Both the position numbers and the translations under genes were made by a program. This document shows positions 1 through 64,000 of a DNA stretch of 64,000 bases, in pieces; within the stretch, counting starts at the first letter, position 1; each line of letters opens with the position of its first letter. Source of the stretch: Chitinophaga lutea. Lineage in GTDB: Bacteria > Bacteroidota > Bacteroidia > Chitinophagales > Chitinophagaceae. Location of the stretch: assembly GCF_003813775.1 (NCBI RefSeq), contig NZ_RPDH01000001.1, positions 558,001 through 622,000 on the forward strand, written 5' to 3'. A model generated the notes under the pieces. That model was not told the origin of the DNA. It made no database searches and was given only the letters and a program-made list of their open reading frames with translations.

Positions 1-39
1 TATAGTGCAACTGATTGAATTTTTAAAAAGCAGGACCGT

Positions 40-59
40 ACCGGCAGGCGCCTGCCGGT
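40..59. terminator. Perfect 20-bp palindrome after fecR, possible terminator
   Basis: ACCGGCAGGCGCCTGCCGGT is its own reverse complement, with 10-bp arms. It lies 28 bp past the stop of the minus-strand FecR gene. On the minus strand a mixed T/A stretch (CTTTTTAAAAATT) follows about 10 nt later. The late T-run makes it a weak terminator candidate; a palindromic protein-binding site is the alternative. The remaining bases 1-86 show nothing else. Confidence 0.4.
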
Positions 60-86
60 TCAGCTGTTGTATGTATGTGTGATGAT

Positions 87-1253
87 TTATTTTTTGCGGA
101 CGGTCACGGTTCTGCCCTGCACCTCAAAATGCAGATCGGCCGTCAGCTCCAGTATTTTCAGGGCCTGCTGCAGGTACTCCTGCCTGCGCATGGCGCCCGT
201 TACGTGAATTTTTTCGTCGGCCCCGTCTTCGAACACCACCGACACATCGTACCAGCGGCTGATGTCGCGCATCACGGCCACCAGTTCATCGTTCTTAAAC
301 GTGAAGAGGCCGTTCTTCCAGGCCACTGCATTTTCCGTATCGCCGGCGCTGCGCTGCAAAACACCCGAGTGTTGCTCCAGGGTGGTCTGCTGCCCCGGGG
401 CCAGCGTCAGGCGCTGGTTGCCGGCTACCACGCGCACGGCGCCTTCGAGCAAAGTGGTGGTGAAGTGTTTTTCTTCCGCATAGGCGTTGACGTTGAAGTG
501 CGTGCCCAGCACCTGTACCGTCATCCCGTTCACGTTTACGAAAAACGGTTTATCGGCGTTCTGCGCCACTTCGAAGTAGGCTTCGCCCTTGAGCGTCACC
601 GTACGGTCGCTGCCGGTGAAAGCGGCCGGATATTGCAGGGAGCTGGCGGCGTTGAGCCACACCTTCGTACCGTCCGCCAGCTGTACGCGGAACTGCCCGC
701 CATTGGGGGTGATCAGGGTATTGCTGCCGGAGCCGCCCCCCGGGCCGTACACCAGCTCTGCGTCCTGTTTATGCACCTGTTCGCCGCTGCCCGCAATGGG
801 GCCGTCGGCCGCCTGGTCGAGCAGCACGGCCTGTCCGTTCCCTAACACCAGCCTGGCTTTGTTGCCGCCCGGCGCCACATCGGTTACGGCAGGGAGCGCC
901 TGCACGCCCGCCGTTTGTACGTTCGCCACGGGTCGCAGCCAGTAAATGCCACCGGCCACCGCGGCCCCTACCAGTACCGCCGCAGCCGCGATGTTCCACC
1001 AGCGGCGGTACATCGGCATCACCGGCGTAACCGGTGCGGCCGGCTGTATCCGGGCGTGGATACGTGCTAAAATACCGTCGGACAATTGCTGGTGTTGCGG
1101 TTCGAAACCCTGCTGCCGGAAGCGTTCCAGCAGATGGGTTTGCAGGGCCGTACCGGGCGTATGATCCAGGTAATGCAGCAGCCAGCGGCATTCTTCGTCC
1201 GTCCAGTGCGCTTTGGCCAGCAGCTCGTGTAAATATGTTTCAGGTTGATTCAA
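87..1253 (-). CDS. FecR family anti-sigma factor (transmembrane sensor)
   Basis: Inner-membrane FecR-type regulator that relays an outer-membrane transporter signal to the ECF sigma factor encoded just upstream. A cytoplasmic N-terminal part is followed by one membrane segment (RWWNIAAAAVLVG onward, about residues 84-106), then the periplasmic FecR domain (TPNGGQFRVQLADGTKVWLN, GEAYFEVAQN) and a C-terminal DUF4974-like domain (FKNDELVAVMRDISRWYDV). I place the start at a TTG at 1253, giving 388 aa; the frame stays open upstream to an ATG at 1418, but that extension is low-complexity and unlike FecR proteins. It is probably co-transcribed with the sigma gene. In this phylum a SusC-type transporter usually follows, here beyond the left edge. 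Confidence 0.88.
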   Translation of the reverse strand: MNQPETYLHELLAKAHWTDEECRWLLHYLDHTPGTALQTHLLERFRQQGFEPQHQQLSDGILARIHARIQPAAPVTPVMPMYRRWWNIAAAAVLVGAAVAGGIYWLRPVANVQTAGVQALPAVTDVAPGGNKARLVLGNGQAVLLDQAADGPIAGSGEQVHKQDAELVYGPGGGSGSNTLITPNGGQFRVQLADGTKVWLNAASSLQYPAAFTGSDRTVTLKGEAYFEVAQNADKPFFVNVNGMTVQVLGTHFNVNAYAEEKHFTTTLLEGAVRVVAGNQRLTLAPGQQTTLEQHSGVLQRSAGDTENAVAWKNGLFTFKNDELVAVMRDISRWYDVSVVFEDGADEKIHVTGAMRRQEYLQQALKILELTADLHFEVQGRTVTVRKK

Positions 1254-1467
1254 ATGAACAGCTTTCGGGATAAATACACCGGGGTGTGGAAAAAGGGGGG
1301 TTGGGGGAACAGCTTTTAAAAAAAAATTCGCGGGGCGGGCGGAGCAGCTCAGTCTCCGCACCATCGGGCCGGGAAAAGAAGCGGTAGCGGTGCCGGCCAC
1401 CATACCAGGCAGTTTCATTACTAAAAATCCTTCGGGAGAATGGCCCCGCCGGCACCCCGCGCCATTC

Positions 1468-2067
1468 CTATTGCTCGAAAATCTTCGCGAACAGCGGGAA
1501 TGCCGCCACCAGGGCCCGCCATTCCGGCTGCAGGCGTACGTATTCGCGGATGAAGCGGCTGGCTTTGGTGATATGTTCCTTGACGGTGTAGTGGGAGATC
1601 TGTAATTCGGATGCCGCTTCGGCGTAGGTTTTACCCTGCATCTTGCACAGGAGGAATACCTTCTTCCGCTGCGGCGGCAGCTGTTCGATGGCCCTTTCCA
1701 GCATATCGAGCTGGATGGAGGTGACCTGCCATTCGTCTTCCGGCATTTCGGCGGTATCCGGCGCGATCTCCGCTATTTTCAGCCGCTGCCGGAGGCTGGA
1801 GCGGAGGTGGTTCAGCGCCCGGTTGTAACTCACCACGAACAGCCAGTTGCCTGCCGGCTGGCCGGCATGCAGCAATTTCCTTTTCTCCCATAAACGGATG
1901 AACACTTCCTGCACAATATCCTGCGCGGCCGTTTCATCCTTCACCAGGTGGAGAATGTTGGCGTACACTGCGGAAAAATACATGCGGTAAAGGGCATCGA
2001 ATGCCGTTACACTATCCTCCTGCAATGCTGCTACTAATGCTATTTCTTCTGACGCTTTGGAAGACAT
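1468..2067 (-). CDS. RNA polymerase ECF sigma-70 factor (Bacteroidota FecI-like)
   Basis: A 199-aa ECF sigma factor. Region 2 is at about residues 20-90 (FDALYRMYFSAVYANILHLV, DIVQEVFIRLWEKR) and region 4 at about 125-185, with the helix-turn-helix YAEAASELQISHYTVKEHI. Length and layout match the Bacteroidota sigma-70 family-1 group that pairs with FecR. The fecR gene follows on the same strand about 215 bp downstream, so the two likely form a cell-surface signalling pair. The target promoter is unknown. The 215 bp between this gene and the plus-strand gene at 2282 is AT-rich and should hold both divergent promoters; I see no perfect TAnnTTTG element there. Confidence 0.92.
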   Translation of the reverse strand: MSSKASEEIALVAALQEDSVTAFDALYRMYFSAVYANILHLVKDETAAQDIVQEVFIRLWEKRKLLHAGQPAGNWLFVVSYNRALNHLRSSLRQRLKIAEIAPDTAEMPEDEWQVTSIQLDMLERAIEQLPPQRKKVFLLCKMQGKTYAEAASELQISHYTVKEHITKASRFIREYVRLQPEWRALVAAFPLFAKIFEQ

Positions 2068-2281
2068 GCCTCTATGCTTATTTTAAAATTGCGGCCGGCA
2101 AATATTCTAATTATTGGTTGAATCGTTAAGTGGATGGGGGCAAGTTAATATAAAAATAATACAACCCGCATATCCATTAACTCAAATCCGGTTCCCGTTA
2201 AATCTGCTCTCCGGAAGAATCCGCCCCGCCGTTTCTTTGTGCTGTCAAATTTTTTAACAAACCCCAAAAGTACATTTCACC

Positions 2282-2728
2282 ATGAAAAAAGTATTGATCC
2301 TCGCCGTACTGTTCGTAACGGCCATCGCGGCAAAAGCCCAGAAAACTTCCGGCCCCGCCCCCACCAGTTCCATGAAGGTAAGATTCACCGATCTGTTGGT
2401 AAGCTCCATCAAACTCACCGAAGGCACCAACACCGTTCGCCTGCCCGGCCATCACGGGAGCATTCAGCTGGTAAAACGCGGCGACAGCTTCAGCGACGTG
2501 GTGTTTACCGATGTAAACGGCCGCGAAACGCGCCTGGTACCGAACGACGGCACCAGCGGCGCCGCAGAGCCGGATTGCGACTGCCCGCTACCCGACGCCT
2601 GTTTTTCTTTTCCCGACAGCCAGCAATACGGTATGTGCATCTGCAAGGCCTGCGATGTGAAAGACAATGACGACATCTACTCCATCGGCCTGCTGCTGCC
2701 GGCCGTACAGAAAGTAAGAGACCGGTAA
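2282..2728 (+). CDS. Small secreted Cys-rich protein, unknown function
   Basis: A 148-aa protein I do not recognise. It starts with a clear signal peptide (MKKVLILAVLFVTAIAAKAQ, cleavage after AKA-Q). The mature part has a predicted beta-rich middle (residues 31-95) and a C-terminal cluster of six cysteines: C99, C101, C107, C119, C121 and C124, arranged CxC...C...CxC..C. Such a cluster could form disulfides or bind metal or an Fe-S centre; export favours disulfides or metal. It is a single gene, divergent from the sigma/FecR pair and closed by a terminator shared with the next gene. The ending LLLPAVQKVRDR is not obviously a sorting signal. Confidence 0.75.
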   Translation: MKKVLILAVLFVTAIAAKAQKTSGPAPTSSMKVRFTDLLVSSIKLTEGTNTVRLPGHHGSIQLVKRGDSFSDVVFTDVNGRETRLVPNDGTSGAAEPDCDCPLPDACFSFPDSQQYGMCICKACDVKDNDDIYSIGLLLPAVQKVRDR

Positions 2729-2741
2729 TTCCTCACAACAA

Positions 2742-2773
2742 AAAAGGTGGCGTTCCTTGGAGCGCCACCTTTT
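2742..2773. terminator. Bidirectional rho-independent terminator
   Basis: Perfect 11-bp stem AAAAGGTGGCG (2742-2752) / CGCCACCTTTT (2763-2773) with a 10-nt loop. Its A- and T-rich ends serve both directions. It sits between the stops of the convergent Cys-rich gene (plus) and Kef-type antiporter (minus). Confidence 0.85.
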
Positions 2774-2790
2774 CTATTTCCGGGAAACTG

Positions 2791-4965
2791 TTATTCCCCT
2801 TCGTCGAAATCGTTTTTCTTTTCCCCGCCTTTGAATATCCGCTTCACCACCTTGCCCAGCCGGCTGATGTTGCGCAGCTGTTCCTGTATGGGCCGCAGCG
2901 TGATATCGCCTTCCTGCATGCCGGGTTCGTTATTCTCCGTGGTGCGCTGTTCGGGATACACGAGCACCACGTTGTTGTCTTTAAAATGACGGCCGATGCG
3001 GGCCGGGATGTTTTCGAGATAAGGCTGATACGACAGGGTGCCTTTGCGGGCAGACACCACCACCAGCAGATCGTCGCGCGAGATGTTGCGGGCCAGCACG
3101 AGGAAGTCTTCGAGGTTGTCGAGGTGCCTGAACGTGATCTCCACGCTGGCTTTCGCTTCCGCGATAAAGCGCTGCACCGCGGCCTGGGTGCGGCCGGTGC
3201 TGTATACCACTATTTTCGCCCCGGCCTGTTTGGCCAGCAAAATGATCTTCTGCATGTAATGCGCGAAGCCCAGTTCGTATTCGGTGTTCTGGGGCATCAC
3301 CAGCACCATTTTTTTAGTGGTGTTGATGGGATGGTTCAGCTGGCAGACGTACACGGTTTCCCATACGCTCTGCAGCACATTGTCTGTGGTGGTACCGAAG
3401 AGGTTGCCGAAAATGCGGTCGGTGGCGGAGTTTTTGTCGCTCCAGCCCAGCACCACATCCGAGATCAGCAGTTCTTTCACGGCCCGGGAAATGCCGTCGG
3501 TCACGTTGAGGTCTACCCGCGTCACCACCTGCACGTTGCTTTCGGAGGCGGCGGCGTGTATCACCATCTTTTCCATCATCTTGTTGCTGACGAATATTTT
3601 TTCCTTCGCTTCCTCATCGTCCTGCACCACTACGAGCGGGTAGATGGGCGCCGCGTTGGCAGGGTCTTTCACCATGAGCGTAAAATCGAGCAGGGCTTCC
3701 ATTTTCCCGGGGTTGGCGATGGGAATGAGGAAGTGCTCCGGGCCGCCGGTGATTTCAGGTTTCTTTTCCGCTTCGCGGATGGCCAGTTTACGGCCCGCGC
3801 TTTCGGTCACGAACGAGCCTACCATGCAGGTGATCAGGATGAGCACGATGGTGCCGTTGAGCACATTTTCGTTGATGATTCCCATGTTGAACCCGATCAG
3901 CACCACCGCGATGGTGGCGGCCGCATGTGCGCTGCTGAGGCCGAATATCACGTTACGCTGCGTGGCGGTGTAGCCGAACGACAACTGGGTGAAAAACGCG
4001 GCCAGCCACTTGCTGAGCAGGGCCATGGCAGTCAGCGCGCCGGCGATGATCAGCGCTTCGGGGCCTTTGAGCAGCACCCGCAGGTCCACGATCATGCCCA
4101 CCGATATGAGGAAAAACGGGATGAACAGGGCGTTGCCCACGAACTCGATGCGGTTCATGAGCGGCGAGGTGTGCGGGATGAGCGTATTGAGCGCCAGCCC
4201 GGCCAGGAACGCGCCGATGATGGCCTCCACGCCCGCCAGTTCCGCCAGGAAGGCCGCCAGGAACACGAGGGCCAGCACGAATATGAAGTGCGATGTTTTA
4301 TCGTCTTTGATCTTCTTGAAAAACCACCGCCCCACCGCCGGGAAGCCCCACATCACGATCACCGTGAACACGGCCAGCGAAATGCCCAGCTTCAGCCAGA
4401 AAGCGGTATTGAGGTTGCCTTCCTCCGCCCCGGTGATGATGGCCAGTATCAGCAGCACCGCAGTGTCTGTAATAATGGTGCCGCCCACGGCCACGGTAAC
4501 GGCTTCGTTTTTGGTGATGCCCAGCCGGCTGGCCAGCGGGTAAGCCACCAGCGTATGGGTGGCGAACATACTCGATATCAGCAGCGAGGCCATCAGGGAA
4601 AAATGCAGCACGTAGGTGCACAGAACGTATCCCAGTATCAACGGTATGAAGAAGGTAAAGGCGCCGAACACCATACTGCGGTGGCGGTTCTTGCGGAACT
4701 CGGTCATATCCAGCTCCAGCCCCGCCAGGAACATGATATACAGCAGGCCGGCGTTGCCGAAGAGGTTGATACTGCCTTTTTCTATGATCTTGAAACCATG
4801 GTCGCCGATGGCCATGCCGGCCAGAATGAGGCCGATGATGCTGGGGATGCGGAATTTCCGCAGGATGATGGGGGCCAGGAGTATAATAAACAAAACCAGC
4901 GAAAAAATGGGCACCGGGTCCTTCAGCGGCAAACTGAAACTCATTAATAAAACCAATCCTTTCAT
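2791..4965 (-). CDS. Kef-type cation/proton antiporter with C-terminal stress-protein-like domain
   Basis: CPA2-family monovalent cation:proton antiporter, 724 aa. The N-terminal Na/H-exchanger domain has about 12 membrane segments (residues about 15-400), with family features such as RIPSIIGLILAGMAIG, LYIMFLAGLELD and HTLVAYPLASRLG. There is no RCK/TrkA-N domain; the cytoplasmic C-terminal half (about 420-700) resembles tandem universal stress protein-like folds, as in several CPA2 members of this phylum. The ATG at M8 (MSFSLPLKD) is an equally good start. The likely role is pH or K/Na homeostasis at the inner membrane; which cation is moved cannot be read from the sequence. It is transcribed away from clpS. 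Confidence 0.88.
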   Translation of the reverse strand: MKGLVLLMSFSLPLKDPVPIFSLVLFIILLAPIILRKFRIPSIIGLILAGMAIGDHGFKIIEKGSINLFGNAGLLYIMFLAGLELDMTEFRKNRHRSMVFGAFTFFIPLILGYVLCTYVLHFSLMASLLISSMFATHTLVAYPLASRLGITKNEAVTVAVGGTIITDTAVLLILAIITGAEEGNLNTAFWLKLGISLAVFTVIVMWGFPAVGRWFFKKIKDDKTSHFIFVLALVFLAAFLAELAGVEAIIGAFLAGLALNTLIPHTSPLMNRIEFVGNALFIPFFLISVGMIVDLRVLLKGPEALIIAGALTAMALLSKWLAAFFTQLSFGYTATQRNVIFGLSSAHAAATIAVVLIGFNMGIINENVLNGTIVLILITCMVGSFVTESAGRKLAIREAEKKPEITGGPEHFLIPIANPGKMEALLDFTLMVKDPANAAPIYPLVVVQDDEEAKEKIFVSNKMMEKMVIHAAASESNVQVVTRVDLNVTDGISRAVKELLISDVVLGWSDKNSATDRIFGNLFGTTTDNVLQSVWETVYVCQLNHPINTTKKMVLVMPQNTEYELGFAHYMQKIILLAKQAGAKIVVYSTGRTQAAVQRFIAEAKASVEITFRHLDNLEDFLVLARNISRDDLLVVVSARKGTLSYQPYLENIPARIGRHFKDNNVVLVYPEQRTTENNEPGMQEGDITLRPIQEQLRNISRLGKVVKRIFKGGEKKNDFDEGE

Positions 4966-5070
4966 CTATAAATATTTATCATTCAATGTCAGATGGAACC
5001 TCTCACATGGTGGTTTCATGGCCGTTAATTTACAACCATTCTTTCAAACCACGGCATTGCCAAAAAAATG

Positions 5071-5078
5071 TAACTTTG
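5071..5078 (+). promoter_or_regulatory. Bacteroidota -7 promoter element for clpS-aat
   Basis: TAACTTTG matches the TAnnTTTG -7 consensus and lies 19 bp before the clpS ATG. I see no good TTTG -33 element at the usual spacing. Confidence 0.55.
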
Positions 5079-5097
5079 CAAAAACAGCTGACTGACC

Positions 5098-5403
5098 ATG
5101 GGTTATACGGGAACAGGCGTGTCCGTGAAAGAAAAGGAAGAAATGCTGGTGGAAACAGCCGAGCAGTTCCCTTTCAGTTTAATAGTATGGAACGATGATG
5201 TCAATACTTTCGAATGGGTGATCACCTCACTCATGGAAGTATGCGGCCATACGGAGGAGCAGGCGGAACAGTGCGCGCTCATCATCCATTACAACGGCAA
5301 ATACGCGGTGAAGGAAGGCGAGTACAGCGACCTGAAACCCATGTGCGAGGCCCTGCTGGAAAGAGGCATCAGCGCCACCATTGTTGAAACGGTTCCTTCT
5401 TAA
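5098..5403 (+). CDS. clpS: ATP-dependent Clp protease adaptor ClpS
   Basis: A 101-aa ClpS adaptor, which binds N-degron substrates and delivers them to the ClpA-type unfoldase. The diagnostic segment is present: FSLIVWNDDVNTFEWVI, in which the N-D-D of the substrate pocket is intact, followed by the helical core (EEQAEQCALIIHYNGKYAV) and the final strand (GISATIVE). The N-terminal tail of about 20 residues is the flexible part expected of ClpS. Its stop codon overlaps the start codon of aat (TAATG), so the adaptor and the enzyme that makes its substrates are translationally coupled. Confidence 0.95.
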   Translation: MGYTGTGVSVKEKEEMLVETAEQFPFSLIVWNDDVNTFEWVITSLMEVCGHTEEQAEQCALIIHYNGKYAVKEGEYSDLKPMCEALLERGISATIVETVPS

Positions 5404-6050
5404 TGCCCCTTTTTTATATACCCGACGACGAACTGATTTTCCCGCCGTTATCCGGAGCGGATCCGGACGGCCTGCTGGCCATCGGCGGCGACCTTAGCAC
5501 AGAGCGGCTGCTGCTGGCTTACCGCTCGGGCATTTTTCCCTGGTATAGCCGTAAACCCATTCTCTGGTGGGCGCCCGACCCGCGCTTCGTATTATTCCCG
5601 AAAGAAATCAGGGTATCGCATTCCATGCGGCAGGTGCTCCGGAAAGGGGATTTCAACATCACCATCAACACCGATTTCGCAGGCGTGATCAATAACTGCC
5701 GCACCATTCCCCGCGAGGGGCAGGACGGTACCTGGATCACCCGCGATATGATGGAAGCCTACCTGCGGCTGCATAAGGAAGGGCATGCACTGTCTGTGGA
5801 ATGCTGGCAGGATGACCAGCTGGTGGGCGGCTTGTATGGCGTAAAACTGGGGCGCTGCTTTTTCGGGGAAAGCATGTTTGCCAAAGTCACCAATGCCTCC
5901 AAAGCGGCTTTCATTACGTTTGTGGAACAATACCAGGATGCGCTGGAAATCATCGACTGCCAGGTGCACACGCATCACCTCGCCTCGCTGGGGGCGCGGT
6001 TCATCAGCCGCGTGAGTTTCGTGGACCTGGTGCAGCGGCACGCGCTATAA
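5403..6050 (+). CDS. aat: Leucyl/phenylalanyl-tRNA-protein transferase
   Basis: Aat transfers Leu or Phe from aminoacyl-tRNA to proteins with N-terminal Arg or Lys, creating primary N-degrons that ClpS recognises. The 215-aa length is normal. Family signatures are FPPLSGADPDGLLAIGGDLS, GIFPWYSRKPILWWAPDPR, DGTWITRDMMEAYLRLHKEG, GGLYGVKLGRCFFGESMF and the C-terminal IDCQVHTHHLASLGA. The start overlaps the clpS stop by one base. The last six bases overlap the 3' end of the convergent VOC gene, which leaves no room for a separate terminator. Confidence 0.96.
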   Translation: MPLFYIPDDELIFPPLSGADPDGLLAIGGDLSTERLLLAYRSGIFPWYSRKPILWWAPDPRFVLFPKEIRVSHSMRQVLRKGDFNITINTDFAGVINNCRTIPREGQDGTWITRDMMEAYLRLHKEGHALSVECWQDDQLVGGLYGVKLGRCFFGESMFAKVTNASKAAFITFVEQYQDALEIIDCQVHTHHLASLGARFISRVSFVDLVQRHAL

Positions 6051-6431
6051 CTTCTCATCCACCGGTTCCCATAACTCGATCTTGTTGCCTTCCGGATCCA
6101 TAATCCAGGCGAACTTGCCGTACTCGAACACCTGCATCTCCCCCACTATCTGCACGCCTTCTTCCTTCAGCGCGGCCAGCAAGGCTTCGAGGTTTTCAAC
6201 CCGGTAATTGATCATGAATTTCTTTTCAGACGGCGCGAAATATTCCGTGCCGTTTTTCATCGTGCTCCATTGCGTAATGCAGACCTTTTCCGGGTTATCC
6301 GCATCGCGCCACTGGAACGAAGCGCCCCACTGGTTCACCGGCAGGCCGAGGTGGCGGCCGTACCATTCATTCATTTGCTGCGGGTCTTCGCACTGGAAGA
6401 ACATCCCGCCGATACCTGTCACTCTTTTCAT
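6045..6431 (-). CDS. VOC (glyoxalase/bleomycin-resistance fold) family protein
   Basis: A 128-aa single-subunit vicinal-oxygen-chelate protein. The two babb halves are visible: ITGIGGMFFQ-type opening with EWYGRHLGLP, then FMINYRVENLEALLAALKEEGV and the closing strand GKFAWIMDPEGNKIELWEP. The closing D-P-E-G-N-x-I-E-L-W with its metal-ligand Glu is typical. Substrate and metal are not predictable. It is a single gene whose TAG stop lies inside the end of aat on the opposite strand. Confidence 0.85.
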   Translation of the reverse strand: MKRVTGIGGMFFQCEDPQQMNEWYGRHLGLPVNQWGASFQWRDADNPEKVCITQWSTMKNGTEYFAPSEKKFMINYRVENLEALLAALKEEGVQIVGEMQVFEYGKFAWIMDPEGNKIELWEPVDEKL

Positions 6432-6505
6432 AAGTAAATGATTATGTCGTCAATGAATGCATGCTGATAAACGCAATGGCCCGGGAATGCTCCCCATACC
6501 ACCCG

Positions 6506-7411
6506 CTATTTTTTCTTCTTCGTGTATGAACCTTCAAAGAAACATTTGATGCCGCGGTATGCGCCGCAGCCGGTTTCGGTGATGGTCACCCGGCTGCTGC
6601 TGAATTTGAAGTCGAGGATGCAGGAAGTGCGTTTGTCGCGGAACTGCCCGGTGGTGGCGGATGTAAAACGCCCTACCCCGTCGAGCTCCCCGGTACAGGC
6701 GCCTTTATCTTTGGAGAAATGAATATAGAACTGGAATTCCTTCGGCGTTTCCCCGTCGCGGATAGACACCAGGTTCTGTTCGCCCGCCGTGTAGTTGGCG
6801 GAGAACTTATGTTTACGGGGCAGTGTATCGATGGGATTATAAATGCCCGCATTCAGCGGTTCGTTGGAATTGGTCAGGATGAGGATGAGGCTGCCGTCGG
6901 GATTGGCGGCATACACATCGTCGCGGGTGGAACGCTGCGTTTCCGTGCTCACGCGGATGTTGAACTTCTCGTCGAGCACAAATCCCATGCGCGGTTTGCC
7001 GCTGATGTTCCGGGCTACGAGGTGGCGCTTCAGGAAAGTGCCTTTCTTGTCGTACAAACTCAGCCAGGCCGCGCTGCCTGCTTTCGTTTTGCCTTCCACC
7101 ACAAAATACAGCATCTCGTCGCGGCTGATCAGCGCGCGCGGGAAAAAGCGCGGTTGCTCCGTGGCACCGAATACGCCTTTGGCCAGGGTATCCGGCAAAA
7201 ACTGTTTCACGACCTTGGCCTTGAACGCCAGGCTGTCTGCCAGCGGGCGCCGCAGCGAATCGGCATTCAGCCGGTAAACCTTACCCTCCGGGAAAAAACT
7301 GCGGAAATCTGCAAAGGTGAGCACACGGTCTTCTTCGTTTACCGCTTTGGGTTTGTTGTTGCAAGCCGCCAGCAGGCCGGTCATTAGTGTCAGGAGTAGG
7401 ATTCTGCTCAT
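6506..7411 (-). CDS. Putative lipoprotein, unknown function
   Basis: A 301-aa predicted lipoprotein: MSRILLLTLMTGLLAAC gives a lipobox LLAAC with lipidated Cys17. The mature part is predicted to be beta-rich, and the last 90 residues (GACTGELDGVGRFTSATTGQFRDKRTSCILDFKFSSS...TETGCGAYRGIKCFF) hold five cysteines in a compact module. I do not recognise the family. The near-consensus -7 sequence TACCTTTT at 7431-7438 (minus strand) lies about 20 bp upstream of the start. Monocistronic, divergent from the mntR-like gene. Confidence 0.72.
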   Translation of the reverse strand: MSRILLLTLMTGLLAACNNKPKAVNEEDRVLTFADFRSFFPEGKVYRLNADSLRRPLADSLAFKAKVVKQFLPDTLAKGVFGATEQPRFFPRALISRDEMLYFVVEGKTKAGSAAWLSLYDKKGTFLKRHLVARNISGKPRMGFVLDEKFNIRVSTETQRSTRDDVYAANPDGSLILILTNSNEPLNAGIYNPIDTLPRKHKFSANYTAGEQNLVSIRDGETPKEFQFYIHFSKDKGACTGELDGVGRFTSATTGQFRDKRTSCILDFKFSSSRVTITETGCGAYRGIKCFFEGSYTKKKK

Positions 7412-7467
7412 ATTTTGCTGTAATTGGCCGAAAAGGTAAATAATATTCCATATATCCCCATAGGTTA

Positions 7468-7503
7468 TTGTAATTCAAAAATATTATTTAGATTTGTCTA
7501 AAT
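7468..7503 (+). promoter_or_regulatory. mntR promoter with overlapping palindromic operator
   Basis: TTG at 7468-7470 and TAGATTTG at 7489-7496 form a Bacteroidota promoter with an 18-bp spacer. The -7 box lies inside the 18-bp palindrome ATTTAGATTTGTCTAAAT (7486-7503), with 7-bp arms around a 4-bp spacer. The shape resembles DtxR/MntR-family operators. Binding there would block polymerase, so metal-dependent autorepression is inferred. Confidence 0.7.
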
Positions 7504-7518
7504 TATATTTTAGATATC

Positions 7519-8178
7519 ATGAAGTTGACGACGGCGGAAGAGAATTATATCAAATCCATTTACAAGCTGCAGGACGGAAACGCGGCGGTGAGCACCAACG
7601 CCATTGCTTATGAGCTCGACACCAAGCCGGCCTCTGTGACGGACATGGCCAAGAAGCTCAAGGAGAAAAAACTGATCGACTACGAAAAGTACCAGGGCAT
7701 CACGCTCACGGCCGAGGGGCGCAAGCTGGCCCTCCAGATCGTGCGGCGGCACCGTTTGTGGGAGGTGTTCCTGGTGGAGAAACTGTCGTTCAGCTGGAAC
7801 GAAGTGCATGAAATCGCCGAAGAGCTGGAGCATGTGGGGAGTGAGAAACTGGTAAACCGCCTGAGCGAATACCTGGGCAACCCCACCACCGATCCCCACG
7901 GCGACCCGATACCGGACGCGCACGGCAAGATCAGCAAAAGCAGGCAGCTGGTATCGCTCGACAAAGCGACGGGGCGCCGGCTGGAGGTGGCCGGTGTATC
8001 CGACCAGTCGTCCGCGCTGCTGGAGTTCCTCCATGCCAAGGGGGTGAAGCTCGGCATCCAGATCGATATCATCGAGCGGTATGAATTCGACAACTCGGTG
8101 GAGATCAAAATAAAAAACCAGCCCGCCTTCACCATCAGCGAGCAGGTATCGAAGAGCATTATGGTAAAAACATTGTAA
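7519..8178 (+). CDS. DtxR/MntR family metal-dependent transcriptional regulator
   Basis: A 219-aa regulator. The N-terminal winged helix (residues 1-65) contains STNAIAYELDTKPASVTDMAKKL. The dimerisation and metal domain (about 66-140) has RRHRLWEVFLVEKLSF and EIAEELEHV, whose His and Glu residues match MntR-type ligands. A C-terminal FeoA/SH3-like domain spans about 150-219. In the first ligand helix (TTAEENYIKSIY) the positions of the B. subtilis MntR Asp and Glu appear as Asn and Lys, which I believe is usual for this phylum's proteins. The next gene is an NRAMP transporter, so control of Mn(II) or Fe(II) uptake is the natural role. Confidence 0.9.
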   Translation: MKLTTAEENYIKSIYKLQDGNAAVSTNAIAYELDTKPASVTDMAKKLKEKKLIDYEKYQGITLTAEGRKLALQIVRRHRLWEVFLVEKLSFSWNEVHEIAEELEHVGSEKLVNRLSEYLGNPTTDPHGDPIPDAHGKISKSRQLVSLDKATGRRLEVAGVSDQSSALLEFLHAKGVKLGIQIDIIERYEFDNSVEIKIKNQPAFTISEQVSKSIMVKTL

Positions 8179-8191
8179 GCACGAAATATTG

Positions 8192-8218
8192 ACAGCATAG
8201 CGCATCCCGCTATGCTGT
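8192..8218 (+). promoter_or_regulatory. Hairpin in the mntR-mntH intergenic RNA
   Basis: ACAGCATAGCG (8192-8202) and CGCTATGCTGT (8208-8218) form a perfect 11-bp stem with a CATCC loop. No U-run follows, so it is not a standard terminator. It could be a processing or stability element, an attenuator, or a second DNA operator for the upstream regulator. Confidence 0.5.
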
Positions 8219-8245
8219 TGCTGTAAAAAGACGAATACGATTCAC

Positions 8246-10126
8246 ATGAAAGTACAGGATCACGCGGCATCACTCAGCGAAGTACATCAGAGCGTAGACA
8301 CGACCGTTCAGCATAAATCAGGTTTCCGGAAGATACTGGCCTTTTTCGGGCCTGCTTACCTGGTGAGCGTGGGGTATATGGATCCCGGCAACTGGGCCAC
8401 CGACCTGGCCGGCGGCAGTAAGTACGGCTACACGCTCATCTGGGTGCTGCTGATGAGCAACCTGATGGCCCTGTTGCTGCAAAGCCTCAGCGCCCGGCTG
8501 GGCATCGTGCGGGGCCGCGATCTCGCGCAGGCCAACCGCGAAACCTATCCCGCCCCGGTCAATTTTCTGTTGTACATCCTCGCCGAAATCGCCATTGCCG
8601 CCACCGACCTGGCTGAAGTGCTGGGCATGGCCATCGGTATACAATTACTGACGGGCCTGCCGCTGATGTGGGGCGTATCCCTCACCGTGCTCGACACCTT
8701 TTTGCTGCTGCTCCTGCAGCGCTACGGCATCCGCAAAATGGAAGCGTTCATCATTGCACTGGTGGCCATCGTGGGCACCTCTTTCCTGATACAGCTGCTG
8801 CTGGCCAAACCCGATCTGCCCGAAGTGGCCAAAGGCTTCATTCCTTCCCTGCCTGACGATACGGCGCTGTACATCGCCATCGGTATCATCGGCGCTACGG
8901 TCATGCCGCACAACCTGTACCTGCATTCCGCGCTGGTGCAAACCCGCAAGATCCAGAAAACGGATGCGGGCATCAAACAGGCGCTGAAGATCAATTTCTG
9001 GGATACGGCCATCGCCCTGAACCTCGCGTTTTTTGTAAATGCCGCCATCCTGATACTGGCCGCCTCCGTGTTTTTCACGGCCGGCCACACCGAAATAGCC
9101 GACCTCCACGAAGCGCACCGCATGCTGGAACCCCTGCTGGGCAGCAAATTGGCGCCCATCCTCTTTGCCGTGGCGCTGATTGCCGCCGGGCAAAGCTCCA
9201 CGGTAACGGGTACACTGGCAGGTCAGATCGTTATGGAAGGTTACCTGCGCCTGCGTATCAATCCCTGGCTGCGCAGGCTGATCACGCGCCTCGTCGCCAT
9301 TATCCCGGCCCTGCTCGTGATCTGGATTGCGGGCGAAGAAAAGATCGGCGAGCTGCTGGTGTTCAGCCAGGTATTGCTCAGCCTGCAGCTGGGCTTTGCG
9401 ATTATCCCGCTCATTCACTTTGTGAGCGACAAACATACCATGGGCAATTTCACCATCAAACCTATCGTAAAAGTCGCCGCATGGCTGATTTCCACGGTGC
9501 TGGTATATCTCAACGTCCGTATGGTGTGGTCGGAAGCCGGCAGTTTCATCAGCCAGAACCAGCTGTGGTGGGTGGATGTGCTTATCTACCTGGTGGGCTT
9601 CGCTTTTATCGCCCTGCTCGTGATCACGGTGATCTATCCTTTCATCAGCCGCTACCGGCAAAAAGGATCCGCGCGTATGCATGCTACCAAAGTAACGCTC
9701 GGCAGCCTGGAAGCGCCTGTATATAAAAAAATCGCCCTGGCGCTCGACTTTTCGCAGAACGACGAAAAGGTCATCGCCAACGCCCTGGCGCAGGGCCGGC
9801 CCGATACGGAGTACGTGCTGATCCACGTGGTGGAAAGCGCCTCGGCCCGTTACTTCGGCAAGGAAGCCAACGATTTCGAAACGCAGAAAGACCAGGAACA
9901 GCTCGACACCTACCTGCGCCTGCTGGCCGGCAGGGGCGTCAAAGCGAAAGGCGTGCTCGGATATAAACACCGCGCCAAATCGATCGTACGCATCGTGCAG
10001 CAGGAAGAAGCCGACCTGCTCGTGCTCGGCGGGCACGGCCATACGGGCCTGAAAGACTGGCTGTACGGCGAAACGGTGAACTATGTGCGGCATTATGTGC
10101 ATATCCCCGTGCTCGTGATCCAATAG
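8246..10126 (+). CDS. mntH: NRAMP divalent metal transporter fused to a universal stress protein domain
   Basis: Proton-coupled Mn(II)/Fe(II) importer of the inner membrane, 626 aa instead of the usual ~410-450. The NRAMP core (about residues 25-470, 11-12 membrane segments) carries the metal-site motifs DPGN (46-49) in TM1 and MPHN (220-223) in TM6. From about residue 490 a complete UspA domain follows (KKIALALDFS ... LLVLGGHGHTG ... HIPVLVIQ). Its nucleotide motif reads GGHG then nine residues then GE, where the usual form ends GS or GT. It sits 68 bp after the mntR-like gene with a hairpin between. The fusion suggests metal import sensed through nucleotide or stress state, an inference. 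Confidence 0.93.
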   Translation: MKVQDHAASLSEVHQSVDTTVQHKSGFRKILAFFGPAYLVSVGYMDPGNWATDLAGGSKYGYTLIWVLLMSNLMALLLQSLSARLGIVRGRDLAQANRETYPAPVNFLLYILAEIAIAATDLAEVLGMAIGIQLLTGLPLMWGVSLTVLDTFLLLLLQRYGIRKMEAFIIALVAIVGTSFLIQLLLAKPDLPEVAKGFIPSLPDDTALYIAIGIIGATVMPHNLYLHSALVQTRKIQKTDAGIKQALKINFWDTAIALNLAFFVNAAILILAASVFFTAGHTEIADLHEAHRMLEPLLGSKLAPILFAVALIAAGQSSTVTGTLAGQIVMEGYLRLRINPWLRRLITRLVAIIPALLVIWIAGEEKIGELLVFSQVLLSLQLGFAIIPLIHFVSDKHTMGNFTIKPIVKVAAWLISTVLVYLNVRMVWSEAGSFISQNQLWWVDVLIYLVGFAFIALLVITVIYPFISRYRQKGSARMHATKVTLGSLEAPVYKKIALALDFSQNDEKVIANALAQGRPDTEYVLIHVVESASARYFGKEANDFETQKDQEQLDTYLRLLAGRGVKAKGVLGYKHRAKSIVRIVQQEEADLLVLGGHGHTGLKDWLYGETVNYVRHYVHIPVLVIQ

Positions 10127-10141
10127 GTTAAAACACATCGT

Positions 10142-10531
10142 ATGCAACACCTGTTTCAACCCGGCGACATTAAAACCTTTACCCGCAAGGTGCGCGCGGA
10201 AGACTGCGCCACCTTCGACAGCGGGGCCGTGCATCCCGTGTATGCCACCTTTGCGCTGGCGAGGGATGCGGAATGGTGCTGCCGCCTGTTTGTGCTGGAC
10301 ATGAAAGAAGAGAACGAAGAAGGCATCGGCACCATGATCAGCGTGGAACACCTGTCGCCGGCCGTTGTCGGCACCACGGTGACCTTTACGGCGGTTGTTA
10401 AAAAGATCGAAGCACATACCATTCTCTGCAGCTTCACGGCGCAGGTGGGGGAACGCCTCGTAGCGCGGGGAGAACAGGAACAGAAAGTGCTCAAAAAAGA
10501 AAAGCTCGAAAAACTGTTCTCCACGCTTTAA
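10142..10531 (+). CDS. FlK-like hotdog-fold acyl-CoA thioesterase
   Basis: A 129-aa single hotdog domain related to fluoroacetyl-CoA thioesterase FlK. The FlK catalytic Thr-Glu-His (42/50/76) has direct counterparts T36, E44 and H70 with identical spacing (8 and 26). The HLSPAVVGTTVTFTAVVKKIE segment is typical of the family. It begins 15 bp after mntH, so it may be co-transcribed. Physiological substrate unknown; most FlK-like proteins are not demonstrated to act on fluorinated substrates. Confidence 0.75.
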   Translation: MQHLFQPGDIKTFTRKVRAEDCATFDSGAVHPVYATFALARDAEWCCRLFVLDMKEENEEGIGTMISVEHLSPAVVGTTVTFTAVVKKIEAHTILCSFTAQVGERLVARGEQEQKVLKKEKLEKLFSTL

Positions 10532-10589
10532 ACGGTTTCACCGGGCAGTGTAGACTGCCTCTTCACATTATAAAGCCATAAAAAAAACG

Positions 10590-10606
10590 GCCCGGTTGAA
10601 CCGGGC
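10590..10606. terminator. Hairpin with flanking A- and T-tracts, probable terminator region
   Basis: GCCCGG (10590-10595) pairs with CCGGGC (10601-10606) around TTGAA. It is preceded by an A-run (10580-10587) and followed about 22 nt later by a T-run (10630-10637). The upstream A-run makes it a better terminator on the minus strand. On the plus strand it may end the mntH-thioesterase transcript less efficiently. Confidence 0.45.
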
Positions 10607-10650
10607 ACCGGCCGGCCGCAATGCTGGTCTTTTTTTTACGCGGCAATAAT

Positions 10651-10658
10651 TATCTTTA
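10651..10658 (+). promoter_or_regulatory. Near-consensus -7 element just before the acyltransferase gene
   Basis: TATCTTTA differs from TAnnTTTG at the last base and ends 3 bp before the ATG at 10662. If used, the transcript would be leaderless, or translation would begin at the next in-frame ATG (10698). Confidence 0.3.
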
Positions 10659-10661
10659 AGC

Positions 10662-11870
10662 ATGAAAATTCCACCTCCTGTGGCCAGCCCTGCCCCTATG
10701 CCCGCCAGAATTGTTGCCGTTGACGTGTACCGTGGTTTCGTGATGTTGCTGATGATGGCGGAAGTGTTGCGCCTTTCCAACGTTGCAGAAGCTTTGCCCG
10801 GCAATGATTTCTGGGCTTTTCTCGGCTGGAACCAGAGCCATGTGCCCTGGACGGGCTGCTCGCTCCACGACATGATACAGCCTTCATTTTCTTTCCTTGT
10901 AGGCGTTGCCCTGCCCTTTTCCATCGCCGGCCGCATGGCCAAAGGCGCCACGTTCGGCGCGCTGCTGAAACATACGCTCGTCCGTTCGCTGATACTTATC
11001 CTGCTGGGCATCTTCCTCCGGTCGATCAACCGGAGCCAGACGAATTTTACGTTCGAAGACACACTGACCATGATAGGCCTGGGGTATCCATTCCTGTTTC
11101 TCATCGGCTATTCGCGGCAGCGAACGCAGGTGATCGCGCTGGTACTGCTGCTGGTGGGGTACTGGCTGGCATTCGCATTATATCCCCTTCCTCCCGCAGG
11201 CTTCGACACCACCACGGTGGGCGTACCGGCGGGCTGGGAGCACAACATGAACGGGTTCGCCGCGCACTGGAATAAAAACACCAACCTGGCCGCCGCATTC
11301 GACCGCTGGTTCCTCCATCTCTTTCCCCGTGAAAAACCTTTCCTGTATAACCGCGGCGGTTATACTACGCTGAGTTTCATCCCCACCCTGGGCACCATGG
11401 TGCTCGGTCTCTTCGCCGGCCACTCGCTCAAATCCGGATCGGCGCCGCGGGAACGGATACGGTTTTTCCTGCTCACCGGCGCGGCGCTCGTTGCGGTGGC
11501 GGCGCTTCTTCATTTCACAGGCATCTGCCCCATCGTAAAACGTATCTGGACGCCCTCCTGGACGCTCTTCAGCGGCGGGCTGTGTTTCTTTTTCCTGGCA
11601 TTCTTTTACTGGCTCACCGACGTGGCCGGGCATAAAAAAATCATGCTGCCCCTGATGGTGATCGGCATGAATTCCATCGCCGCCTACGTGATAGCCGACG
11701 CCGGGATCGCGGCATTTATCAGCAGTTCCTTATCCACCCATCTCGGTGAGAATTTCGGGCAGGTGTTCGGTAACGCTTATGCCCCGCTGGTACGGGGCAT
11801 ACCGGTGCTGGCGCTGGAATGGCTGGTATTGTACTGGATGTACCGGAAGAAAATCTTTATCAAAATATAA
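10662..11870 (+). CDS. DUF5009/heparan-alpha-glucosaminide N-acetyltransferase-like membrane protein
   Basis: A 402-aa polytopic membrane protein with about 10-11 predicted segments. The N-terminal signature RIVAVDVYRGFVMLLMM and the following W-x-G-C-S-L-H-D-x-I-Q-P-S-F-S-F-L-V-G segment are typical of the bacterial DUF1624/DUF5009 relatives of human HGSNAT, which move an acetyl group across a membrane to a sugar. A conserved His (in SLHDMIQP) is the likely acetyl carrier. Substrate unknown; a cell-envelope sugar is plausible. The start could be ATG 10662 or ATG 10698 (MPARIVAVDVYRG). Convergent with the LytTR regulator, with a 6-bp gap. Confidence 0.85.
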   Translation: MKIPPPVASPAPMPARIVAVDVYRGFVMLLMMAEVLRLSNVAEALPGNDFWAFLGWNQSHVPWTGCSLHDMIQPSFSFLVGVALPFSIAGRMAKGATFGALLKHTLVRSLILILLGIFLRSINRSQTNFTFEDTLTMIGLGYPFLFLIGYSRQRTQVIALVLLLVGYWLAFALYPLPPAGFDTTTVGVPAGWEHNMNGFAAHWNKNTNLAAAFDRWFLHLFPREKPFLYNRGGYTTLSFIPTLGTMVLGLFAGHSLKSGSAPRERIRFFLLTGAALVAVAALLHFTGICPIVKRIWTPSWTLFSGGLCFFFLAFFYWLTDVAGHKKIMLPLMVIGMNSIAAYVIADAGIAAFISSSLSTHLGENFGQVFGNAYAPLVRGIPVLALEWLVLYWMYRKKIFIKI

Positions 11871-11876
11871 ACCGCG

Positions 11877-12608
11877 TCAGAGCCCGAGCACTTCTTTCAG
11901 CCGGGGATAACCGGTTTTGCTGACGAGTATCTTGCTGCCGTCTTTCAGGATGGCGAGGTAGGTTTCTTTTTCATACGGGTCTATCCGCGTGATCTGCCCC
12001 ACGTTCAGGATATACGACCGGTGCACGCGGATGAACTGCTGTGCATCGAGCATTCGCTCGAAAAACGACATGGTTTTATTTTTCAGGAAAGCCCCTTCCT
12101 GCGTAACGATTTTCACATAATCATCGGCCGCCTCCAGGTAGTGGATATCCTGCACGGGAATGATCTTGATGCGCCCGTTGATTTTCACCACCACGCGGTT
12201 GTGCTGCGCGGGCATATCACGGCCGGCGGTGTCGAGGAGCTCCTGCGTCAGTTCCGTTTTTCGCTCCAGCATTTTCTGCAGGGCCTTATCGAACCGGTCG
12301 CGGGAGAAGGGTTTCAGCAGGTAGTCGATCGCGTTCACTTCAAATGCCCGGATGGCGTATTCTTCAAAGGCCGTCGTAAAGATCACGCAGGGGATCTTGT
12401 CTACCAGTTCCAGCATTTCGAAGCCGTTGATCTTCGGCATTTGGATGTCGAGAAACAACAGATCCGGCTGATGCTGCTGAATGGCTTTCAGTCCTTCAAA
12501 CCCGTCGTTACATTCAGCCAGCACCGTTATCTGCGGGTAGGCCTGCAGGTATTCCCTGACGAGTTCGCGGGCCAGGGGTTCGTCATCGATCAACACTGCT
12601 TTTATCAT
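11877..12608 (-). CDS. LytTR family response regulator
   Basis: A 243-aa two-component regulator. The receiver domain (1-120) carries the acidic pair in LIDDE, phospho-acceptor Asp54 (LFLDIQMP) and the conserved Thr/Lys in IFTTAFEEYAIRAFEVNAIDYLLKPF. The C-terminal LytTR DNA-binding domain (about 145-243) contains DIHYLEAADDYVKI and FIRVHRSYILNVGQI. The start overlaps the end of the sensor kinase gene by 26 bp, indicating translational coupling. It is the last gene of a minus-strand operon with the kinase, a DUF4288 protein and a LiaF-like membrane protein. Confidence 0.95.
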   Translation of the reverse strand: MIKAVLIDDEPLARELVREYLQAYPQITVLAECNDGFEGLKAIQQHQPDLLFLDIQMPKINGFEMLELVDKIPCVIFTTAFEEYAIRAFEVNAIDYLLKPFSRDRFDKALQKMLERKTELTQELLDTAGRDMPAQHNRVVVKINGRIKIIPVQDIHYLEAADDYVKIVTQEGAFLKNKTMSFFERMLDAQQFIRVHRSYILNVGQITRIDPYEKETYLAILKDGSKILVSKTGYPRLKEVLGL

Positions 12609-13656
12609 GGAGCTGCGGTACTTTTATGATGGTGGTAAAGATATTCTGATTCGTTTGAGTTTCCAGCAGGTCGTGGCGCCCGAAGAGCAAAAAGAGCCTG
12701 CGGCGGATGGAATTGAGGCCGAAGCCGGTGCCCTGCTGTACCTGCTGGTGCATCTGCGGGTCGAAGGGGTTGCTGACGGCCACTGTCAGCACATTGCGCT
12801 CGCGCTTCGCCTCGATGGTGATATTGATCGCTTCCGTGGTGTCGTACAGTCCGAACTTGATGGCGTTTTCCACGACGGGCTGCAGCAGCATGGGCGGTAT
12901 CTGGAGGCCGTCCGCATCGTCGGGCTGTGTAACGGTGGTGGTTAAACGGTGGCGGAAGCGTACTTTTTCGATATCGAGGTACAGCTGGAGATACTGCAAT
13001 TCTTCCCGCAGTGGGATCCACAGCTGGTCTTCTTTTTTAAGCGTGCCGCGCAGAAAATCGCTCAGCTTCTGGATCATCTGCCGCGCCTCCTCGGGCCGCA
13101 AACTCACCAACGCATTGATGGAGTTCAGGCTGTTGAACAGGAAGTGCGGTTGCAACTGCTGGCGGAGTTTATACAGCTCGGCCTCCCGGGCGAGTTTTTC
13201 GGCGGTTTCCTTGCGGGCCAGGGCCTCACGCTGCTCGTCTATCTCGTACATGAAAAAACTGATGAACCCCGTGCCCGCGATCAGCGCCCAGCCCATGGCG
13301 AAGCGGATGGGCAGCGTGTCGGACAGCCACTGGATGTAGGCCGTATGCTCACCGTCGTTATAGATCAGCTTTAGTACAAACATCACGAGGGCGGCCCAGA
13401 GGGCGCTTTTCATCAGCGTGATCAGCGCCACATAAGCATATTTCCCTTTCGTCGGGCGGTAGTGTGCCTGCATTTGCGTCAGCACGGCGATCACTGTGAA
13501 CAGCACGCCGTTATGGACCAGGCTGTCTACCAGCGATACCATGCCTTCCTGCCCCAGCCAGTGATGCAAAATAATGCGGTGCAGGTTGACGAATACCACG
13601 AAGCCGATGATGAAAGTATAGCGGTAAGGTTTTTCCTTGAGCAGGTGTGTAGCCAA
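12583..13656 (-). CDS. LytS/YehU-type sensor histidine kinase
   Basis: A 357-aa kinase. The N-terminal half (residues about 10-135) has four predicted membrane segments and no obvious extracellular sensor domain. A short coiled coil (EQREALARKETAEKLAREAELYKLRQQL) leads to the His_kinase domain with phospho-acceptor His171 in QPHFLFNSLN. The ATPase domain follows: N-box PVVENAIKFGL and G-box GTGFGLNSIRRRL. Small membrane-embedded sensors of this kind commonly respond to envelope state or to a membrane partner; the LiaF-like protein encoded upstream is a candidate. Followed by its cognate LytTR regulator. Confidence 0.94.
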   Translation of the reverse strand: MATHLLKEKPYRYTFIIGFVVFVNLHRIILHHWLGQEGMVSLVDSLVHNGVLFTVIAVLTQMQAHYRPTKGKYAYVALITLMKSALWAALVMFVLKLIYNDGEHTAYIQWLSDTLPIRFAMGWALIAGTGFISFFMYEIDEQREALARKETAEKLAREAELYKLRQQLQPHFLFNSLNSINALVSLRPEEARQMIQKLSDFLRGTLKKEDQLWIPLREELQYLQLYLDIEKVRFRHRLTTTVTQPDDADGLQIPPMLLQPVVENAIKFGLYDTTEAINITIEAKRERNVLTVAVSNPFDPQMHQQVQQGTGFGLNSIRRRLFLLFGRHDLLETQTNQNIFTTIIKVPQLHDKSSVDR

Positions 13657-13673
13657 AACAGACGTTTTAAGAT

Positions 13674-14027
13674 TTATACATTCAGCTCAAAGGACTTCTG
13701 TGATTGCAGCTGCGCCGCTTTCATCTGCAGCAGCGCTACGTAGCTGCTGGCATTTTCGGGCTCTTCCACCCGGGAATAGAGCTCCATGCCGTCTTTCAGG
13801 TCTTCCAGCGCAAGCAGTTCCGGCACGTTGATGAAACGCCATTCCACCAGTTCTTCCTTCTGGTTGCGGAACGCATATTGTTCCTGCTCCCCGATCTGCT
13901 GGGCTTTTTTCCAGGCTTCCTGTTTGCTCACTGCGCTGATGAGGCGCAGCTGCTCATCGAATTGCGGCAGGTGTTCCCCTTTTCCGCAAATGATCTGGTA
14001 AACTATCTTCGCAACAAACCAATACAT
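13674..14027 (-). CDS. DUF4288 domain-containing protein
   Basis: A 117-aa soluble protein. The opening MYWFVAKIVYQIICG, the SAVSKQEAWKKAQQIGEQEQ segment and the ending VEWRFINVPELLAL ... DGMELYSRVEEPENASSYVALLQMK match the DUF4288 family, which is abundant in this phylum and of unknown function. I chose the ATG at 14027 rather than 14072, because family members begin at MYWF. It sits 17 bp upstream of the sensor kinase gene on the same strand and is probably part of that operon. Confidence 0.8.
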   Translation of the reverse strand: MYWFVAKIVYQIICGKGEHLPQFDEQLRLISAVSKQEAWKKAQQIGEQEQYAFRNQKEELVEWRFINVPELLALEDLKDGMELYSRVEEPENASSYVALLQMKAAQLQSQKSFELNV

Positions 14028-14105
14028 GTTAAAACGGTTTTCAGGTGATGTAAGGATGGATGGAGGTATCAAAACAATGGATAAAAGTAATGGCGGAAAG
14101 AGAGT

Positions 14106-14822
14106 TTAAAAGCTTTTGAGTTCGACCCCGCCGAACGTACAGGAACCTCGCAGCACCAGTACTTTATCGACGGACGCAGGCACTACCATCCGTTTGTCTT
14201 CAATTCCCCCGAACACGGTATTCACGTCTATTTTCACGTCCCAGTGCGAGGGCACAACCAGTTCAATGCTACCGAACATCGTGGTGACGTCGAGGATGAC
14301 TTCGCCCTGGATATCGGCCTGCATGAAATTCAGCTCCGTGCCGCCGAACATGGTGGTCACATTGCCGCCTTTGAAGTTTTTCGACAGCACTACTTTATTG
14401 GTGCCGCTGAAAATGGTGGTGCTCTGTAAAAAATCTTCCGGGCTGGCGGTGGAGCTGCTGCCGGCGATGATATCGTTATACCGCCGGTTGCGGCTGGCAG
14501 ACCGCCCGATCATCACCACACCGATCACGATCAGCACGATGGGCCAGAAGAACCGTTGCAACTGCCAGGAAAACGGCAGGATATCGTTGATCAGGAATAT
14601 CGTACCGATGAACGTCAGGATGAACCAGCCCGCCCCCTGGAATTTGTTTTTGAGGCCCATGATGAAACCGATCAGTATCAGCAGCATCGGCCATGAAAAC
14701 ACCCAGTGCGGCAAATGCAGGTCGAGCTTGCGGAGCAGGAAAGCGACACCGATGATCAGTACCACTACCCCACCCAGGATGCCATTACTTCTGTTATCAG
14801 GATGACGATTATAGCTGTTCAT
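14106..14822 (-). CDS. LiaF-like four-helix membrane protein with C-terminal beta domain
   Basis: A 238-aa protein with four membrane segments between residues 15 and 105 (LiaI/DUF5668-like) and a C-terminal LiaF-type beta domain. The latter shows a repeated turn motif: TTMFGGTEL, TTMFGSIEL, NTVFGGIED and CTFGGVEL, about 30 residues apart, suggesting a small beta-helix. In Firmicutes, LiaF restrains a sensor kinase that responds to envelope stress. Here it heads an operon with a LytS-type kinase and LytTR regulator, so an analogous brake or sensor role is inferred. A consensus promoter lies just upstream. Confidence 0.85.
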   Translation of the reverse strand: MNSYNRHPDNRSNGILGGVVVLIIGVAFLLRKLDLHLPHWVFSWPMLLILIGFIMGLKNKFQGAGWFILTFIGTIFLINDILPFSWQLQRFFWPIVLIVIGVVMIGRSASRNRRYNDIIAGSSSTASPEDFLQSTTIFSGTNKVVLSKNFKGGNVTTMFGGTELNFMQADIQGEVILDVTTMFGSIELVVPSHWDVKIDVNTVFGGIEDKRMVVPASVDKVLVLRGSCTFGGVELKSF

Positions 14823-14851
14823 AAATTGTATTTGTTTTTAAGTTTATGACA

Positions 14852-14879
14852 CAAATCTACAACGGCGCCCCTGGGGCAA
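14852..14879 (-). promoter_or_regulatory. Promoter of the LiaF-like/LytTR operon
   Basis: On the minus strand TTG (14877-14879) and TAGATTTG (14852-14859) are separated by 17 bp. This is a Bacteroidota-type promoter, about 30 bp before the LiaF-like start. Confidence 0.6.
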
Positions 14880-14910
14880 CAATGCCGCTTAGGTATAGCA
14901 GGGGGTTTTA

Positions 14911-14994
14911 CCGGTAAAATGGGGGAAATCGCCGGTGAAATTGACAGGATTTGCAGCAAAATGAGGGTTTAGGGGACGGGATAACCGGTGAAAT
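14911..14994. repeat. Three direct CCGGTRAAAT repeats upstream of the LytTR operon promoter
   Basis: CCGGTAAAAT at 14911-14920, CCGGTGAAAT at 14932-14941 and CCGGTGAAAT at 14985-14994, all on the plus strand. The first two start exactly 21 bp apart, two helical turns. They lie about 50-130 bp upstream of the promoter. Otherwise the 260-bp gap between the two minus-strand genes holds no gene I can support. Confidence 0.5.
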
Positions 14995-15082
14995 CGCCGC
15001 GTTTGCGCCCGGCCGAGGCTGTTCAGCCGGTTTCAGGGCGTACAAGGAGGGCCTCCGGCATGGCGGCCGGCGTTATGAGCGG

Positions 15083-15745
15083 TTACAGCTCCACCACGAT
15101 CGTTTCCCCGCCGAGTTTTTCGAGGATGTCTTTCACCCCGGCCACCATCGCATCGGGCCCGCAGAGGTAGAAGGGCTGGCGGAAGTCCTTGATTTTCGAC
15201 CGGAGATACACCTCGTCGATCCGGTGATGGTCGTAGCCCGGCCGGGCCTCTTCGGTGAGGGTGTTGATGAAATTGCCGCCCAGTATTTCCCGGAACTCCC
15301 GTTCCAGGATGATGTCTTCCCGGGTCTTATTGGAAAAGATCAGTTTGTTCAGCCCCACCCGGCCTTCGTGCTGCAGCTGCCGGAAAATGGCGATAAAAGG
15401 CGTCACCCCGGCCCCGCCGGCAATGAACGTGCCCTCGCCCCGGTACTGGATGGCGCCCCATACGTCGTGTATCCGCAGGCTGTCGCCCGCCTGCAGCTGC
15501 CCCAGCTGGTGGGTCACCCCGGAATGGTCGTCGTAAATCTTGATGGTGAACTCCAGGTGGTCCCACTCGTTGAGCGCGGTAAAGGTGAACGGCCGCAGCT
15601 CCTGCTCCCAGCCCGGTTTGTTAACGGCCACATCCGTCGCCTGCCCCGGTATGAACCGGTATCCGGCGGGCTTCTCGACAGTAAAGCGTTTCACATTGTG
15701 GGTAACGGGAGTTATATCTAATATTGACACTATATGTTCTTCCAT
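15083..15745 (-). CDS. FAD/NAD(P)-binding oxidoreductase (ferredoxin-NADP reductase fold)
   Basis: A 220-aa flavin reductase. The FAD domain (residues 1-100) has the RPFTFTA form of the RxYS/T flavin motif. The NAD(P) domain (100-220) has GGAGVTPFIAIFRQL and the terminal FYLCGPDAMV. There is no fused ferredoxin or globin domain, so it probably passes electrons from NAD(P)H to a separate acceptor such as a ferredoxin, flavodoxin or flavohaem partner not encoded nearby. Its start is 113 bp from the divergent icd gene. Confidence 0.88.
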   Translation of the reverse strand: MEEHIVSILDITPVTHNVKRFTVEKPAGYRFIPGQATDVAVNKPGWEQELRPFTFTALNEWDHLEFTIKIYDDHSGVTHQLGQLQAGDSLRIHDVWGAIQYRGEGTFIAGGAGVTPFIAIFRQLQHEGRVGLNKLIFSNKTREDIILEREFREILGGNFINTLTEEARPGYDHHRIDEVYLRSKIKDFRQPFYLCGPDAMVAGVKDILEKLGGETIVVEL

Positions 15746-15820
15746 GACGCCCGGGTTTATTCTTCTCCGAATTTAAGTTAATTATCACATTTACGGCCTT
15801 CATCCTCCCCTCAAATGTGT

Positions 15821-15828
15821 TACCTTTG
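15821..15828 (+). promoter_or_regulatory. -7 promoter element for the first isocitrate dehydrogenase
   Basis: TACCTTTG, a perfect TAnnTTTG match, 30 bp upstream of the ATG at 15859. No clear TTG lies at -33. Confidence 0.6.
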
Positions 15829-15858
15829 CGGCAATTCTTAAAACAATAACTCAGCAAT

Positions 15859-17124
15859 ATGCCGGCAGAAAAAATTCAGATGATTAACGGGCAGATCAAG
15901 GTCCCTGCCCATCCCATTATTCCGTTTATTATTGGCGACGGCATTGGTCCGGATATCTGGCGTGCCAGTGTAAGGGTATTTGATGCGGCCGTGGAAAAAG
16001 CCTACGGCGGTACGCGGAAAATCGAATGGAAGGAAGTACTGGCGGGCGAAAAGGCTTTCCAGGAAACCGGCGAATGGCTCCCGAAAACCACGCTCGACGC
16101 GTTGAAGGAGTACCTGGTATCGATCAAAGGCCCCCTCACCACCCCGGTAGGCGGCGGCATCCGCTCCCTGAACGTGGCCATGCGCCAGGAGCTGGACCTC
16201 TACGCCTGTGTGCGCCCGGTACGCTGGTTCAACAAAGTGCCCTCTCCCGTTAAACGCCCCGATAAGGTGGATATGGTGATTTTCCGCGAAAACACGGAAG
16301 ACATCTATGCCGGCATCGAATACATGTATGGCACCGAAGGCGCCAACAAACTCCTGAAATTCCTGCAGGAAGAGCTGGGTGTGAAGCAGATCCGCTTCCC
16401 CGAAACGTCTTCACTGGGTATCAAACCCGTGAGCAAGGAAGGTACGGAACGCCTCGTGCGCGCGGCCATCAGGTACGCTATCGAGCACAAACGCCCCACC
16501 GTGAGCCTGGTGCACAAAGGCAACATCATGAAATTCACCGAGGGCGGTTTCAAAAACTGGGGGTACGAACTCGCCGCCCGCGAATTCGGCGACTACGTGT
16601 ACACCTGGGAACAATGGGAAAAAACCAAAAAGGAAAAAGGCGAAGACGAAGCCAACCGCGAAATCAAGGTAGCGCAGGCCCACAATAAGATCATCATCAA
16701 CGATGTGATCGCCGACAACTTCCTCCAGCAGATACTGCTCGCCCCGCAGGACTACTCCGTGATCGCCACGCTCAACCTGAACGGCGACTACATTTCCGAC
16801 GCACTGGCGGCCGCAGTAGGCGGCATCGGCATCGCACCCGGCGGCAACATCAACTACGCCACCGGCCACGCCGTATTCGAAGCCACACACGGTACCGCGC
16901 CCCGCTTCGCCAACACGGACACCATGAACCCCTCTTCCGTGATCCTCTCCGGCGTGATGATGCTGGAATACATGGGCTGGAAAGAAGCGGCAGATATCAT
17001 CGTGGAAGGCCTCAGCACCGCCATTATGCGCAAAAGGGTGACCATCGACTTCTACAAACTGATGGACGACGCCACACTCGTAAAATGCAGCGAGTTCGCC
17101 GACGAAATCATCAAACAGCTTTAA
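15859..17124 (+). CDS. icd: NADP-dependent isocitrate dehydrogenase, bacterial (E. coli) type
   Basis: TCA-cycle enzyme converting isocitrate to 2-oxoglutarate with NADP, cytoplasmic, 421 aa. It belongs to the E. coli-like subfamily: [23 protein letters not shown] at the start, then [26 protein letters not shown] with the substrate-binding Ser103, the residue phosphorylated by AceK in E. coli. Catalytic Tyr and Lys regions ([24 protein letters not shown]) and Asp ligands ([10 protein letters not shown]) are all present. A second NADP isocitrate dehydrogenase of a different subfamily follows 127 bp downstream. No aceK gene is seen here. Confidence 0.96.
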
Positions 17125-17131
17125 TACCGCC

Positions 17132-17181
17132 ATACGGATAACGGATATGGATATAGAAATTCTTTAATTCGTTATCCGTAT
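17132..17181. repeat. 12-bp inverted repeat between the two isocitrate dehydrogenase genes
   Basis: ATACGGATAACG (17132-17143) and CGTTATCCGTAT (17170-17181) are perfect inverted copies, extendable by three more pairs including one G-U, around a 26-nt AT-rich centre. No U-run follows directly. It may be a terminator for icd, a stability hairpin, or an operator for the second gene. Confidence 0.5.
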
Positions 17182-17251
17182 TTGAAATTCGAAATTGACT
17201 TTTGTATATTTCGTGTTTACTATCAGCACATATTAAAAAAACATTACATCG

Positions 17252-18484
17252 ATGTCACAAAAAATCAAAGTTGCAAACCCTGTGGTTGAACTGGATGGCG
17301 ACGAAATGACGCGAATCATCTGGAAGTTTATTAAGGACAAACTGATCATTCCATATCTCGATTTAGATATCAAATATTTCGATCTCGGCATGGAGCACAG
17401 GGATGCCACCAACGACCAGGTAACCATCGACGCCGCCAACGCCATCAAACAATACAATGTAGGCATCAAATGCGCTACCATTACGCCTGACGAGCAACGC
17501 GTGGAGGAATTCAAGCTGAAACAGATGTGGAAATCACCGAACGGCACCATCCGTAACATCCTCGATGGCACCGTGTTCCGCGAGCCCATCGTGATGAAGA
17601 ACGTGCCCCGGCTCGTTCCCAACTGGACGGCGCCCATCTGCATCGGCCGTCACGCGTTCGGCGACCAGTACCGCGCTACCGACTTCGTGGTAAAAGGCAA
17701 AGGCAAGCTCACCATCAAATTCGAAGGCGAGAACGGCGAAGTGATCGAGCATGAAGTGTACCAGTTCAAAGGCGACGGCGTTGCCCTGGCCATGTACAAC
17801 ACCGACGAATCCATCCGTGGTTTCGCCCGTGCATGTTTCAACCAGGCGCTGCTGAAAAAATGGCCGCTGTACCTGAGCACCAAAAACACCATCCTGAAAA
17901 AGTACGATGGCCGTTTCAAAGATATTTTCGAAGAAACCTACCAGAAAGAATTCAAAGCCGAGTTCGACAAAGCGGGCCTCACTTATGAGCACCGCCTCAT
18001 CGACGACATGGTGGCCAGCGCCCTGAAATGGAACGGCAACTTTGTGTGGGCCTGTAAAAACTACGATGGCGACGTACAGTCAGACACCGTGGCGCAGGGC
18101 TTCGGTTCTCTCGGCCTGATGACCTCCACCCTGGTGACGCCCGATGGCAAAACCATGGAAGCGGAAGCAGCGCACGGTACCGTTACCCGTCACTACCGCG
18201 ACCACCAGGCGGGCAAACCCACTTCCACCAACCCGATCGCTTCCATTTTCGCATGGACGCGCGGCCTGGAGTTCCGTGGCAAGCTGGACAATAACCAGGA
18301 GCTGATCAACTTCTGCCAGGCGCTGGAGCAGGTTTGTATCGAAACCGTGGAAAGCGGCAAGATGACCAAAGACCTCGCGGTTTGTATCCACGGCAACAAA
18401 GTGGAGCATGGTAAACACTACCTGTACACCGAGGAGTTCCTGGAAGCGCTGGATACCGCGCTGAAAGCCAAACTGAACAAATAG
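17252..18484 (+). CDS. NADP-dependent isocitrate dehydrogenase, eukaryotic-like homodimeric type
   Basis: Second isocitrate dehydrogenase, 410 aa, of the subfamily that includes human IDH1/IDH2: [96 protein letters not shown] and [35 protein letters not shown]. All substrate and metal residues of the family appear intact, so it should be active. It is much diverged from the neighbouring icd and is not its recent duplicate. A strong terminator follows its stop. Confidence 0.96.
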
Positions 18485-18506
18485 ATTGTTATACAGCTGA
18501 TAACGA

Positions 18507-18541
18507 GCACGTCCCGCCTCACCGCGGGACGTGCTTTTTTT
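18507..18541 (+). terminator. Rho-independent terminator after the second isocitrate dehydrogenase
   Basis: GCACGTCCCGC (18507-18517) pairs perfectly with GCGGGACGTGC (18524-18534) around a 6-nt loop, followed by TTTTTTT (18535-18541). Confidence 0.95.
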
Positions 18542-18582
18542 ACGCCCGGCCGACCCTTCAGGCCACCATAGCCCCGCTCATC

Positions 18583-18622
18583 AGAAAGTGAACGAAAGTG
18601 TTCGTTTACTTTCTTACATTTA
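18583..18622 (+). promoter_or_regulatory. Operator-like inverted repeat on the tlpA promoter
   Basis: AGAAAGTGAACGAA (18583-18596), spacer AGTG, and TTCGTTTACTTTCT (18601-18614) form 14-bp arms with one mismatch. The near-consensus -7 TACATTTA (18615-18622) directly abuts the right arm, and the ATG follows 21 bp later. The size and GTTCGTTTAC core resemble TetR-family operators. Confidence 0.5.
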
Positions 18623-18643
18623 AGGGGTCAAAACCAAACCATC

Positions 18644-19774
18644 ATGAAAAAAAGCCATTTTCTCCCCGCGCTGCTGCTGATGCCCGCGCTGGCGAGCGCA
18701 CAAACCCAGTTCACCGTTAAAGGCAAAGTAGGGCAGCACAATACGCCCGCCAAAGTTTTCCTCCGCTACCCGCAGGACGGCAAGCTGGTAAGCGACTCTG
18801 CCGACCTGGTGAACGGTACCTTCCAGTTTACCGGCACCGTTGCCGAACCGGTCAATGCTACCCTGCTCCTCCGTCACACTCCCGCCGATTCACGTGCGGC
18901 CATGAATGCGGAGAGCGTTAAGCTCTACCTCGAAAGCGGTGTAGTGAATGTAGAAAGCGCCGATTCAATGAAATTCGCCAAGGTGAAAGGCGGTCCGGTG
19001 AATGCAGACAGCAAAGCGCTGCAAACCGCCCTGGAACCGAACGAGCAGAAGTTCAAAGCGCTGGATGCCGAATACTATGCAAAACCCGAAGCGGAACGTA
19101 AAGACAAAGATTTCATCGCTTCCCTGCAGGAAAAAGGCAAAGGTTATTTCGAAGAGCGGAAAGCCATCCTGAAGAAATTTTTCGAAACGAACAACAAATC
19201 CGTAGTGGCGCTGAATGCACTGAAAGAATACGCCGGCGGCGCACCGGAATACGGCGACATACAACCGCTGTTCGCCAAACTCGCCCCGGCCGTTCGTGAC
19301 GGCAAAAGCGGCAAGGCGTATGCAGAACAGCTGGAAAGAATCAAAGCGGTATCCATCGGCGCCGTGGCGCCTGCCTTCACACAAAACGACCCCGAAGGCA
19401 AACCCGTATCGCTGGCTTCCTTCCGCGGCAAATATGTGCTGATCGACTTCTGGGCCAGCTGGTGCGGCCCCTGCCGTGCTGAAAACCCGCACGTGGTGAA
19501 AGCGTATAACGAATACAAAGACAAAAACTTCACCATCCTCGGCGTTTCGCTCGACCAGCCGGATGCCAAAGACAAATGGCTGAAAGCGATCGCGGACGAT
19601 AACCTCACCTGGACGCAGGTATCCGACCTGGCTTTCTGGGACAATGCTGCCGCCAAACTCTATGCGGTACGTTCCATCCCGCAGAATTTCCTGATCGACC
19701 CGAACGGCGTCATCATCGGTAAAAACCTGAGAGGCGAAGGCCTGACCAAAAAACTGCAGGAAGTAATCAAGTAG
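18644..19774 (+). CDS. TlpA-family thiol-disulfide oxidoreductase with DUF4369 N-terminal domain
   Basis: A 376-aa exported thioredoxin-like protein. Signal peptide: residues 1-19 (MKKSHFLPALLLMPALASA). A DUF4369 beta domain (about 22-110; FTVKGKVGQHNTPAKVFLRY) and a helical linker precede the AhpC/TSA-thioredoxin domain (about 238-376), with active site WCGPC (Cys274, Cys277) and cis-Pro region RSIPQNFLIDPNGVII. The normal role is reduction of periplasmic disulfides, for example in cytochrome c maturation or redox defence. A paralogue with CSPC is encoded at 36681. The promoter carries an operator-like inverted repeat. Confidence 0.92.
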   Translation: MKKSHFLPALLLMPALASAQTQFTVKGKVGQHNTPAKVFLRYPQDGKLVSDSADLVNGTFQFTGTVAEPVNATLLLRHTPADSRAAMNAESVKLYLESGVVNVESADSMKFAKVKGGPVNADSKALQTALEPNEQKFKALDAEYYAKPEAERKDKDFIASLQEKGKGYFEERKAILKKFFETNNKSVVALNALKEYAGGAPEYGDIQPLFAKLAPAVRDGKSGKAYAEQLERIKAVSIGAVAPAFTQNDPEGKPVSLASFRGKYVLIDFWASWCGPCRAENPHVVKAYNEYKDKNFTILGVSLDQPDAKDKWLKAIADDNLTWTQVSDLAFWDNAAAKLYAVRSIPQNFLIDPNGVIIGKNLRGEGLTKKLQEVIK

Positions 19775-19792
19775 TTTTTGATAATTTGCATG

Positions 19793-19826
19793 AACAGGCT
19801 GCCTTTTCCAATCAAGGCAGCCTGTT
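19793..19826 (+). terminator. Rho-independent terminator after tlpA
   Basis: Perfect 13-bp stem AACAGGCTGCCTT (19793-19805) / AAGGCAGCCTGTT (19814-19826) with an 8-nt loop, followed by CTGTTTTA. About 150 bp between this and the next terminator hold no gene I can support. Confidence 0.8.
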
Positions 19827-19979
19827 CTGTTTTATAACAATGCTGTATGTGCCTGAAAGTGGCGGCCACACAGCGAATGGGCCCTTGCAAAAACGCAACA
19901 GGCCCTGCCGCCGAGGAAAGCAAACCCTGATAACTGGCGGTGTGCGCACCGATAAACAACCAGCTGTGTGCAAAAAAAA

Positions 19980-20002
19980 GCCGGTATCTCCAGGATACCG
20001 GC
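19980..20002 (-). terminator. Rho-independent terminator of the L,D-transpeptidase gene
   Basis: GCCGGTATC (19980-19988) pairs with GATACCGGC (19994-20002) around 5 nt. The plus-strand A-run 19972-19979 becomes the U-run for the minus-strand gene that ends at 20038. Confidence 0.85.
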
Positions 20003-20037
20003 CTTAATAAAATATCTGAATACCCGGAATATTCGCT

Positions 20038-21684
20038 TTAACGGAAATACGTCATCAGCTTTTTATCTTCCCCGTACACGTCTTCATAAAACTGCATCTT
20101 CCCGTCTCTCAGTTCCGCCGTGAAATAACGGATGTAAATCGGCAGGCGCTTGTGCATGGTGTATTGTTTCTGCTGCTCGTTGTCGAGCCAGGTGCGCACA
20201 CTGTCGCGGATAGCGGGCCGGGGATCGGCGCGCACCATGTACATGGCCAGGCTGTCCCACTGTTGCACCCGCACGCAGCCATGACTCAACGCACGGTTAG
20301 AGTTGCTGAAAAGCCCGCGGGCATTGGTATCGTGCAGGTATACGCTGTATTTGTTCATGAAATTGAACTTCATCACACCGAGCGAATTATCCAGGCCATC
20401 CATCTGCCGCAGCACATATGGAAAATAGTTTTTGCTGAGCCTGCTCCAGTTGATCGTATCGGGACTCACTACGTTACCCCGGTGGTCCACTACCTCGAGG
20501 TTTTTCTCCGCGAGGTAGCCCACATTCTTTTTGATCTGCGGCAGCATTTCCTTAAACACGATGCTGTAAGGAACGCGCCAGTACGGGTACAGCACAAAGT
20601 TGGTCATGACCGAGTTCAGCACCGGCGTGCGCGTGCGTGGCGTACCTACGATCACGCGCGATTCAAGCACCATCGTATCGCGCTCCATCACGTTCAGGCG
20701 GAAGGCGGGTATATTGACGAGCAGATAACGTTCGGGGAGGGAATCGGGGAACTTCCGCCAGCGGTCCATATTGAGGCCCGCCTGCAGCAGCCAGTCTTCA
20801 GGCTGTTTGTTCAGCGTCTGGATAGTGCGTTTGCCGGCCACGCCATCGGGGTAAATATTAAACTCCCGCTGAAATGCTTTCACCGCGTTTTTTAATCCGG
20901 CGGTATCGGTCGCCGGCATGCCGGTGGTATCGTACAGCCCGGCAGCCATCAGCCTCATGGCGAGCAGGCGGCGGAATTGCAGGGTGTCGGTATATGTCTG
21001 GGGAAGTGTGTCCCATTGTTTGCCGCCGTATTGCGATTTAAACAGCTGGATGCCCTCTTTCAGCTCCACGTAGCCCGTATGCACCGGCTCACGCTGTTGC
21101 AGGGTGGCGCTCACGTCGCCCTGCCGCAACGCCTCCTTCAGGAAACCGGCCAGTACCGTGTCGGAATAAGCGGAATCGCTGCGCAGGGTGATGCTGTCTC
21201 GCGGCGCGATGCCGTAATGCAGGTCACTGGCCATTTTCACAAACGCATCGGTGAGCAGCACATCCATTTTCGCCCAGAGCGCGGCATCTTTCCGCGAACG
21301 ATCCAGTTGCTGCTGAACACCCTCGAGCGCGGCTTTGTGATAACGCGCGGGCGGCAGGCCGTAGTTATCGGCGTTTTTGATCCAGTCGAGCAGGCTGAAC
21401 ACCGACTTGTGCATGCGGCCATTGTCCGACCAGATGGCTGCGCCCTGATGTTGTGCGTAAGCGTATTGCAATGCGGACAAACGGAAGGCGGCCACACTGT
21501 CTTCCATCAACCCGTCGTTACCGGCAATATATTCCAGGCGTTCGGCCACCTGTGCCGCCACTACTTCATTCAGCTGACGCGGATCCTGTACGATTTGCTG
21601 CTGTTTGGGTTGTCCTTTTTTACGGCCACAGGCCGCGATGCCAATGATGATCAGTAAAATCCATCCTGCTCTCAAGTAATTCAT
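20038..21684 (-). CDS. L,D-transpeptidase lipoprotein (YcbB/LdtD-like)
   Basis: Periplasmic peptidoglycan cross-linking enzyme, 548 aa. Lipoprotein signal: WILLIIIGIAACG, lipidated at the Cys of IAAC. A helical scaffold region (about 35-240) precedes a peptidoglycan-binding motif (about 262-300; NAVKAFQREFNIYPDGVAGKRTIQTLN) and the YkuD catalytic domain (about 330-500), with SHGCVRVQQW and nucleophile Cys470. A long insertion before the catalytic motif (NVGYLAEKNLEVVDHRGNVV onward) is the capping loop typical of YcbB. It should form 3-3 cross-links or attach proteins to peptidoglycan. Monocistronic. Confidence 0.93.
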   Translation of the reverse strand: MNYLRAGWILLIIIGIAACGRKKGQPKQQQIVQDPRQLNEVVAAQVAERLEYIAGNDGLMEDSVAAFRLSALQYAYAQHQGAAIWSDNGRMHKSVFSLLDWIKNADNYGLPPARYHKAALEGVQQQLDRSRKDAALWAKMDVLLTDAFVKMASDLHYGIAPRDSITLRSDSAYSDTVLAGFLKEALRQGDVSATLQQREPVHTGYVELKEGIQLFKSQYGGKQWDTLPQTYTDTLQFRRLLAMRLMAAGLYDTTGMPATDTAGLKNAVKAFQREFNIYPDGVAGKRTIQTLNKQPEDWLLQAGLNMDRWRKFPDSLPERYLLVNIPAFRLNVMERDTMVLESRVIVGTPRTRTPVLNSVMTNFVLYPYWRVPYSIVFKEMLPQIKKNVGYLAEKNLEVVDHRGNVVSPDTINWSRLSKNYFPYVLRQMDGLDNSLGVMKFNFMNKYSVYLHDTNARGLFSNSNRALSHGCVRVQQWDSLAMYMVRADPRPAIRDSVRTWLDNEQQKQYTMHKRLPIYIRYFTAELRDGKMQFYEDVYGEDKKLMTYFR

Positions 21685-21837
21685 GCGGGTAACGATCTGT
21701 TATTATTCATCGAATGTAGAATAAATTACAAATACCGTGCAGGAATTAACGTGTTATTTACAATTGGGGCGGCGGCGTTTCATTCACAGCCTGGTATAAT
21801 CGACGTGACGCAGGAAACGAACCGGTCACGCAACAAA

Positions 21838-21864
21838 AAAGGCTCCGCGAAAACGGGAGCCTTT
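21838..21864 (-). terminator. Rho-independent terminator of the His/Met-rich barrel gene
   Basis: AAAGGCTCC (21838-21846) pairs with GGAGCCTTT (21856-21864). The plus-strand A-run just left of the stem (21835-21840) gives the U-run on the minus strand. Confidence 0.85.
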
Positions 21865-21882
21865 CAAATATCGTTTGTTGGT

Positions 21883-23361
21883 TTACCGGTGTAGCGCGGG
21901 ACTGATACGCAGATACACCTGAGCGCTCAGCGGGTTCTTTCCATAAATGCCGTACAACGCCTTATCTTCCACATTCAATGTACCCTGTGCGCCCACAGCG
22001 AGGTTGGTTTTCCACACTGTTGCCAGCGTGCGCGCATACCCTACCGTAAAGGCATGTACGTTGAATTTTCCGTGGGGAACCTGCTCTTCCAGCTGCAGCT
22101 CATGGCTCGATTTTTCCACGAACTCGTATCGCCCGTACACCGCGTTTTTCTGCAGCTGCAAATTGCTTTCCAGCAGAAAGGAGTGCTCCTTGCCGCCGTG
22201 GCTTTTGCTATTCAGGCCCCACACCGCAGCGGAAGCGACAAAATTGCCCGGCTGCCTGAACTGTGCGGTGTGAATGGCGGAAGCGGTGGTACGGGTAACG
22301 TTCTCATCGGGCTCCAGTCCTTCGGGGCTGTGCACGAAGGCCTGTGAGAACTGCAGGGCCCACTGCCGGGACGGGTTGTAGCTGACGCGATAGGCATAAC
22401 TGTCGAACAGCGGTTTATCGAAGTTATAACGGTCTTCATCCGGTTCGCGCCCGGTGAAGCTGGAGAATTCCGCTTTTATTTGTTTGTACCGGAAACCCAG
22501 CGTGCCCACGCCGAAAGTGATGTGCGTTGCGTCCTGCCAGTGGTGGCCCAGCGGCGCATCGGGGTTATTCATGGATGATACGCGGTGCATGAAAGCCGGT
22601 GCGCTGATGGCCGGTTCACCGGGATAACCGATATAGGCGTATACATCCATGTCTTTATTGATTGCGTGGGTATACCCCACACTCAAAGCTGCAAACATAT
22701 CGTGCGGGTGCTGACGGTCAACCAGCGGTTTGCCCTGCCAGGTTTCCCCGCTCTGGAACAGCAACGGGTAACCCTCGCCGCCCATCACCGCCCGGTCGAA
22801 GCTCAGCATAACGGTTGCATTCAAGAGGCCTTTTTTACCTACGCGATGGTTCATCATCCCCATCACCCAGTTCGGTGCATCGAATTTGGCAGCGCCGCGG
22901 GAGCCTTTTGCCGTGAAGTCCGTGGAAGTATACCGGAGAAACACGTTGCCGTGAAACATGAAAGAGGTTTTGCCTTTCTGCGCCATATACATATACATGG
23001 GCGTATTATCCGTCAGCCAGCTGGTACCGGAACCGTTACGGTTCATCGGCAGGTTCAGCGAATATGCGCTGGTCATTTCGTGCATGCTGTGATCTTCCTG
23101 CTGTATCTGGTGCATGCTGTGATCTTCGGCAGGCATGGTATCCTTTTTTGCAGGCGGATGTCCCTGATGTTCCTGTTTCCGGAGAGGTACCGTATCTTTT
23201 GTGGCCGGTTGATGGTCTTTATGTTGTTGCGTAGTTTTTTGTTGCGCCGGCTTTTTTACCGGTTTAGTTTCCCTTTTTACCGGTTGATGGTGCTCGTGCT
23301 GCGCCTGTGCGCTGCCTGCCAGTATGAAGAGCATAACTAACAGTCCTGTTAACCTTTTCAT
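21883..23361 (-). CDS. Outer-membrane protein with secreted His/Met-rich N-terminal region
   Basis: A 492-aa exported protein. Signal peptide MKRLTGLLVMLFILAGSAQA. Residues 21-95 form a low-complexity charged tail rich in His, Lys and Met (HEHHQP, QQHKDHQP, and two DHSMH motifs at about 82-93). The rest (about 100-492) alternates aromatic and polar residues and looks like an outer-membrane beta-barrel, ending in RISPALHR. His-Met motifs such as DHSMH are typical of copper-binding tails. The gene is divergent from the copper ATPase gene ccoI, supporting a role in periplasmic copper handling, an inference. I do not recognise a named family. Confidence 0.7.
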   Translation of the reverse strand: MKRLTGLLVMLFILAGSAQAQHEHHQPVKRETKPVKKPAQQKTTQQHKDHQPATKDTVPLRKQEHQGHPPAKKDTMPAEDHSMHQIQQEDHSMHEMTSAYSLNLPMNRNGSGTSWLTDNTPMYMYMAQKGKTSFMFHGNVFLRYTSTDFTAKGSRGAAKFDAPNWVMGMMNHRVGKKGLLNATVMLSFDRAVMGGEGYPLLFQSGETWQGKPLVDRQHPHDMFAALSVGYTHAINKDMDVYAYIGYPGEPAISAPAFMHRVSSMNNPDAPLGHHWQDATHITFGVGTLGFRYKQIKAEFSSFTGREPDEDRYNFDKPLFDSYAYRVSYNPSRQWALQFSQAFVHSPEGLEPDENVTRTTASAIHTAQFRQPGNFVASAAVWGLNSKSHGGKEHSFLLESNLQLQKNAVYGRYEFVEKSSHELQLEEQVPHGKFNVHAFTVGYARTLATVWKTNLAVGAQGTLNVEDKALYGIYGKNPLSAQVYLRISPALHR

Positions 23362-23462
23362 ATTTGCCCGTTTTTATTTACAGCAATTCTTCTTTACAAA
23401 TAACGACCGGATGAACCGGAGTATACTCATCGCTATCTTTCCCATTAGTACCAAGGTTTATG

Positions 23463-23470
23463 CAAAGGTA
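23463..23470 (-). promoter_or_regulatory. -7 promoter element of the His/Met-rich barrel gene
   Basis: CAAAGGTA on the plus strand reads TACCTTTG on the minus strand, a perfect TAnnTTTG match about 100 bp upstream of the start at 23361. Confidence 0.55.
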
Positions 23471-23524
23471 GGCCCCTTTTCCCCACCGGTTCTTATATAA
23501 TTATGGGAATGTATTACAGGATTA

Positions 23525-23590
23525 TTGACCGGTATCATTTTTCCCCTTGACGCGCCTCATCGGCCGGGAAACGGCCGTAGCTTACTTTTG
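23525..23590 (+). promoter_or_regulatory. ccoI promoter with FNR-type box
   Basis: TTGACCGGTATCAT (23525-23538) matches the FNR half-sites TTGAT-N4-ATCAA at 8 of 10 positions. TACTTTTG (23583-23590) is a TAnnTTTG -7 element ending 4 bp before the ATG at 23595. The box centre then lies about 62 bp upstream of the expected start of transcription, the class I activator distance. The transcript would be nearly leaderless. Confidence 0.6.
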
Positions 23591-23594
23591 GCCC

Positions 23595-25970
23595 ATGCAA
23601 ACAACCACTGCCGCCACCCAATGCGCCCACTGCGGCGAGCCTTGTTCAAAAGGGGAACAGTTCTGCTGTTCGGGTTGCAAAATGGTGTACGAACTGCTGA
23701 ACGAGCACGGCCTGTGTGATTATTACACCCTGAACAACCGTCCCGGTACGGCCCAGAGGGCTCCGGTGCGGCAGGACAAATTTGCATTCCTCGACGACGC
23801 GCAGATACAACAGCAGCTGATCCAGTACCGGGACGATCAGCAGACGCATGTCACTTTCCACATTCCCAACATCCATTGCAGTTCCTGCCTCTGGCTGCTG
23901 GAAAACCTGCACCGCATCAACCCGGGCGTACAACAGGTGAATGTGAATTTCACGCAGAAAGAAGCGCGCGTTGTTTTCTTCCAGGAACAGACCTCCCTGC
24001 GGGAAGTAGCCGAAACGCTCAACAGCATCGGCTACGAGCCGTATATCAGCCTGCAGGATCTGCAGAAGAAAAAACCGCCGGTGAACCGCCGCCTCATTTA
24101 CCAGCTGGGCGTGGCGGGCTTTTGTTTCGCCAACATCATGCTGCTCAGCTTCCCGGAATATTTTTCGGGCGATAACCATATGGACAGCACGATGAGCCTC
24201 GTGTTCCGGTATCTCAACCTCGCACTCTCTCTGCCGGTGTTCTTTTTCAGTGCGCAACCTTTTTACAGTTCCGCCTGGAAAGGCCTTAAACACGGCTTCC
24301 TCAATATCGACGTACCCATCGTGCTCGCTATCATGGTTACGTTCCTGCGAAGCCTTACCGACGTGCTGACCGGCGCAGGCACCGGCTATTTCGACTCGAT
24401 GACGGGCATCGTGCTGTTCATGCTCACCGGCCGCATTCTGCAGGATAAAACTTATAAAGGGCTGTCGTTCGACCGCGACTACACCGCTTATTTCCCCATC
24501 GCCGTGACGCTGGTGAAAGACAAGGCGGAAATCCCCGTGCAGTTGCCCGATGTGAAAGCCGGCGACACACTGCTGATACACCACCAGGAACTGGTGCCGG
24601 CAGACGGCATTCTGGTAAAAGGCAAAGCATTGATCGACTATAGTTTTGTAACGGGCGAATCCGCGCCGGTGGCCAAACAGATGGGCGAGATCATATATGC
24701 TGGCGGCCGGCAGCTGGAGGGAAACATGGAAATACTCACCATCAAGGAGGTGGCCCAGAGTTATCTTACCAGCCTGTGGAACCGCGACGAATTGCAGCAT
24801 AAACAGCACAAAGCCTCATTCATTCACCTGCTGGGCAGGAACTTCACCTGGATCGTTCTGTTCATCGCCGCCGTCACCACTATTTACTGGGGCATTTATG
24901 ATGCATCGAAAATATGGCCGGCCGTTACGTCTATCCTGATCGTGGCCTGCCCTTGCGCATTGTTGCTGGCCGCCTCTTTCACCAACGGCCACATCCTCCG
25001 CATCCTCAGCCGCCACCGGCTGTACCTGCGGAATGCGCAGGCCATCGAAACACTGGCAGACACCACGCATATCGTATTCGATAAAACCGGTACGCTTACC
25101 GGCAAAACGCAGGCCAGCACCACCTGGCACGGCCGCACGCTTTCCGTGGCCGAAAAAAACGCCATCGGCGCACTGGCCAGTCAGAGCCAGCACCCCGCCA
25201 GCCGCACCGTACTGGCGTATTGCGGAAAACCCGATGACACTTCGGTGCAGCGGTTCTCGGAAGAAACCGGGCGCGGCTTGCAAGGCTGGGCGCAGCGGAT
25301 GCATGTGCAGATGGGCAGCGCCGGGTACACCGGTGCGAAAGAAAAAAACGGTAGCCAGGTGCACGTGAATATCAACGGCGACTACGCAGGGTATTTCCTG
25401 CTGTCACACACCTTCCGTGCCGGCATCGGCGATATGCTGCATGCCCTTCCCTATCCGCTCACCCTTCTTTCCGGCGACCACGACGGCGATGCGCCCCGCC
25501 TCCGGGAAATGATGGGATCGCAGGCCGATCTGCGCTTCCGCCAGCAACCGCACGACAAGCTCGATTATATCATCGCCCTGCAGCAGCAGGGCAAACAGGT
25601 GCTGATGATCGGAGACGGGCTGAACGACGCCGGCGCGCTCAAACAAAGCAACACCGGCATTTCCCTCACGGAAAACAGTAACAACTTCACCCCCGCCAGC
25701 GACGGCATCCTGGAAGCGGAGCAGCTGCGCAAACTGCCGGCCTTCATCCGGCTCTGCAAAGTCAATAAACGAATCATTCTCATCAGCTTCGCCATGTCGG
25801 TGCTCTACAATATCACCGGGCTGTTCTTTGCCGTGCAGGGACTGCTGTCGCCCCTCACCGCCGCCATCCTGATGCCGGCCAGCTCCATCAGCATCATTGT
25901 GCTGACCTACGGGCTGAGCGAATGGGCCGGCAGGAGGTTATTGAGTGATGACTATCATCGGCGCGCTTGA
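23595..25970 (+). CDS. ccoI: cbb3 oxidase-associated copper P1B-type ATPase
   Basis: Copper-exporting ATPase that supplies copper for cbb3 oxidase assembly (FixI/CcoI type), 791 aa from the ATG at 23595. An upstream in-frame ATG (23547) lies before the predicted -7 element, so I reject it. An N-terminal zinc-ribbon-like DUF2318 module (CAHCGEPCSKGEQFCCSGC, residues 10-28) is followed by an HMA domain with CSSC (95-98), eight membrane segments, the TGES-type actuator loop (VTGESAPVAK), the ion-site CPC (IVACPCALLLAA), phosphorylation motif DKTGTLTG and hinge GDGLNDAGAL. The ccoS start follows 57 bp downstream, after a second promoter. Confidence 0.95.
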   Translation: MQTTTAATQCAHCGEPCSKGEQFCCSGCKMVYELLNEHGLCDYYTLNNRPGTAQRAPVRQDKFAFLDDAQIQQQLIQYRDDQQTHVTFHIPNIHCSSCLWLLENLHRINPGVQQVNVNFTQKEARVVFFQEQTSLREVAETLNSIGYEPYISLQDLQKKKPPVNRRLIYQLGVAGFCFANIMLLSFPEYFSGDNHMDSTMSLVFRYLNLALSLPVFFFSAQPFYSSAWKGLKHGFLNIDVPIVLAIMVTFLRSLTDVLTGAGTGYFDSMTGIVLFMLTGRILQDKTYKGLSFDRDYTAYFPIAVTLVKDKAEIPVQLPDVKAGDTLLIHHQELVPADGILVKGKALIDYSFVTGESAPVAKQMGEIIYAGGRQLEGNMEILTIKEVAQSYLTSLWNRDELQHKQHKASFIHLLGRNFTWIVLFIAAVTTIYWGIYDASKIWPAVTSILIVACPCALLLAASFTNGHILRILSRHRLYLRNAQAIETLADTTHIVFDKTGTLTGKTQASTTWHGRTLSVAEKNAIGALASQSQHPASRTVLAYCGKPDDTSVQRFSEETGRGLQGWAQRMHVQMGSAGYTGAKEKNGSQVHVNINGDYAGYFLLSHTFRAGIGDMLHALPYPLTLLSGDHDGDAPRLREMMGSQADLRFRQQPHDKLDYIIALQQQGKQVLMIGDGLNDAGALKQSNTGISLTENSNNFTPASDGILEAEQLRKLPAFIRLCKVNKRIILISFAMSVLYNITGLFFAVQGLLSPLTAAILMPASSISIIVLTYGLSEWAGRRLLSDDYHRRA

Positions 25971-26010
25971 TCGCTATCATGCACTCGGCTACAGTATACA
26001 AGTACATTTG
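25967..26010 (+). promoter_or_regulatory. ccoS-ccoNO promoter with FNR-type box
   Basis: TTGATCGCTATCAT (25967-25980) matches TTGAT-N4-ATCAA at 9 of 10 positions and overlaps the ccoI stop codon. TACATTTG (26003-26010) is a TAnnTTTG -7 element. The box centre (25973.5) lies about 41 bp before the expected transcription start, the class II activator position. The ccoS ATG is at 26028. Confidence 0.7.
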
Positions 26011-26027
26011 TTGAAACCAATACAGTT

Positions 26028-26180
26028 ATGAGCGTGATCATACTCCTGCTGGGCGCGAGCCTGGTCGTTGCGCTGTTTTTTCTGGGCGCTTTTATCTGGT
26101 CTGTGAAAGACGGGCAGTACGAAGACGATTTTTCTCCCGCGCACCGCATGTTATTTGACGACAAAACCGACAACGAATAA
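26028..26180 (+). CDS. ccoS: cbb3-type cytochrome oxidase assembly protein CcoS
   Basis: A 50-aa protein: one N-terminal membrane helix (MSVIILLLGASLVVALFFLG, continuing AFIW) followed by the CcoS signature S-V-K-D-G-Q-Y-E-D, and an acidic tail DFSPAHRMLFDDKTDNE. CcoS is needed for cofactor insertion into the cbb3 oxidase. It starts 17 bp after a -7 element and stops 9 bp before ccoNO, so it is the first gene of the oxidase operon. Confidence 0.92.
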   Translation: MSVIILLLGASLVVALFFLGAFIWSVKDGQYEDDFSPAHRMLFDDKTDNE

Positions 26181-26189
26181 ATCAATATT

Positions 26190-28313
26190 ATGTCTCTCGA
26201 AAAATTCTCGTACGACAACCGCACCGTTAAATGGTTTGCCTACGCCACCATGTTCTGGGGGCTCATCGGCATGCTGGCGGGCTTGTGGGCGGCCACTGCC
26301 CTTGTTTATCCCGACCTGAACCTGGGTTACGCGCCCACTACTTTCGGCCGGTTGCGGCCCGTGCACACCAACGCCGTGATTTTCGCCTTTGTGGGCAACG
26401 GTATTTTTATGGGGGTGTATTATTCCTTGCAGCGCCTTTGTAAAGCGCGCATGTTCAGCGACCTGCTGAGCAAAATCCATTTCTGGGGCTGGCAGGCCAT
26501 CATCGCCGGCGGCGCCCTCACATTGTTCATGGGTTTCACCACCGGCAAGGAATACGCCGAGCTGGAGTGGCCTTTCGACATCGCCATCACGCTCATCTGG
26601 GTGGTATTCGGCGCCAACATGCTGGGCACCATCCTCCGCCGCCGCGTATCCCACCTGTATGTGGCCATCTGGTTCTACATCGGTACCTGGGTGGCGGTAG
26701 CCATGCTGCACATCATCAACTCTTTTGAAATGCCCCTTTCGCTGTTCAAAAGTTATTCCTGGTACGCCGGCGTGCAGGATGCGCTGGTGCAGTGGTGGTA
26801 TGGGCATAATGCCGTCGCGTTTTTCCTGACCACGCCTTACCTCGGGCTGATGTACTATTTTATTCCCAAAGCGGCCAACCGCCCGGTGTATTCCTACCGC
26901 TGGTCGATCATCCACTTCTGGGCCCTGATTTTCATCTATATCTGGGCGGGGCCGCACCACCTGCTCTATACCGCTTTGCCGGAATGGGCGCAATCGCTCG
27001 GCACGGTGTTTTCCATCATGCTCATCGCGCCTTCCTGGGGCGGTATGCTCAACGGCCTGCTGACGCTCCGCGGCGCCTGGGACCGGGTGCGCGAAGACGC
27101 CATCCTCAAGTTCTTTGTAGTGGCCCTTACCTGTTATGGTATGTCCACTTTCGAAGGGCCGATGCTGTCGCTGAAAAACGTGAACGCCATCAGTCACTAT
27201 ACCGACTGGACCATCGCACACGTGCATGTGGGCGCACTGGGCTGGAACGGTTTCCTCACCTTCGGCATCCTCTACTGGATGATCCCGCGCATCTTCTCCA
27301 CGCAGCTCTACTCCCGCAAATGGGCCAACACCCACTTCTGGATCGGGACGCTGGGCATTATCCTGTATGTAATTCCCCTGTACTGGGCCGCATTTACGCA
27401 GAGCATGATGTGGAAACAATTCACCGAAGAAGGCACGCTGAAATTCCAGTTCCTCGAAACTGTCACCACCATCGTTCCGATGTACGCGCTGCGTGCTTTG
27501 GGCGGGTTATTGTATGTCGGCGGCCTGGTGCTCATGATCGTGAACCTCGCCAAAACCATCCGCCGCGGTTCCTTCGTGGCCAACGAAGCTGCCGAAGCGC
27601 CGCCGCTGGCCAAAGTAACGGCCACCTACGGCACATCGCACTGGCATAACTGGATCGAGCGCCGCCCCGTACAGATGACCATCTTCAGCCTGATCGTGGT
27701 CGGCATCGGCGGCATCCTCGAACTGGTGCCCACCTTCCTGGTGCGCAGCAATGTGCCCACCATCAGCAGCGTACGGCCTTATACACCGCTGGAACTGCAT
27801 GGCCGCGACATCTACATCCGAGAGGGCTGCTACACCTGCCACTCCCAGATGATACGCCCCTTCCGCGACGAAGTGGCCCGTTACGGCGACTATTCCAAAG
27901 CCGGTGAGTTTGTGTACGACCACCCGTTCCAGTGGGGTTCCAAACGCACCGGGCCCGACCTGGCGAGGCTCGGCGGCAAGTACCCGGACTCCTGGCACTA
28001 TAATCACATGCTCGACCCGACGTCCATGTCGCCCGGCTCCATTATGCCCGCGTATCCCTGGCTGTTCGACAATAAAGTAGACAAAGCCGCCACCCCGGCG
28101 ATGATCAACGTGATGCGCAAGCTGGGGGTGCCGTATCCGGATGGATATGAAACGCAGTCGAAAGCCGACCTCGACAAACAGGCCGGGCAGATTGCCGACC
28201 GCTTGAAAAAAGACAAGCTCGAAATCCCCGCCGACCGTGAGATCGTAGCGCTGATCGCCTACCTGCAAAGAATGGGAACAGACATCAAAGTAGCCGAAGC
28301 AAAAAATAACTAA
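26190..28313 (+). CDS. ccoNO: cbb3-type cytochrome c oxidase, fused subunits I and II (CcoN-CcoO)
   Basis: A 707-aa fusion of catalytic subunit I and monoheme subunit II of the high-affinity terminal oxidase. The CcoN part (1-460, about 12 helices) has the haem and CuB ligands: H59 (PVHTN), H206 (YGHNAV), H256-H257 (GPHHLLY), and H344/H346 (AHVHVG). After a linker and one membrane helix (about 496-518) comes the CcoO part with a single c-type haem site CYTCH (547-551) and Met-containing distal segment (MLDPTSMSPGSIMPAYPW). It reduces O2 to water and pumps protons. The fused form is usual in this phylum. Confidence 0.97.
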   Translation: MSLEKFSYDNRTVKWFAYATMFWGLIGMLAGLWAATALVYPDLNLGYAPTTFGRLRPVHTNAVIFAFVGNGIFMGVYYSLQRLCKARMFSDLLSKIHFWGWQAIIAGGALTLFMGFTTGKEYAELEWPFDIAITLIWVVFGANMLGTILRRRVSHLYVAIWFYIGTWVAVAMLHIINSFEMPLSLFKSYSWYAGVQDALVQWWYGHNAVAFFLTTPYLGLMYYFIPKAANRPVYSYRWSIIHFWALIFIYIWAGPHHLLYTALPEWAQSLGTVFSIMLIAPSWGGMLNGLLTLRGAWDRVREDAILKFFVVALTCYGMSTFEGPMLSLKNVNAISHYTDWTIAHVHVGALGWNGFLTFGILYWMIPRIFSTQLYSRKWANTHFWIGTLGIILYVIPLYWAAFTQSMMWKQFTEEGTLKFQFLETVTTIVPMYALRALGGLLYVGGLVLMIVNLAKTIRRGSFVANEAAEAPPLAKVTATYGTSHWHNWIERRPVQMTIFSLIVVGIGGILELVPTFLVRSNVPTISSVRPYTPLELHGRDIYIREGCYTCHSQMIRPFRDEVARYGDYSKAGEFVYDHPFQWGSKRTGPDLARLGGKYPDSWHYNHMLDPTSMSPGSIMPAYPWLFDNKVDKAATPAMINVMRKLGVPYPDGYETQSKADLDKQAGQIADRLKKDKLEIPADREIVALIAYLQRMGTDIKVAEAKNN

Positions 28314-28324
28314 AACCGATACGC

Positions 28325-28504
28325 ATGAAATTCATCAAATATCTCGAAAGCATTTCCGGCGTAAGCATTTACCCGATGGCTTCGCTGTTGATCTTCTCCG
28401 TGTTTTTCCTGCTGGCGGCGTTTTGGGCGCTGAAGGCGGACAAACGTATGATGGACAGCATCAGTCATATTCCCTTAGACAACGATGAACCTAAAAATCA
28501 ATAA
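28325..28504 (+). CDS. ccoQ: CcoQ-like small cbb3 oxidase subunit
   Basis: A 59-aa protein: a short N-terminal amphipathic stretch (MKFIKYLESISGVSIYP), one membrane helix (MASLLIFSVFFLLAAFWAL, residues 18-36) and a polar tail (KADKRMMDSISHIPLDND). Size, topology and position between ccoNO and ccoP match CcoQ, which stabilises the oxidase complex. Sequence conservation of CcoQ is low, so the call rests mostly on position. Confidence 0.8.
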   Translation: MKFIKYLESISGVSIYPMASLLIFSVFFLLAAFWALKADKRMMDSISHIPLDNDEPKNQ

Positions 28505-28512
28505 CCATCGCC

Positions 28513-29550
28513 ATGTTGACTAGTTCTATATTACTACAGGCGCCCCCCAGCCCTTTTGCGGGCCTCAACCACCCCGTGGCCCTCATGCTGCTCTGCATCG
28601 CCGTGGGGCTGCTCATCGCCATCGGCGTGCTGGCCTATACCGTGATCGGCGCCATGGACATTTACCGCGAAAGAATGAAAAAAATCCCGGCCGTGCTGCT
28701 GCTCATCGTGGCCGGCTCACTGCTCACGCAGGGCGCCCGCGCGCAGGAAGCGGCGGAAGAAACCGCGAAGGCCGTCAAAACCAATCTCGTCAGCGGCCTG
28801 GCGGATTCCAGTTTGTACTTGCTGATATCGGTGATCGGCGTGGAACTGCTTGTGATCATGATGCTGCTGTACGCCCTCCGCGTGCTGGCCGGCATTCAGC
28901 GAACGCGCAAGCCTAAAGCCGCTACCGCCAAACGCCGCATCAACTGGCTCGAAAAACTGAACAAAACAAAAAGCGTTGACGCCGAAAGTGAAGCGGATGT
29001 GGACATGGGCCACGATTACGACGGTATCCGCGAACTGAACAATCCCACCCCGCCGTGGTGGCGCTACGGGTTTTATTTCTCCCTCGTGTTCGCCGTGGTG
29101 TACCTCTGGCGCTATCACGTAGCCCAGAGCGCTCCGCTGCAGCTCGAAGAACTGGCGATCGCACAGGCCAAAGCCGCGGAAGAAAAAGCCGCTTACCTCG
29201 CCAACGCCGCAAACAACATCGACGAAAACAATGTGAAGCTGCTCACCGATGCGGCCGACATCGCCGACGGTAAAAAAGCGTTCATCACCAGCTGCGCACC
29301 CTGCCATGGCCCCGAAGCACAGGGCGTTGTGGGCCCCAACCTCACCGACGCATTCTGGCTCCATGGCGGCAGCGTGAAGGATATTTTCTCCACCATCAAA
29401 TACGGCGTGCCGGAGAAAGGAATGAAGTCGTGGAAGGACGATTTTTCACCCAAACAGCTGGCGCAGCTCACGGCGTATATCAAATCCGTACAGGGCTCCA
29501 ATCCGCCCAACCCGAAAGCAAAAGAAGGTATCGAATATAAAGAAGAATAA
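28513..29550 (+). CDS. ccoP: cbb3-type cytochrome c oxidase subunit III, monoheme CcoP
   Basis: A 345-aa membrane cytochrome c that feeds electrons to the cbb3 core. The N-terminal region has extra helices (about 24-48 and 100-125, plus a hydrophobic stretch at 60-75). The PTPPWWRYGFYFSLVFAVVYLWRYH segment (178-202) is the canonical CcoP anchor. The C-terminal cytochrome domain carries one haem site CAPCH (261-265) with distal Met in EKGMKSW. Proteobacterial CcoP has two haems; only one is present here, which I believe is common in Bacteroidota. Followed after 9 bp by ccoG. Confidence 0.95.
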   Translation: MLTSSILLQAPPSPFAGLNHPVALMLLCIAVGLLIAIGVLAYTVIGAMDIYRERMKKIPAVLLLIVAGSLLTQGARAQEAAEETAKAVKTNLVSGLADSSLYLLISVIGVELLVIMMLLYALRVLAGIQRTRKPKAATAKRRINWLEKLNKTKSVDAESEADVDMGHDYDGIRELNNPTPPWWRYGFYFSLVFAVVYLWRYHVAQSAPLQLEELAIAQAKAAEEKAAYLANAANNIDENNVKLLTDAADIADGKKAFITSCAPCHGPEAQGVVGPNLTDAFWLHGGSVKDIFSTIKYGVPEKGMKSWKDDFSPKQLAQLTAYIKSVQGSNPPNPKAKEGIEYKEE

Positions 29551-29559
29551 AGTGAACGT

Positions 29560-31014
29560 ATGATGGAAGCAGAAGAAGTTTTCAGAGACAGACTGGCTAC
29601 AGTGAACGAACAGGGCAAACGTAACTGGATCTATGCCAAACGCCCGAAAGGCAGGCTCTACAACATCAGGAGCATCGTCAGCTGGTGTTTCTTCATAGCG
29701 TTTTTCAGCCTGCCGTTTGTGCAAATAAACGGCAGGCCCCTGTTTTTGTTCGACGTTACCGAAAGCCGGTTTATCCTGTTCGGCGCAGTGTTCTGGCCGC
29801 AGGATTTCTTCATTTTCGGGCTGGCGATGGTGGCTTTCATCCTGTTCATCATTCTCTTCACCATGGCCTTCGGCCGGCTCTTCTGCGGCTGGGTATGCCC
29901 CCAGACGGTTTTTATGGAAATGCTCTTCCGGAAAATAGAGTACTGGGTGGAAGGCGACGCGCCCGCGCAGCGCCTGCTGAACAACGGCCCCTGGAACGGG
30001 GAAAAGATCAGGAAAAAGGCCGTCAAACACGCCCTCTTCTTTGCTTTGTCCGTCATCATCGCCAATACATTCCTCTCGTACATCATCGGGGTGAAAGAAT
30101 TACAGGCCATCGTGACCGCCCCTGTTTCCGAGCATCCCGGCGGCTTTGCGGCCATGATCATTTTTTCGGGCGTGTTCTACAGCGTGTTCGCCTTCTTCCG
30201 CGAACAGATATGTACCACGATATGCCCTTACGGCCGCCTGCAAAGCGTGCTGCTCGACAAAAACTCCGTGGTGGTGGCCTACGATTATGTGCGGGGCGAA
30301 CCGAGGGGAAAATTCAAAAAGAAAAAAGAAACGGAGAAAGACAACTGCAACTGCATCGACTGCGGCGACTGCAAGAAAAAAGAGCCGGCACCGGTGCTGG
30401 GCGATTGCATCGACTGCTTCCAGTGCGTGCATGTATGCCCCACCGGCATCGACATCCGCAACGGTACCCAGCTGGAGTGCATCAATTGCACCGCCTGTAT
30501 GGATGCCTGTGATTTTATGATGGAAAAAACCGGCCGCGCCAAAGGCCTGATCCGCTACGCCTCTGAAAATGGCATCGCGGAGAAAAAGCCGCTCCGTTTC
30601 ACCGCAAGGATGAAAACATATACAACTGTGCTGCTGCTCATCACAGGCGCCATCACCTTCCTGCTTATCAGCCGCAAACCCGTCAGCGGCACCATTATCC
30701 GGACGGCGGGCATGCTCTACCAGGAACGGGGCAAAGACAGCATCAGCAACCTTTACCGGATCAAACTGGTGAACAAAACCGTAGCCGACGTGCCGCTGAC
30801 GCTCAGGCTCGAGGAAAGCGGCGGCAAGGTGGAACTGGTGGGTCATTCACCGATCCATATCAAAGCCGAAGGCCAGGGCGAAGGCACTTTCTTTGTGGTA
30901 CTGCCGCGCAGCGCCATCGAAAAAAGAAAAACGACCCTCACCATCGGCCTGTACGAAGGCGAGCGGCGGCTCGAACAAAAACAAACCACATTCCTCGGCC
31001 CCGCAAGCCGGTAA
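29560..31014 (+). CDS. ccoG: cbb3 oxidase accessory protein CcoG (FixG), 4Fe-4S membrane protein
   Basis: A 484-aa polytopic iron-sulfur protein thought to act as a copper reductase in cbb3 oxidase assembly. Signatures: LFCGWVCPQTVFMEMLFRKIE after the first helices, EQICTTICPYGRLQSVLLDKNS, then a Cys-rich loop with C-N-C-x2-C-x2-C and two ferredoxin motifs (CIDCFQCVHVCPTGIDIR and CINCTACMDACDFMM). A C-terminal immunoglobulin-like domain (about 390-484) completes the family architecture. The Cys-rich loop around 262-272 (DNCNCIDCGDCKKK) adds cysteines beyond the two standard clusters. Confidence 0.95.
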   Translation: MMEAEEVFRDRLATVNEQGKRNWIYAKRPKGRLYNIRSIVSWCFFIAFFSLPFVQINGRPLFLFDVTESRFILFGAVFWPQDFFIFGLAMVAFILFIILFTMAFGRLFCGWVCPQTVFMEMLFRKIEYWVEGDAPAQRLLNNGPWNGEKIRKKAVKHALFFALSVIIANTFLSYIIGVKELQAIVTAPVSEHPGGFAAMIIFSGVFYSVFAFFREQICTTICPYGRLQSVLLDKNSVVVAYDYVRGEPRGKFKKKKETEKDNCNCIDCGDCKKKEPAPVLGDCIDCFQCVHVCPTGIDIRNGTQLECINCTACMDACDFMMEKTGRAKGLIRYASENGIAEKKPLRFTARMKTYTTVLLLITGAITFLLISRKPVSGTIIRTAGMLYQERGKDSISNLYRIKLVNKTVADVPLTLRLEESGGKVELVGHSPIHIKAEGQGEGTFFVVLPRSAIEKRKTTLTIGLYEGERRLEQKQTTFLGPASR

Positions 31015-31031
31015 CGTTTAAATAAAAAGTT

Positions 31032-31469
31032 ATGAACTGGGGACATAAAATCACGATCGTCTTTATCCTGTTTGCTGCAGGTATGCTCACGCTGGTGACC
31101 AAAAGCATGCGCACCCGCATCGACATGGCCAGTGACAATTACTACGCCGCGGAACTGAAGCACCAGCAAACGATGGACGCCACTTCCAACGCCAACCGCC
31201 TCCTTACGCCCGTGCGCATCACCCAGCACGATGAAGTGCTGGAGATTGTGCTGCCGGCGGAAATGCGGGAGCAGCAGCTGACCGGAGAGATCCACTTCTA
31301 CCGCCCTTCCGACGCACGGAAAGATTTTAAGATGCCGCTCACACCGGATGTGGAGGGCCGGATATTCGTAGGCCGCCAGCGTTTCAGCAAAGGCCGCTAC
31401 AGTATTAAAATGCAGTGGGAAGCGGGTGGTAAACCTTATTACCAGGAAACACAATATTACATCCAATGA
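31032..31469 (+). CDS. FixH/CcoH family protein
   Basis: A 145-aa membrane-anchored protein: N-terminal helix (WGHKITIVFILFAAGMLTLVT) and a periplasmic beta domain. The segment MASDNYYAAELKHQQTMDA is the FixH hallmark. In rhizobia FixH/CcoH is required for cbb3 oxidase stability. It overlaps the next gene by four bases (ATGA), so the two are translationally coupled. Confidence 0.9.
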   Translation: MNWGHKITIVFILFAAGMLTLVTKSMRTRIDMASDNYYAAELKHQQTMDATSNANRLLTPVRITQHDEVLEIVLPAEMREQQLTGEIHFYRPSDARKDFKMPLTPDVEGRIFVGRQRFSKGRYSIKMQWEAGGKPYYQETQYYIQ

Positions 31470-32137
31470 TAGCGGCATTATTACTCGGCTTCCTCGGCAG
31501 CTTCCACTGCATCGGCATGTGCGGCCCCATTGCGCTCACGCTGCCGGTGCAGCACCTGCGGGGCGCTAAAAAAATGGCCGGTATCCTGCTGTATAACGCC
31601 GGGCGCGTAACCACTTACATGCTGATGGGGCTCGTATTCGGATGGCTGGGGCAGCAGTTTTACATCGGCGGGCTGCAGCAGTGGCTATCGGTGGCGCTGG
31701 GCATCCTGCTGCTGGCGGGCATGTTCTTTTACCGGTTTATTCCATTCCCGCAATTACAGTTCGTAAAAAAAGCGCTGGGGCAATTGTTATCGAAGCAGCG
31801 GTTCAGCACCCTGTATGCGATCGGCTTCCTGAACGGCCTGCTCCCCTGCGGCCTCGTATACCTCGGCGTTGCGGGCGCACTGGCGGCTGGCAGCATCTGG
31901 AAAGGCATGCTGTTCATGGGCATCTTCGGCGCCGGCACCCTGCCGGCCATGATGGCCGTCACCTGGTTCAGCCAGCTCATCAGCATTCCCGTTCGCCAGC
32001 GCATCCGGCAGCTGATACCCGTGGCGGTGGGCGTGATGGCGGTGCTGCTCATCCTCCGCGGCATGAACCTCGGTATTCCGTATATCAGCCCCGTCATGCA
32101 ACCCGCTGAAATCAATTGTTGTCATAAACCTTCATAA
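31466..32137 (+). CDS. TauE/SafE-like (UreH-type) membrane protein of the cbb3 cluster
   Basis: A 223-aa protein with six predicted membrane segments and the two-fold repeat of the sulfite exporter/UreH/DsbD-transmembrane superfamily. The first helix holds FHCIGMCGPIALTL (Cys15, Cys19) and the second repeat NGLLPCGLVYLGVAGAL. Genes of this type regularly follow ccoGH, and a role in copper or thiol transport for oxidase assembly is suspected; the substrate is unproven. It overlaps the fixH-like gene by four bases and precedes hemN by one base. Confidence 0.85.
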   Translation: MIAALLLGFLGSFHCIGMCGPIALTLPVQHLRGAKKMAGILLYNAGRVTTYMLMGLVFGWLGQQFYIGGLQQWLSVALGILLLAGMFFYRFIPFPQLQFVKKALGQLLSKQRFSTLYAIGFLNGLLPCGLVYLGVAGALAAGSIWKGMLFMGIFGAGTLPAMMAVTWFSQLISIPVRQRIRQLIPVAVGVMAVLLILRGMNLGIPYISPVMQPAEINCCHKPS

Positions 32138-32138
32138 C

Positions 32139-33449
32139 ATGGACCTCATCACAAAATACAACATACCTGCACCGAGATATACGAGTTACCCCACCGTACC
32201 CTTCTGGAACAACCGTTCCGGCTGGGAAAGCAGCCTGCAGCAGAACAGTGCGGAGCCCCTCAGTCTCTATATCCATCTGCCGTTCTGCGAAAGGCTGTGC
32301 ACTTACTGCAGCTGCAATAAATACATCACCGTCAACCACGAACACGAAGCGCCGTACATGGCGGCCGTGCTCCGCGAATGGGATCTTTACCTGCAACAGT
32401 TCGGCGCGCGGCCGAAGCTGCGCGAGCTCCACCTCGGCGGCGGCACACCCACTTTTTTCAGCCCGCAGAATCTCCGTTACCTCGTCGAATCCATCCTGCA
32501 TCACTGCGACGTACTCCCGGATGCGGCCTTCGCATTTGAAGGCCATCCTAACAACACCAGTTACGAGCACCTGCAAACGTTGTATCAGCTGGGTTTCAGA
32601 AGGGTGAGCTTCGGCATCCAGGATTTCGACCTGTCTGTACAGACCATCATCAACCGCATCCAGCCGTTTAAGAACGTGGAAAAGGTGGTGAGAGACGCCC
32701 GGGCGATCGGTTACACCTCCATCAACTTCGACCTGATCTACGGTCTGCCCCTGCAAACGCCGAAGAGCATCCGCGAAACCATTACCAAAGTGATGCTGCT
32801 GTCACCCGACCGGATTTCGTTCTACAGCTACGCGCACGTGCCCTGGGTGAAAGGCAACGGCCAGCGCCTGTTCACGGAAAATGACCTGCCGAAACCGGCG
32901 GTGAAGCGCGGATTGTACGAACTGGGCTGCGCCATGCTAAAGGAATATGCTTATGAGGAAATCGGTATGGACCATTTTGCCCTGCCTGATGATGAGCTAT
33001 GCCTGGCGCGGCGCAACGGCACCCTGCACCGCAACTTCATGGGTTACACCATCACCCGCACCACCCGCCTGCTGGGTCTGGGCGTGTCCGCCATCAGCGA
33101 CCACGGCAGCGCTTACACGCAAAATGAAAAGAACCTTTCGGCTTATCTGCAGGCCCTCGAAGAAGGGCGGCTGCCCGTGGCCCGTGCGCATGTGCAGGAC
33201 GATGAAGACCTTCGCCTCGGCCACCACATCCGCGAACTGATGTGCAACTTCGAAACCCGCTGCAACCCTTCTCCCGATATTCTCGAGCATCTGCAGGAGC
33301 CCCTGCACGACGGCCTCGTGGAAATTGCGGAAGGCCGGGTAGCGGTGACTGAAAAAGGAAAGCCATACATACGGAACATATGTATGGCCTTCGATGCGTA
33401 TCTGTGGAAAAACTCGCCGAACACGCGGGTGTTCAGCGGCGCCATCTGA
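32139..33449 (+). CDS. hemN: Oxygen-independent coproporphyrinogen III oxidase
   Basis: Radical SAM enzyme that makes protoporphyrinogen IX without O2, supplying haem for the oxidase at low oxygen. 436 aa, close to the ~450-aa HemN length. The cluster motif C50-x3-C54-x2-C57-x-C59 (CERLCTYCSCNK) matches HemN rather than the shorter HemW group. LHLGGGTPTFFSP, INFDLIYGLPLQTPKS and the C-terminal HemN domain are present. It is last in the ccoS-hemN run. Its TGA stop abuts the TGA stop of the next, convergent gene, the two forming TGATCA. Confidence 0.95.
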   Translation: MDLITKYNIPAPRYTSYPTVPFWNNRSGWESSLQQNSAEPLSLYIHLPFCERLCTYCSCNKYITVNHEHEAPYMAAVLREWDLYLQQFGARPKLRELHLGGGTPTFFSPQNLRYLVESILHHCDVLPDAAFAFEGHPNNTSYEHLQTLYQLGFRRVSFGIQDFDLSVQTIINRIQPFKNVEKVVRDARAIGYTSINFDLIYGLPLQTPKSIRETITKVMLLSPDRISFYSYAHVPWVKGNGQRLFTENDLPKPAVKRGLYELGCAMLKEYAYEEIGMDHFALPDDELCLARRNGTLHRNFMGYTITRTTRLLGLGVSAISDHGSAYTQNEKNLSAYLQALEEGRLPVARAHVQDDEDLRLGHHIRELMCNFETRCNPSPDILEHLQEPLHDGLVEIAEGRVAVTEKGKPYIRNICMAFDAYLWKNSPNTRVFSGAI

Positions 33450-34022
33450 TCATATTTTGTCGAGCGGCTTGCGCATGCCTTCTTTCAGTTGTTTGAACTG
33501 GCTGGGGGTAAGCCCCGTCACTTTCTTGAACTGCCCGGACAAATGCGCCACACTGCTGTAGCCCAGTTTGTAAGAAATCTCACTGAGCGTCAGTTCCCCG
33601 TACAGAAGCAGTTCCTTCACCCGTTCGATTTTCTGGTGAATGATGTATTGTTCGATGGTGGTGTTCTCCACTTCCGAAAACAGTTTACTGAGCTGATGAT
33701 AGTCTTTCTGCAGGCGCTGCGCCAGCAGAGTGGAGAAATTCTCGTTCAGTTCGTCGAGCTCCCCGTAATGCACCGTTTCCACCACGATATTTTTAATGCT
33801 TTCCACCAGCTGATGCCGGCGGTCGTCGAGCAGCAGAAACCCTTCCGCTTCCAGCGCTTTGGCGATGGCTTCCGTTTGGGGCCCGTCGGGTTTGCTTTTC
33901 AGCATAGCCTTGCCCAGGCCTACATCCGCTACATCCAGCCCCTGCTGCTCCAATACCTGGCGCACCGCTTTGATGCACCGCGGGCAAACCATGTTTTTGA
34001 TATGTAAAGTGGTGTTCTCCAT
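33450..34022 (-). CDS. AraC-family regulator with N-terminal HMA-like CPRC domain
   Basis: A 190-aa regulator. Residues 1-65 look like a heavy-metal-associated fold (TLHIKNMVCPRCIKAVRQVL, CxxC at Cys13/Cys16, and a second strand VGLGKAMLK). Residues about 115-182 form the AraC helix-turn-helix (TLSEISYKLGYSSVAHLSGQFKKVTGLTPSQFK). This combination recurs in Bacteroidota. A metal- or thiol-sensing role is inferred from the CxxC and from the neighbouring secreted HMA and HYC_CC_PP genes on the same strand. Only 1 bp separates it from the upstream outer-membrane gene. Confidence 0.88.
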   Translation of the reverse strand: MENTTLHIKNMVCPRCIKAVRQVLEQQGLDVADVGLGKAMLKSKPDGPQTEAIAKALEAEGFLLLDDRRHQLVESIKNIVVETVHYGELDELNENFSTLLAQRLQKDYHQLSKLFSEVENTTIEQYIIHQKIERVKELLLYGELTLSEISYKLGYSSVAHLSGQFKKVTGLTPSQFKQLKEGMRKPLDKI

Positions 34023-34023
34023 C

Positions 34024-34890
34024 CTATTTTTTTCTGATGTTGAAGATGTTATGTTCGAGCCGCACCAGGTAGGTGGTGGTCATGTTCCGCTCCATATCGC
34101 CGAAGAGCTGGGTGCGGTAACTGAGATCAATGCGCGTGGTGCTGTTGAAAATGAACTGGATCGCCGGCGCCACGTCTACATAATGTTTGCGGCGGTACTG
34201 GTCGAGGTTCGATTTGCCCAGGAGTTCCACGTACAGGTTCAGGTTCGTCTGTTTGTAGCTTTTGTACGTGCGCGGCAGCAGCAGGTAGCCCGCGGAGAGG
34301 CTGTAGTTCAGCGCGTTTTTGGAGAAGAACAGCGGCATGTCGTCTTTCACGTTTTTGAAATACCGGTCGTATCCCAGCGTGCCGGACAGGGCCAGTTTAT
34401 GCAGCAGCTGCGTGGCGATCACGCCGCCGCTGACGCCGGAACTGCTGCCCTCGAGGTCAAGCTCTTCGTTGAAGTAAGGTTTCGCGTTATGATTGTGCCC
34501 CGCTCCCATGACCGGGTAGTACGGGTTATTGATGAGCGCCCCTTTGACGAAGGCGGCCATCCGGAAGTGGGAATGGACATCGTCTTTCGACAGAAAGCGG
34601 TATTTGGCGTACACACTGGCCCCTTCAAACTCGAACTGCCGCTGCATCATATTGGAAAAATACCCGGAGGCATGCACCATGAGCTTTTTGGAGAGGCCCA
34701 GCATAACTTCCGGCGACATCCGGTAGCCGGTATAATCCGCATGGTCCATCGGGAACAGTTTGTTCGTGACGCGGATGCCCAGCGAATTGGCCGGCATATT
34801 GCTGGCCGGCTCTGTATTCACGTACAGCTCCTGGGCCCCAGCGGCCATGCCGGTGCAGATCATCGCCAGCAGCATAAAAAATTTTCTCAT
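34024..34890 (-). CDS. Putative outer-membrane protein of the HMA island
   Basis: A 288-aa exported protein with signal peptide MRKFFMLLAMICTGMAAGA. The mature part alternates aromatic and polar residues (LMVHASGYFSNMMQRQFEF, LDLSYRTQ-like strands) and ends in a strand (TTTYLVRLEHNIFNIRKK), consistent with a porin-like barrel of about 12 strands. A loop has the His-rich GAGHNHNAKPY, and the N-terminal part reads LFPMDHADYTGYRMSPEVM. No family recognised. It lies 11 bp downstream of the secreted HMA gene and 1 bp upstream of the regulator, so it belongs to that operon. Confidence 0.7.
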   Translation of the reverse strand: MRKFFMLLAMICTGMAAGAQELYVNTEPASNMPANSLGIRVTNKLFPMDHADYTGYRMSPEVMLGLSKKLMVHASGYFSNMMQRQFEFEGASVYAKYRFLSKDDVHSHFRMAAFVKGALINNPYYPVMGAGHNHNAKPYFNEELDLEGSSSGVSGGVIATQLLHKLALSGTLGYDRYFKNVKDDMPLFFSKNALNYSLSAGYLLLPRTYKSYKQTNLNLYVELLGKSNLDQYRRKHYVDVAPAIQFIFNSTTRIDLSYRTQLFGDMERNMTTTYLVRLEHNIFNIRKK

Positions 34891-34901
34891 GTGGCGGCGT
34901 A

Positions 34902-35453
34902 TTAAATGGTAACGTGATAAACTCTTTTACTGGCCGTGCCGGAGCCCGGTTTGCAACAGGCTGCCATGGTGCCGGTTTCGTAGCAGGCCATTTGGGTCTG
35001 GGCCTTGTATTTTTTGAAGGTTTTGGCGGACACAAAATCCTTGTCCACCACCGTGATGTCCCTTTCGCCCTGCAATACCTGCGGCTTCACATCGAGGAAA
35101 TGCAGTGTTTGCCCGCCGAATGCGATGTGCGCATCGTTTTCCACCTTCGTTTTATCGAAGTTGGCGGTCACCGTCAGTTTGGCAACCGAAAAACCGGCGC
35201 CTTCCACTTTGCTGCGGATCTGGTCGAGGTTCACGGCGGCATTCGGTTTGAAATGGAGTACAAAGGTGGTATTGTTGAGATCGGTGTCGATCTTGTCTAC
35301 GAACGGCAGTGTTTTCAGCGCTTTGAAGGTGGCGTTGGAGCACATGGCGCAGGTAAGGCCGGCGGCCTGCAGGGAGGCTTTTTTATATTGAGCTGAAGCG
35401 GTGAACTGTGTACCGATCAGCGCGATGGCTATCAAAAGAAATTTCATGATCAT
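34902..35453 (-). CDS. Secreted heavy-metal-associated (HMA) domain protein
   Basis: A 183-aa exported protein. Signal peptide (KFLLIAIALIGTQFTASA); the start may be the ATG at M3 rather than M1. An HMA domain follows (about 22-95) with metal motif GLTCAMCS and the usual babbab pattern, then a second domain ending in a Cys-rich tail (QMACYETGTMAACCKPGSG). Binding of Cu(I) or another soft metal in the periplasm is the likely activity. It is encoded with an outer-membrane protein and an HMA-containing regulator. Confidence 0.85.
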   Translation of the reverse strand: MIMKFLLIAIALIGTQFTASAQYKKASLQAAGLTCAMCSNATFKALKTLPFVDKIDTDLNNTTFVLHFKPNAAVNLDQIRSKVEGAGFSVAKLTVTANFDKTKVENDAHIAFGGQTLHFLDVKPQVLQGERDITVVDKDFVSAKTFKKYKAQTQMACYETGTMAACCKPGSGTASKRVYHVTI

Positions 35454-35534
35454 TGGATTTTACGGCAGATGCCTGATGAATAATAAACGTATCGCCATCC
35501 TGCCCGGATTGTTTCGGGCGGAGGGGAACGCAGA

Positions 35535-35924
35535 TCACACCAGGAAAATACAATGATGCACGTAGAGTGGAGTAGCCGGTATTAAAGGCGGCGCATGCAG
35601 CGGCGCCCAGGTATTTTGAACGGGAGCGGCATAGACCCGCTGCAACCACTGGGGCTGCAGGGCCACCGGTAGGGTGATGGCCGTGTTGGTGAGGCCGGCA
35701 AAGGCTTTGGCGGCCTGATGGGTATTATCGAGCTTCAGGAATTTGGCTTCATCTTTACAGCAATCCCCTTTCACCGACATGCCGCATTTACCGCAGGCTT
35801 CGTCGTGGGAATCGTGCAGGTCTACCGACGCCAGCTCCCCCATACAATAATGCACATTCACACTGAACCCACTGGTTATCAGCGTGTAAAGAATTGCAAT
35901 ACATATGGTTATGAGTTTCTTCAT
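35535..35924 (-). CDS. HYC_CC_PP family small exported protein
   Basis: A 129-aa protein of the Bacteroidota HYC_CC_PP group: hydrophobic N-terminus (MKKLITICIAILYTLITSGFS), then VHYCMGELASVDL, the pair GKCGMSVKGDCCKDE and the proline-rich C-terminal part (HAPPLIPATPLYVHH). Function unknown; family genes are often found near metal transport genes. I use the ATG at 35924, because the predicted -7 element ends 12 bp upstream of it and the alternative ATG at 35939 overlaps that element. It heads the metal island, 81 bp before the HMA gene. Confidence 0.85.
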   Translation of the reverse strand: MKKLITICIAILYTLITSGFSVNVHYCMGELASVDLHDSHDEACGKCGMSVKGDCCKDEAKFLKLDNTHQAAKAFAGLTNTAITLPVALQPQWLQRVYAAPVQNTWAPLHAPPLIPATPLYVHHCIFLV

Positions 35925-35936
35925 GTTGCTCGTGCA

Positions 35937-35944
35937 CAAAGGTA
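35937..35944 (-). promoter_or_regulatory. -7 promoter element of the metal island
   Basis: CAAAGGTA on the plus strand reads TACCTTTG on the minus strand, a perfect TAnnTTTG match 12 bp upstream of the HYC_CC_PP start. A TTG lies 23 bp further upstream. Confidence 0.6.
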
Positions 35945-36056
35945 CGATTTTTCCGGTTTGGGCCCTACAACAGCCATGAGGCCGGGTGGTACTTTTCGCA
36001 GATCAGGCTGATGAATTCCCTTCAGCGCAGGCAATCCACCGGCGGGCAGGCATTCA

Positions 36057-36485
36057 TCAACCCTCTTCCCCCCACGCCGTGATCACCAGCCTGCGGCCGC
36101 CGCCATAATTGCGGTGCTCGCATAAATAAATGCCCTGCCAGGTGCCCAGGGCCAGCCGGCCGTTGTGCACGGGAATGGTAACGGAGCAGCCCAGCAAAGA
36201 CGCCTTCAGGTGCGCCGGCATATCGTCCGGCCCCTCATCGTTGTGCACATAATCCGGATCATTTTCCGGCGCCACTTTGCTGAAGTAGGTCTCAAAATCT
36301 TTCCGTACCGTGGGGTCGGCGTTTTCGTTAATGGTGAGCGACGCGGAGGTATGCTGGATGAAAACCTGGCAGATGCCCGTTTTTAATTCGCGCAGCTGCG
36401 GCAGCGCGTGCAATACGTCCGCAGTGACCAGATGGAAGCCTCTTTTTTTAGGCGGCAGTTGCAGTGATGACTGGAATATTTTCAT
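36057..36485 (-). CDS. YjbQ/UPF0047 family protein
   Basis: A 142-aa protein of the secondary thiamine-phosphate synthase-like UPF0047 family: KIFQSSLQLPPKKRGFHLVT, GICQVFIQHTSASLTINENADPTV, DMPAHLKASLLGCSVTIPVHNGRLALGTWQGIYLCEHR and the last strand RLVITAWGE. The conserved His and Glu ligands of the small-molecule site are present. The true cellular function is unsettled. I use the ATG at 36485; a longer frame to 36560 would span the predicted promoter. Confidence 0.9.
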   Translation of the reverse strand: MKIFQSSLQLPPKKRGFHLVTADVLHALPQLRELKTGICQVFIQHTSASLTINENADPTVRKDFETYFSKVAPENDPDYVHNDEGPDDMPAHLKASLLGCSVTIPVHNGRLALGTWQGIYLCEHRNYGGGRRLVITAWGEEG

Positions 36486-36531
36486 GAGCCGGTAAATGTG
36501 GTGTGAAGCAAGCTTCGAATGCAGCTTGCGG

Positions 36532-36539
36532 CAAAGATA
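36532..36539 (-). promoter_or_regulatory. -7 promoter element of the yjbQ-like gene
   Basis: CAAAGATA on the plus strand reads TATCTTTG on the minus strand, 46 bp upstream of the chosen ATG. Confidence 0.55.
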
Positions 36540-36590
36540 GGCCGAATCGACGGATGACAAAGAAGCAGGCAGTCACCCGGCGGTTATTCT

Positions 36591-36639
36591 TAATAAAATG
36601 TGAAATTCAGCCGGCCGGGGGTTGTTTCACATTTTATTA
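36591..36639. repeat. Perfect 15-bp inverted repeat between divergent genes
   Basis: TAATAAAATGTGAAA (36591-36605) and TTTCACATTTTATTA (36625-36639) are exact inverted copies around a GC-rich 19-bp centre. The right arm lies 42 bp before the TlpA-like ATG, overlapping the -33 region of a near-consensus -7 TAACTTGG (36653-36660). The left arm is about 50 bp upstream of the yjbQ promoter. An operator serving both genes is the simplest reading; a cruciform or hairpin is also possible. Confidence 0.6.
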
Positions 36640-36680
36640 GGATTTCCCTGCATAACTTGGATGCATAAACGCTGATCCCC

Positions 36681-37820
36681 ATGCGCATTGCTACCCTCTT
36701 CCTGTTACTGATGTTCCCATTCTGCCTCCATGCCCAGCAGAAAGCCGGCCAGCCGGCCAAACGCACACCCGGTTTTGTAATTGAAGGAAACATCAGGGGG
36801 CTTGGCAATCAGAAAGTGTACCTGACCAACAAACAATTCGGCATGGGGCCCGGATTCGAGGTGAAATACTACGACTCCGTTTTTGCCACCGACGGGCATT
36901 TTGTTTTCCGCGGCGTGCAGGCCGAGCCCGGGTTCATGTCTGTGGAGATGGCGGCCAAGCCGATGAACTGGCGCCCCATTCTGTTAGACAATGAACAGGT
37001 GATCATGACCGGAGACACCGCGAAATTCGGGAGCGCAGACGTTACCATCACCACCGAGTTCACCTTGTTTGCAGAAACCCACCGCCTCACATCACCACCG
37101 GGGTTTGGTATGAGAGCCATGGCCGATAGCATAAATGCAGCCGCACGCCGCGGGGATACCGTGCTGGCGAAACAGTACATCTGGATGGACCGCTGGTATG
37201 CCGATGAACAGGCGCGTGCCAATTACCGGCTGCTCGTCGCCAATCCTGACCGGTACGCCGCATTGACGTGCATTAACCGGATCCGGGACCGCCTGGGTCC
37301 TGATACCGCCCGGCTCGCTTTCAACACGCTTTCCGAAAGGATCAGGAACCACTCCGAAGCCGCCAGGCTGTATTATGAATTGTTCACCGTAGAGGAGTTG
37401 ACCGGCCTGCAAAAGAAAGCGCCCGATTTCCGCCAGCAGGACAGCCTGCAAAACTGGATCTCGCTGGCCTCCTACAAAGGCAAATATGTGCTGATCGATT
37501 TCTGGGCCAGCTGGTGCAGCCCATGCCGCGCGGAAAATCCCAACCTGCTGGCGGCGTACAAACAATTCAGCCCGAAGAACTTCGACATACTCGGCATTTC
37601 ACTCGATAGCGACCGCCACAAATGGCTGGCCGCCGTCCGGGAAGACAATCTCCCCTGGAAACAGGTTTCCGACCTGAAAGGCTGGCAAAACGCGGTATCC
37701 CGGCAATACGGCATCAGGCTTATTCCCATGAATTTCCTGATCGATCCCAACGGGGTGATCATCGCGAAAAATCTTCGGGGTGAAGCGCTCCGGACATTCC
37801 TTGAAAAAACACTCCCCTGA
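36681..37820 (+). CDS. TlpA-family thioredoxin with DUF4369 domain (CSPC active site)
   Basis: A 379-aa exported thioredoxin-like protein. Signal peptide MRIATLFLLLMFPFCLHA; DUF4369 beta domain (about 31-125; FVIEGNIRGLGNQKVYLTN); helical middle; thioredoxin domain (about 245-379) with WCSPC (Cys279, Cys282) and IPMNFLIDPNGVII. It is a paralogue of the protein at 18644, with Ser in place of Gly in the active site, which may shift redox potential. It lies 266 bp upstream of the SusC gene on the same strand but is probably a separate transcription unit. Confidence 0.92.
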   Translation: MRIATLFLLLMFPFCLHAQQKAGQPAKRTPGFVIEGNIRGLGNQKVYLTNKQFGMGPGFEVKYYDSVFATDGHFVFRGVQAEPGFMSVEMAAKPMNWRPILLDNEQVIMTGDTAKFGSADVTITTEFTLFAETHRLTSPPGFGMRAMADSINAAARRGDTVLAKQYIWMDRWYADEQARANYRLLVANPDRYAALTCINRIRDRLGPDTARLAFNTLSERIRNHSEAARLYYELFTVEELTGLQKKAPDFRQQDSLQNWISLASYKGKYVLIDFWASWCSPCRAENPNLLAAYKQFSPKNFDILGISLDSDRHKWLAAVREDNLPWKQVSDLKGWQNAVSRQYGIRLIPMNFLIDPNGVIIAKNLRGEALRTFLEKTLP

Positions 37821-37985
37821 AAATCATCAGACACCTCTGAAACCCACTCCAACAGGCATTCCGCCTGAATGGAAAAACTATGCCCGCAAGAATTTACGTG
37901 TAGCAAACATGCCCGCCGGGCTCAATTACGCCGTGCATTAAACGCAACCGCTGCCGGCCGCAATTCCCCATTCCGGCAGGACAGT

Positions 37986-38042
37986 ACAGGATGGAACAGG
38001 ACGCAACAGGACAGGAATCTTTAATCATTCGTCTAAATTAGA
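37986..38042 (+). promoter_or_regulatory. Helically phased ACAGGA repeats and TCTAAATTAGA palindrome upstream of susC
   Basis: ACAGGA occurs at 37986, 37996, 38006 and 38011, the first three exactly 10 bp apart. TCTAAATTAGA, an 11-bp palindrome, is at 38032-38042, 43 bp before the SusC start. Phased direct repeats upstream of a promoter suggest an activator array. No regulator gene adjoins the operon. Confidence 0.45.
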
Positions 38043-38085
38043 TTCCGGGTACCCGCAACATTCCACCACTTAATTTCCACCAGTT

Positions 38086-41000
38086 ATGATGAAACCCGTA
38101 TTTCTGAATCGCGCCCAACATCCACGTCTACACCGTGCGGGAAAGATGTTGTTGTCATTTTTATGTATCTCTTCCTTCGCTTACGCTCAAAACATCACCG
38201 ACATTTCCGGCCGCCTTACCGATGCGGCCACCGGCGCTGCCCTCCCCAGCGTTACCGTAGGCGTAAAAGGAAGCAACAAAGGTACATTTACAGACGCCTC
38301 CGGGCGTTACTCCCTGAAAGCCGCACCTGCTGATTCGCTTGTATTCAGTATGATCGGCTTCGTTTCGCAAACCGTGCTCGTGGGCAACCGCAGCAAAATA
38401 GACATCCAGCTCGAAAGCAGCAACAAGGTGCTGACGCAGGTGGTTGTAGTTGGTTACGGCACACAACAGAAAAAAGATGTGACCGGTTCCGTGGGCATCG
38501 TGCCCATGAAAAACATCAAAGACCTGCCGGTGGCAGGGATAGACCAGGCACTGTCCGGCCAGATAGCCGGCATCCAGGTCAACACCTCCAACGGCATCCC
38601 CGGCGGCGGCCCGCAGGTGCAGGTAAGAGGCATCGGCGCGGTAGGCGCCGGCAGTCAGCCCCTGTATGTGATCGACGGGTTCCCGTTATCCACGACCTCG
38701 GTGGAAACCTCCAACCCGATGAACGCCATCAACCCGCAGGACATTGAGTCGATGGCCGTGCTGAAAGACGCATCCGCCACCGCCATCTATGGTTCGCGCG
38801 GCGCCAACGGCGTGGTGCTCATCACCACCAAACGCGGCAGCAGCGGCAAACCCGCGGTACAGGTATCCGCCAGCACCGGCTGGCAAACCGTGCCGCAGAA
38901 GGGCCGTCCCGATCTCATGAACGGCCAGGAGTTCGCCCAGTTCTGGAGAGAACTGACGGAAGACAAGATCCGGTTCGAGCAGCACCGCGAGCCCACCGAA
39001 GCGGACATCCCGGAAAAATACCGGAACCCCGCCCTCATCGGCAAAGGCACCGACTGGTTTGAAGAAGTGACCCGGGTGGCGCCCATGCAGGAAGTGAATG
39101 TCAGCGTGAGCGGCGGCGGCGAAAAAACAAGAACGTATGTATCCGCCGGTTATCTCAACCAGGACGGCGTGATGATCAACACCGGCTACAAACGGTACAC
39201 CGTGCGCGCCAACGTGGAAACCATCCTGAGCAACAAACTGAAAGTGGGGCTGAACATCGCTCCTTCATTCGCCACGAAAAAGGGCTCCATCCGCGGCGAG
39301 GGCCGTGATGAAGTGTTCGGCATCGCCAGCCCCATCGAGCCCGTATATCGTCCCGATGGTTCATACAACGCGTTCATCCAGAGCCCCGGCACGTTCGGAT
39401 TGCCCAACCCGGTGATGCTGCTCAACGAAACCATCAACAACGCACAGAACAACCGGCTCATCATCAGCGGCTGGGGCGAACTGGAGGTAATCAAAAACCT
39501 CAAGTTCAAAAGCACGTTCAATGTTGACTGGCAAAGCGCGAAAGCGGAATACTTCCGCCCTTCCACGCTCGGCGGCACCAATTCCGCCCCGCCCACCATT
39601 CCCTCCGGCAGCGTGGGCAACGCCAATATCATGAACTGGCTCAACGAAAATACGCTCACCTACAACTGGGCGCCCGCGGGCGGTCACAACCTGACGGCCC
39701 TGCTGGGTTACACCGTACAGCAGCAGCGCGAAACGTACGCAAACTTCACCGGCACCAATTTCCCCGACGACAATATCAAAACCCTCAACGCCGCAGCCAC
39801 CCTCACCGGTGGAACGGACAAACAGGAATGGGTATTGCTGTCGTACCTCGCCCGTGTGAACTATGCATATAAAGACAAATATCTCGTGACCGCGACCATC
39901 CGCAGCGACGGTTCTTCCCGCTTCGGCGCGGACAACCGCTGGGGCACCTTTCCTTCGCTGGCTCTCGGCTGGCGCGTATCGCAGGAAAATTTCATGCTCG
40001 GCGCACCCGTATTCAGCGATCTGAAAATCAGGGCTTCGTATGGCTTCACCGGCAACTTCAACATCGGCAACTATTCCTACATGAGCAACATCGGTACGGC
40101 GGATTACGTGCTGGGCGGCGCGCTCGCAGGCGGCCGCGTGATGAACAGCTTCGGCAACCCCGTGCTGGGCTGGGAAAAAATGCGCGAACTGAACATCGGG
40201 CTGGACGTGGGGCTCTGGAAAGACCGGCTTTACATCACCGCCGACCTGTACAAGCGGAATACGGAAGACCTGTTGCTGCAGGTGGAAATCCCCGGCTCAT
40301 CCGGCTTCACCACCGTTACGGAAAACCGTGGCGACCTGGAGAACAGGGGGCTTGAGATCGGCATCGCCTCACGCAACATCGAAAATTCCCGCTTCACCTG
40401 GGGCACCAGCTTCAACATAGCGTTCAACCGGAACAAGGTGCTGGCGCTCGGCCGCAGCAACGATCCCATTTACTCCGGCAACAGCAGCGAGGGCAATCCC
40501 ACCAACGTAACGATGGTAGGTCGTCCGCTCGCGATGCTATATGGGTATGTGTTCGACGGCATTTACCAGAACCAGGCGGAAGTAGCAAAAGGCCCGGCAT
40601 TCCCCGGCGCTATCCCCGGTAATATCCGGTTCAAAGACGTCAACGGCGACGGGCAGATCACGCCGCGGCAGGACTTTGACGTGATCGGCAACCCCTACCC
40701 CAATTTCATCTGGGGCCTCACCAACACGCTCACGTACGGCAACTTCGACCTGCGTGTGCTCGTGGTCGGGTCGATGGGCGCCGACCGGCTGCATGCCACC
40801 AACGATTATAACGGCAACATCGACGGGGTGTTCAATGTAAGACGCGAAGTAAAAGACCGCTGGCGTTCGGAATCGCAGCCCGGCAACGGCCGCATTCCCA
40901 CCACCAACGGCTCCGGCCGCGGCCGCGTAATGTTCCGCGACGTGAGTTCGCTCACCGTGGAGAAAAATGACTATGCATGGGTGAAAAACATTACGCTGGG

Positions 41001-41208
41001 TTACACCATCCCGAAAAAGGGGTTCATTTCCAGCGCACGCATCTACGCCAGTGTGCAGAACGCGTTTTTGTTCACCAAATACAGCGGCAATCCCGAGGTG
41101 AGCAATTACCTCGGCAAAGGCGGCAGCGGCGCGCTGGTACCGGGCATCGACTATTCGAACTACCCGGTTCCGCGCATTTTTTCGCTGGGTACGAACCTTA
41201 CTTTTTAA
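38086..41208 (+). CDS. SusC/RagA-family TonB-linked outer-membrane transporter
   Basis: A 1040-aa TonB-dependent outer-membrane importer. A long signal peptide ends at ...LCISSFAYAQ (about residue 35). A carboxypeptidase-regulatory-like domain follows (about 40-110; ISGRLTDAATGAALPSVTVGVKGSNKGTFTD), then the TonB-box region (VVVVGYGTQQKKDVTGSV), the plug with its LYVIDGFPLS motif (about 125-250) and the 22-strand barrel. It lacks an N-terminal STN domain, so it is not the sigma/FecR-signalling type. With the SusD lipoprotein encoded 21 bp downstream it should import a glycan, glycoside or similar ligand. Confidence 0.97.
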   Translation: MMKPVFLNRAQHPRLHRAGKMLLSFLCISSFAYAQNITDISGRLTDAATGAALPSVTVGVKGSNKGTFTDASGRYSLKAAPADSLVFSMIGFVSQTVLVGNRSKIDIQLESSNKVLTQVVVVGYGTQQKKDVTGSVGIVPMKNIKDLPVAGIDQALSGQIAGIQVNTSNGIPGGGPQVQVRGIGAVGAGSQPLYVIDGFPLSTTSVETSNPMNAINPQDIESMAVLKDASATAIYGSRGANGVVLITTKRGSSGKPAVQVSASTGWQTVPQKGRPDLMNGQEFAQFWRELTEDKIRFEQHREPTEADIPEKYRNPALIGKGTDWFEEVTRVAPMQEVNVSVSGGGEKTRTYVSAGYLNQDGVMINTGYKRYTVRANVETILSNKLKVGLNIAPSFATKKGSIRGEGRDEVFGIASPIEPVYRPDGSYNAFIQSPGTFGLPNPVMLLNETINNAQNNRLIISGWGELEVIKNLKFKSTFNVDWQSAKAEYFRPSTLGGTNSAPPTIPSGSVGNANIMNWLNENTLTYNWAPAGGHNLTALLGYTVQQQRETYANFTGTNFPDDNIKTLNAAATLTGGTDKQEWVLLSYLARVNYAYKDKYLVTATIRSDGSSRFGADNRWGTFPSLALGWRVSQENFMLGAPVFSDLKIRASYGFTGNFNIGNYSYMSNIGTADYVLGGALAGGRVMNSFGNPVLGWEKMRELNIGLDVGLWKDRLYITADLYKRNTEDLLLQVEIPGSSGFTTVTENRGDLENRGLEIGIASRNIENSRFTWGTSFNIAFNRNKVLALGRSNDPIYSGNSSEGNPTNVTMVGRPLAMLYGYVFDGIYQNQAEVAKGPAFPGAIPGNIRFKDVNGDGQITPRQDFDVIGNPYPNFIWGLTNTLTYGNFDLRVLVVGSMGADRLHATNDYNGNIDGVFNVRREVKDRWRSESQPGNGRIPTTNGSGRGRVMFRDVSSLTVEKNDYAWVKNITLGYTIPKKGFISSARIYASVQNAFLFTKYSGNPEVSNYLGKGGSGALVPGIDYSNYPVPRIFSLGTNLTF

Positions 41209-41229
41209 CCGTGCTTCAAAACTGCTAAC

Positions 41230-42711
41230 ATGAAAACGAGTATATATTGTATTTGCCTGCTGGCCTTGTCATCCACTGCCTGTAACCATATGCTGGATGT
41301 AAAGCCCGCAGCTTTCTCCGCCGGTGAAAACTACTACCAGACGGAACAGCAGGTGCTGCGCGCCGTCAATGGCGCGTACGGCACGCTGCAAAATCTCTAT
41401 ACGAGCGATTTCTGGGCGCTCACCGAAATGAGCGCAGACAATACCAATTACCAGTACAACGCCAGCGACCGCGGCGCACAGCAAAGGGAGGAGATCGACG
41501 AGTTCCTCATCACCTCCAGCAACAACTACGTCAACACCGTATGGAATCAGCTGTACCGCAACATCAATCAGTGTAATGTGATCATCAGCCGCATCGACGG
41601 GGTGAAGTTTTCCAGCGAGGCCACCAAACTGCAATACGCCGGCGAAGCGAAATTCCTCCGGGCGCTGTACTACTTCCACCTCGTGCGTCTGTTTGGCGGT
41701 GTGCCGCTGAACCTGAAAGAAGCGGCCACGCCGGCGGAAGCCTTTACGCCCAAGCGCGCCACCGTGGATGAAGTGTATGCGCAGATCATCGCGGACGCCA
41801 AAGACGCCGTTGCCGGCCTGCCGCCCAATTACACGGGCAGCAACGTTGGCCGTGCCACCAAAGGCGCAGCCCTCACATTGCTGGGCGATGTGTACCTCAC
41901 GCGGAAAGATTACGCCAACGCAGTGACCTCGCTGCAGCAGGTGCTGACGCTGGGTTACGGCCTGCTGCCGCAGTATGGCGACAACTTCGAGCCTTCCAGA
42001 AAGAACAACATCGAATCGGTGTTTTCCGTGCAGTTCAACAGCGGGCTCGAAACCGAAAACAGTAATTACATTTTTGTGTTCGGGCCCATCAACGGCAAGA
42101 AAGACCTCACCGGTTACAACGGCAACCTGGGCGGCAACAATACGCCTACCCCCGGCATCTACAATGCCTACGAGCCGAACGATGCGAGGAAAGCCGCATC
42201 CGTGGCGCTGTATGATAGTCCGACGAATACGCCGTTCGAGGAAGCGAAAGCCTTCGGCGGCAAACTGCCTTTCATCAAAAAATACTATCACCCGCCGTAC
42301 GAGCGCGACGGCCGCGCCAACGAAAACTGGCCGGTATACCGCTACGCGCATGTGCTGCTGATGCTGGCCGAAGCCATCAACGAAAGCGGCAGCGGCGATC
42401 CTTATCCGCACCTGAACCTCGTGCGCCAGCGCGCCGGGCTGTTGCCGCTGGCAGGGCTGGGACAGGCCGGCTTCAGGGATGCCATACAGCATGAACAACG
42501 GGTGGAACTGGCGTTCGAGAACCACCGCTGGTACCAGCTGTTGCGCACCGGCAAGACGGTAGATGTGATGACCGAGCACGGCAAAGCGGAAAAAGCCCGC
42601 CTCACCCGCCTGAGCGCCGCATCGTATGACGTCAAGCCTTACAAGCTGCTCTTCCCCATCCCGGAACGCGAAATACGCCTGAACGGATTCGAGCAGAACA
42701 CGGGCTGGTGA
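41230..42711 (+). CDS. SusD/RagB-family outer-membrane lipoprotein
   Basis: Ligand-capturing surface lipoprotein paired with SusC, 493 aa. Lipobox SSTAC (Cys18). SusD features: VNGAYGTLQNLYTSDFWALTEMSADN, AEAKFLRALYYFHLVRLFGGVPL (TPR-like helices), TLLGDVYLTRKDYANAV and the C-terminal VELAFENHRWYQLLRTGK ... LLFPIPEREIRLNGFEQNTGW. The ligand is not predictable. Next gene begins 39 bp downstream. Confidence 0.96.
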   Translation: MKTSIYCICLLALSSTACNHMLDVKPAAFSAGENYYQTEQQVLRAVNGAYGTLQNLYTSDFWALTEMSADNTNYQYNASDRGAQQREEIDEFLITSSNNYVNTVWNQLYRNINQCNVIISRIDGVKFSSEATKLQYAGEAKFLRALYYFHLVRLFGGVPLNLKEAATPAEAFTPKRATVDEVYAQIIADAKDAVAGLPPNYTGSNVGRATKGAALTLLGDVYLTRKDYANAVTSLQQVLTLGYGLLPQYGDNFEPSRKNNIESVFSVQFNSGLETENSNYIFVFGPINGKKDLTGYNGNLGGNNTPTPGIYNAYEPNDARKAASVALYDSPTNTPFEEAKAFGGKLPFIKKYYHPPYERDGRANENWPVYRYAHVLLMLAEAINESGSGDPYPHLNLVRQRAGLLPLAGLGQAGFRDAIQHEQRVELAFENHRWYQLLRTGKTVDVMTEHGKAEKARLTRLSAASYDVKPYKLLFPIPEREIRLNGFEQNTGW

Positions 42712-42750
42712 TTTTTAACATTATCCACCTTAGAGAAACAAATAACATAT

Positions 42751-45429
42751 ATGGGAGTGAAACAAACGCTTTGCTGGATGATGCTGGCCGTGTTGGCGAC
42801 CACCACCGCCTGTAAGCAACCGCAGCAAAAACAACCAACGGGCAATCCTAAAATCGACAAACTCAAACTGCCCGATCAATTCAATGTAGAGCACCTGTAC
42901 AGCCCCGGCGACAACAAACAGGGCTCCTGGGTGGCGATGACCTTCGACGACAAAGGCCGCCTCATCGTATCCGACCAGTTCGGTTTCCTGTACCGGTTGA
43001 AACTGCCCGCCATCGGCGGCGATTCGGCCGACTTTAAGATCGAGCGGCTCAACATCGGCCCCGTCAACCCGGCAGACACCCTTCCGAAAGTATCCATGGG
43101 TTATGCGCAGGGCCTGCTGTACGCGTTCAACAGCCTGTATGTGATGGTGAATCACAACAGCGACGACAAATTCAACAAGGGCAGCGGGCTGTACCGGTTG
43201 CAGGACACGGACAACGACGACCAGTTCGACAAAGTCACCCTCATCAAGGCGCTCGAAGGAGAAGGCGAGCACGGGCCGCACAGCATTGTGCTGGCGCCCG
43301 ACAAAAAATCGATGTACGTGATCGCCGGCAACTTCACCAAGATCCCGGAGATGAACAGTTACCGCATGCCGCTCTCCGCCGAAATCGACAACCTGCTGCC
43401 GCTCATCCGCGACCCGAACGGGCACGACAATGTGGTGAACACGCATGGCGGCTGGATAGCGCACATCGATTCCACGGGCTCCAACTGGGAGCTGATCAGC
43501 TCCGGTTTCCGCAACCCCTTCGACATGGCGTTCAACGATGCCGGCGATATGTTCACGTACGACTCGGACATGGAATGGGATTTCGGCACACCATGGTACC
43601 GCCCCACGCGCATCTGTTTCGTGAGCAGCGGCAGCGAATTCGGCTGGCGGCCGGGCACCGATAAATGGTCGCCTTCCTGGCCCGACAACCTGCCCGCGGT
43701 GCTGAACATCGGCCAGGGCTCGCCCACCAACTTGCTTTCGTGCCGCGATGCCAGCTTCCCGGAAAAATACCGGAAGGCGCTGTTCGCATTCGACTGGAGT
43801 TTTGGTATCATTTACGCCATTCACCTGCAGCCCGACGGCGCAGGATATAAAGCAGAAGCAGAAGAATTTTTGTCAGGAGCCCCACTCCCATTGACTGATG
43901 GCGTCATTGGTCCCGATGGCGCAATGTATTTCCTCACCGGCGGCCGCCGCCTCGAATCCGATCTCTACCGCGTGTATTACGACGACGGTGAAAAGATGAC
44001 GGCGAAAGACGAGGCCCCGGCCCTCAGTGAAGCGCACCAGCTCCGCCGCCAGCTCGAAAGTTACCATGGCGGCGCGAAAGCCGGTGCAGTGGAAGCAGCA
44101 TGGCCGCAACTGAAACATGCCGACCGTTTTGTACGCTATGCCGCCAGAACGGTGCTGGAAAACCAGCCGGCAGCCAGCTGGCAGGCCAGGGCGCTGGCGG
44201 AAAAAGATCCGGAAACGATCATCCAGGCCACCATTGCCCTGGCCCGCCGTGGCGACTCCACGCTCCGCAACAGCCTGCTGCAGCAGTTGCAAACCGTTAA
44301 CTTCGCAGGGCTCAGCGCTTCGCAGCAGGTAGACCTGTTGCGTGCGTTCGAACTCGTGCTGGCGCGGATGGGCATGCCGGAAGATAGCATAAAACAATCC
44401 ACCATCGCGTATCTCAACGCCCATTTCCCTGCCGCCACCAATGAACTGAACAGCCCGCTCAGCAAACTGCTCGTGTACCTCGGCGCGCCCGATGCCGTAC
44501 AGAAAACGGTGGCGCTGATGAAAACAGCGAAAGACGATACCACTGCGATGAAAACCGCCATGTCGTCTGCCGACCTCATCATGCGCAACCCGCAATACGG
44601 CCTCGACATTGCCGGCATGCTGTCGAAAATGCCGCCGCTGCAGCAGACATTTTACGCTACCGTGCTGAGCGAAGCCAAAACCGGTTGGACGCCCGAGCTG
44701 CAGGAAAGTTATTTCTCCTGGTTCCACAATGCGTTCGGGTTTAAGGGCGGCCACAGTTTCCTCGGCTTCATCAACAACGCCCGCAAGAACGCGCTGAAAA
44801 ACGTACCGAAAAGCGAGTACGCGCATTTCAATACCATTTCCGGCGACAGCCTGCTGAACAACAACGGCAGGACGGCGCTGGGTATGGCGCAGCCCAAAGG
44901 CCCCGGCAGGAGATGGAAGCTGGAAGAAGCCACACTGGTGATCGACAGCGGGCTGGCCGGCCGCAACTTCGAACAGGGCAAAGCCATGTTCAACGCCACG
45001 CTTTGCGCATCGTGCCACATCATGAAAGGCGAAGGCGGCACGGCAGGCCCCGATCTTACGCAGCTCGGCAGCCGCTTCTCCAGCAAAGACATACTGGAGG
45101 CCATCATCGAGCCCAGCAAAACCATTTCGGATCAGTACGGCGCCACCGTGTTCACGATGAAAGACGGCAGCACGGTGACGGGCAGGCTGGTGAGCGAGGA
45201 CAAAGAAAAATACGTCATCTCGCAGAACCCCTTCTCCCCGCAAATGCAGCGCGATCTGCCGAAAAAGGAAGTGGCCGGCACAAAAGCCTCGCAGGTATCC
45301 GTGATGCTGCCCGGCCTCATCAACCGCCTGAACCCCGACGAGTTGCGCGATTTGATGGCCTACCTGAAATCGGGCGGCAACAAGGCAGACAGTATGTTCC
45401 TCCATCCCGCTAAACTTGGTAAACGTTGA
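42751..45429 (+). CDS. Lipoprotein with dehydrogenase-like propeller, HEAT-like region and cytochrome c domain
   Basis: An 892-aa exported protein with a lipobox-like MLAVLATTTAC. The first half (about 40-420) resembles the soluble glucose/sorbosone dehydrogenase-like beta-propeller found in PVC-type membrane-bound dehydrogenases (SGFRNPFDMAFNDAGDMFTYDSD, PLTDGVIGPDGAMYFLTGGR). A helical repeat region follows (about 430-700). The C-terminal cytochrome domain has one c-haem site CASCH (752-756) and the TIGR02603-like tail (GPDLTQLGSRFSSKDILEAIIEPSKTISDQY). It could oxidise a sugar at the cell surface and pass electrons to the respiratory chain; activity is inferred only. Confidence 0.85.
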   Translation: MGVKQTLCWMMLAVLATTTACKQPQQKQPTGNPKIDKLKLPDQFNVEHLYSPGDNKQGSWVAMTFDDKGRLIVSDQFGFLYRLKLPAIGGDSADFKIERLNIGPVNPADTLPKVSMGYAQGLLYAFNSLYVMVNHNSDDKFNKGSGLYRLQDTDNDDQFDKVTLIKALEGEGEHGPHSIVLAPDKKSMYVIAGNFTKIPEMNSYRMPLSAEIDNLLPLIRDPNGHDNVVNTHGGWIAHIDSTGSNWELISSGFRNPFDMAFNDAGDMFTYDSDMEWDFGTPWYRPTRICFVSSGSEFGWRPGTDKWSPSWPDNLPAVLNIGQGSPTNLLSCRDASFPEKYRKALFAFDWSFGIIYAIHLQPDGAGYKAEAEEFLSGAPLPLTDGVIGPDGAMYFLTGGRRLESDLYRVYYDDGEKMTAKDEAPALSEAHQLRRQLESYHGGAKAGAVEAAWPQLKHADRFVRYAARTVLENQPAASWQARALAEKDPETIIQATIALARRGDSTLRNSLLQQLQTVNFAGLSASQQVDLLRAFELVLARMGMPEDSIKQSTIAYLNAHFPAATNELNSPLSKLLVYLGAPDAVQKTVALMKTAKDDTTAMKTAMSSADLIMRNPQYGLDIAGMLSKMPPLQQTFYATVLSEAKTGWTPELQESYFSWFHNAFGFKGGHSFLGFINNARKNALKNVPKSEYAHFNTISGDSLLNNNGRTALGMAQPKGPGRRWKLEEATLVIDSGLAGRNFEQGKAMFNATLCASCHIMKGEGGTAGPDLTQLGSRFSSKDILEAIIEPSKTISDQYGATVFTMKDGSTVTGRLVSEDKEKYVISQNPFSPQMQRDLPKKEVAGTKASQVSVMLPGLINRLNPDELRDLMAYLKSGGNKADSMFLHPAKLGKR

Positions 45430-45433
45430 TACA

Positions 45434-46492
45434 ATGGCATCAGACAAGCCGCAATGGCACAACAAAATATCGCATCATGCGCAACTGGGAGGCATAGAAA
45501 CATCAGTACTGGATAATGGTCCCGGCAAAGGGAGCCGCATCGCCTGGTTCAATACCGGAACGGGCCTGCGGTTCAAGGTAGCGACAGACCGGTGTATGGA
45601 TATCGCCGATGCGTTTTTCAATCAACACAGCCTGGTATGGCTCAGTTATACCGGCCTCACTGCCCCTGCTCCGTTATCGGACAGGGGCATTACCTGGTTA
45701 AGGACCTTTGGTGGCGGCCTGTTCACCACCTGCGGCCTGACCCATGCCGGCGGCCCCGAAAACGATGCGCACGGCGAGCGCGGGCTGCATGGCCCCATCA
45801 GCAATACACCCGCGGAGGTCATTGCCATAGAGCAGCCGGACCCTGTGATGGGAAAGATGGACATGCGCATCACCGGCATCATCAAAGAAGCCACGGCGCT
45901 CGGCACCCAGCTCGAACTGAAACGCACCATTTCCGCGCGCATCGGTGAACCCGTGATACGCGTGCACGACGAAGTGACCAACCGCGGCAATACCACCGCG
46001 CCGCATATGCTGCTCTATCATTTCAATTTCGGCTGGCCGCTGGCCGATGAAGGCGCTACCCTGCTCTGGGAAGGCGACTGGCAGCCGAGAGATGAATTAA
46101 GTATAGAAATCTTCAATAAAAATTATAATTTCAGGAGCTGTGCGCCGCCCTTGGAAAACCATGCAGGCACCGGTGAAGCGGCCGCTTTTATTGACGTAGC
46201 GGCGGATGCGGACGGATGGAGTATTTGCGGGCTGCATAATCCGCGGATAGAGCTGGCCGCCGTATTGCGTTTCAAAAAATCGCAGCTGCCCTGGCTCACT
46301 AACTGGCAACACTGGGGGCCGGGCGAATATGTGACCGGGCTGGAACCGGGCACCCATCCGCCCATCGGGCAGGCCGCCGCCAGAAAACAGGGCACACTGA
46401 TATTCCTTGAACCCGGAGAGCGCCGCTCCTACGAACTGGAGCTGGAGATACTGAATCAATCAAATAACATCAAAAAAATATTTCCACGATGA
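45434..46492 (+). CDS. DUF4432/aldose 1-epimerase-like protein
   Basis: A 352-aa protein of the galactose mutarotase-like superfamily, DUF4432 group: GKGSRIAWFNTGTGLRFKVATDRCMDIADA, FFTTCGL-type segment (GGGLFTTCGLTHAGG), GLHGPISNTPAEVI, VHDEVTNRGNTTAPHMLLYHFNFGWP and GLEPGTHPP. His and Asp/Glu residues in those motifs match the epimerase site. I chose the ATG at 45434, just after the previous stop, over 45416. Its stop overlaps the next start (ATGA). It likely converts or presents an anomer of the locus sugar. Confidence 0.87.
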   Translation: MASDKPQWHNKISHHAQLGGIETSVLDNGPGKGSRIAWFNTGTGLRFKVATDRCMDIADAFFNQHSLVWLSYTGLTAPAPLSDRGITWLRTFGGGLFTTCGLTHAGGPENDAHGERGLHGPISNTPAEVIAIEQPDPVMGKMDMRITGIIKEATALGTQLELKRTISARIGEPVIRVHDEVTNRGNTTAPHMLLYHFNFGWPLADEGATLLWEGDWQPRDELSIEIFNKNYNFRSCAPPLENHAGTGEAAAFIDVAADADGWSICGLHNPRIELAAVLRFKKSQLPWLTNWQHWGPGEYVTGLEPGTHPPIGQAAARKQGTLIFLEPGERRSYELELEILNQSNNIKKIFPR

Positions 46493-47727
46493 GTCAACAA
46501 TCCAACACCCTTAATGCAATGCCAATGGCGAAAACAAGTGTAGCGGCGCAAGCGCTGGAACAGGGCAAAGGCATCCTTCGCCTTGCCCCCACCTGGGTAC
46601 CGCGGTCTTTCTGCGTGCCCGGCCGCAGGATCAAACTGCACCCGGATGATTATTACGTACTGGGCGGTCAACGCGGCGGTATCGACGAACGCTGGCTGTC
46701 GTCCACCACGCCTGCCAAAAACGGCCCCCTTACCGGCGAACACGAAGGCCTCAGCAAAGTGGTGTTCAACGACGGCGGCAAGGAAGTGCTCTTCCTGCTC
46801 AAAGATGCGGTGGATGAACTCAAAGGCGAGCTCATCGGGCAACGGCTCTGGGACGAGTACCAGTCGTGGCCCATGTACTCCAAGTTCTTCGACAACCTGG
46901 GGCCGCTTCCCCACCACATCCATCACAACGACGAAAAGGCGAAACTGATCGGGCAGCTGGGCAAACCGGAAGCGTATTATTTCCCGCCGCAGCTCAACAA
47001 CCACGGCGGCGATTTTCCTTACACGTTCATGGGCATCGCGCCCGGCACCACCCGCGAGCAGATCGGCGAATGCCTGCGTAATTTCACGAAAGGCGATAAC
47101 AAGATCACCGACTATTCACAGGCCTTTTTACTGCGCCCCGGCACCGGCTGGGACGTGCCTCCCGGCCTGCTGCACGCGCCCGGCAGCCTTTGCACCTACG
47201 AGCCGCAAAAAGCGTCGGACGTGTTTGCGATGTACCAGTCGCTCGTGAACAACGCCGTGATACCCGAAGAACTCCTCTGGAACGGCACACCCAAAGAAAG
47301 CATCGGCGACTATGAAGCGCTGCTCGATGTGATCGACTGGGACCTGAACCTCGACCCGAACCTGTACCAGAACCGTTTTATGGCCCCCAAACCCGCATCC
47401 GCTAACGCCAAAGGCTATACGGAAAACTGGGTATGTTATAAATCCGATGCGTTCAGCGCCAAGGAGCTGACCATCGAGCCCGGCGCTACCGTGGTGATCA
47501 AAGACGCCGCCGCTTACGGCATCATCATGATGCAGGGGCATGGCAAAATGGGCGTGTGGGATATCGAAACGCCCGCGCTCATCCGCTACGGGCAGCTTAC
47601 CCACGACGAATATTTCATCAGTGAAAAAGCTGCGCGTGAGGGCGTTACCATCACTAACGCATCCGCCACCGATCCCATCGTGATGCTGAAACATTTCGGG
47701 CCCGGTAATCCCGATCTCGTGTTATAA
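46489..47727 (+). CDS. Cupin protein related to class I mannose-6-phosphate isomerases
   Basis: A 412-aa cytoplasmic protein. A jelly-roll region carries PLPHHIHHNDEKAKLIGQLGKPEAYYFPP (clustered His with a downstream Glu, as in a cupin/PMI metal site) and RPGTGWDVPPGLLHAPGSLCTYEP, the PMI-like P-x-G-x-x-H-A motif. A second cupin-like half follows (about 300-410). It is related to sugar-phosphate isomerases, but the locus shows no sugar kinase, so the substrate may be a free or keto sugar. Start overlaps the previous stop. Family assignment is tentative. Confidence 0.65.
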   Translation: MSQQSNTLNAMPMAKTSVAAQALEQGKGILRLAPTWVPRSFCVPGRRIKLHPDDYYVLGGQRGGIDERWLSSTTPAKNGPLTGEHEGLSKVVFNDGGKEVLFLLKDAVDELKGELIGQRLWDEYQSWPMYSKFFDNLGPLPHHIHHNDEKAKLIGQLGKPEAYYFPPQLNNHGGDFPYTFMGIAPGTTREQIGECLRNFTKGDNKITDYSQAFLLRPGTGWDVPPGLLHAPGSLCTYEPQKASDVFAMYQSLVNNAVIPEELLWNGTPKESIGDYEALLDVIDWDLNLDPNLYQNRFMAPKPASANAKGYTENWVCYKSDAFSAKELTIEPGATVVIKDAAAYGIIMMQGHGKMGVWDIETPALIRYGQLTHDEYFISEKAAREGVTITNASATDPIVMLKHFGPGNPDLVL

Positions 47728-47757
47728 TTACATCCACCTTCAAAGAAATACATCAGT

Positions 47758-48798
47758 ATGCCGCAGAATAATTATCCGAAACTCCACAATGCCACCTGGC
47801 CGGGCATTGTAGGCAAGGGAGAAGGCTCAGAGCCCGTGATCGCATTCGACAAAATGCTGGAAATGACCGCCGCCGCCGAAGTAGGCGGTGTGAAATTCGA
47901 TGGTGTGGACATCGGCCTGTTCAACCCGCATTTTAATGTAGACGGGTCGGACGACGATATCAAAAAACTCGCGGACAAGGTATCGTCTTACGGTCTTGAG
48001 ATCGGCAGCCTGGTAGCTCCCATCTGGCCGCCCGACGGTGGCCCCGCGATGGGCAGCAGGGAAGAAAGAAAACGTTTCGTGGAACAGGTCCGCAAATCGT
48101 GCCACATCGCGAAAGTGCTGCGCGGCCTCGGCATCCGCCCGCACGGTGTGGTGCGCATCGATTCCGCCAGCACCCCGGAAGCCTGGGCGAAAGATCCCGC
48201 CGGCAATACGAAGCTCATCGCCGAAACATTCCGTGAAGCCTGCGACGTAGCGGCTGATTACGGCGAAAAGCTCGCCGCCGAAGGCGAAATATGCTGGGGC
48301 GGGATGCACAGCTGGAAAACCATGATCGACACACTCGAAGCCACAGGCCGCCCCAACATGGGCTTTCAGGCGGACATGGCGCATACCTTGCTGTACCTGA
48401 TGGGCTACAACAAACCCGAAGACAGGATTCTGCCCGCCAACTTCGACTGGAGCGACACCGCCGCGCTGCAGCAGGGGCTTAAAACCCTTACGGCCGCACT
48501 CCGCCCCTGGACTATCGATTTCCACGTGGCGCAGAACGACGGCACCGTACACGGCACCGGATCACACGACAAAACCGGCCGCCACTGCCTCGCCAACGAT
48601 CCCAACGGCAAACTCGACATTGCCCGCGACGCCGGCTACTGGCTGCGGAATGAGAATGGCGAGCTCACCAAAGCTTTCAGGCACATCTGCTGGGACGGCT
48701 GCATGTTCCCCAACCAGCAGATGACACAGCCCGGCACCTGGAACAATATCCTGGCCGCCATGATCAAAGTACGCGAGCAGCACGGCTGGTACGAGTAA
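47758..48798 (+). CDS. Xylose isomerase-like TIM barrel sugar isomerase/epimerase
   Basis: A 346-aa AP endonuclease 2/xylose isomerase-like barrel. Likely active-site segments are [26 protein letters not shown] (metal-ligand Glu), [13 protein letters not shown] (Asp and His), [14 protein letters not shown] and [13 protein letters not shown]. Enzymes of this superfamily epimerise or isomerise keto sugars, or act as lyases on 3-keto-glycosides in related pathways. It lies between the PMI-like gene and the Gfo/Idh/MocA dehydrogenase, which supports action on an oxidised sugar. Confidence 0.88.
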
Positions 48799-48825
48799 AC
48801 GACACTTTCAAATCAATCACACAAC

Positions 48826-49983
48826 ATGAGCCAGAAAAAACAACTCAACATAGCACTGATAGGCACGGGATTCATGGGCCGGACGCATTCCAACGGCTAC
48901 CGCCGCATCCCGAATTTTTTCCCCGACCTGCAATACCAGCCGGTACTGAAAACCGTTTGCTCCCGCAACGAAGAAAAAACCCGCGCATTCGCGGAACAAT
49001 GGGGATATGAGAAAGTGGAAACCGACTGGAAAAAGGTGATCGCCGACAGCAGCATCGATGCGGTAGACATCTGCACGCCGAACGATACGCATGCCGAAAT
49101 CGCCATTGCCGCCGCCGAAAGGGGCAAGATGGTGCTCTGCGAAAAACCGCTGGCGCGCACGCTGGCGGAATCGAAAACAATGGTGGAAGCCATCGAAAAA
49201 GCCGGCGTGGCCAACACGGTATGGTATAACTACCGCCGTCTGCCCGCCGTAACGCTGGCCAAACAGATCATCGACTCGGGCAAGCTGGGCCGTATTTTCC
49301 ATTACCGCGCCAACTTCCTGCAAGACTGGACGATCAACGCCAACCTGCCCCAGGGCGGCGCCGGCCTCTGGCGCATGGATGCGGACGTAGCGGGCTCCGG
49401 CGTAACCGGCGACCTGTTGTCGCACTGCATCGACACCGCCATCTGGCTCAACGGCAGCATCAGCAACGTAACGGCCATGACGGAAACGTTCGTGAAAGAA
49501 AGAATGCACCAGCTCACCGGCAAGGTGGAAAAAGTAAAAATCGACGATGCCTGTGCTTTCCTCTGCCGCTTCGAGAACGGCTCGCTCGGCCTGTTCGAAT
49601 CCACCCGTTACGCCCGCGGCCACAAGGCGCTGTACACCTTCGAGATCAACGGCGAGAATGCCTCCATCCGCTGGGATCTGCACGATCTCAACCGGCTCGA
49701 ATATTTCGAGAATTCGGACGATTCGCAGCTGCGTGGCTGGCGCTCCATCCATGTGACAGATGGCGAACAGCCGTATATGAACAAGTGGTGGGTACCCGGT
49801 TTGGGCATCGGCTACGAACATTCGTTCGTGCACCAGGTGGCAGACTTTTTGCGCAGCCTGGAAAACAACACCCCCTGCTCCCCCACTTTCCGCGAGGCCT
49901 ACGAAACGCAGGCCGTATGCGAAGCTGTGCTGAGCTCCGCCGCAGCGGGAACATGGGAAAACGTAAACTTTGCGATCAAATAA
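48826..49983 (+). CDS. Gfo/Idh/MocA family oxidoreductase
   Basis: A 385-aa NAD(P)-dependent sugar or cyclitol dehydrogenase. The Rossmann motif GTGFMGRTH (residues about 12-20) is at the N-terminus; the catalytic-lysine motif [12 protein letters not shown] and the C-terminal alpha/beta domain with [19 protein letters not shown] (metal or substrate His and Asp) follow. There is no Tat or Sec signal, so it is cytoplasmic. In known non-hydrolytic glycoside pathways such enzymes oxidise C3 of the sugar or reduce the 3-keto sugar afterwards; either role fits here. Confidence 0.93.
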
Positions 49984-49993
49984 CAACAAGCAT

Positions 49994-50722
49994 ATGCTGA
50001 GAATCCTCCAATACACGCTGCTGCTGGCCGTTTTACTGCCGCAGCTGGCCTGCGCGCAAAAAGCCGTGAAAATATTCGACGGCAAAACGCTCAATGGCTG
50101 GGAAGGCGACACCGAATACTGGCGCGTGGAAAACGGTTGCCTGGTGGGTGAGATCAAGCCGGACAAACCCCTCAAAACAAACAGCTTCATCATCTGGCAG
50201 GGCGGCGCGCCCGCGGATTTTGAACTGACCCTGCAATTCAGGATCACCGCCGCCGGCAACAGCGGCATCAACTACCGCAGCGAAAAGCTCAGCGACGTCC
50301 CGCACGCCCTCAAAGGCTACCAGGCGGATATCGACGGCGCCAATCGTTATACGGGCCAGAATTATGAAGAAAGAGGCCGTACCACGCTCGCCTACCGCGG
50401 GCAGATCGTGACCATTCCAGACACCAAACTCAGCCCGAAAGACGGCAGCAAAGGCAACGCCTGGACGCCCGCCAAAGTAACGGGCTCGCTGGGCAGCGGC
50501 GATGCGCTGAAAGAAAAAATCAAAAGCGGCGACTGGAACACCTGCCGCCTCGTTGTGAAAGGCAACCGCCTCCAGCACTATATCAACGGGGTGCTGATGA
50601 GCGACGTCACCGACAATGACACGGTGAACGGTAAAAACAAGGGCATGCTCGGCATGCAGGTGCATGTGGGCCCGCCGATGAAAGTGGAGTATAAGGATAT
50701 AGCACTGAAAGTACTGCGGTAA
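49994..50722 (+). CDS. DUF1080 protein, putative 3-keto-disaccharide hydrolase
   Basis: A 242-aa exported protein. Signal peptide [21 protein letters not shown], possibly a lipobox (LAC). A concanavalin-like DUF1080 domain follows: [81 protein letters not shown] and the closing [12 protein letters not shown]. Members of this family hydrolyse or lyse 3-keto-glycosides. It is the last gene of the operon and is followed by a strong terminator. The ATG at 49994 avoids overlap with the preceding gene. Confidence 0.9.
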
Positions 50723-50755
50723 GCAGTGTTTTCCCGCGATATTTATTTCAACAGG

Positions 50756-50784
50756 TAACGGGCGAAAGGCCCGTTATTTTTTTT
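50756..50784 (+). terminator. Rho-independent terminator of the glycoside locus
   Basis: TAACGGGC (50756-50763) pairs perfectly with GCCCGTTA (50769-50776) around GAAAG, followed by TTTTTTTT (50777-50784). Confidence 0.95.
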
Positions 50785-50822
50785 GCCTGCCGCCTGCTGT
50801 TGCCCGGCGATGAAGTCCACCG

Positions 50823-51557
50823 TCAGGCATTTTTCAGGCCCATATAATGCGCTTTTTGCGAGGCGCTGAGGTGCTCGATAGCGTACCGCAGAAAAGTACG
50901 GGGCATGGTGGCGGCGTGTTTGCCGAGGAACGCCAGCAGCTGATCCCGGTCACCTTTGCCGGCCTGCCGCACCCAGCCGCCGGCCGCCTTGTGAATCAGG
51001 TCTTCCTTATCCTTCAGCAGCATTTCCGCTATCTTGAAAGTATCCGCGCGATCGCGGTGTTTGAGGAAATAACTGGTAGCCACGATGGCCGTGCGCCGTT
51101 CCCAGATATTTTTAGAGCGCGCCAGTTTGTACAACACGGCGCGCGGCTTGTCGTACAGGTAACCACCCACTACATACTGTGCGCTGCGGTCTACGAGGTC
51201 CCAGTTGTTGATGCGGTCATGCCGGCGGAGGTACAGTTCGTACAATTCCTTCCGGCGGCTTTCGGGCGTTTTTTTGCTGCGCGCCTGAAAGTCCATGATG
51301 CTCACCGCTCCCACGCGCGCCTCGTGAATGGGGCTTTCCAGCAACTTTTCGATCTGTGCAAGCGGCATGTCCATCATCTCTTTGGCCAACTGAAACACCT
51401 GCCCCATACGCACGCCTATGAACTGATCCCCTTGGCTGTACTCACCTTCGCCTGACTTGAAATAGCGTTGTATTTTTTTCTGTTCGGCATCAGACTGCAG
51501 CGCTTTCAAACCTTCCAGGAATTCGGCCGCGGTTAAACGGATGGTTTGTTTCGGCAT
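50823..51557 (-). CDS. DNA alkylation repair protein (AlkD-like HEAT repeat)
   Basis: A 244-aa all-helical HEAT-like protein. The family core EARVGAVSIMDFQAR, RHDRINNWDLVDRSAQYVVGGYL and NIWERRTAIVATSYFLKHRD matches AlkC/AlkD-like glycosylases. The N-W-D-L-V-D segment carries the Trp and Asp that AlkD uses for excision of 3- or 7-alkyl purines. It is 5 bp downstream of the AHSA1 gene on the same strand, probably one operon. Confidence 0.9.
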   Translation of the reverse strand: MPKQTIRLTAAEFLEGLKALQSDAEQKKIQRYFKSGEGEYSQGDQFIGVRMGQVFQLAKEMMDMPLAQIEKLLESPIHEARVGAVSIMDFQARSKKTPESRRKELYELYLRRHDRINNWDLVDRSAQYVVGGYLYDKPRAVLYKLARSKNIWERRTAIVATSYFLKHRDRADTFKIAEMLLKDKEDLIHKAAGGWVRQAGKGDRDQLLAFLGKHAATMPRTFLRYAIEHLSASQKAHYMGLKNA

Positions 51558-51562
51558 ATGCT

Positions 51563-52150
51563 TTATTTTTTGCTGAATATCAGGGCCATTTTATCGAGGC
51601 ATTCCTCCAGCCCTGCTTTCGACATCTCGTAAGTCTGATCGTTCGTATACCCGAACTCTGTAACGGTCATTTCCGTTTTCCCATCCACCGGCCGGAAAGT
51701 GATCTTGTGCCGTACGCCGGCTGCCAGTTCCGCCGGCAATCCCATTTTGGCGGGGTCAACGGCCTGACCATCGGCGTCCGAGAAGCGCATGACGAATTCT
51801 ATCAGTTCCATCGGCACTATTTTATGGTAGTTCCAGGTGTTGTACAGGTCGTGCCCGTCCGGCGTACGCATACATACCAGCGAGGCCCCGCCTTCCCTGA
51901 AGTCCATTTTGGCCACCGGGCAGGTAAACACTTTCGGCCCCCACCATTGTTTTACATAACCGGAATCCGACCAGGCTTTCCATACCTCTTCAAGTGGAGC
52001 ATCGAAGGTGCGGGTCACGATCAGGTCGCGCGTTTTGGAAGTGTCTGTTGTCATATGATTTTGATTTTCAGGGTGAACGATCACACCGCCGGCGCTTCGT
52101 TGCCATGCAAACAGATACAGCAGTGTCAGTAAGAGTAACGTCTTTTTCAT
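51563..52150 (-). CDS. SRPBCC/AHSA1-domain protein, possibly exported
   Basis: A 195-aa protein whose residues 40-193 form an Aha1/START-like domain (LIVTRTFDAPLEEVWKAWSDSGYVKQWWGPKVF ... MTVTEFGYT). The frame starts with a convincing hydrophobic stretch (MKKTLLLLTLLYLFAW) that would export or anchor the domain, whereas most relatives are cytoplasmic. An internal ATG at 52054 (MTTDTSKTRDL) would give the standard 163-aa cytoplasmic form. Both starts may be used. Ligand unknown. Confidence 0.8.
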   Translation of the reverse strand: MKKTLLLLTLLYLFAWQRSAGGVIVHPENQNHMTTDTSKTRDLIVTRTFDAPLEEVWKAWSDSGYVKQWWGPKVFTCPVAKMDFREGGASLVCMRTPDGHDLYNTWNYHKIVPMELIEFVMRFSDADGQAVDPAKMGLPAELAAGVRHKITFRPVDGKTEMTVTEFGYTNDQTYEMSKAGLEECLDKMALIFSKK

Positions 52151-52245
52151 ACGCGGGGTGTTTTAACGGTACAAACGTACGCCCTATTCCCCGTTCCGGG
52201 CAGGTGCGGAAGCGACAATATGAAGGGGTGGGTGCGCCAAAAAAA

Positions 52246-52275
52246 GGCCGCAACACGGGTATGCGTGCTGCGGCC
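52246..52275 (-). terminator. Rho-independent terminator of the PL14-like gene
   Basis: GGCCGCAACACG (52246-52257) and CGTGCTGCGGCC (52264-52275) pair with one G-U on the minus strand around a 6-nt loop. The plus-strand A-run at 52239-52245 provides seven U residues on the minus strand. Confidence 0.9.
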
Positions 52276-52297
52276 GGCAGTTAATATCGTGCGGGGC

Positions 52298-53167
52298 CTA
52301 TTGTATTTTGGTCACCACCAGGTCGTCGTAGTAAATATATCCGTCGGTGGTGGATTGCCAGTGCGCCTGGCTGCCGCCGCGGAAAGTATGGAAGCTGAGG
52401 TTGCGGATGAGGCGCTTGCTGTCGTTGGTGGTCCAGCGGATGGCCGTGTCCAGCACGGTAACGCCGTCGATCACCAGTTTGGCCCGCCCGTTGGTGCTGG
52501 TGCCGGTATTGCTTTTTACATACATCTGTACCTGGTAGGTCTGGCCCCTGTTGAGGCTGCCGGTGGCCGGGTACGATTTACCGAAGTTGTCGCCGAACTC
52601 GCCGGGCTGGTCGCGGTAATACACGTAGGGATGGAAGTACACCCTGCTGCCGTTATTATACCACATCAGGCGCATACTGCCGCCGTTGCCGTCCCAGCCG
52701 GGGTCGCCGCCGGTATTGCCATCGCCGATCAGGAAACCGAAACCCAGCTTGCCGCCGCGGCTCCAGTCGAACGCGCTGTGGAACCGGATGCTGAACGATA
52801 CCTGGTATTCGCTGCCGTCGGAAATGTCCGTGCGGGCAATGATGCCGCTGGCTCCGCCCAACGCGTCTTTAAGAAGCGTCACGCGCAGGTTGCCGTTGGA
52901 GATCATCGAGCGGGAACTGTTCCAGCCGGTGATGTTGCCGAAATCGGCTTCGGCCTGCGCCTGCGTATAGGCGGTTCCGTGCGTGTAACTGTCCCAGTTC
53001 TCGGAAAAAGAGCCGTTGATGGCGGCGATGGAAATATCCGTCACCGATAGCGTGTTTTCATTTGCAGGAAGCAGTTCATTGTCTGTTACTGCGGGTTTGC
53101 TGCAGGCTGCAGCGGATAGTACAAGCAGGATCATGCCTGCTCTGACAGATTTCAGATGATCTTTCAT
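52298..53167 (-). CDS. Polysaccharide lyase family 14-like lipoprotein
   Basis: A 289-aa lipoprotein: lipobox SAAAC (Cys22). The mature part (about 55-289) resembles the beta-jelly-roll of PL14 alginate/glucuronan lyases: SFSIRFHSAFDWSRGGKLGFGFLIGD, SMRLMWYNNGSRVYFHPYVYYRD, KSNTGTSTNGRAKLVIDGV and a closing strand DGYIYYDDLVVTK. Catalytic residues cannot be confirmed by eye. The protein may instead only bind carbohydrate. It is a single gene outside any SusCD locus, with its own terminator. Confidence 0.65.
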   Translation of the reverse strand: MKDHLKSVRAGMILLVLSAAACSKPAVTDNELLPANENTLSVTDISIAAINGSFSENWDSYTHGTAYTQAQAEADFGNITGWNSSRSMISNGNLRVTLLKDALGGASGIIARTDISDGSEYQVSFSIRFHSAFDWSRGGKLGFGFLIGDGNTGGDPGWDGNGGSMRLMWYNNGSRVYFHPYVYYRDQPGEFGDNFGKSYPATGSLNRGQTYQVQMYVKSNTGTSTNGRAKLVIDGVTVLDTAIRWTTNDSKRLIRNLSFHTFRGGSQAHWQSTTDGYIYYDDLVVTKIQ

Positions 53168-53320
53168 GGTGTGCTGTTTTCATGAACGTGAAAAATTCGG
53201 GTTTACCTGGTTATCCAAACAATATTAACTGCGTTATTAATTTAACGAAAAAAACCGGTTCGGGGAAATTGCCCGGCCGGCCGACTTTCCGCCGGTATAT
53301 AAAAACTCCCCCGATCTCGT

Positions 53321-53328
53321 TATATTTG
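53321..53328 (+). promoter_or_regulatory. Promoter -7 element upstream of the fluoride riboswitch
   Basis: TATATTTG, a perfect TAnnTTTG match. Transcription should start a few bases downstream, just before the aptamer begins at 53341. The 150 bp further upstream show nothing I can support. Confidence 0.65.
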
Positions 53329-53340
53329 TTCCGTAAAAAA

Positions 53341-53398
53341 GGAAATGGTGTCTTCCTACCTGAACCGTCTTCCTCCCGGAAAGACTGATGGCGCCTAC
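53341..53398 (+). ncRNA. Fluoride riboswitch (crcB motif) aptamer
   Basis: The RNA matches the crcB fluoride aptamer. P1 is GGAA (53341-53344) / TTCC (53353-53356). P2 is GGTGTC (53347-53352) / GGCGCC (53390-53395), with two G-U pairs. P3 is GTCTTCC (53367-53373) / GGAAAGAC (53378-53385), with one bulge. The highly conserved 3' block CTGATGGCGCCTAC (53385-53398) is complete, as is GAACCG (53362-53367). It lies between a promoter and a CLC-F-type fluoride transporter gene, as known for this class. Confidence 0.93.
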
Positions 53399-53441
53399 AA
53401 AACCAGGGGCTTTGCAAAAGGCCTTCATTTCAATTTGTAGG
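53394..53441 (+). promoter_or_regulatory. Predicted translational expression platform of the fluoride riboswitch
   Basis: CCTACAAA (53394-53401), the tail of the aptamer, is exactly complementary to TTTGTAGG (53434-53441), which ends one base before the ATG at 53443. Without fluoride this helix would bury the ribosome-entry region. The fluoride-bound aptamer uses CC of P2 and the CTAC tail and should free the start. There is no strong U-run, so translational rather than transcriptional control is inferred. Confidence 0.65.
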
Positions 53442-53442
53442 T

Positions 53443-54705
53443 ATGAAAAAACCAGAACAGGTACACATAGCCGCTCACTTGTTAAAATGGACCGCCATCA
53501 CCGTTCCGGTAGCGCTTACCGTGGGCTCTCTCGTCGCATTCTTTTTATGGTCGCTCGATGAAGTGACGCAGCTGCGGCAGCAGCGTCCCTGGCTCCTGTA
53601 TTTACTGCCCGTAGCGGGGTTGCTGATCTATGCGCTGTACAGGTATCTCGGCAAAAACGCCGAAGCCGGCAACAATCTCATCATGAACGAGATCCATGAG
53701 CCCGGCGGCGGCGTTCCCTTGCGAATGGCGCCACTGGTGCTGGCCACCACCATCATCACCCACCTCTTCGGCGGCTCCGCCGGCCGGGAAGGTACGGCTG
53801 TGCAGATCGGCGGCAGCCTGGCCGGCCAGCTCGGCAAATGGTTCCGGCTGGGGAAAGAAGATGTGCGTATCATCCTCACCACCGGTATCGCCGCAGGTTT
53901 CGGGGCCGTGTTCGGTACGCCCGTCACCGGCGCCGTGTTTGCGCTGGAAGTGCTCACCGTGGGCCGCATCAGCCACAAAGCGCTCCTGCCCTGCCTGATG
54001 GCCAGCGTGCTGGCAGACGTGACCTGCTCCGCCTGGCAGATACAGCACACCCATTATCACATCGCCATCAACGAAGTGATCAGCAGCACGGTCGACTTTA
54101 TCCATTTTGACTTCTGGCTCCTGCTGAAAGTGATCGGGGGCGGCGTTTGTTTCGGGATGGCCGGTTATCTTTTCTCCACCCTGTCGCACACCATTAAAAA
54201 ATACAGCGGGCAGTTCATCCCCGTCAAATGGCTCATCCCTTTCGTTGGCGGCATCGTCATCATCGCGCTGACTGCGTTGCTGGGCACGGATGATTACCTG
54301 GGGCTGGGCGTCACCAATCCCGATCCCGACGGCGTATCGATCGTATCTTCTTTCCGCGAAGGCGGCGCCGGTTACTGGAGCTGGTGCTGGAAATTATTGT
54401 TCACCGCCATCACATTGGGCATGGGTTTTAAAGGCGGCGAAGTAACGCCCCTGTTTTTCATCGGCGCGGCATTGGGCAACACCATCGCATTGCTCACAGG
54501 CGCGCCCGTAGACCTCATGGCCGGCCTCGGCTTCATCGCGGTGTTCGCGGGCGCTACCAATACGCCCATCGCCTGCACTATCATGGGCGTGGAATTATTC
54601 GGCGGGGAATATGTACTGTATTATGCCGTGGCGTGTTTTACGGCGTATTATTTCAGCGGCCACACGGGCATCTATGCCGCGCAGCGCATGCAATCCAAAA
54701 CCTGA
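53443..54705 (+). CDS. CLC-F type fluoride/proton antiporter
   Basis: A 420-aa CLC-family membrane protein. Two features mark the fluoride-exporting CLC-F branch. The anion-coordinating GSGIP loop is replaced by GNNLI (76-80, in [20 protein letters not shown]), and the gating-glutamate motif is GREGT (114-118, gate Glu116) instead of GREGP. Also present are [20 protein letters not shown] and [17 protein letters not shown]. There are no CBS domains. It exports cytoplasmic fluoride by proton exchange. The upstream fluoride riboswitch strongly supports the assignment. Convergent with the DUF1343 gene, with a 4-bp gap. Confidence 0.93.
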
Positions 54706-54709
54706 CGGC

Positions 54710-55906
54710 TTATTTGTAGAGCAGGTATTTCGTCCTCATTTTTTTGTACGCGCTTAAGCCCGGTTCCCAGCTTTTGCGGATCTCCGCTTCACTTTTACCC
54801 GCAATGATCTGTTCCCTGAACTGTTTAACGCCGGCCAGTTTGTTGATGTCGCCGATCTGGGTGCTGTAGGAACGGTCAAAGAATTTTGCTTTGTCCGGGT
54901 ACGCTTTGTACAGGTCGATCATCCAGCCGACATTGATTTTCCCGGCCTTGCGGAACGGGGAAATATCGAACCGGCGCAGGTCCAGGCCGTAGCAGGCATC
55001 GTTCTGGTGCAGCGGCGTTTCGGATTTGCCGGGGATACTCACGGGCGTGAACGTGAAATCGTAGATCCCTTTCAGGCGGGGCGCGCCCAGTACGGTGAAG
55101 GGCATGTATGTGCCGCGGCCCTGGCTGAGGATGGTGCCTTCGAACAGGCAGAGGGAAGGATACAATATCACCGATTGCTGTGTATTCAGGTTCGGCGACG
55201 GGGCCACGGGCATCTCATAATCCATATCGTGGCGGTAGTTGGCCACCGGTATCACTTTGATCTTGCATTTCATTTTATTCTGCAGCCAGCCTTCGCCGTT
55301 CAGCATGTGGGCAAATTCCCCGATGGTCATGCCATGCGTGATGGGAATGGGGAACTGGCCGATGCCGGATTTATTTTCCATATCCAGGATGGGCCCGTCT
55401 ACATACCCGTTGGGGTTGGGCCGGTCGAGAATGAGCAGCTCTTTACCGAACTGCGCGCAGGATTCCATCACGTCGCGCAGGGTGTTGATGTTCGTATAAA
55501 AACGGCAGCCCACATCGGCGATGTCAAAAATCATGATATCGAGATTGTCGAGGTCTTTTTTGGCCGGTTTCCTTTTGTTTCCGTAGAGGGAAATAATGGG
55601 AATGCCGGTAGCCTTATCCACTTCGTCGTGCACCTCGGCGCCGTTGCTGGCGTTGCCGCGGAAGCCGTGCTCCGGCCCGAAAATCGCCTTGATGTTCACC
55701 CCCAGCGAACGCAGGCTGTCTACGCTCAGCTTATTGCCGATAATGGACGTCTGGTTCACCACCATGCCCACCCTTTTACCTTTGAGGTACGGCAGGTAGG
55801 CCTTCACCTGGTCGGCGCCGGTGATGATGCCTTTACTGGAATATTGCGCCGCGCCTACAAAAGGTGTGGCCAGCAGGAGGATGATAACGATCAATCGTAT
55901 TTGCAT
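54710..55906 (-). CDS. DUF1343/NamZ-family exo-beta-N-acetylmuramidase-like protein
   Basis: A 398-aa exported protein, signal peptide MQIRLIVIILLLATPFVGAA. The DUF1343 core is complete: LKGKRVGMVVNQTSIIG, IKAIFGPEHGFRG, IPIISLYGNKRKP, IMIFDIADVGCRFYTNINTL, ILDRPNPNG and EGTILSQGRGT. The founding member, NamZ, removes non-reducing-end N-acetylmuramic acid from peptidoglycan fragments. Peptidoglycan recycling or turnover in the periplasm is the likely role. No MurNAc transporter is encoded adjacently. Confidence 0.92.
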   Translation of the reverse strand: MQIRLIVIILLLATPFVGAAQYSSKGIITGADQVKAYLPYLKGKRVGMVVNQTSIIGNKLSVDSLRSLGVNIKAIFGPEHGFRGNASNGAEVHDEVDKATGIPIISLYGNKRKPAKKDLDNLDIMIFDIADVGCRFYTNINTLRDVMESCAQFGKELLILDRPNPNGYVDGPILDMENKSGIGQFPIPITHGMTIGEFAHMLNGEGWLQNKMKCKIKVIPVANYRHDMDYEMPVAPSPNLNTQQSVILYPSLCLFEGTILSQGRGTYMPFTVLGAPRLKGIYDFTFTPVSIPGKSETPLHQNDACYGLDLRRFDISPFRKAGKINVGWMIDLYKAYPDKAKFFDRSYSTQIGDINKLAGVKQFREQIIAGKSEAEIRKSWEPGLSAYKKMRTKYLLYK

Positions 55907-55998
55907 GATGATGATTTAAACTGGTTGCAACTGTAGAGACAAACTCAGTGCCATTTACCGTTAACCCCGTACCAAGTTAACCCATTTTCTTTTTCGCC

Positions 55999-56006
55999 TA
56001 CCTTTG
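55999..56006 (+). promoter_or_regulatory. -7 element directly before the deaminase gene
   Basis: TACCTTTG, a perfect TAnnTTTG match ending 4 bp before the ATG at 56011. Transcription should start at or beside the A of the ATG, giving a leaderless mRNA. Confidence 0.55.
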
Positions 56007-56010
56007 AAAT

Positions 56011-56418
56011 ATGAGCGAACATCATCCATACCTGCAGCGCTGCCTGGAACTGGGCGCCATGGCCGCCGCCGAAGGCGAAAGCCCCGTGGGCAGCCTCATC
56101 GTGAAAGACGGGACAATACTGGGCGAAGCCTTCGAAAAAAGCAGGCAGCTCAAAGACATCACCCGCCACGCCGAAGTACTCGCCGTGATGGACGCCCTGG
56201 CACGGCACGGCAGCTGCGATGGGGCCACCCTCTATACCAATGTGGAGCCCTGCATCCTTTGCTCCTACGTGATCAGGCATCATAAAATCGGGAAAGTCGT
56301 TTTCAGCAGGTATTCCGGCGAACTGGGCGGAGCAGGCTCGCGCTATGCGATCCTGACGGCGGAAGATATTGTAAAATGGGGTAAGGCCCCGGCGGTGGAG
56401 GTTATCGCTGATATTTGA
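56011..56418 (+). CDS. Nucleoside/nucleobase deaminase (CDA fold)
   Basis: A 135-aa zinc deaminase of the cytidine/guanine/tRNA-adenosine deaminase superfamily. The zinc site is H53-A-E55 (TRHAEVLAVMDAL) with P80-C-I-L-C84 (EPCILCSYVIRHHKIGKVVFS). The ending EIVKWGKAP-like segment (AEDIVKWGKAPAVEV) is not diagnostic. Substrate could be guanine, cytosine or another base. It is too far from TadA to assign tRNA editing. Its 3' end overlaps the convergent lipoprotein gene by 17 bp. Confidence 0.85.
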   Translation: MSEHHPYLQRCLELGAMAAAEGESPVGSLIVKDGTILGEAFEKSRQLKDITRHAEVLAVMDALARHGSCDGATLYTNVEPCILCSYVIRHHKIGKVVFSRYSGELGGAGSRYAILTAEDIVKWGKAPAVEVIADI

Positions 56419-57010
56419 GGCGGGTGGACCGGATAATACCCAGAGCTTCGCCGGTGAACCGGTTCATACCAGGTTGCGGGGTTTTCGACAGCAGTTTGAA
56501 TTCAAACTCCAGCAACTGGCCATTCATGATGGTTGCCACGCGCACCTCCCGATGATAGTATGCAGTCGTATCCGTAAATACAGGTGCAAGTATGGAAAAA
56601 CTATCCTGGCCGGCCCGGATGATGGTATCCAGCGAAAATTGGGTGTTTGCATCTAAAAGTGTGCAATAATATTTATTGCCGACGTGCACTTCGGCCATGG
56701 TTTTCCAACCGCCCGGGCCAGGGGCTGCCGCGCCACTATGCATAATCGTCAATTGGTTCACGGAGTCTTCGGGATAGTTCGAAAAAATAAACCCGCTTTC
56801 CAACACTACGGGGTTTGACCGCTGCTGAAAACGGTATTTTATCCGGTCGCTTTCAGCATTGCAACTGTAGTCCGTCCACTGAAGGGTGGTATCCCAACGG
56901 GCTGGCATTTCCATCGTTATGTCACCGAGATTGTTTTTCAACGGCACCCTCGTAACGGTTCCGGAAGAACAGGCCTGCAAAACAAGCAACAGTAAAGGGA
57001 TAAATCGCAT
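56402..57010 (-). CDS. Putative lipoprotein of the ECF42 gene cluster
   Basis: A 202-aa predicted lipoprotein (MRFIPLLLLVLQACSSG, lipidated Cys14). The mature domain has beta strands and reads like a PsbP/DUF-type photosystem-fold or heat-resistant-antigen-like module (GDITMEMPARWDTTLQWTDYSCN ... MNGQLLEFEFKLLSKTPQPGMNRFTGEALGIIRSTRL), but I cannot name the family. The start at 57010 fits the lipoprotein signal better than 57025. It is 28 bp downstream of the sigma gene on the same strand, so probably co-transcribed. Confidence 0.68.
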   Translation of the reverse strand: MRFIPLLLLVLQACSSGTVTRVPLKNNLGDITMEMPARWDTTLQWTDYSCNAESDRIKYRFQQRSNPVVLESGFIFSNYPEDSVNQLTIMHSGAAAPGPGGWKTMAEVHVGNKYYCTLLDANTQFSLDTIIRAGQDSFSILAPVFTDTTAYYHREVRVATIMNGQLLEFEFKLLSKTPQPGMNRFTGEALGIIRSTRLKYQR

Positions 57011-57038
57011 ATTCAAAATATACAACTTTTTCCCGACC

Positions 57039-58265
57039 TCACAACGCCTTCAAATGCCGCATTATCACCGCCCGGTCGTGCTCCGTTCTGGCCAATTGCA
57101 ACGCGGTTTGATAGTGCTCCGCTGCCTTTCCTCCATCCACCCCGGTATAAAGATTCCCCAACAGCGAATGGTACAAATGCGAGCCGGACAGCTGCAATTG
57201 CTCGGCCTCCCTGATGGCGGCCGCTTTGCCTTTCACCCTCGACAGCGCGTACGTCCGGTTGAGGGCGGCCACCGGTGAATATTCCAGCATCAGCAGTTTG
57301 TTGTACAGGTCGAGTATCTCCTCCCATTTGCCGGGCACCGGCGTTTTCTGGCAGTGCCAATAAGCAATGGCCGCCTCGAGATGGTACCGCGACGCCTGCT
57401 GCCCCTGGGCGCTTTGGATCAGATAATAATTGCCTTTTTCTATCAGATCATCATTCCACAATTCGCGGTCCTGCGCCTCATACAAAACATGTTCCCCCGC
57501 CGCATCCAGCCGCGCGTCGAACCGGGAAGCGTGGAAACACATCAGCGACAGCAGGGAATTCACCGGCGGGGTGTTGGTTGCCGCATGCTGCAACAGGAAA
57601 TAACACAGCCGCATCGCCTCCATACAGAGCTCTTTCCGCAGCACGCTGTTCTGCGTGGAAGAATAATACCCTTCGTTGAACAACAGGTAAATGGTGGTGA
57701 GCACCGCCTCCAGCCGCTCACCCATTTCTTTTTCCGCCGGCAGGTCGGTGGAGATGTTTTCTTCGCGGAGTTTCTGCCGCGCGCGCAGCAGTCTTTTGTT
57801 GATGGTTTCCTTATTGGAGAGGAAAGCCTCCGCGATTTCATCGATCCCGAAACCGCAGAGGATGCGTAGCGCCAGGCCCACCTGCGCTTCTTTGGGAATG
57901 GCGGGGTTACATACCACGAAGAGCATCCGCAGCTGGCTATCTTCAATGTTCGGCCCGGAGAGATCGATTGCCGGTTCGGCGGCGCCGGCCTGCGAATTGC
58001 TGAGCACGGCGGATACTTTTTCCGCGAACACTTTATTCCTCCGCAGGTAATCGATGGTTTTGTTTTTCGCCACGGTATACAGCCAGGCGGTGGGATTGTC
58101 CGGGATGCTCTTCAGCCCCCATGTTTCGCTGGCCAGCAGGAAAGTGTCGTGCACGATATCTTCGGCGACTTCGAGATGGTTGCTGCCGAATAATTTACAG
58201 AGTACAGCAATGATCTTGCTGTACTCTGTTTTAAACAAGCGGGGAATGAGCTCCTTTTCCTGCAT
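57039..58265 (-). CDS. ECF42-type RNA polymerase sigma factor with C-terminal TPR-like extension
   Basis: A 408-aa sigma factor. Region 2 (about 10-80; AEDIVHDTFLLASETWGLKSIPDNPTAWLYTVAKNKTIDYLR) and region 4 (about 115-175; EIAEAFLSNKETINKRLLRARQKLR) are followed by a 230-residue DUF6596/TPR-like extension. The latter includes RFDARLDAAGEHVLYEAQDRELWN, matching the conserved extension motif of ECF42. ECF42 factors have no anti-sigma partner; the extension controls activity, and a YCII/DGPF protein is usually encoded nearby, as here at 58741. The signal sensed is unknown. Confidence 0.9.
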   Translation of the reverse strand: MQEKELIPRLFKTEYSKIIAVLCKLFGSNHLEVAEDIVHDTFLLASETWGLKSIPDNPTAWLYTVAKNKTIDYLRRNKVFAEKVSAVLSNSQAGAAEPAIDLSGPNIEDSQLRMLFVVCNPAIPKEAQVGLALRILCGFGIDEIAEAFLSNKETINKRLLRARQKLREENISTDLPAEKEMGERLEAVLTTIYLLFNEGYYSSTQNSVLRKELCMEAMRLCYFLLQHAATNTPPVNSLLSLMCFHASRFDARLDAAGEHVLYEAQDRELWNDDLIEKGNYYLIQSAQGQQASRYHLEAAIAYWHCQKTPVPGKWEEILDLYNKLLMLEYSPVAALNRTYALSRVKGKAAAIREAEQLQLSGSHLYHSLLGNLYTGVDGGKAAEHYQTALQLARTEHDRAVIMRHLKAL

Positions 58266-58271
58266 GCGCTG

Positions 58272-58730
58272 TTACACACCAAACTGCGTCAGGTGATGGT
58301 TGAGGTGTTTGTAGAACAGGTTGTTCCATTGGTTTTTGCTAAGCGCACCGAACGAGTGCGATACTTTTCCCTCGAACGCATGTTCCCCCAGCTCCGCCGT
58401 TTGCCGGATGTAGCCGATCAGGCGGGTTTTCTCCCGGTCAAAATCCCGGTCGCCTTTGATGATAAATGCAGGGGCAGTTTGTGCATTCTGTTTGTACGGT
58501 TGCGCGCTGGTAACGATCTTCTTCACAAACGACCGGAGGATGAACCGCATCACGAATCCGGGTTTGGGATGATTGTCGTCGTACACCAGTTCGTATTGCA
58601 CATTGCAATGCGCCAGCATCTGCCCGGCGTTCATTTTTCCCCATTGCGCCGTGGTGCCGGGCTGTAGCAGGTTGATGCGCCTGATTATATCCTGCGCCAC
58701 AGGTTGGGTGAAGATGTTTGGTAATTCCAT
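58272..58730 (-). CDS. DUF1569 (DinB-like fold) protein
   Basis: A 152-aa helical protein: PGTTAQWGKMNAGQMLAHCNVQYELVYDD and HSFGALSKNQWNNLFYKHLNHHLTQFGV match DUF1569, a DinB-related four-helix family with a His metal site (His near AHC, and HLNHH). It may act as a thiol-dependent S-transferase like other DinB-like proteins; this is not established. It sits 6 bp upstream of the ECF42 sigma gene and 10 bp downstream of the YCII gene. Confidence 0.85.
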   Translation of the reverse strand: MELPNIFTQPVAQDIIRRINLLQPGTTAQWGKMNAGQMLAHCNVQYELVYDDNHPKPGFVMRFILRSFVKKIVTSAQPYKQNAQTAPAFIIKGDRDFDREKTRLIGYIRQTAELGEHAFEGKVSHSFGALSKNQWNNLFYKHLNHHLTQFGV

Positions 58731-58740
58731 GGGTAACGGT

Positions 58741-59082
58741 TTAGTCCATTTTCATAATATCGCGCACTTCCACATGCCCGCCGGTCAGCAGGATGGGACA
58801 GCCTTCTGCAAGCCGCAGCGCCTCATCGATGGAGGCCGCTTTGAGGATCAGGTTGCCGCCGATCATTTCCTTTACTTCGGCATATGGCCCGTCGGTCACC
58901 ACGTTGCCGGGTTTGAGGGTTTTGCCCTGAAAACCGAGCCGGTTGGTGCTGACGAACTTTCCCTGGGCGGCAATGGCGCCTATCCAGTCGCGCCACTGCT
59001 TGATGCCGGCCTGCATCTGTTCAGGCGATACGTCGTGGGAAGGTTGCTGGGGGTGCCGGAAGATGAGCATGAATTCAGTCAT
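58741..59082 (-). CDS. YciI/DGPF family protein
   Basis: A 113-aa YCII-related protein. It shows MTEFMLIFRHPQQ, the central VVTDGPYAEVKEMIGGNLIL (DGPF motif with Tyr for Phe) and SIDEALRLAEGCPIL ... VEVRDIMKMD. This DGPF subgroup is the typical genomic partner and target of ECF42 sigma factors. It is the first gene of a four-gene minus-strand run (YCII, DUF1569, ECF42, lipoprotein). Confidence 0.92.
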   Translation of the reverse strand: MTEFMLIFRHPQQPSHDVSPEQMQAGIKQWRDWIGAIAAQGKFVSTNRLGFQGKTLKPGNVVTDGPYAEVKEMIGGNLILKAASIDEALRLAEGCPILLTGGHVEVRDIMKMD

Positions 59083-59210
59083 GGTAACTGCGTTTAGATT
59101 GTTAAAATAATTTGTTTTTCGCTCTTATGACGAGCTTGCTTTCCCGGATTGGACAAAAACAGCGAAAAATATTATTTTTACGATGTCAACTTTCCTTGCT
59201 CACCGTAAAA

Positions 59211-59258
59211 AAGGAGGTTACCATGCACAGCCACATTCACCATAGCGCATCGTTTTAA
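59211..59258 (+). CDS. Possible 11-codon His-rich leader peptide with strong ribosome site
   Basis: AAGGAGG (59211-59217) is a perfect Shine-Dalgarno sequence 5 nt before ATG 59223, opening the frame MHSHIHHSASF with stop TAA at 59256-59258. Strong Shine-Dalgarno sites are unusual in this phylum. Four of 11 codons are His. Two local hairpins (ACTGCA/TGCAGT near 59258-59274 and CCCGGGG/CCCCGG near 59290-59307) and a long-range pair GTCAGTT (59279-59285) / AACTGAC (59331-59337) follow. This could be a translated leader for the DinB gene 108 bp downstream. The rest of the 59083-59366 gap shows nothing else. Confidence 0.35.
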   Translation, partial: KEVTMHSHIHHSASF

Positions 59259-59366
59259 CTGCAAACCCTGCAGTGCCGGTCAGTTGTTTCCCGGGGCAGT
59301 TCCCCGGCCGTGCGCGTATTCACCGATCTGAACTGACGGCGATCTTTACTGACTAAAATTCATATC

Positions 59367-59858
59367 ATGACCATTTGCGATTATAACGTCTGGGCCCATG
59401 CCCGGGTGTACGATCATTTGAAAACCCTCCCCCCGTTATTGCTGCACGAGCCGGTCAAAAGCGTGTTCCCATCGCTGTTCGACGTGCTGGTGCATGTGTA
59501 CATCATCGACACGGGCTGGCATGCCGTGCTCACCGGACAGCATGCGGCGGACGATTACGGGACCATCCGCCGGGAAATAGACCGGTTGCTGGGGGAAACG
59601 CGGGAAGATAGCCTTGAAGGACTGGCCGCCAGGCAGCAGCAGGTATGCGCGGCGATTGCCGCCATCGCCCGCAGCCGCTCCCTCACGGAAGAAGCCGTGT
59701 ACGCAGGAGTGCCCATGCAGCTCGGCGAGGTGATGCTGCACATTGCCAACCATGGCACCTACCATCGCGGCAACATTTCGGCGATGCTGCACCAGCTGGG
59801 CCACGCCGGCGTGCCCACAGATTATGGTTTTTATTTATACCATCTGCGGAATAAATAA
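59367..59858 (+). CDS. DinB-family protein
   Basis: A 163-aa four-helix bundle protein: MTICDYNVWAHARVYDHLKTL, LVHVYIIDTGWHAVLTG (His43), and EVMLHIANHGTYHRGNISAMLHQLGH with metal ligands His129 and His133. This His triad marks DinB/YfiT-like metal-dependent enzymes, often thiol transferases linked to oxidative or DNA stress. Divergent from the YCII/ECF42 operon. A GC stem with a short T stretch follows its stop. Confidence 0.88.
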   Translation: MTICDYNVWAHARVYDHLKTLPPLLLHEPVKSVFPSLFDVLVHVYIIDTGWHAVLTGQHAADDYGTIRREIDRLLGETREDSLEGLAARQQQVCAAIAAIARSRSLTEEAVYAGVPMQLGEVMLHIANHGTYHRGNISAMLHQLGHAGVPTDYGFYLYHLRNK

Positions 59859-59865
59859 CGACTGT

Positions 59866-59893
59866 CAGGAGGGAGTCTTCAGGCAACCTCCTG
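59866..59893 (+). terminator. Weak terminator-like hairpin after dinB
   Basis: CAGGAGG (59866-59872) pairs with CCTCCTG (59887-59893) around 14 nt, followed by ATTTTC. The U-run is short, so termination may be partial. Confidence 0.4.
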
Positions 59894-60018
59894 ATTTTCA
59901 ACTCAATAAGCTCCAGGGCACATTCCCCCTGCCCCATCCGTCAGTATTCCGGGGATTTTATTAGAGAAAACGTGATAAAAAAGCAGATTTTCTGGATATA
60001 TTTTAACAATTTTGTAGT

Positions 60019-60026
60019 TACGTTTA
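60019..60026 (+). promoter_or_regulatory. Near-consensus -7 element for the leu operon
   Basis: TACGTTTA matches TAnnTTTG except for the last base and lies 13 bp before the leuC ATG in a very AT-rich stretch (59990-60039). I see no leucine-codon leader peptide or T-box. Confidence 0.35.
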
Positions 60027-60039
60027 TAAAATATAAAAA

Positions 60040-61446
60040 ATGAGCAAAGTACCCGCTACATTATTTGACAAAGTTTGGGATTCACACGTAGTCAGGAAGA
60101 TCCAGGACGGGCCTGATGTGTTTTTTATTGACCGGCACTTTATTCATGAAGTAACCAGCCCGGTGGCTTTCCTGGGCCTGGAAAACCGCGGCCTGAAGGT
60201 GATGTTTTCGGAAAGGACGTTCGCAACGGCCGACCATAATACGCCTACCATCAACCAGCACCTGCCCGTGCAGGACCCGCTTTCCGCCAACCAGCTGAAA
60301 GCCCTGGAAACCAACTCTGCCAAATACGGCATTTCCCACTGGGGGCTGGGCAACCCTAAAAACGGCATCGTGCACGTGGTAGGCCCCGAAAACGGCATCA
60401 CCCTCCCCGGCATGACCATCGTGTGCGGCGACTCCCATACCTCCACCCATGGTGCCTTCGGCGCTATCGCCTTCGGCATCGGTACGTCCGAAGTGGAAAT
60501 GGTGCTTTCCTCACAGTGCATCATGCAGCCCAAGCCGAAGAAAATGCGCATCAACGTAAACGGCCAGCTGGGCAAAGGCGTTACGCCGAAAGACGTAACC
60601 CTCTATATCATTTCCCGCCTCACCACGGCCGGCGCTACCGGTTACTTTGTGGAATATGCCGGCGAAGTGTTCCGCAACATGAGCATGGAAGGCCGTATGA
60701 CCGTGTGTAACATGAGCATCGAAATGGGTGCCCGCGGCGGTATGATTGCGCCCGACGAAACTACCTTCGCATATATCAAAGGCAGGGAAAAAGCCCCGAA
60801 AGGCGAAGCCTGGGACAAAGCCCTCGCCTACTGGAAAACGCTGAAAACAGACGAAGGCGCCGCTTTCGACGCCGAATTCACTTACGATGCGGCGGATATC
60901 GAACCGATGATCACCTACGGCACCAACCCCGGTATGGGCATGGGCATCACCCGGCATATCCCCCTCGCAGCGGAAGCAGGCGGCAGCAAAAGCAGCTACG
61001 AAAAATCGCTCGACTATATGGGCTTCCATGAAAACGATTCGATGCTCGGCAAAAAAGTGGACTACGTGTTCATCGGCAGCTGCACCAACGGCCGCATCGA
61101 AGACTTCCGCGCTTTTGCGTCCATCATCAAAGGCCGTAAAAAAGCCGATCATGTGACTGCGTGGATAGTGCCCGGTTCGCACATCGTTGAGCAGCAGATC
61201 AAAGACGAAGGCATCCTCGACATCCTGACCGAAGCCGGCTTCCAGCTGCGCCAGCCCGGTTGTTCCGCCTGCCTGGCGATGAACGACGACAAGATCCCCG
61301 CCGGCAAATACGCGGTAAGCACCAGCAACCGCAACTTTGAAGGCAGGCAGGGCCCCGGCGCCCGCACCATGCTGGCAAGCCCCCTCGTGGCGGCCGCAGC
61401 AGCAGTAACCGGCGTGGTAACCGATCCGCGCGAATTGATCGCCTAA
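60040..61446 (+). CDS. leuC: 3-isopropylmalate dehydratase large subunit
   Basis: Aconitase-family 4Fe-4S enzyme of leucine synthesis that interconverts 2- and 3-isopropylmalate with LeuD. 468 aa, the normal length. Signatures: [48 protein letters not shown] segment, and the cluster cysteines in [15 protein letters not shown] and [13 protein letters not shown]. Substrate-binding [20 protein letters not shown] is intact. It is the first gene of leuC-leuD-leuA2/cimA-leuB. Confidence 0.97.
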
Positions 61447-61474
61447 TCTTTTATCAGCAACAAAAACACAAACA

Positions 61475-62071
61475 ATGGCTTACGATAAATTCACCATTTT
61501 AAAAAGCTCCGCGGTGCCCCTGCCCATCGAAAACGTGGACACCGACCAGATCATCCCTGCCCGATTCCTCAAAGCCACCGAAAGAAAAGGCTTTGGCGAC
61601 AACCTGTTCCGCGACTGGCGGTACAACCCGGATAATTCACCGAAGCAGGACTTCGTGCTGAACAACCCGATCTACTCCGGTAAAATCCTCGTGGCCGGCA
61701 AGAACTTCGGCAGCGGCAGCAGCCGTGAGCACGCGGCCTGGGCTATTTACGACTACGGATTCCGTTGTGTCGTATCCAGCTTCTTTGCAGACATCTTCAA
61801 AGGCAACTCCCTCAACATCGGCATCCTGCCCGTTCAGGTGAGCCCCGCGTTCCTCGATAAAATCTTCACCGCCATCGAAGCCGATCCGAAAGCCGAGATC
61901 GTGGTGGACCTGCCCGCGCAAACCATCACCATCGCCGCTACGGGAGAACAGGAATCTTTTGACATCAATTCTTACAAGAAGCATAACCTCACCAACGGGT
62001 TCGACGACATCGACTATCTCCAGGCCATGAAAGGCGAGATAGCGGAGTTTGCTTCAAAAAGCATGTACTAA
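61475..62071 (+). CDS. leuD: 3-isopropylmalate dehydratase small subunit
   Basis: A 198-aa LeuD, the swivelling domain partner of LeuC. Features: [77 protein letters not shown]. Gap to leuC is 28 bp and to the next gene 3 bp, indicating one operon. The same heterodimer could also act on citramalate. Confidence 0.97.
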
Positions 62072-62074
62072 AAA

Positions 62075-63598
62075 ATGCCGGTTGACAAGCGTTATATAGA
62101 AATTATGGATACCACACTCCGCGATGGCGAACAGACCAGCGGAGTGTCTTTTTCCCCTTCAGAGAAACTCACCATCGCCCAGCTGCTGCTCACGGAAGTG
62201 AAGGTAGACCGTATCGAGATCGCCTCGGCGCGCGTGTCTGACGGCGAACTGGCGGCGGTGAAGGCCATCACCAAATGGGCAAAAGCCAACGGTTTCCTGA
62301 ACAAGGTGGAGGTGCTCACTTTCGTGGACGGCGACGTGTCCGTACAATGGATGCAGAAAGCCGGCGCTAAAGTGATGAACCTGCTCACCAAAGGTTCGCT
62401 CAATCATTTAACGCACCAGCTGAAGAAAAAACCGGAACAGCACTTCGCCGAGGTGGCCGCCGTGATTGCCCTCGCCCGCAAAAAGGGACTGGAGTGCAAC
62501 GTGTACCTCGAAGACTGGAGCAACGGCATGCGCCACTCGCGCGACTACGTGTTCCAGTACCTCGATTTTCTGACGCAGCAGCCGGTGAAACGCATCATGC
62601 TGCCGGATACGCTCGGCGTGCTCATTCCTTCCGAAGTACATGCATACATCACCGAAATCGTGCAGCGCTACCCGAAGGCCCACTTCGATTTTCATGCGCA
62701 CAACGACTACGACCTCGGCACCGCCAACGTGCTCGAAGGCGTGAAAGCCGGCGCGCACGGGCTGCACCTCACCATCAACGGCATGGGCGAACGGGCCGGT
62801 AACGCCCCGCTGGCCAGCGCCATCGCGGTGCTGAACGACTTCATGCCCGGCATCAAAACCAGCGTGGCAGAAGGGTCGCTGTATTCCGTGAGCAAGCTCG
62901 TGGAAACCTTCTCCGGCTTCCGCATCCCGGCCAACAAACCGGTGGTGGGCGAAAACGTGTTCACCCAAACCGCCGGCATCCATGCAGACGGCGATAAAAA
63001 GAACAAACTGTATTTCAGCGACCTGATGCCCGAACGTTTCGGCCGCCAGCGCAAATACGCCCTGGGTAAAACCAGCGGCAAAGCCAACATCGAAAACAAC
63101 CTGCAGCAACTGGGCATCCAGCTCTCCGACCCCGACCTCAAAAAGGTCACCCAGCGCATCATCGAACTGGGCGATAAAAAGGAAATGGTGACCCAGGCAG
63201 ACCTGCCGTATATTATTTCCGACATCCTCGACAGCAACACCATCGAGGACAAAGTGCGGATAGAAAACTATGTGCTCACCCACTCCAAAAATCTCAAACC
63301 GTCGGTAACGCTGCGCATATCCGTCAAGGGCGAGCAGTTCGAAGAACATTCCCAGGGCGACGGACAGTACGATGCGTTCATGAACGCGCTCAAAAAGGTG
63401 TACAAAAAGCAGAAGCAGGAGTTGCCCGTGCTGACGGACTATGCCGTACGCATCCCGCCCGGCGGCAAAAGCGACGCCCTCTGCGAAACCATCATCACCT
63501 GGCGGTTCAACAACCGGGAATTCAAAACCCGCGGCCTGGACAGCGACCAGACCGTATCGGCCATCAAAGCCACGCAAAAAATGCTCAACTTAATCTGA
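62075..63598 (+). CDS. 2-isopropylmalate synthase-like enzyme (LeuA2) or (R)-citramalate synthase
   Basis: A 507-aa HMGL-like TIM barrel with metal motif MDTTLRDGEQTSGVSFSP, HAHNDYDLGTANVLEGVKAGA and NGMGERAGNAPLASA, followed by the LeuA-type dimer regulatory domain (about 390-507). It condenses acetyl-CoA with either 2-oxoisovalerate (leucine) or pyruvate (citramalate, towards isoleucine). Compared with canonical LeuA the substrate-pocket segments (RIEIASARVSDGELAAVK, KVMNLLTKGS) are divergent and nearer the LeuA2/CimA group of this phylum. A canonical leuA may lie past the right edge. Specificity is undecided. Confidence 0.85.
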   Translation: MPVDKRYIEIMDTTLRDGEQTSGVSFSPSEKLTIAQLLLTEVKVDRIEIASARVSDGELAAVKAITKWAKANGFLNKVEVLTFVDGDVSVQWMQKAGAKVMNLLTKGSLNHLTHQLKKKPEQHFAEVAAVIALARKKGLECNVYLEDWSNGMRHSRDYVFQYLDFLTQQPVKRIMLPDTLGVLIPSEVHAYITEIVQRYPKAHFDFHAHNDYDLGTANVLEGVKAGAHGLHLTINGMGERAGNAPLASAIAVLNDFMPGIKTSVAEGSLYSVSKLVETFSGFRIPANKPVVGENVFTQTAGIHADGDKKNKLYFSDLMPERFGRQRKYALGKTSGKANIENNLQQLGIQLSDPDLKKVTQRIIELGDKKEMVTQADLPYIISDILDSNTIEDKVRIENYVLTHSKNLKPSVTLRISVKGEQFEEHSQGDGQYDAFMNALKKVYKKQKQELPVLTDYAVRIPPGGKSDALCETIITWRFNNREFKTRGLDSDQTVSAIKATQKMLNLI

Positions 63599-63623
63599 TT
63601 CAATTATCACTCACACAATACGA

Positions 63624-64000
63624 ATGGCAACGAAACATATTTTAATTGTTCCAGGCGATGGAATAGGACAGGAAGTAACGGCGGTCGGCAAAAAGGTGCT
63701 GGAAAAGATAGCCGCCAGATTCGGCCATACCTTTACTTACGACGAAGCGCTGATCGGCCACGTAGCCATCGAGGCCACCGGCAACCCGCTGCCCGATGAA
63801 ACGCTGGAGAAAATGCGGAAATCCGATGCTGTATTGTTCGGCGCCGTAGGCCACCCGAAGTACGACAACGACCCCTCCGCGAAAGTGCGCCCCGAACAGG
63901 GCCTGCTGAAAATGCGCAAGGAACTCGGCCTTTACGCCAACCTGCGCCCCATCAAATTATTCGACGAACTGCTGGGCGCGTCCAGCATCAAACCGGAAAT
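63624..64000 (+). CDS. leuB: 3-isopropylmalate dehydrogenase, 5' part (cut by window end)
   Basis: The first 125 codons of LeuB, the NAD-dependent decarboxylating dehydrogenase of leucine synthesis. HILIVPGDGIGQEVTAVGKKVLEKIA, AVLFGAVGHPKYDNDPSAKVRPEQGLLKMRKEL and LYANLRPIKLFDELL match LeuB and distinguish it from the isocitrate dehydrogenases at 15.9 and 17.3 kb. It starts 25 bp after the leuA2/cimA stop and runs off the right edge. Confidence 0.95.
   Translation, partial: MATKHILIVPGDGIGQEVTAVGKKVLEKIAARFGHTFTYDEALIGHVAIEATGNPLPDETLEKMRKSDAVLFGAVGHPKYDNDPSAKVRPEQGLLKMRKELGLYANLRPIKLFDELLGASSIKPE

Follow-up and report, generated by a model that had tools for sequence, protein, structure and literature searches.

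The locus described here raises the question of how a riboswitch may control translation where no Shine-Dalgarno (SD) site stands ahead of the gene, and it thereby touches the open question of how the SD-less ribosomes of Bacteroidota pick their start codons. Bacteroidetes are reported to be without SD sequences, initiation being tuned by structure and by the bases ahead of the start codon (PMC6847099, 2019). The DNA under study, hereafter the window, is a stretch of 64,000 nucleotides (64 kb) from Chitinophaga lutea, and the features of the locus are listed in Table 1.

Table 1. Features of the fluoride riboswitch locus (positions are those of the window)
Feature	Positions	Strand	Basis
Promoter -7 element, Bacteroidota type, TATATTTG (TAnnTTTG)	53321-53328	+	Sequence and family loci
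Fluoride riboswitch aptamer, crcB motif, RF01734	53332-53404	+	cmscan 47.8 bits, E 3.7e-10, model 1-64 of 64
Pseudoknot strand 1, GGTGTC (putative)	53347-53352	+	Sequence read against the Rfam alignment
Pseudoknot strand 2, GGCGCC (putative)	53390-53395	+	Sequence; final two C also in the masking helix
Aptamer tail CCTACAAA, 5' strand of the predicted masking helix	53394-53401	+	Exact complement of 53434-53441; pair probabilities; covariation
Inner hairpin within the masking-helix loop, coinciding with a weak terminator-like match	53406-53425	+	Fold and terminator-like pattern search
Masking element TTTGTAGG, 1 nt 5' of the ATG	53434-53441	+	Exact complement; relatives; aptamer-less relatives without GTAGG
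Predicted CLC-F type fluoride/proton antiporter gene, 420 aa	53443-54705	+	PF00654 E 8.2e-71; 6d0j E 2.1e-62

The first-pass annotation of this DNA had described a complete crcB-type aptamer, and the covariance-model search that it called for returned a strong, full-length match to RF01734, whose 47.8 bits exceed the gathering score of 34. This is the sole Rfam match at gathering score within the window, and no second RF01734 copy was found at E 0.001 across the 6.6-Mb genome. The two putative pseudoknot strands are complementary by eye with two G-U pairs, and their pairing is proposed from that complementarity. The promoter element claimed ahead of the aptamer is likewise present and conforms to TAnnTTTG, which we take to be the Bacteroidota-type -7 promoter motif; this motif ends 4-18 nt 5' of aptamer stem P1 in 125 of 193 family loci, as against 0 of 193 at identical offsets 100 nt further upstream.

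The product of the downstream open reading frame (ORF) belongs to Voltage_CLC (PF00654, 239 bits). Of the PDB entries listed, the CLC-type fluoride/proton antiporter 6d0j matches it best in sequence (E 2.1e-62), and the sole other CLC kind is Sll0855 (3nd0; E 4.5e-7). Furthermore, GNNLI of the 420-residue protein aligns with GMNLV of 6d0j, GSGIP being replaced by a loop of the GxNLI/V type, and the earlier assignment of the gene to CLC-F is borne out by these matches. The RF01734 aptamer is therefore found upstream of a predicted fluoride exporter gene of the CLC-F type, whose nearest named relative among the best 80 of 169 is that of Chitinophaga alhagiae (85% identical). The neighbouring genes on the minus strand, at 54710-55906 and 52298-53167, encode a NamZ-type exo-beta-N-acetylmuramidase and a polysaccharide lyase 14 family protein, respectively, and have no evident connection to fluoride.

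The aptamer tail and the element ahead of the ATG are exact reverse complements over eight nucleotides, as had been claimed, and the eight pairs have probabilities of 1.0, 1.0, 1.0, 1.0, 1.0, 0.99, 0.95 and 0.77 in an unconstrained fold. The final two C of the second pseudoknot strand, together with the next U, are common to the pseudoknot and the masking helix. A reading of the leader sequence revealed no SD core, nor was a U-run found after the helix. In the C. lutea locus the helix stops 1 nt 5' of the ATG and thus covers the pre-start bases, not the ATG. The original proposal of a masked start consequently stands for the bases ahead of the ATG but not for the ATG itself, which lies outside the helix here and is not predicted to be freed in CLC loci.

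The occurrence of this arrangement was followed in overlapping samples of genus, family, class and phylum genomes, where RF01734 was detected above the cut-off in 73 of 79 (own genome included), 123 of 394, 40 of 395 and 35 of 296 genomes, respectively. A total of 251 loci (numbered with the prefix L) were oriented, 238 of which possess a CCT[AG] tail and an ATG-initiated ORF of at least 80 aa; simple motif rules divided these into 188 CLC, 22 CrcB-like and 28 other loci, some CrcB-like genes remaining among the last. The thirteen loci lacking such a tail or ORF were dropped (L142, L168, L182, L183, L190, L194, L198, L200, L225, L229, L243, L249 and L258), and the locus set likewise leaves out one above-cut-off place of the family sample (G326:C2:8835), seven of the phylum sample and all sub-cut-off matches. 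Since choosing the element by its pairing was to be avoided, it was defined as the nearest AGG at most 14 nt 5' of an in-frame ATG, plus the six bases ahead of that AGG. The first ATG having such an AGG was used, so a later in-frame ATG was accepted where the first had none, and the rule is biased toward finding AGG. By this rule 172 of the 188 CLC loci carry the element, at a distance of 0-3 nt between AGG and ATG in 147 of the 172. The other 16 were excluded from the pair counts, and eight of these have a near-complete element by eye (L009, L014, L092, L100, L116, L151, L227 and L237).

At least seven of nine tail-element pairs can form in 161 of the 172 CLC loci, i.e., in 152 of 158 from the family of the window and nine of 14 from other families. 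In register, 1448 of 1548 cells (nine positions, 172 loci) are paired (93.5%), compared to 32.1-44.4% when the strands are shifted by 1-3 nt; for positions 4-9, which were unused in the element search, the values are 90.3% against 30.9-46.0%, and for loci with variant tails 79.6% against 22.1-41.5%. Position 4 provides the cleanest test because the tail there varies between A and G: its pairs are A-T in 113 loci, G-C in 31, G-T in 26, A-C in one and G-A in one (Fisher 2.9e-17, phylogeny ignored). Replacements of the whole element also stay paired, for example CCTGATTAT/ATAATCAGG, CCTGATTAG/TTGATCAGG and CCTGCGAAT/GTTTGCAGG.

Duplex energies calculated for each tail with its own and with swapped elements are in agreement with these counts. 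For variant tails the means were -10.31 (own) and -7.30 (swapped), with own being lower in 55 of 58 distinct cases; for CLC loci of other families, -7.55 and -4.67 (own lower in 15 of 19); and for CrcB-like loci, -8.34 and -5.75 (16 of 21). The comparison for the common tail (-11.36 against -9.17) is weak alone because most loci share one element, and variant tails and slid registers were therefore used. Loci with other downstream genes (n=28, including family f46 and two CrcB-like loci) displayed no significant pairing (13 of 27). While all locus-level pairing counts, duplex comparisons and Fisher values ignore phylogeny, the predicted start-masking helix is beyond chance across related CLC loci.

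Phylogeny was taken into account by comparing independent pairs on a FastTree phylogeny of 171 CLC proteins, on which position 4 changes 12 times in the element and 24 times in the tail. Among six well-supported independent pairs differing in the element at this position, the tail differs in the same way in a mean of 5.0 and never in the opposite way (median p 0.0625), while the fourteen pairs differing in the tail divide into 4.7 with a matching change of the element, 0 with an opposite change and 9.3 with no change, the last being compatible with pairing because G-U wobble permits it. Tail position 5 changes once, so that the CCTGATT block counts as one event, and the tail follows in one of the four pairs that differ in the element there. 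Position 8 leans toward pairing (3.4 same and 0.7 opposite of 12; 2.7 and 0.6 of 10). At position 7, the 11 pairs differing in the tail lend no support (1.5 same against 1.3 opposite), and among the results listed for the seven pairs differing in the element, mostly 2-3 are the same and 0-1 opposite. The covariation of tail and anti-tail that had been proposed for comparison in related genomes is thus present in homologous loci, and the phylogeny-aware test points in the right direction with few independent events behind it. What sequence comparison shows is an aptamer, a predicted exporter gene and, pairing the aptamer tail with the pre-ATG bases, a helix that is conserved and covaries.

The consequences of pseudoknot formation were sketched by folds that carry no pseudoknot energies. 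When the pseudoknot bases of the 158 family CLC loci were locked unpaired, predicted tail-element pairing fell from 0.89 to 0.29 and the mean unpairedness of positions -9 to +3 rose from 0.28 to 0.41 (up in 141 of 158, by more than 0.2 in 43), as against a control lock under which the mean stayed at 0.28 (any rise in 91, more than 0.2 in 0). In the 14 CLC loci of other families the rise was small, from 0.41 to 0.47, occurring in 11 loci as against seven under the control lock. The AUG of the family CLC loci was not freed by the lock, its mean unpairedness being 0.63 free and 0.52 locked, which indicates that the predicted freed part is the stretch ahead of the AUG.

We consider it very likely that the leader is a fluoride-responsive ON switch which acts on translation through masking of the start region, with no SD site involved. 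The covariance-model match and the tail/anti-tail covariation support this interpretation, which the first-pass annotation had also favoured, while the response of the leader to fluoride is our inference. In the absence of fluoride, the tail CCUACAAA would exit the pseudoknot and pair with UUUGUAGG, and the 30S subunit would as a result be unable to settle on the start region. In its presence, the pseudoknot GGUGUC/GGCGCC would keep the two C and the equivalent of U48 of the transcriptional fluoride riboswitch, which we take to be position 53396 here; the helix would lose its base and the start region would be open. The masked element would comprise approximately 9 nt adjoining the ATG in CLC loci, or the ATG plus codons 2-3 in CrcB loci. 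For the transcriptional fluoride riboswitch it has been reported that the linchpin pair A40-U48 must open before the expression platform can break up the pseudoknot, an event that is prevented by long-range pairs which fluoride stabilises (PMC11077080). The masking helix would exploit the same A40-U48 gate, but the strand that competes would come from the start region and not from a terminator. The likeness to that Bacillus cereus riboswitch would therefore lie in the competition between platform and pseudoknot and in its gating, whereas the competitor is a terminator hairpin in B. cereus and a helix at the start codon without a U-run here.

The high conservation of the element and its nearness to the ATG could also be explained if it were a ribosome-binding signal in its own right, its AGG pairing with the anti-SD sequence and the match to the tail being secondary. 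We regard this as very unlikely: the element varies together with the tail, and its usual distance of 0-3 nt from the ATG is too close for SD spacing, which ordinarily exceeds this. A general start motif was rejected, since TTTGTAGG followed by ATG within 6 nt has 32 genome matches against 28 for the reversed pattern, i.e., no clear enrichment, and AGG occurs at -14 to -1 in just four of the 45 greedy ORFs of the window. An SD core precedes only three of the same 45, in line with the rare use of SD sites assumed at the outset. Conservation of the gene start independently of the riboswitch was rejected on the basis of the 80 named CLC relatives fetched by gene (the best 80 of 169). The aptamer was recognized by motif in 72 of these; of the eight misses, one (L306) has an Rfam match and seven have none, and GTAGG is absent from the 110 nt 5' of the homology in all seven, a small sample with provisional starts. 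Pair counts among 68 rows of these relatives are a lower bound owing to a wrong ATG in some rows, with six of the 68 having fewer than seven pairs. Given the lack of GTAGG where the aptamer is lacking, the lack of genome enrichment and the scarcity of AGG before window ORFs, the masking element seems to be a part of the riboswitch and not of the gene or of a general translation signal.

Predicted terminators often overlap the crcB motif (PMC2864571), and the masking helix or the inner hairpin might accordingly act as an intrinsic terminator, making the switch transcriptional. A search of 53200-53600 returned a single weak terminator-like match, coinciding with the inner hairpin, and 17 of 172 CLC leaders contain a T run of 5-6 between tail and ATG. 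However, shuffles yield 0.8 such matches on average, and the longest T run is at most four from tail to ATG in 155 of the 172 loci and from the element end to +12 in all 172. An intrinsic terminator was rejected because the masking helix, which ends close to the ATG, has no subsequent U-run and the hairpin shares no base with the aptamer, and a transcriptional switch is in our view highly improbable. For other translational riboswitches, coupling to mRNA decay or to Rho is known. The helix could thus be real but act mainly by exposing the untranslated message to decay or to Rho-dependent termination, a coupling that also appears in one 2026 title (PMC12810186); as a rival this is very unlikely, and such an effect would be a consequence of start masking and not an alternative to it.

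Start-region masking also appears, in modified form, ahead of CrcB genes. In family CrcB loci the CCTG-type tail can pair across the ATG and codons 2-3, for example CCTGTACAT with ATGTACAGG, and the riboswitch would thereby constrain the N-terminus of the protein (ATG-NNN-AGG). A ATGNNNAGG start was found in 11 of 13 family CrcB genes with aptamer and CCTG tail, as against three of the 27 CrcB genes among the best 30 loci for which Rfam reported no aptamer (Fisher 1e-5, phylogeny ignored). This value is generous because three of 16 genes, those with CCTA tails (L053, L114 and L130), were excluded, any in-frame ATG at most 60 nt from the tail was allowed, the 27 aptamer-less genes were assessed by eye at no more than two ATGs each, and four of the 11 positive genes (L031, L032, L036 and L242) belong to one genus.

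Outside the class the picture is different: GGAG is present at -20 to -4 in one of 193 family loci and one of 34 other class loci, but in six of 11 loci outside the class, where it is complementary to the aptamer's own CTCC. With GGAG in that one family locus only, the masked element of the family does not qualify as a sequestered SD core. The distribution of GGAG suggests that the aptamer often masks the SD site in loci that have one, and in SD-less loci the start itself. The outside loci that mask an SD site (L245, L250, L252, L253, L254 and L257) share with the present locus a purine-rich pre-ATG element complementary to the aptamer 3' strand, yet differ in that GGAG forms part of this element, whose pairing reaches further into the pseudoknot strand ACTCCT. 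It is likely that the fluoride riboswitch has been rebuilt in SD-poor Bacteroidia, its tail masking pre-ATG bases (CLC-F) or the ATG and codons 2-3 (CrcB), while outside the class it often masks a true SD site.

The fluoride riboswitch class was reportedly identified in a 2012 paper. Its members in Pseudomonas syringae and Burkholderia pseudomallei mask the SD site. These two, which have been named as translational controls (PMC13273304), are also of the RF01734 class and are expected to follow the same ON logic, whereas the present locus lacks an SD core and its masked bases adjoin the ATG. The same source models whole fluoride riboswitches, keeps terminator-bearing ones and does not contain the string 'Bacteroid-' in its main text. 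Synthetic theophylline riboswitches that mask both the SD site and the AUG (PMC8241225) are alike in that the ligand is reported to free the masked AUG region, but they are engineered and contain an SD site; masking of ribosome-binding sites in general has been treated elsewhere (PMC2258182, PMC10907184). Among the titles and abstract openings listed, a scope that does not extend to the class-defining 2012 paper, none describes a fluoride riboswitch that masks start-adjacent bases in bacteria lacking SD sites. The present locus is best read as a variation on a known aptamer class, in which the start region is masked without an SD site. A riboswitch tuned to hide start-adjacent bases would supply natural ON/OFF pairs with covarying variants for testing which of these bases count and, if the reading is true, a natural and genetically simple probe of start finding by SD-less ribosomes; it may also yield an inducible design for a phylum to which SD-based tools fail to transfer.

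Several loci depart from the common arrangement. In L162, L164 and L165 (family f41), the helix seems by eye to be shifted, pairing CGATTTTA with TAAAATTG in L162, instead of being CC-anchored. In the CLC locus L166 (family f16), the tail CTTCAAC pairs with the coding start ATGTTGAAG, suggesting that a CLC gene, too, may be masked over its first codons. The CrcB-like loci of family f46 (L170, L180, L184, L185, L189, L193 and L196) have their tail 16-22 nt ahead of the ATG and possess no anti-tail. Two CLC relatives without riboswitch (L302 and L323) carry TACATTTG a few nucleotides ahead of the ATG and look leaderless.

Other genes were also found behind the aptamer. In L173, L187 and L188, the tail and element (CCTACAATA/TATTGTAGG) extend into the probable GTG start of a membrane protein, which we presume to be PAP2-like. 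L175 has, 167 nt downstream of the aptamer, a protein that looks like an enolase, and no start-adjacent anti-tail. A transporter-like protein (e.g., MKLKKATIFVVLLGCTSLFSDMTYEAARS...) follows the aptamer in L126, L132, L148 and L208, the genomes of which contain a second aptamer and a CLC gene approximately 2.7 kb away; among these four, L208 only has a start-adjacent anti-tail. Finally, the aptamer and masking element of L053, L114, L130 and L008 stand ahead of an ATG with a short or missing CLC frame, a CrcB-like gene following in the first three.
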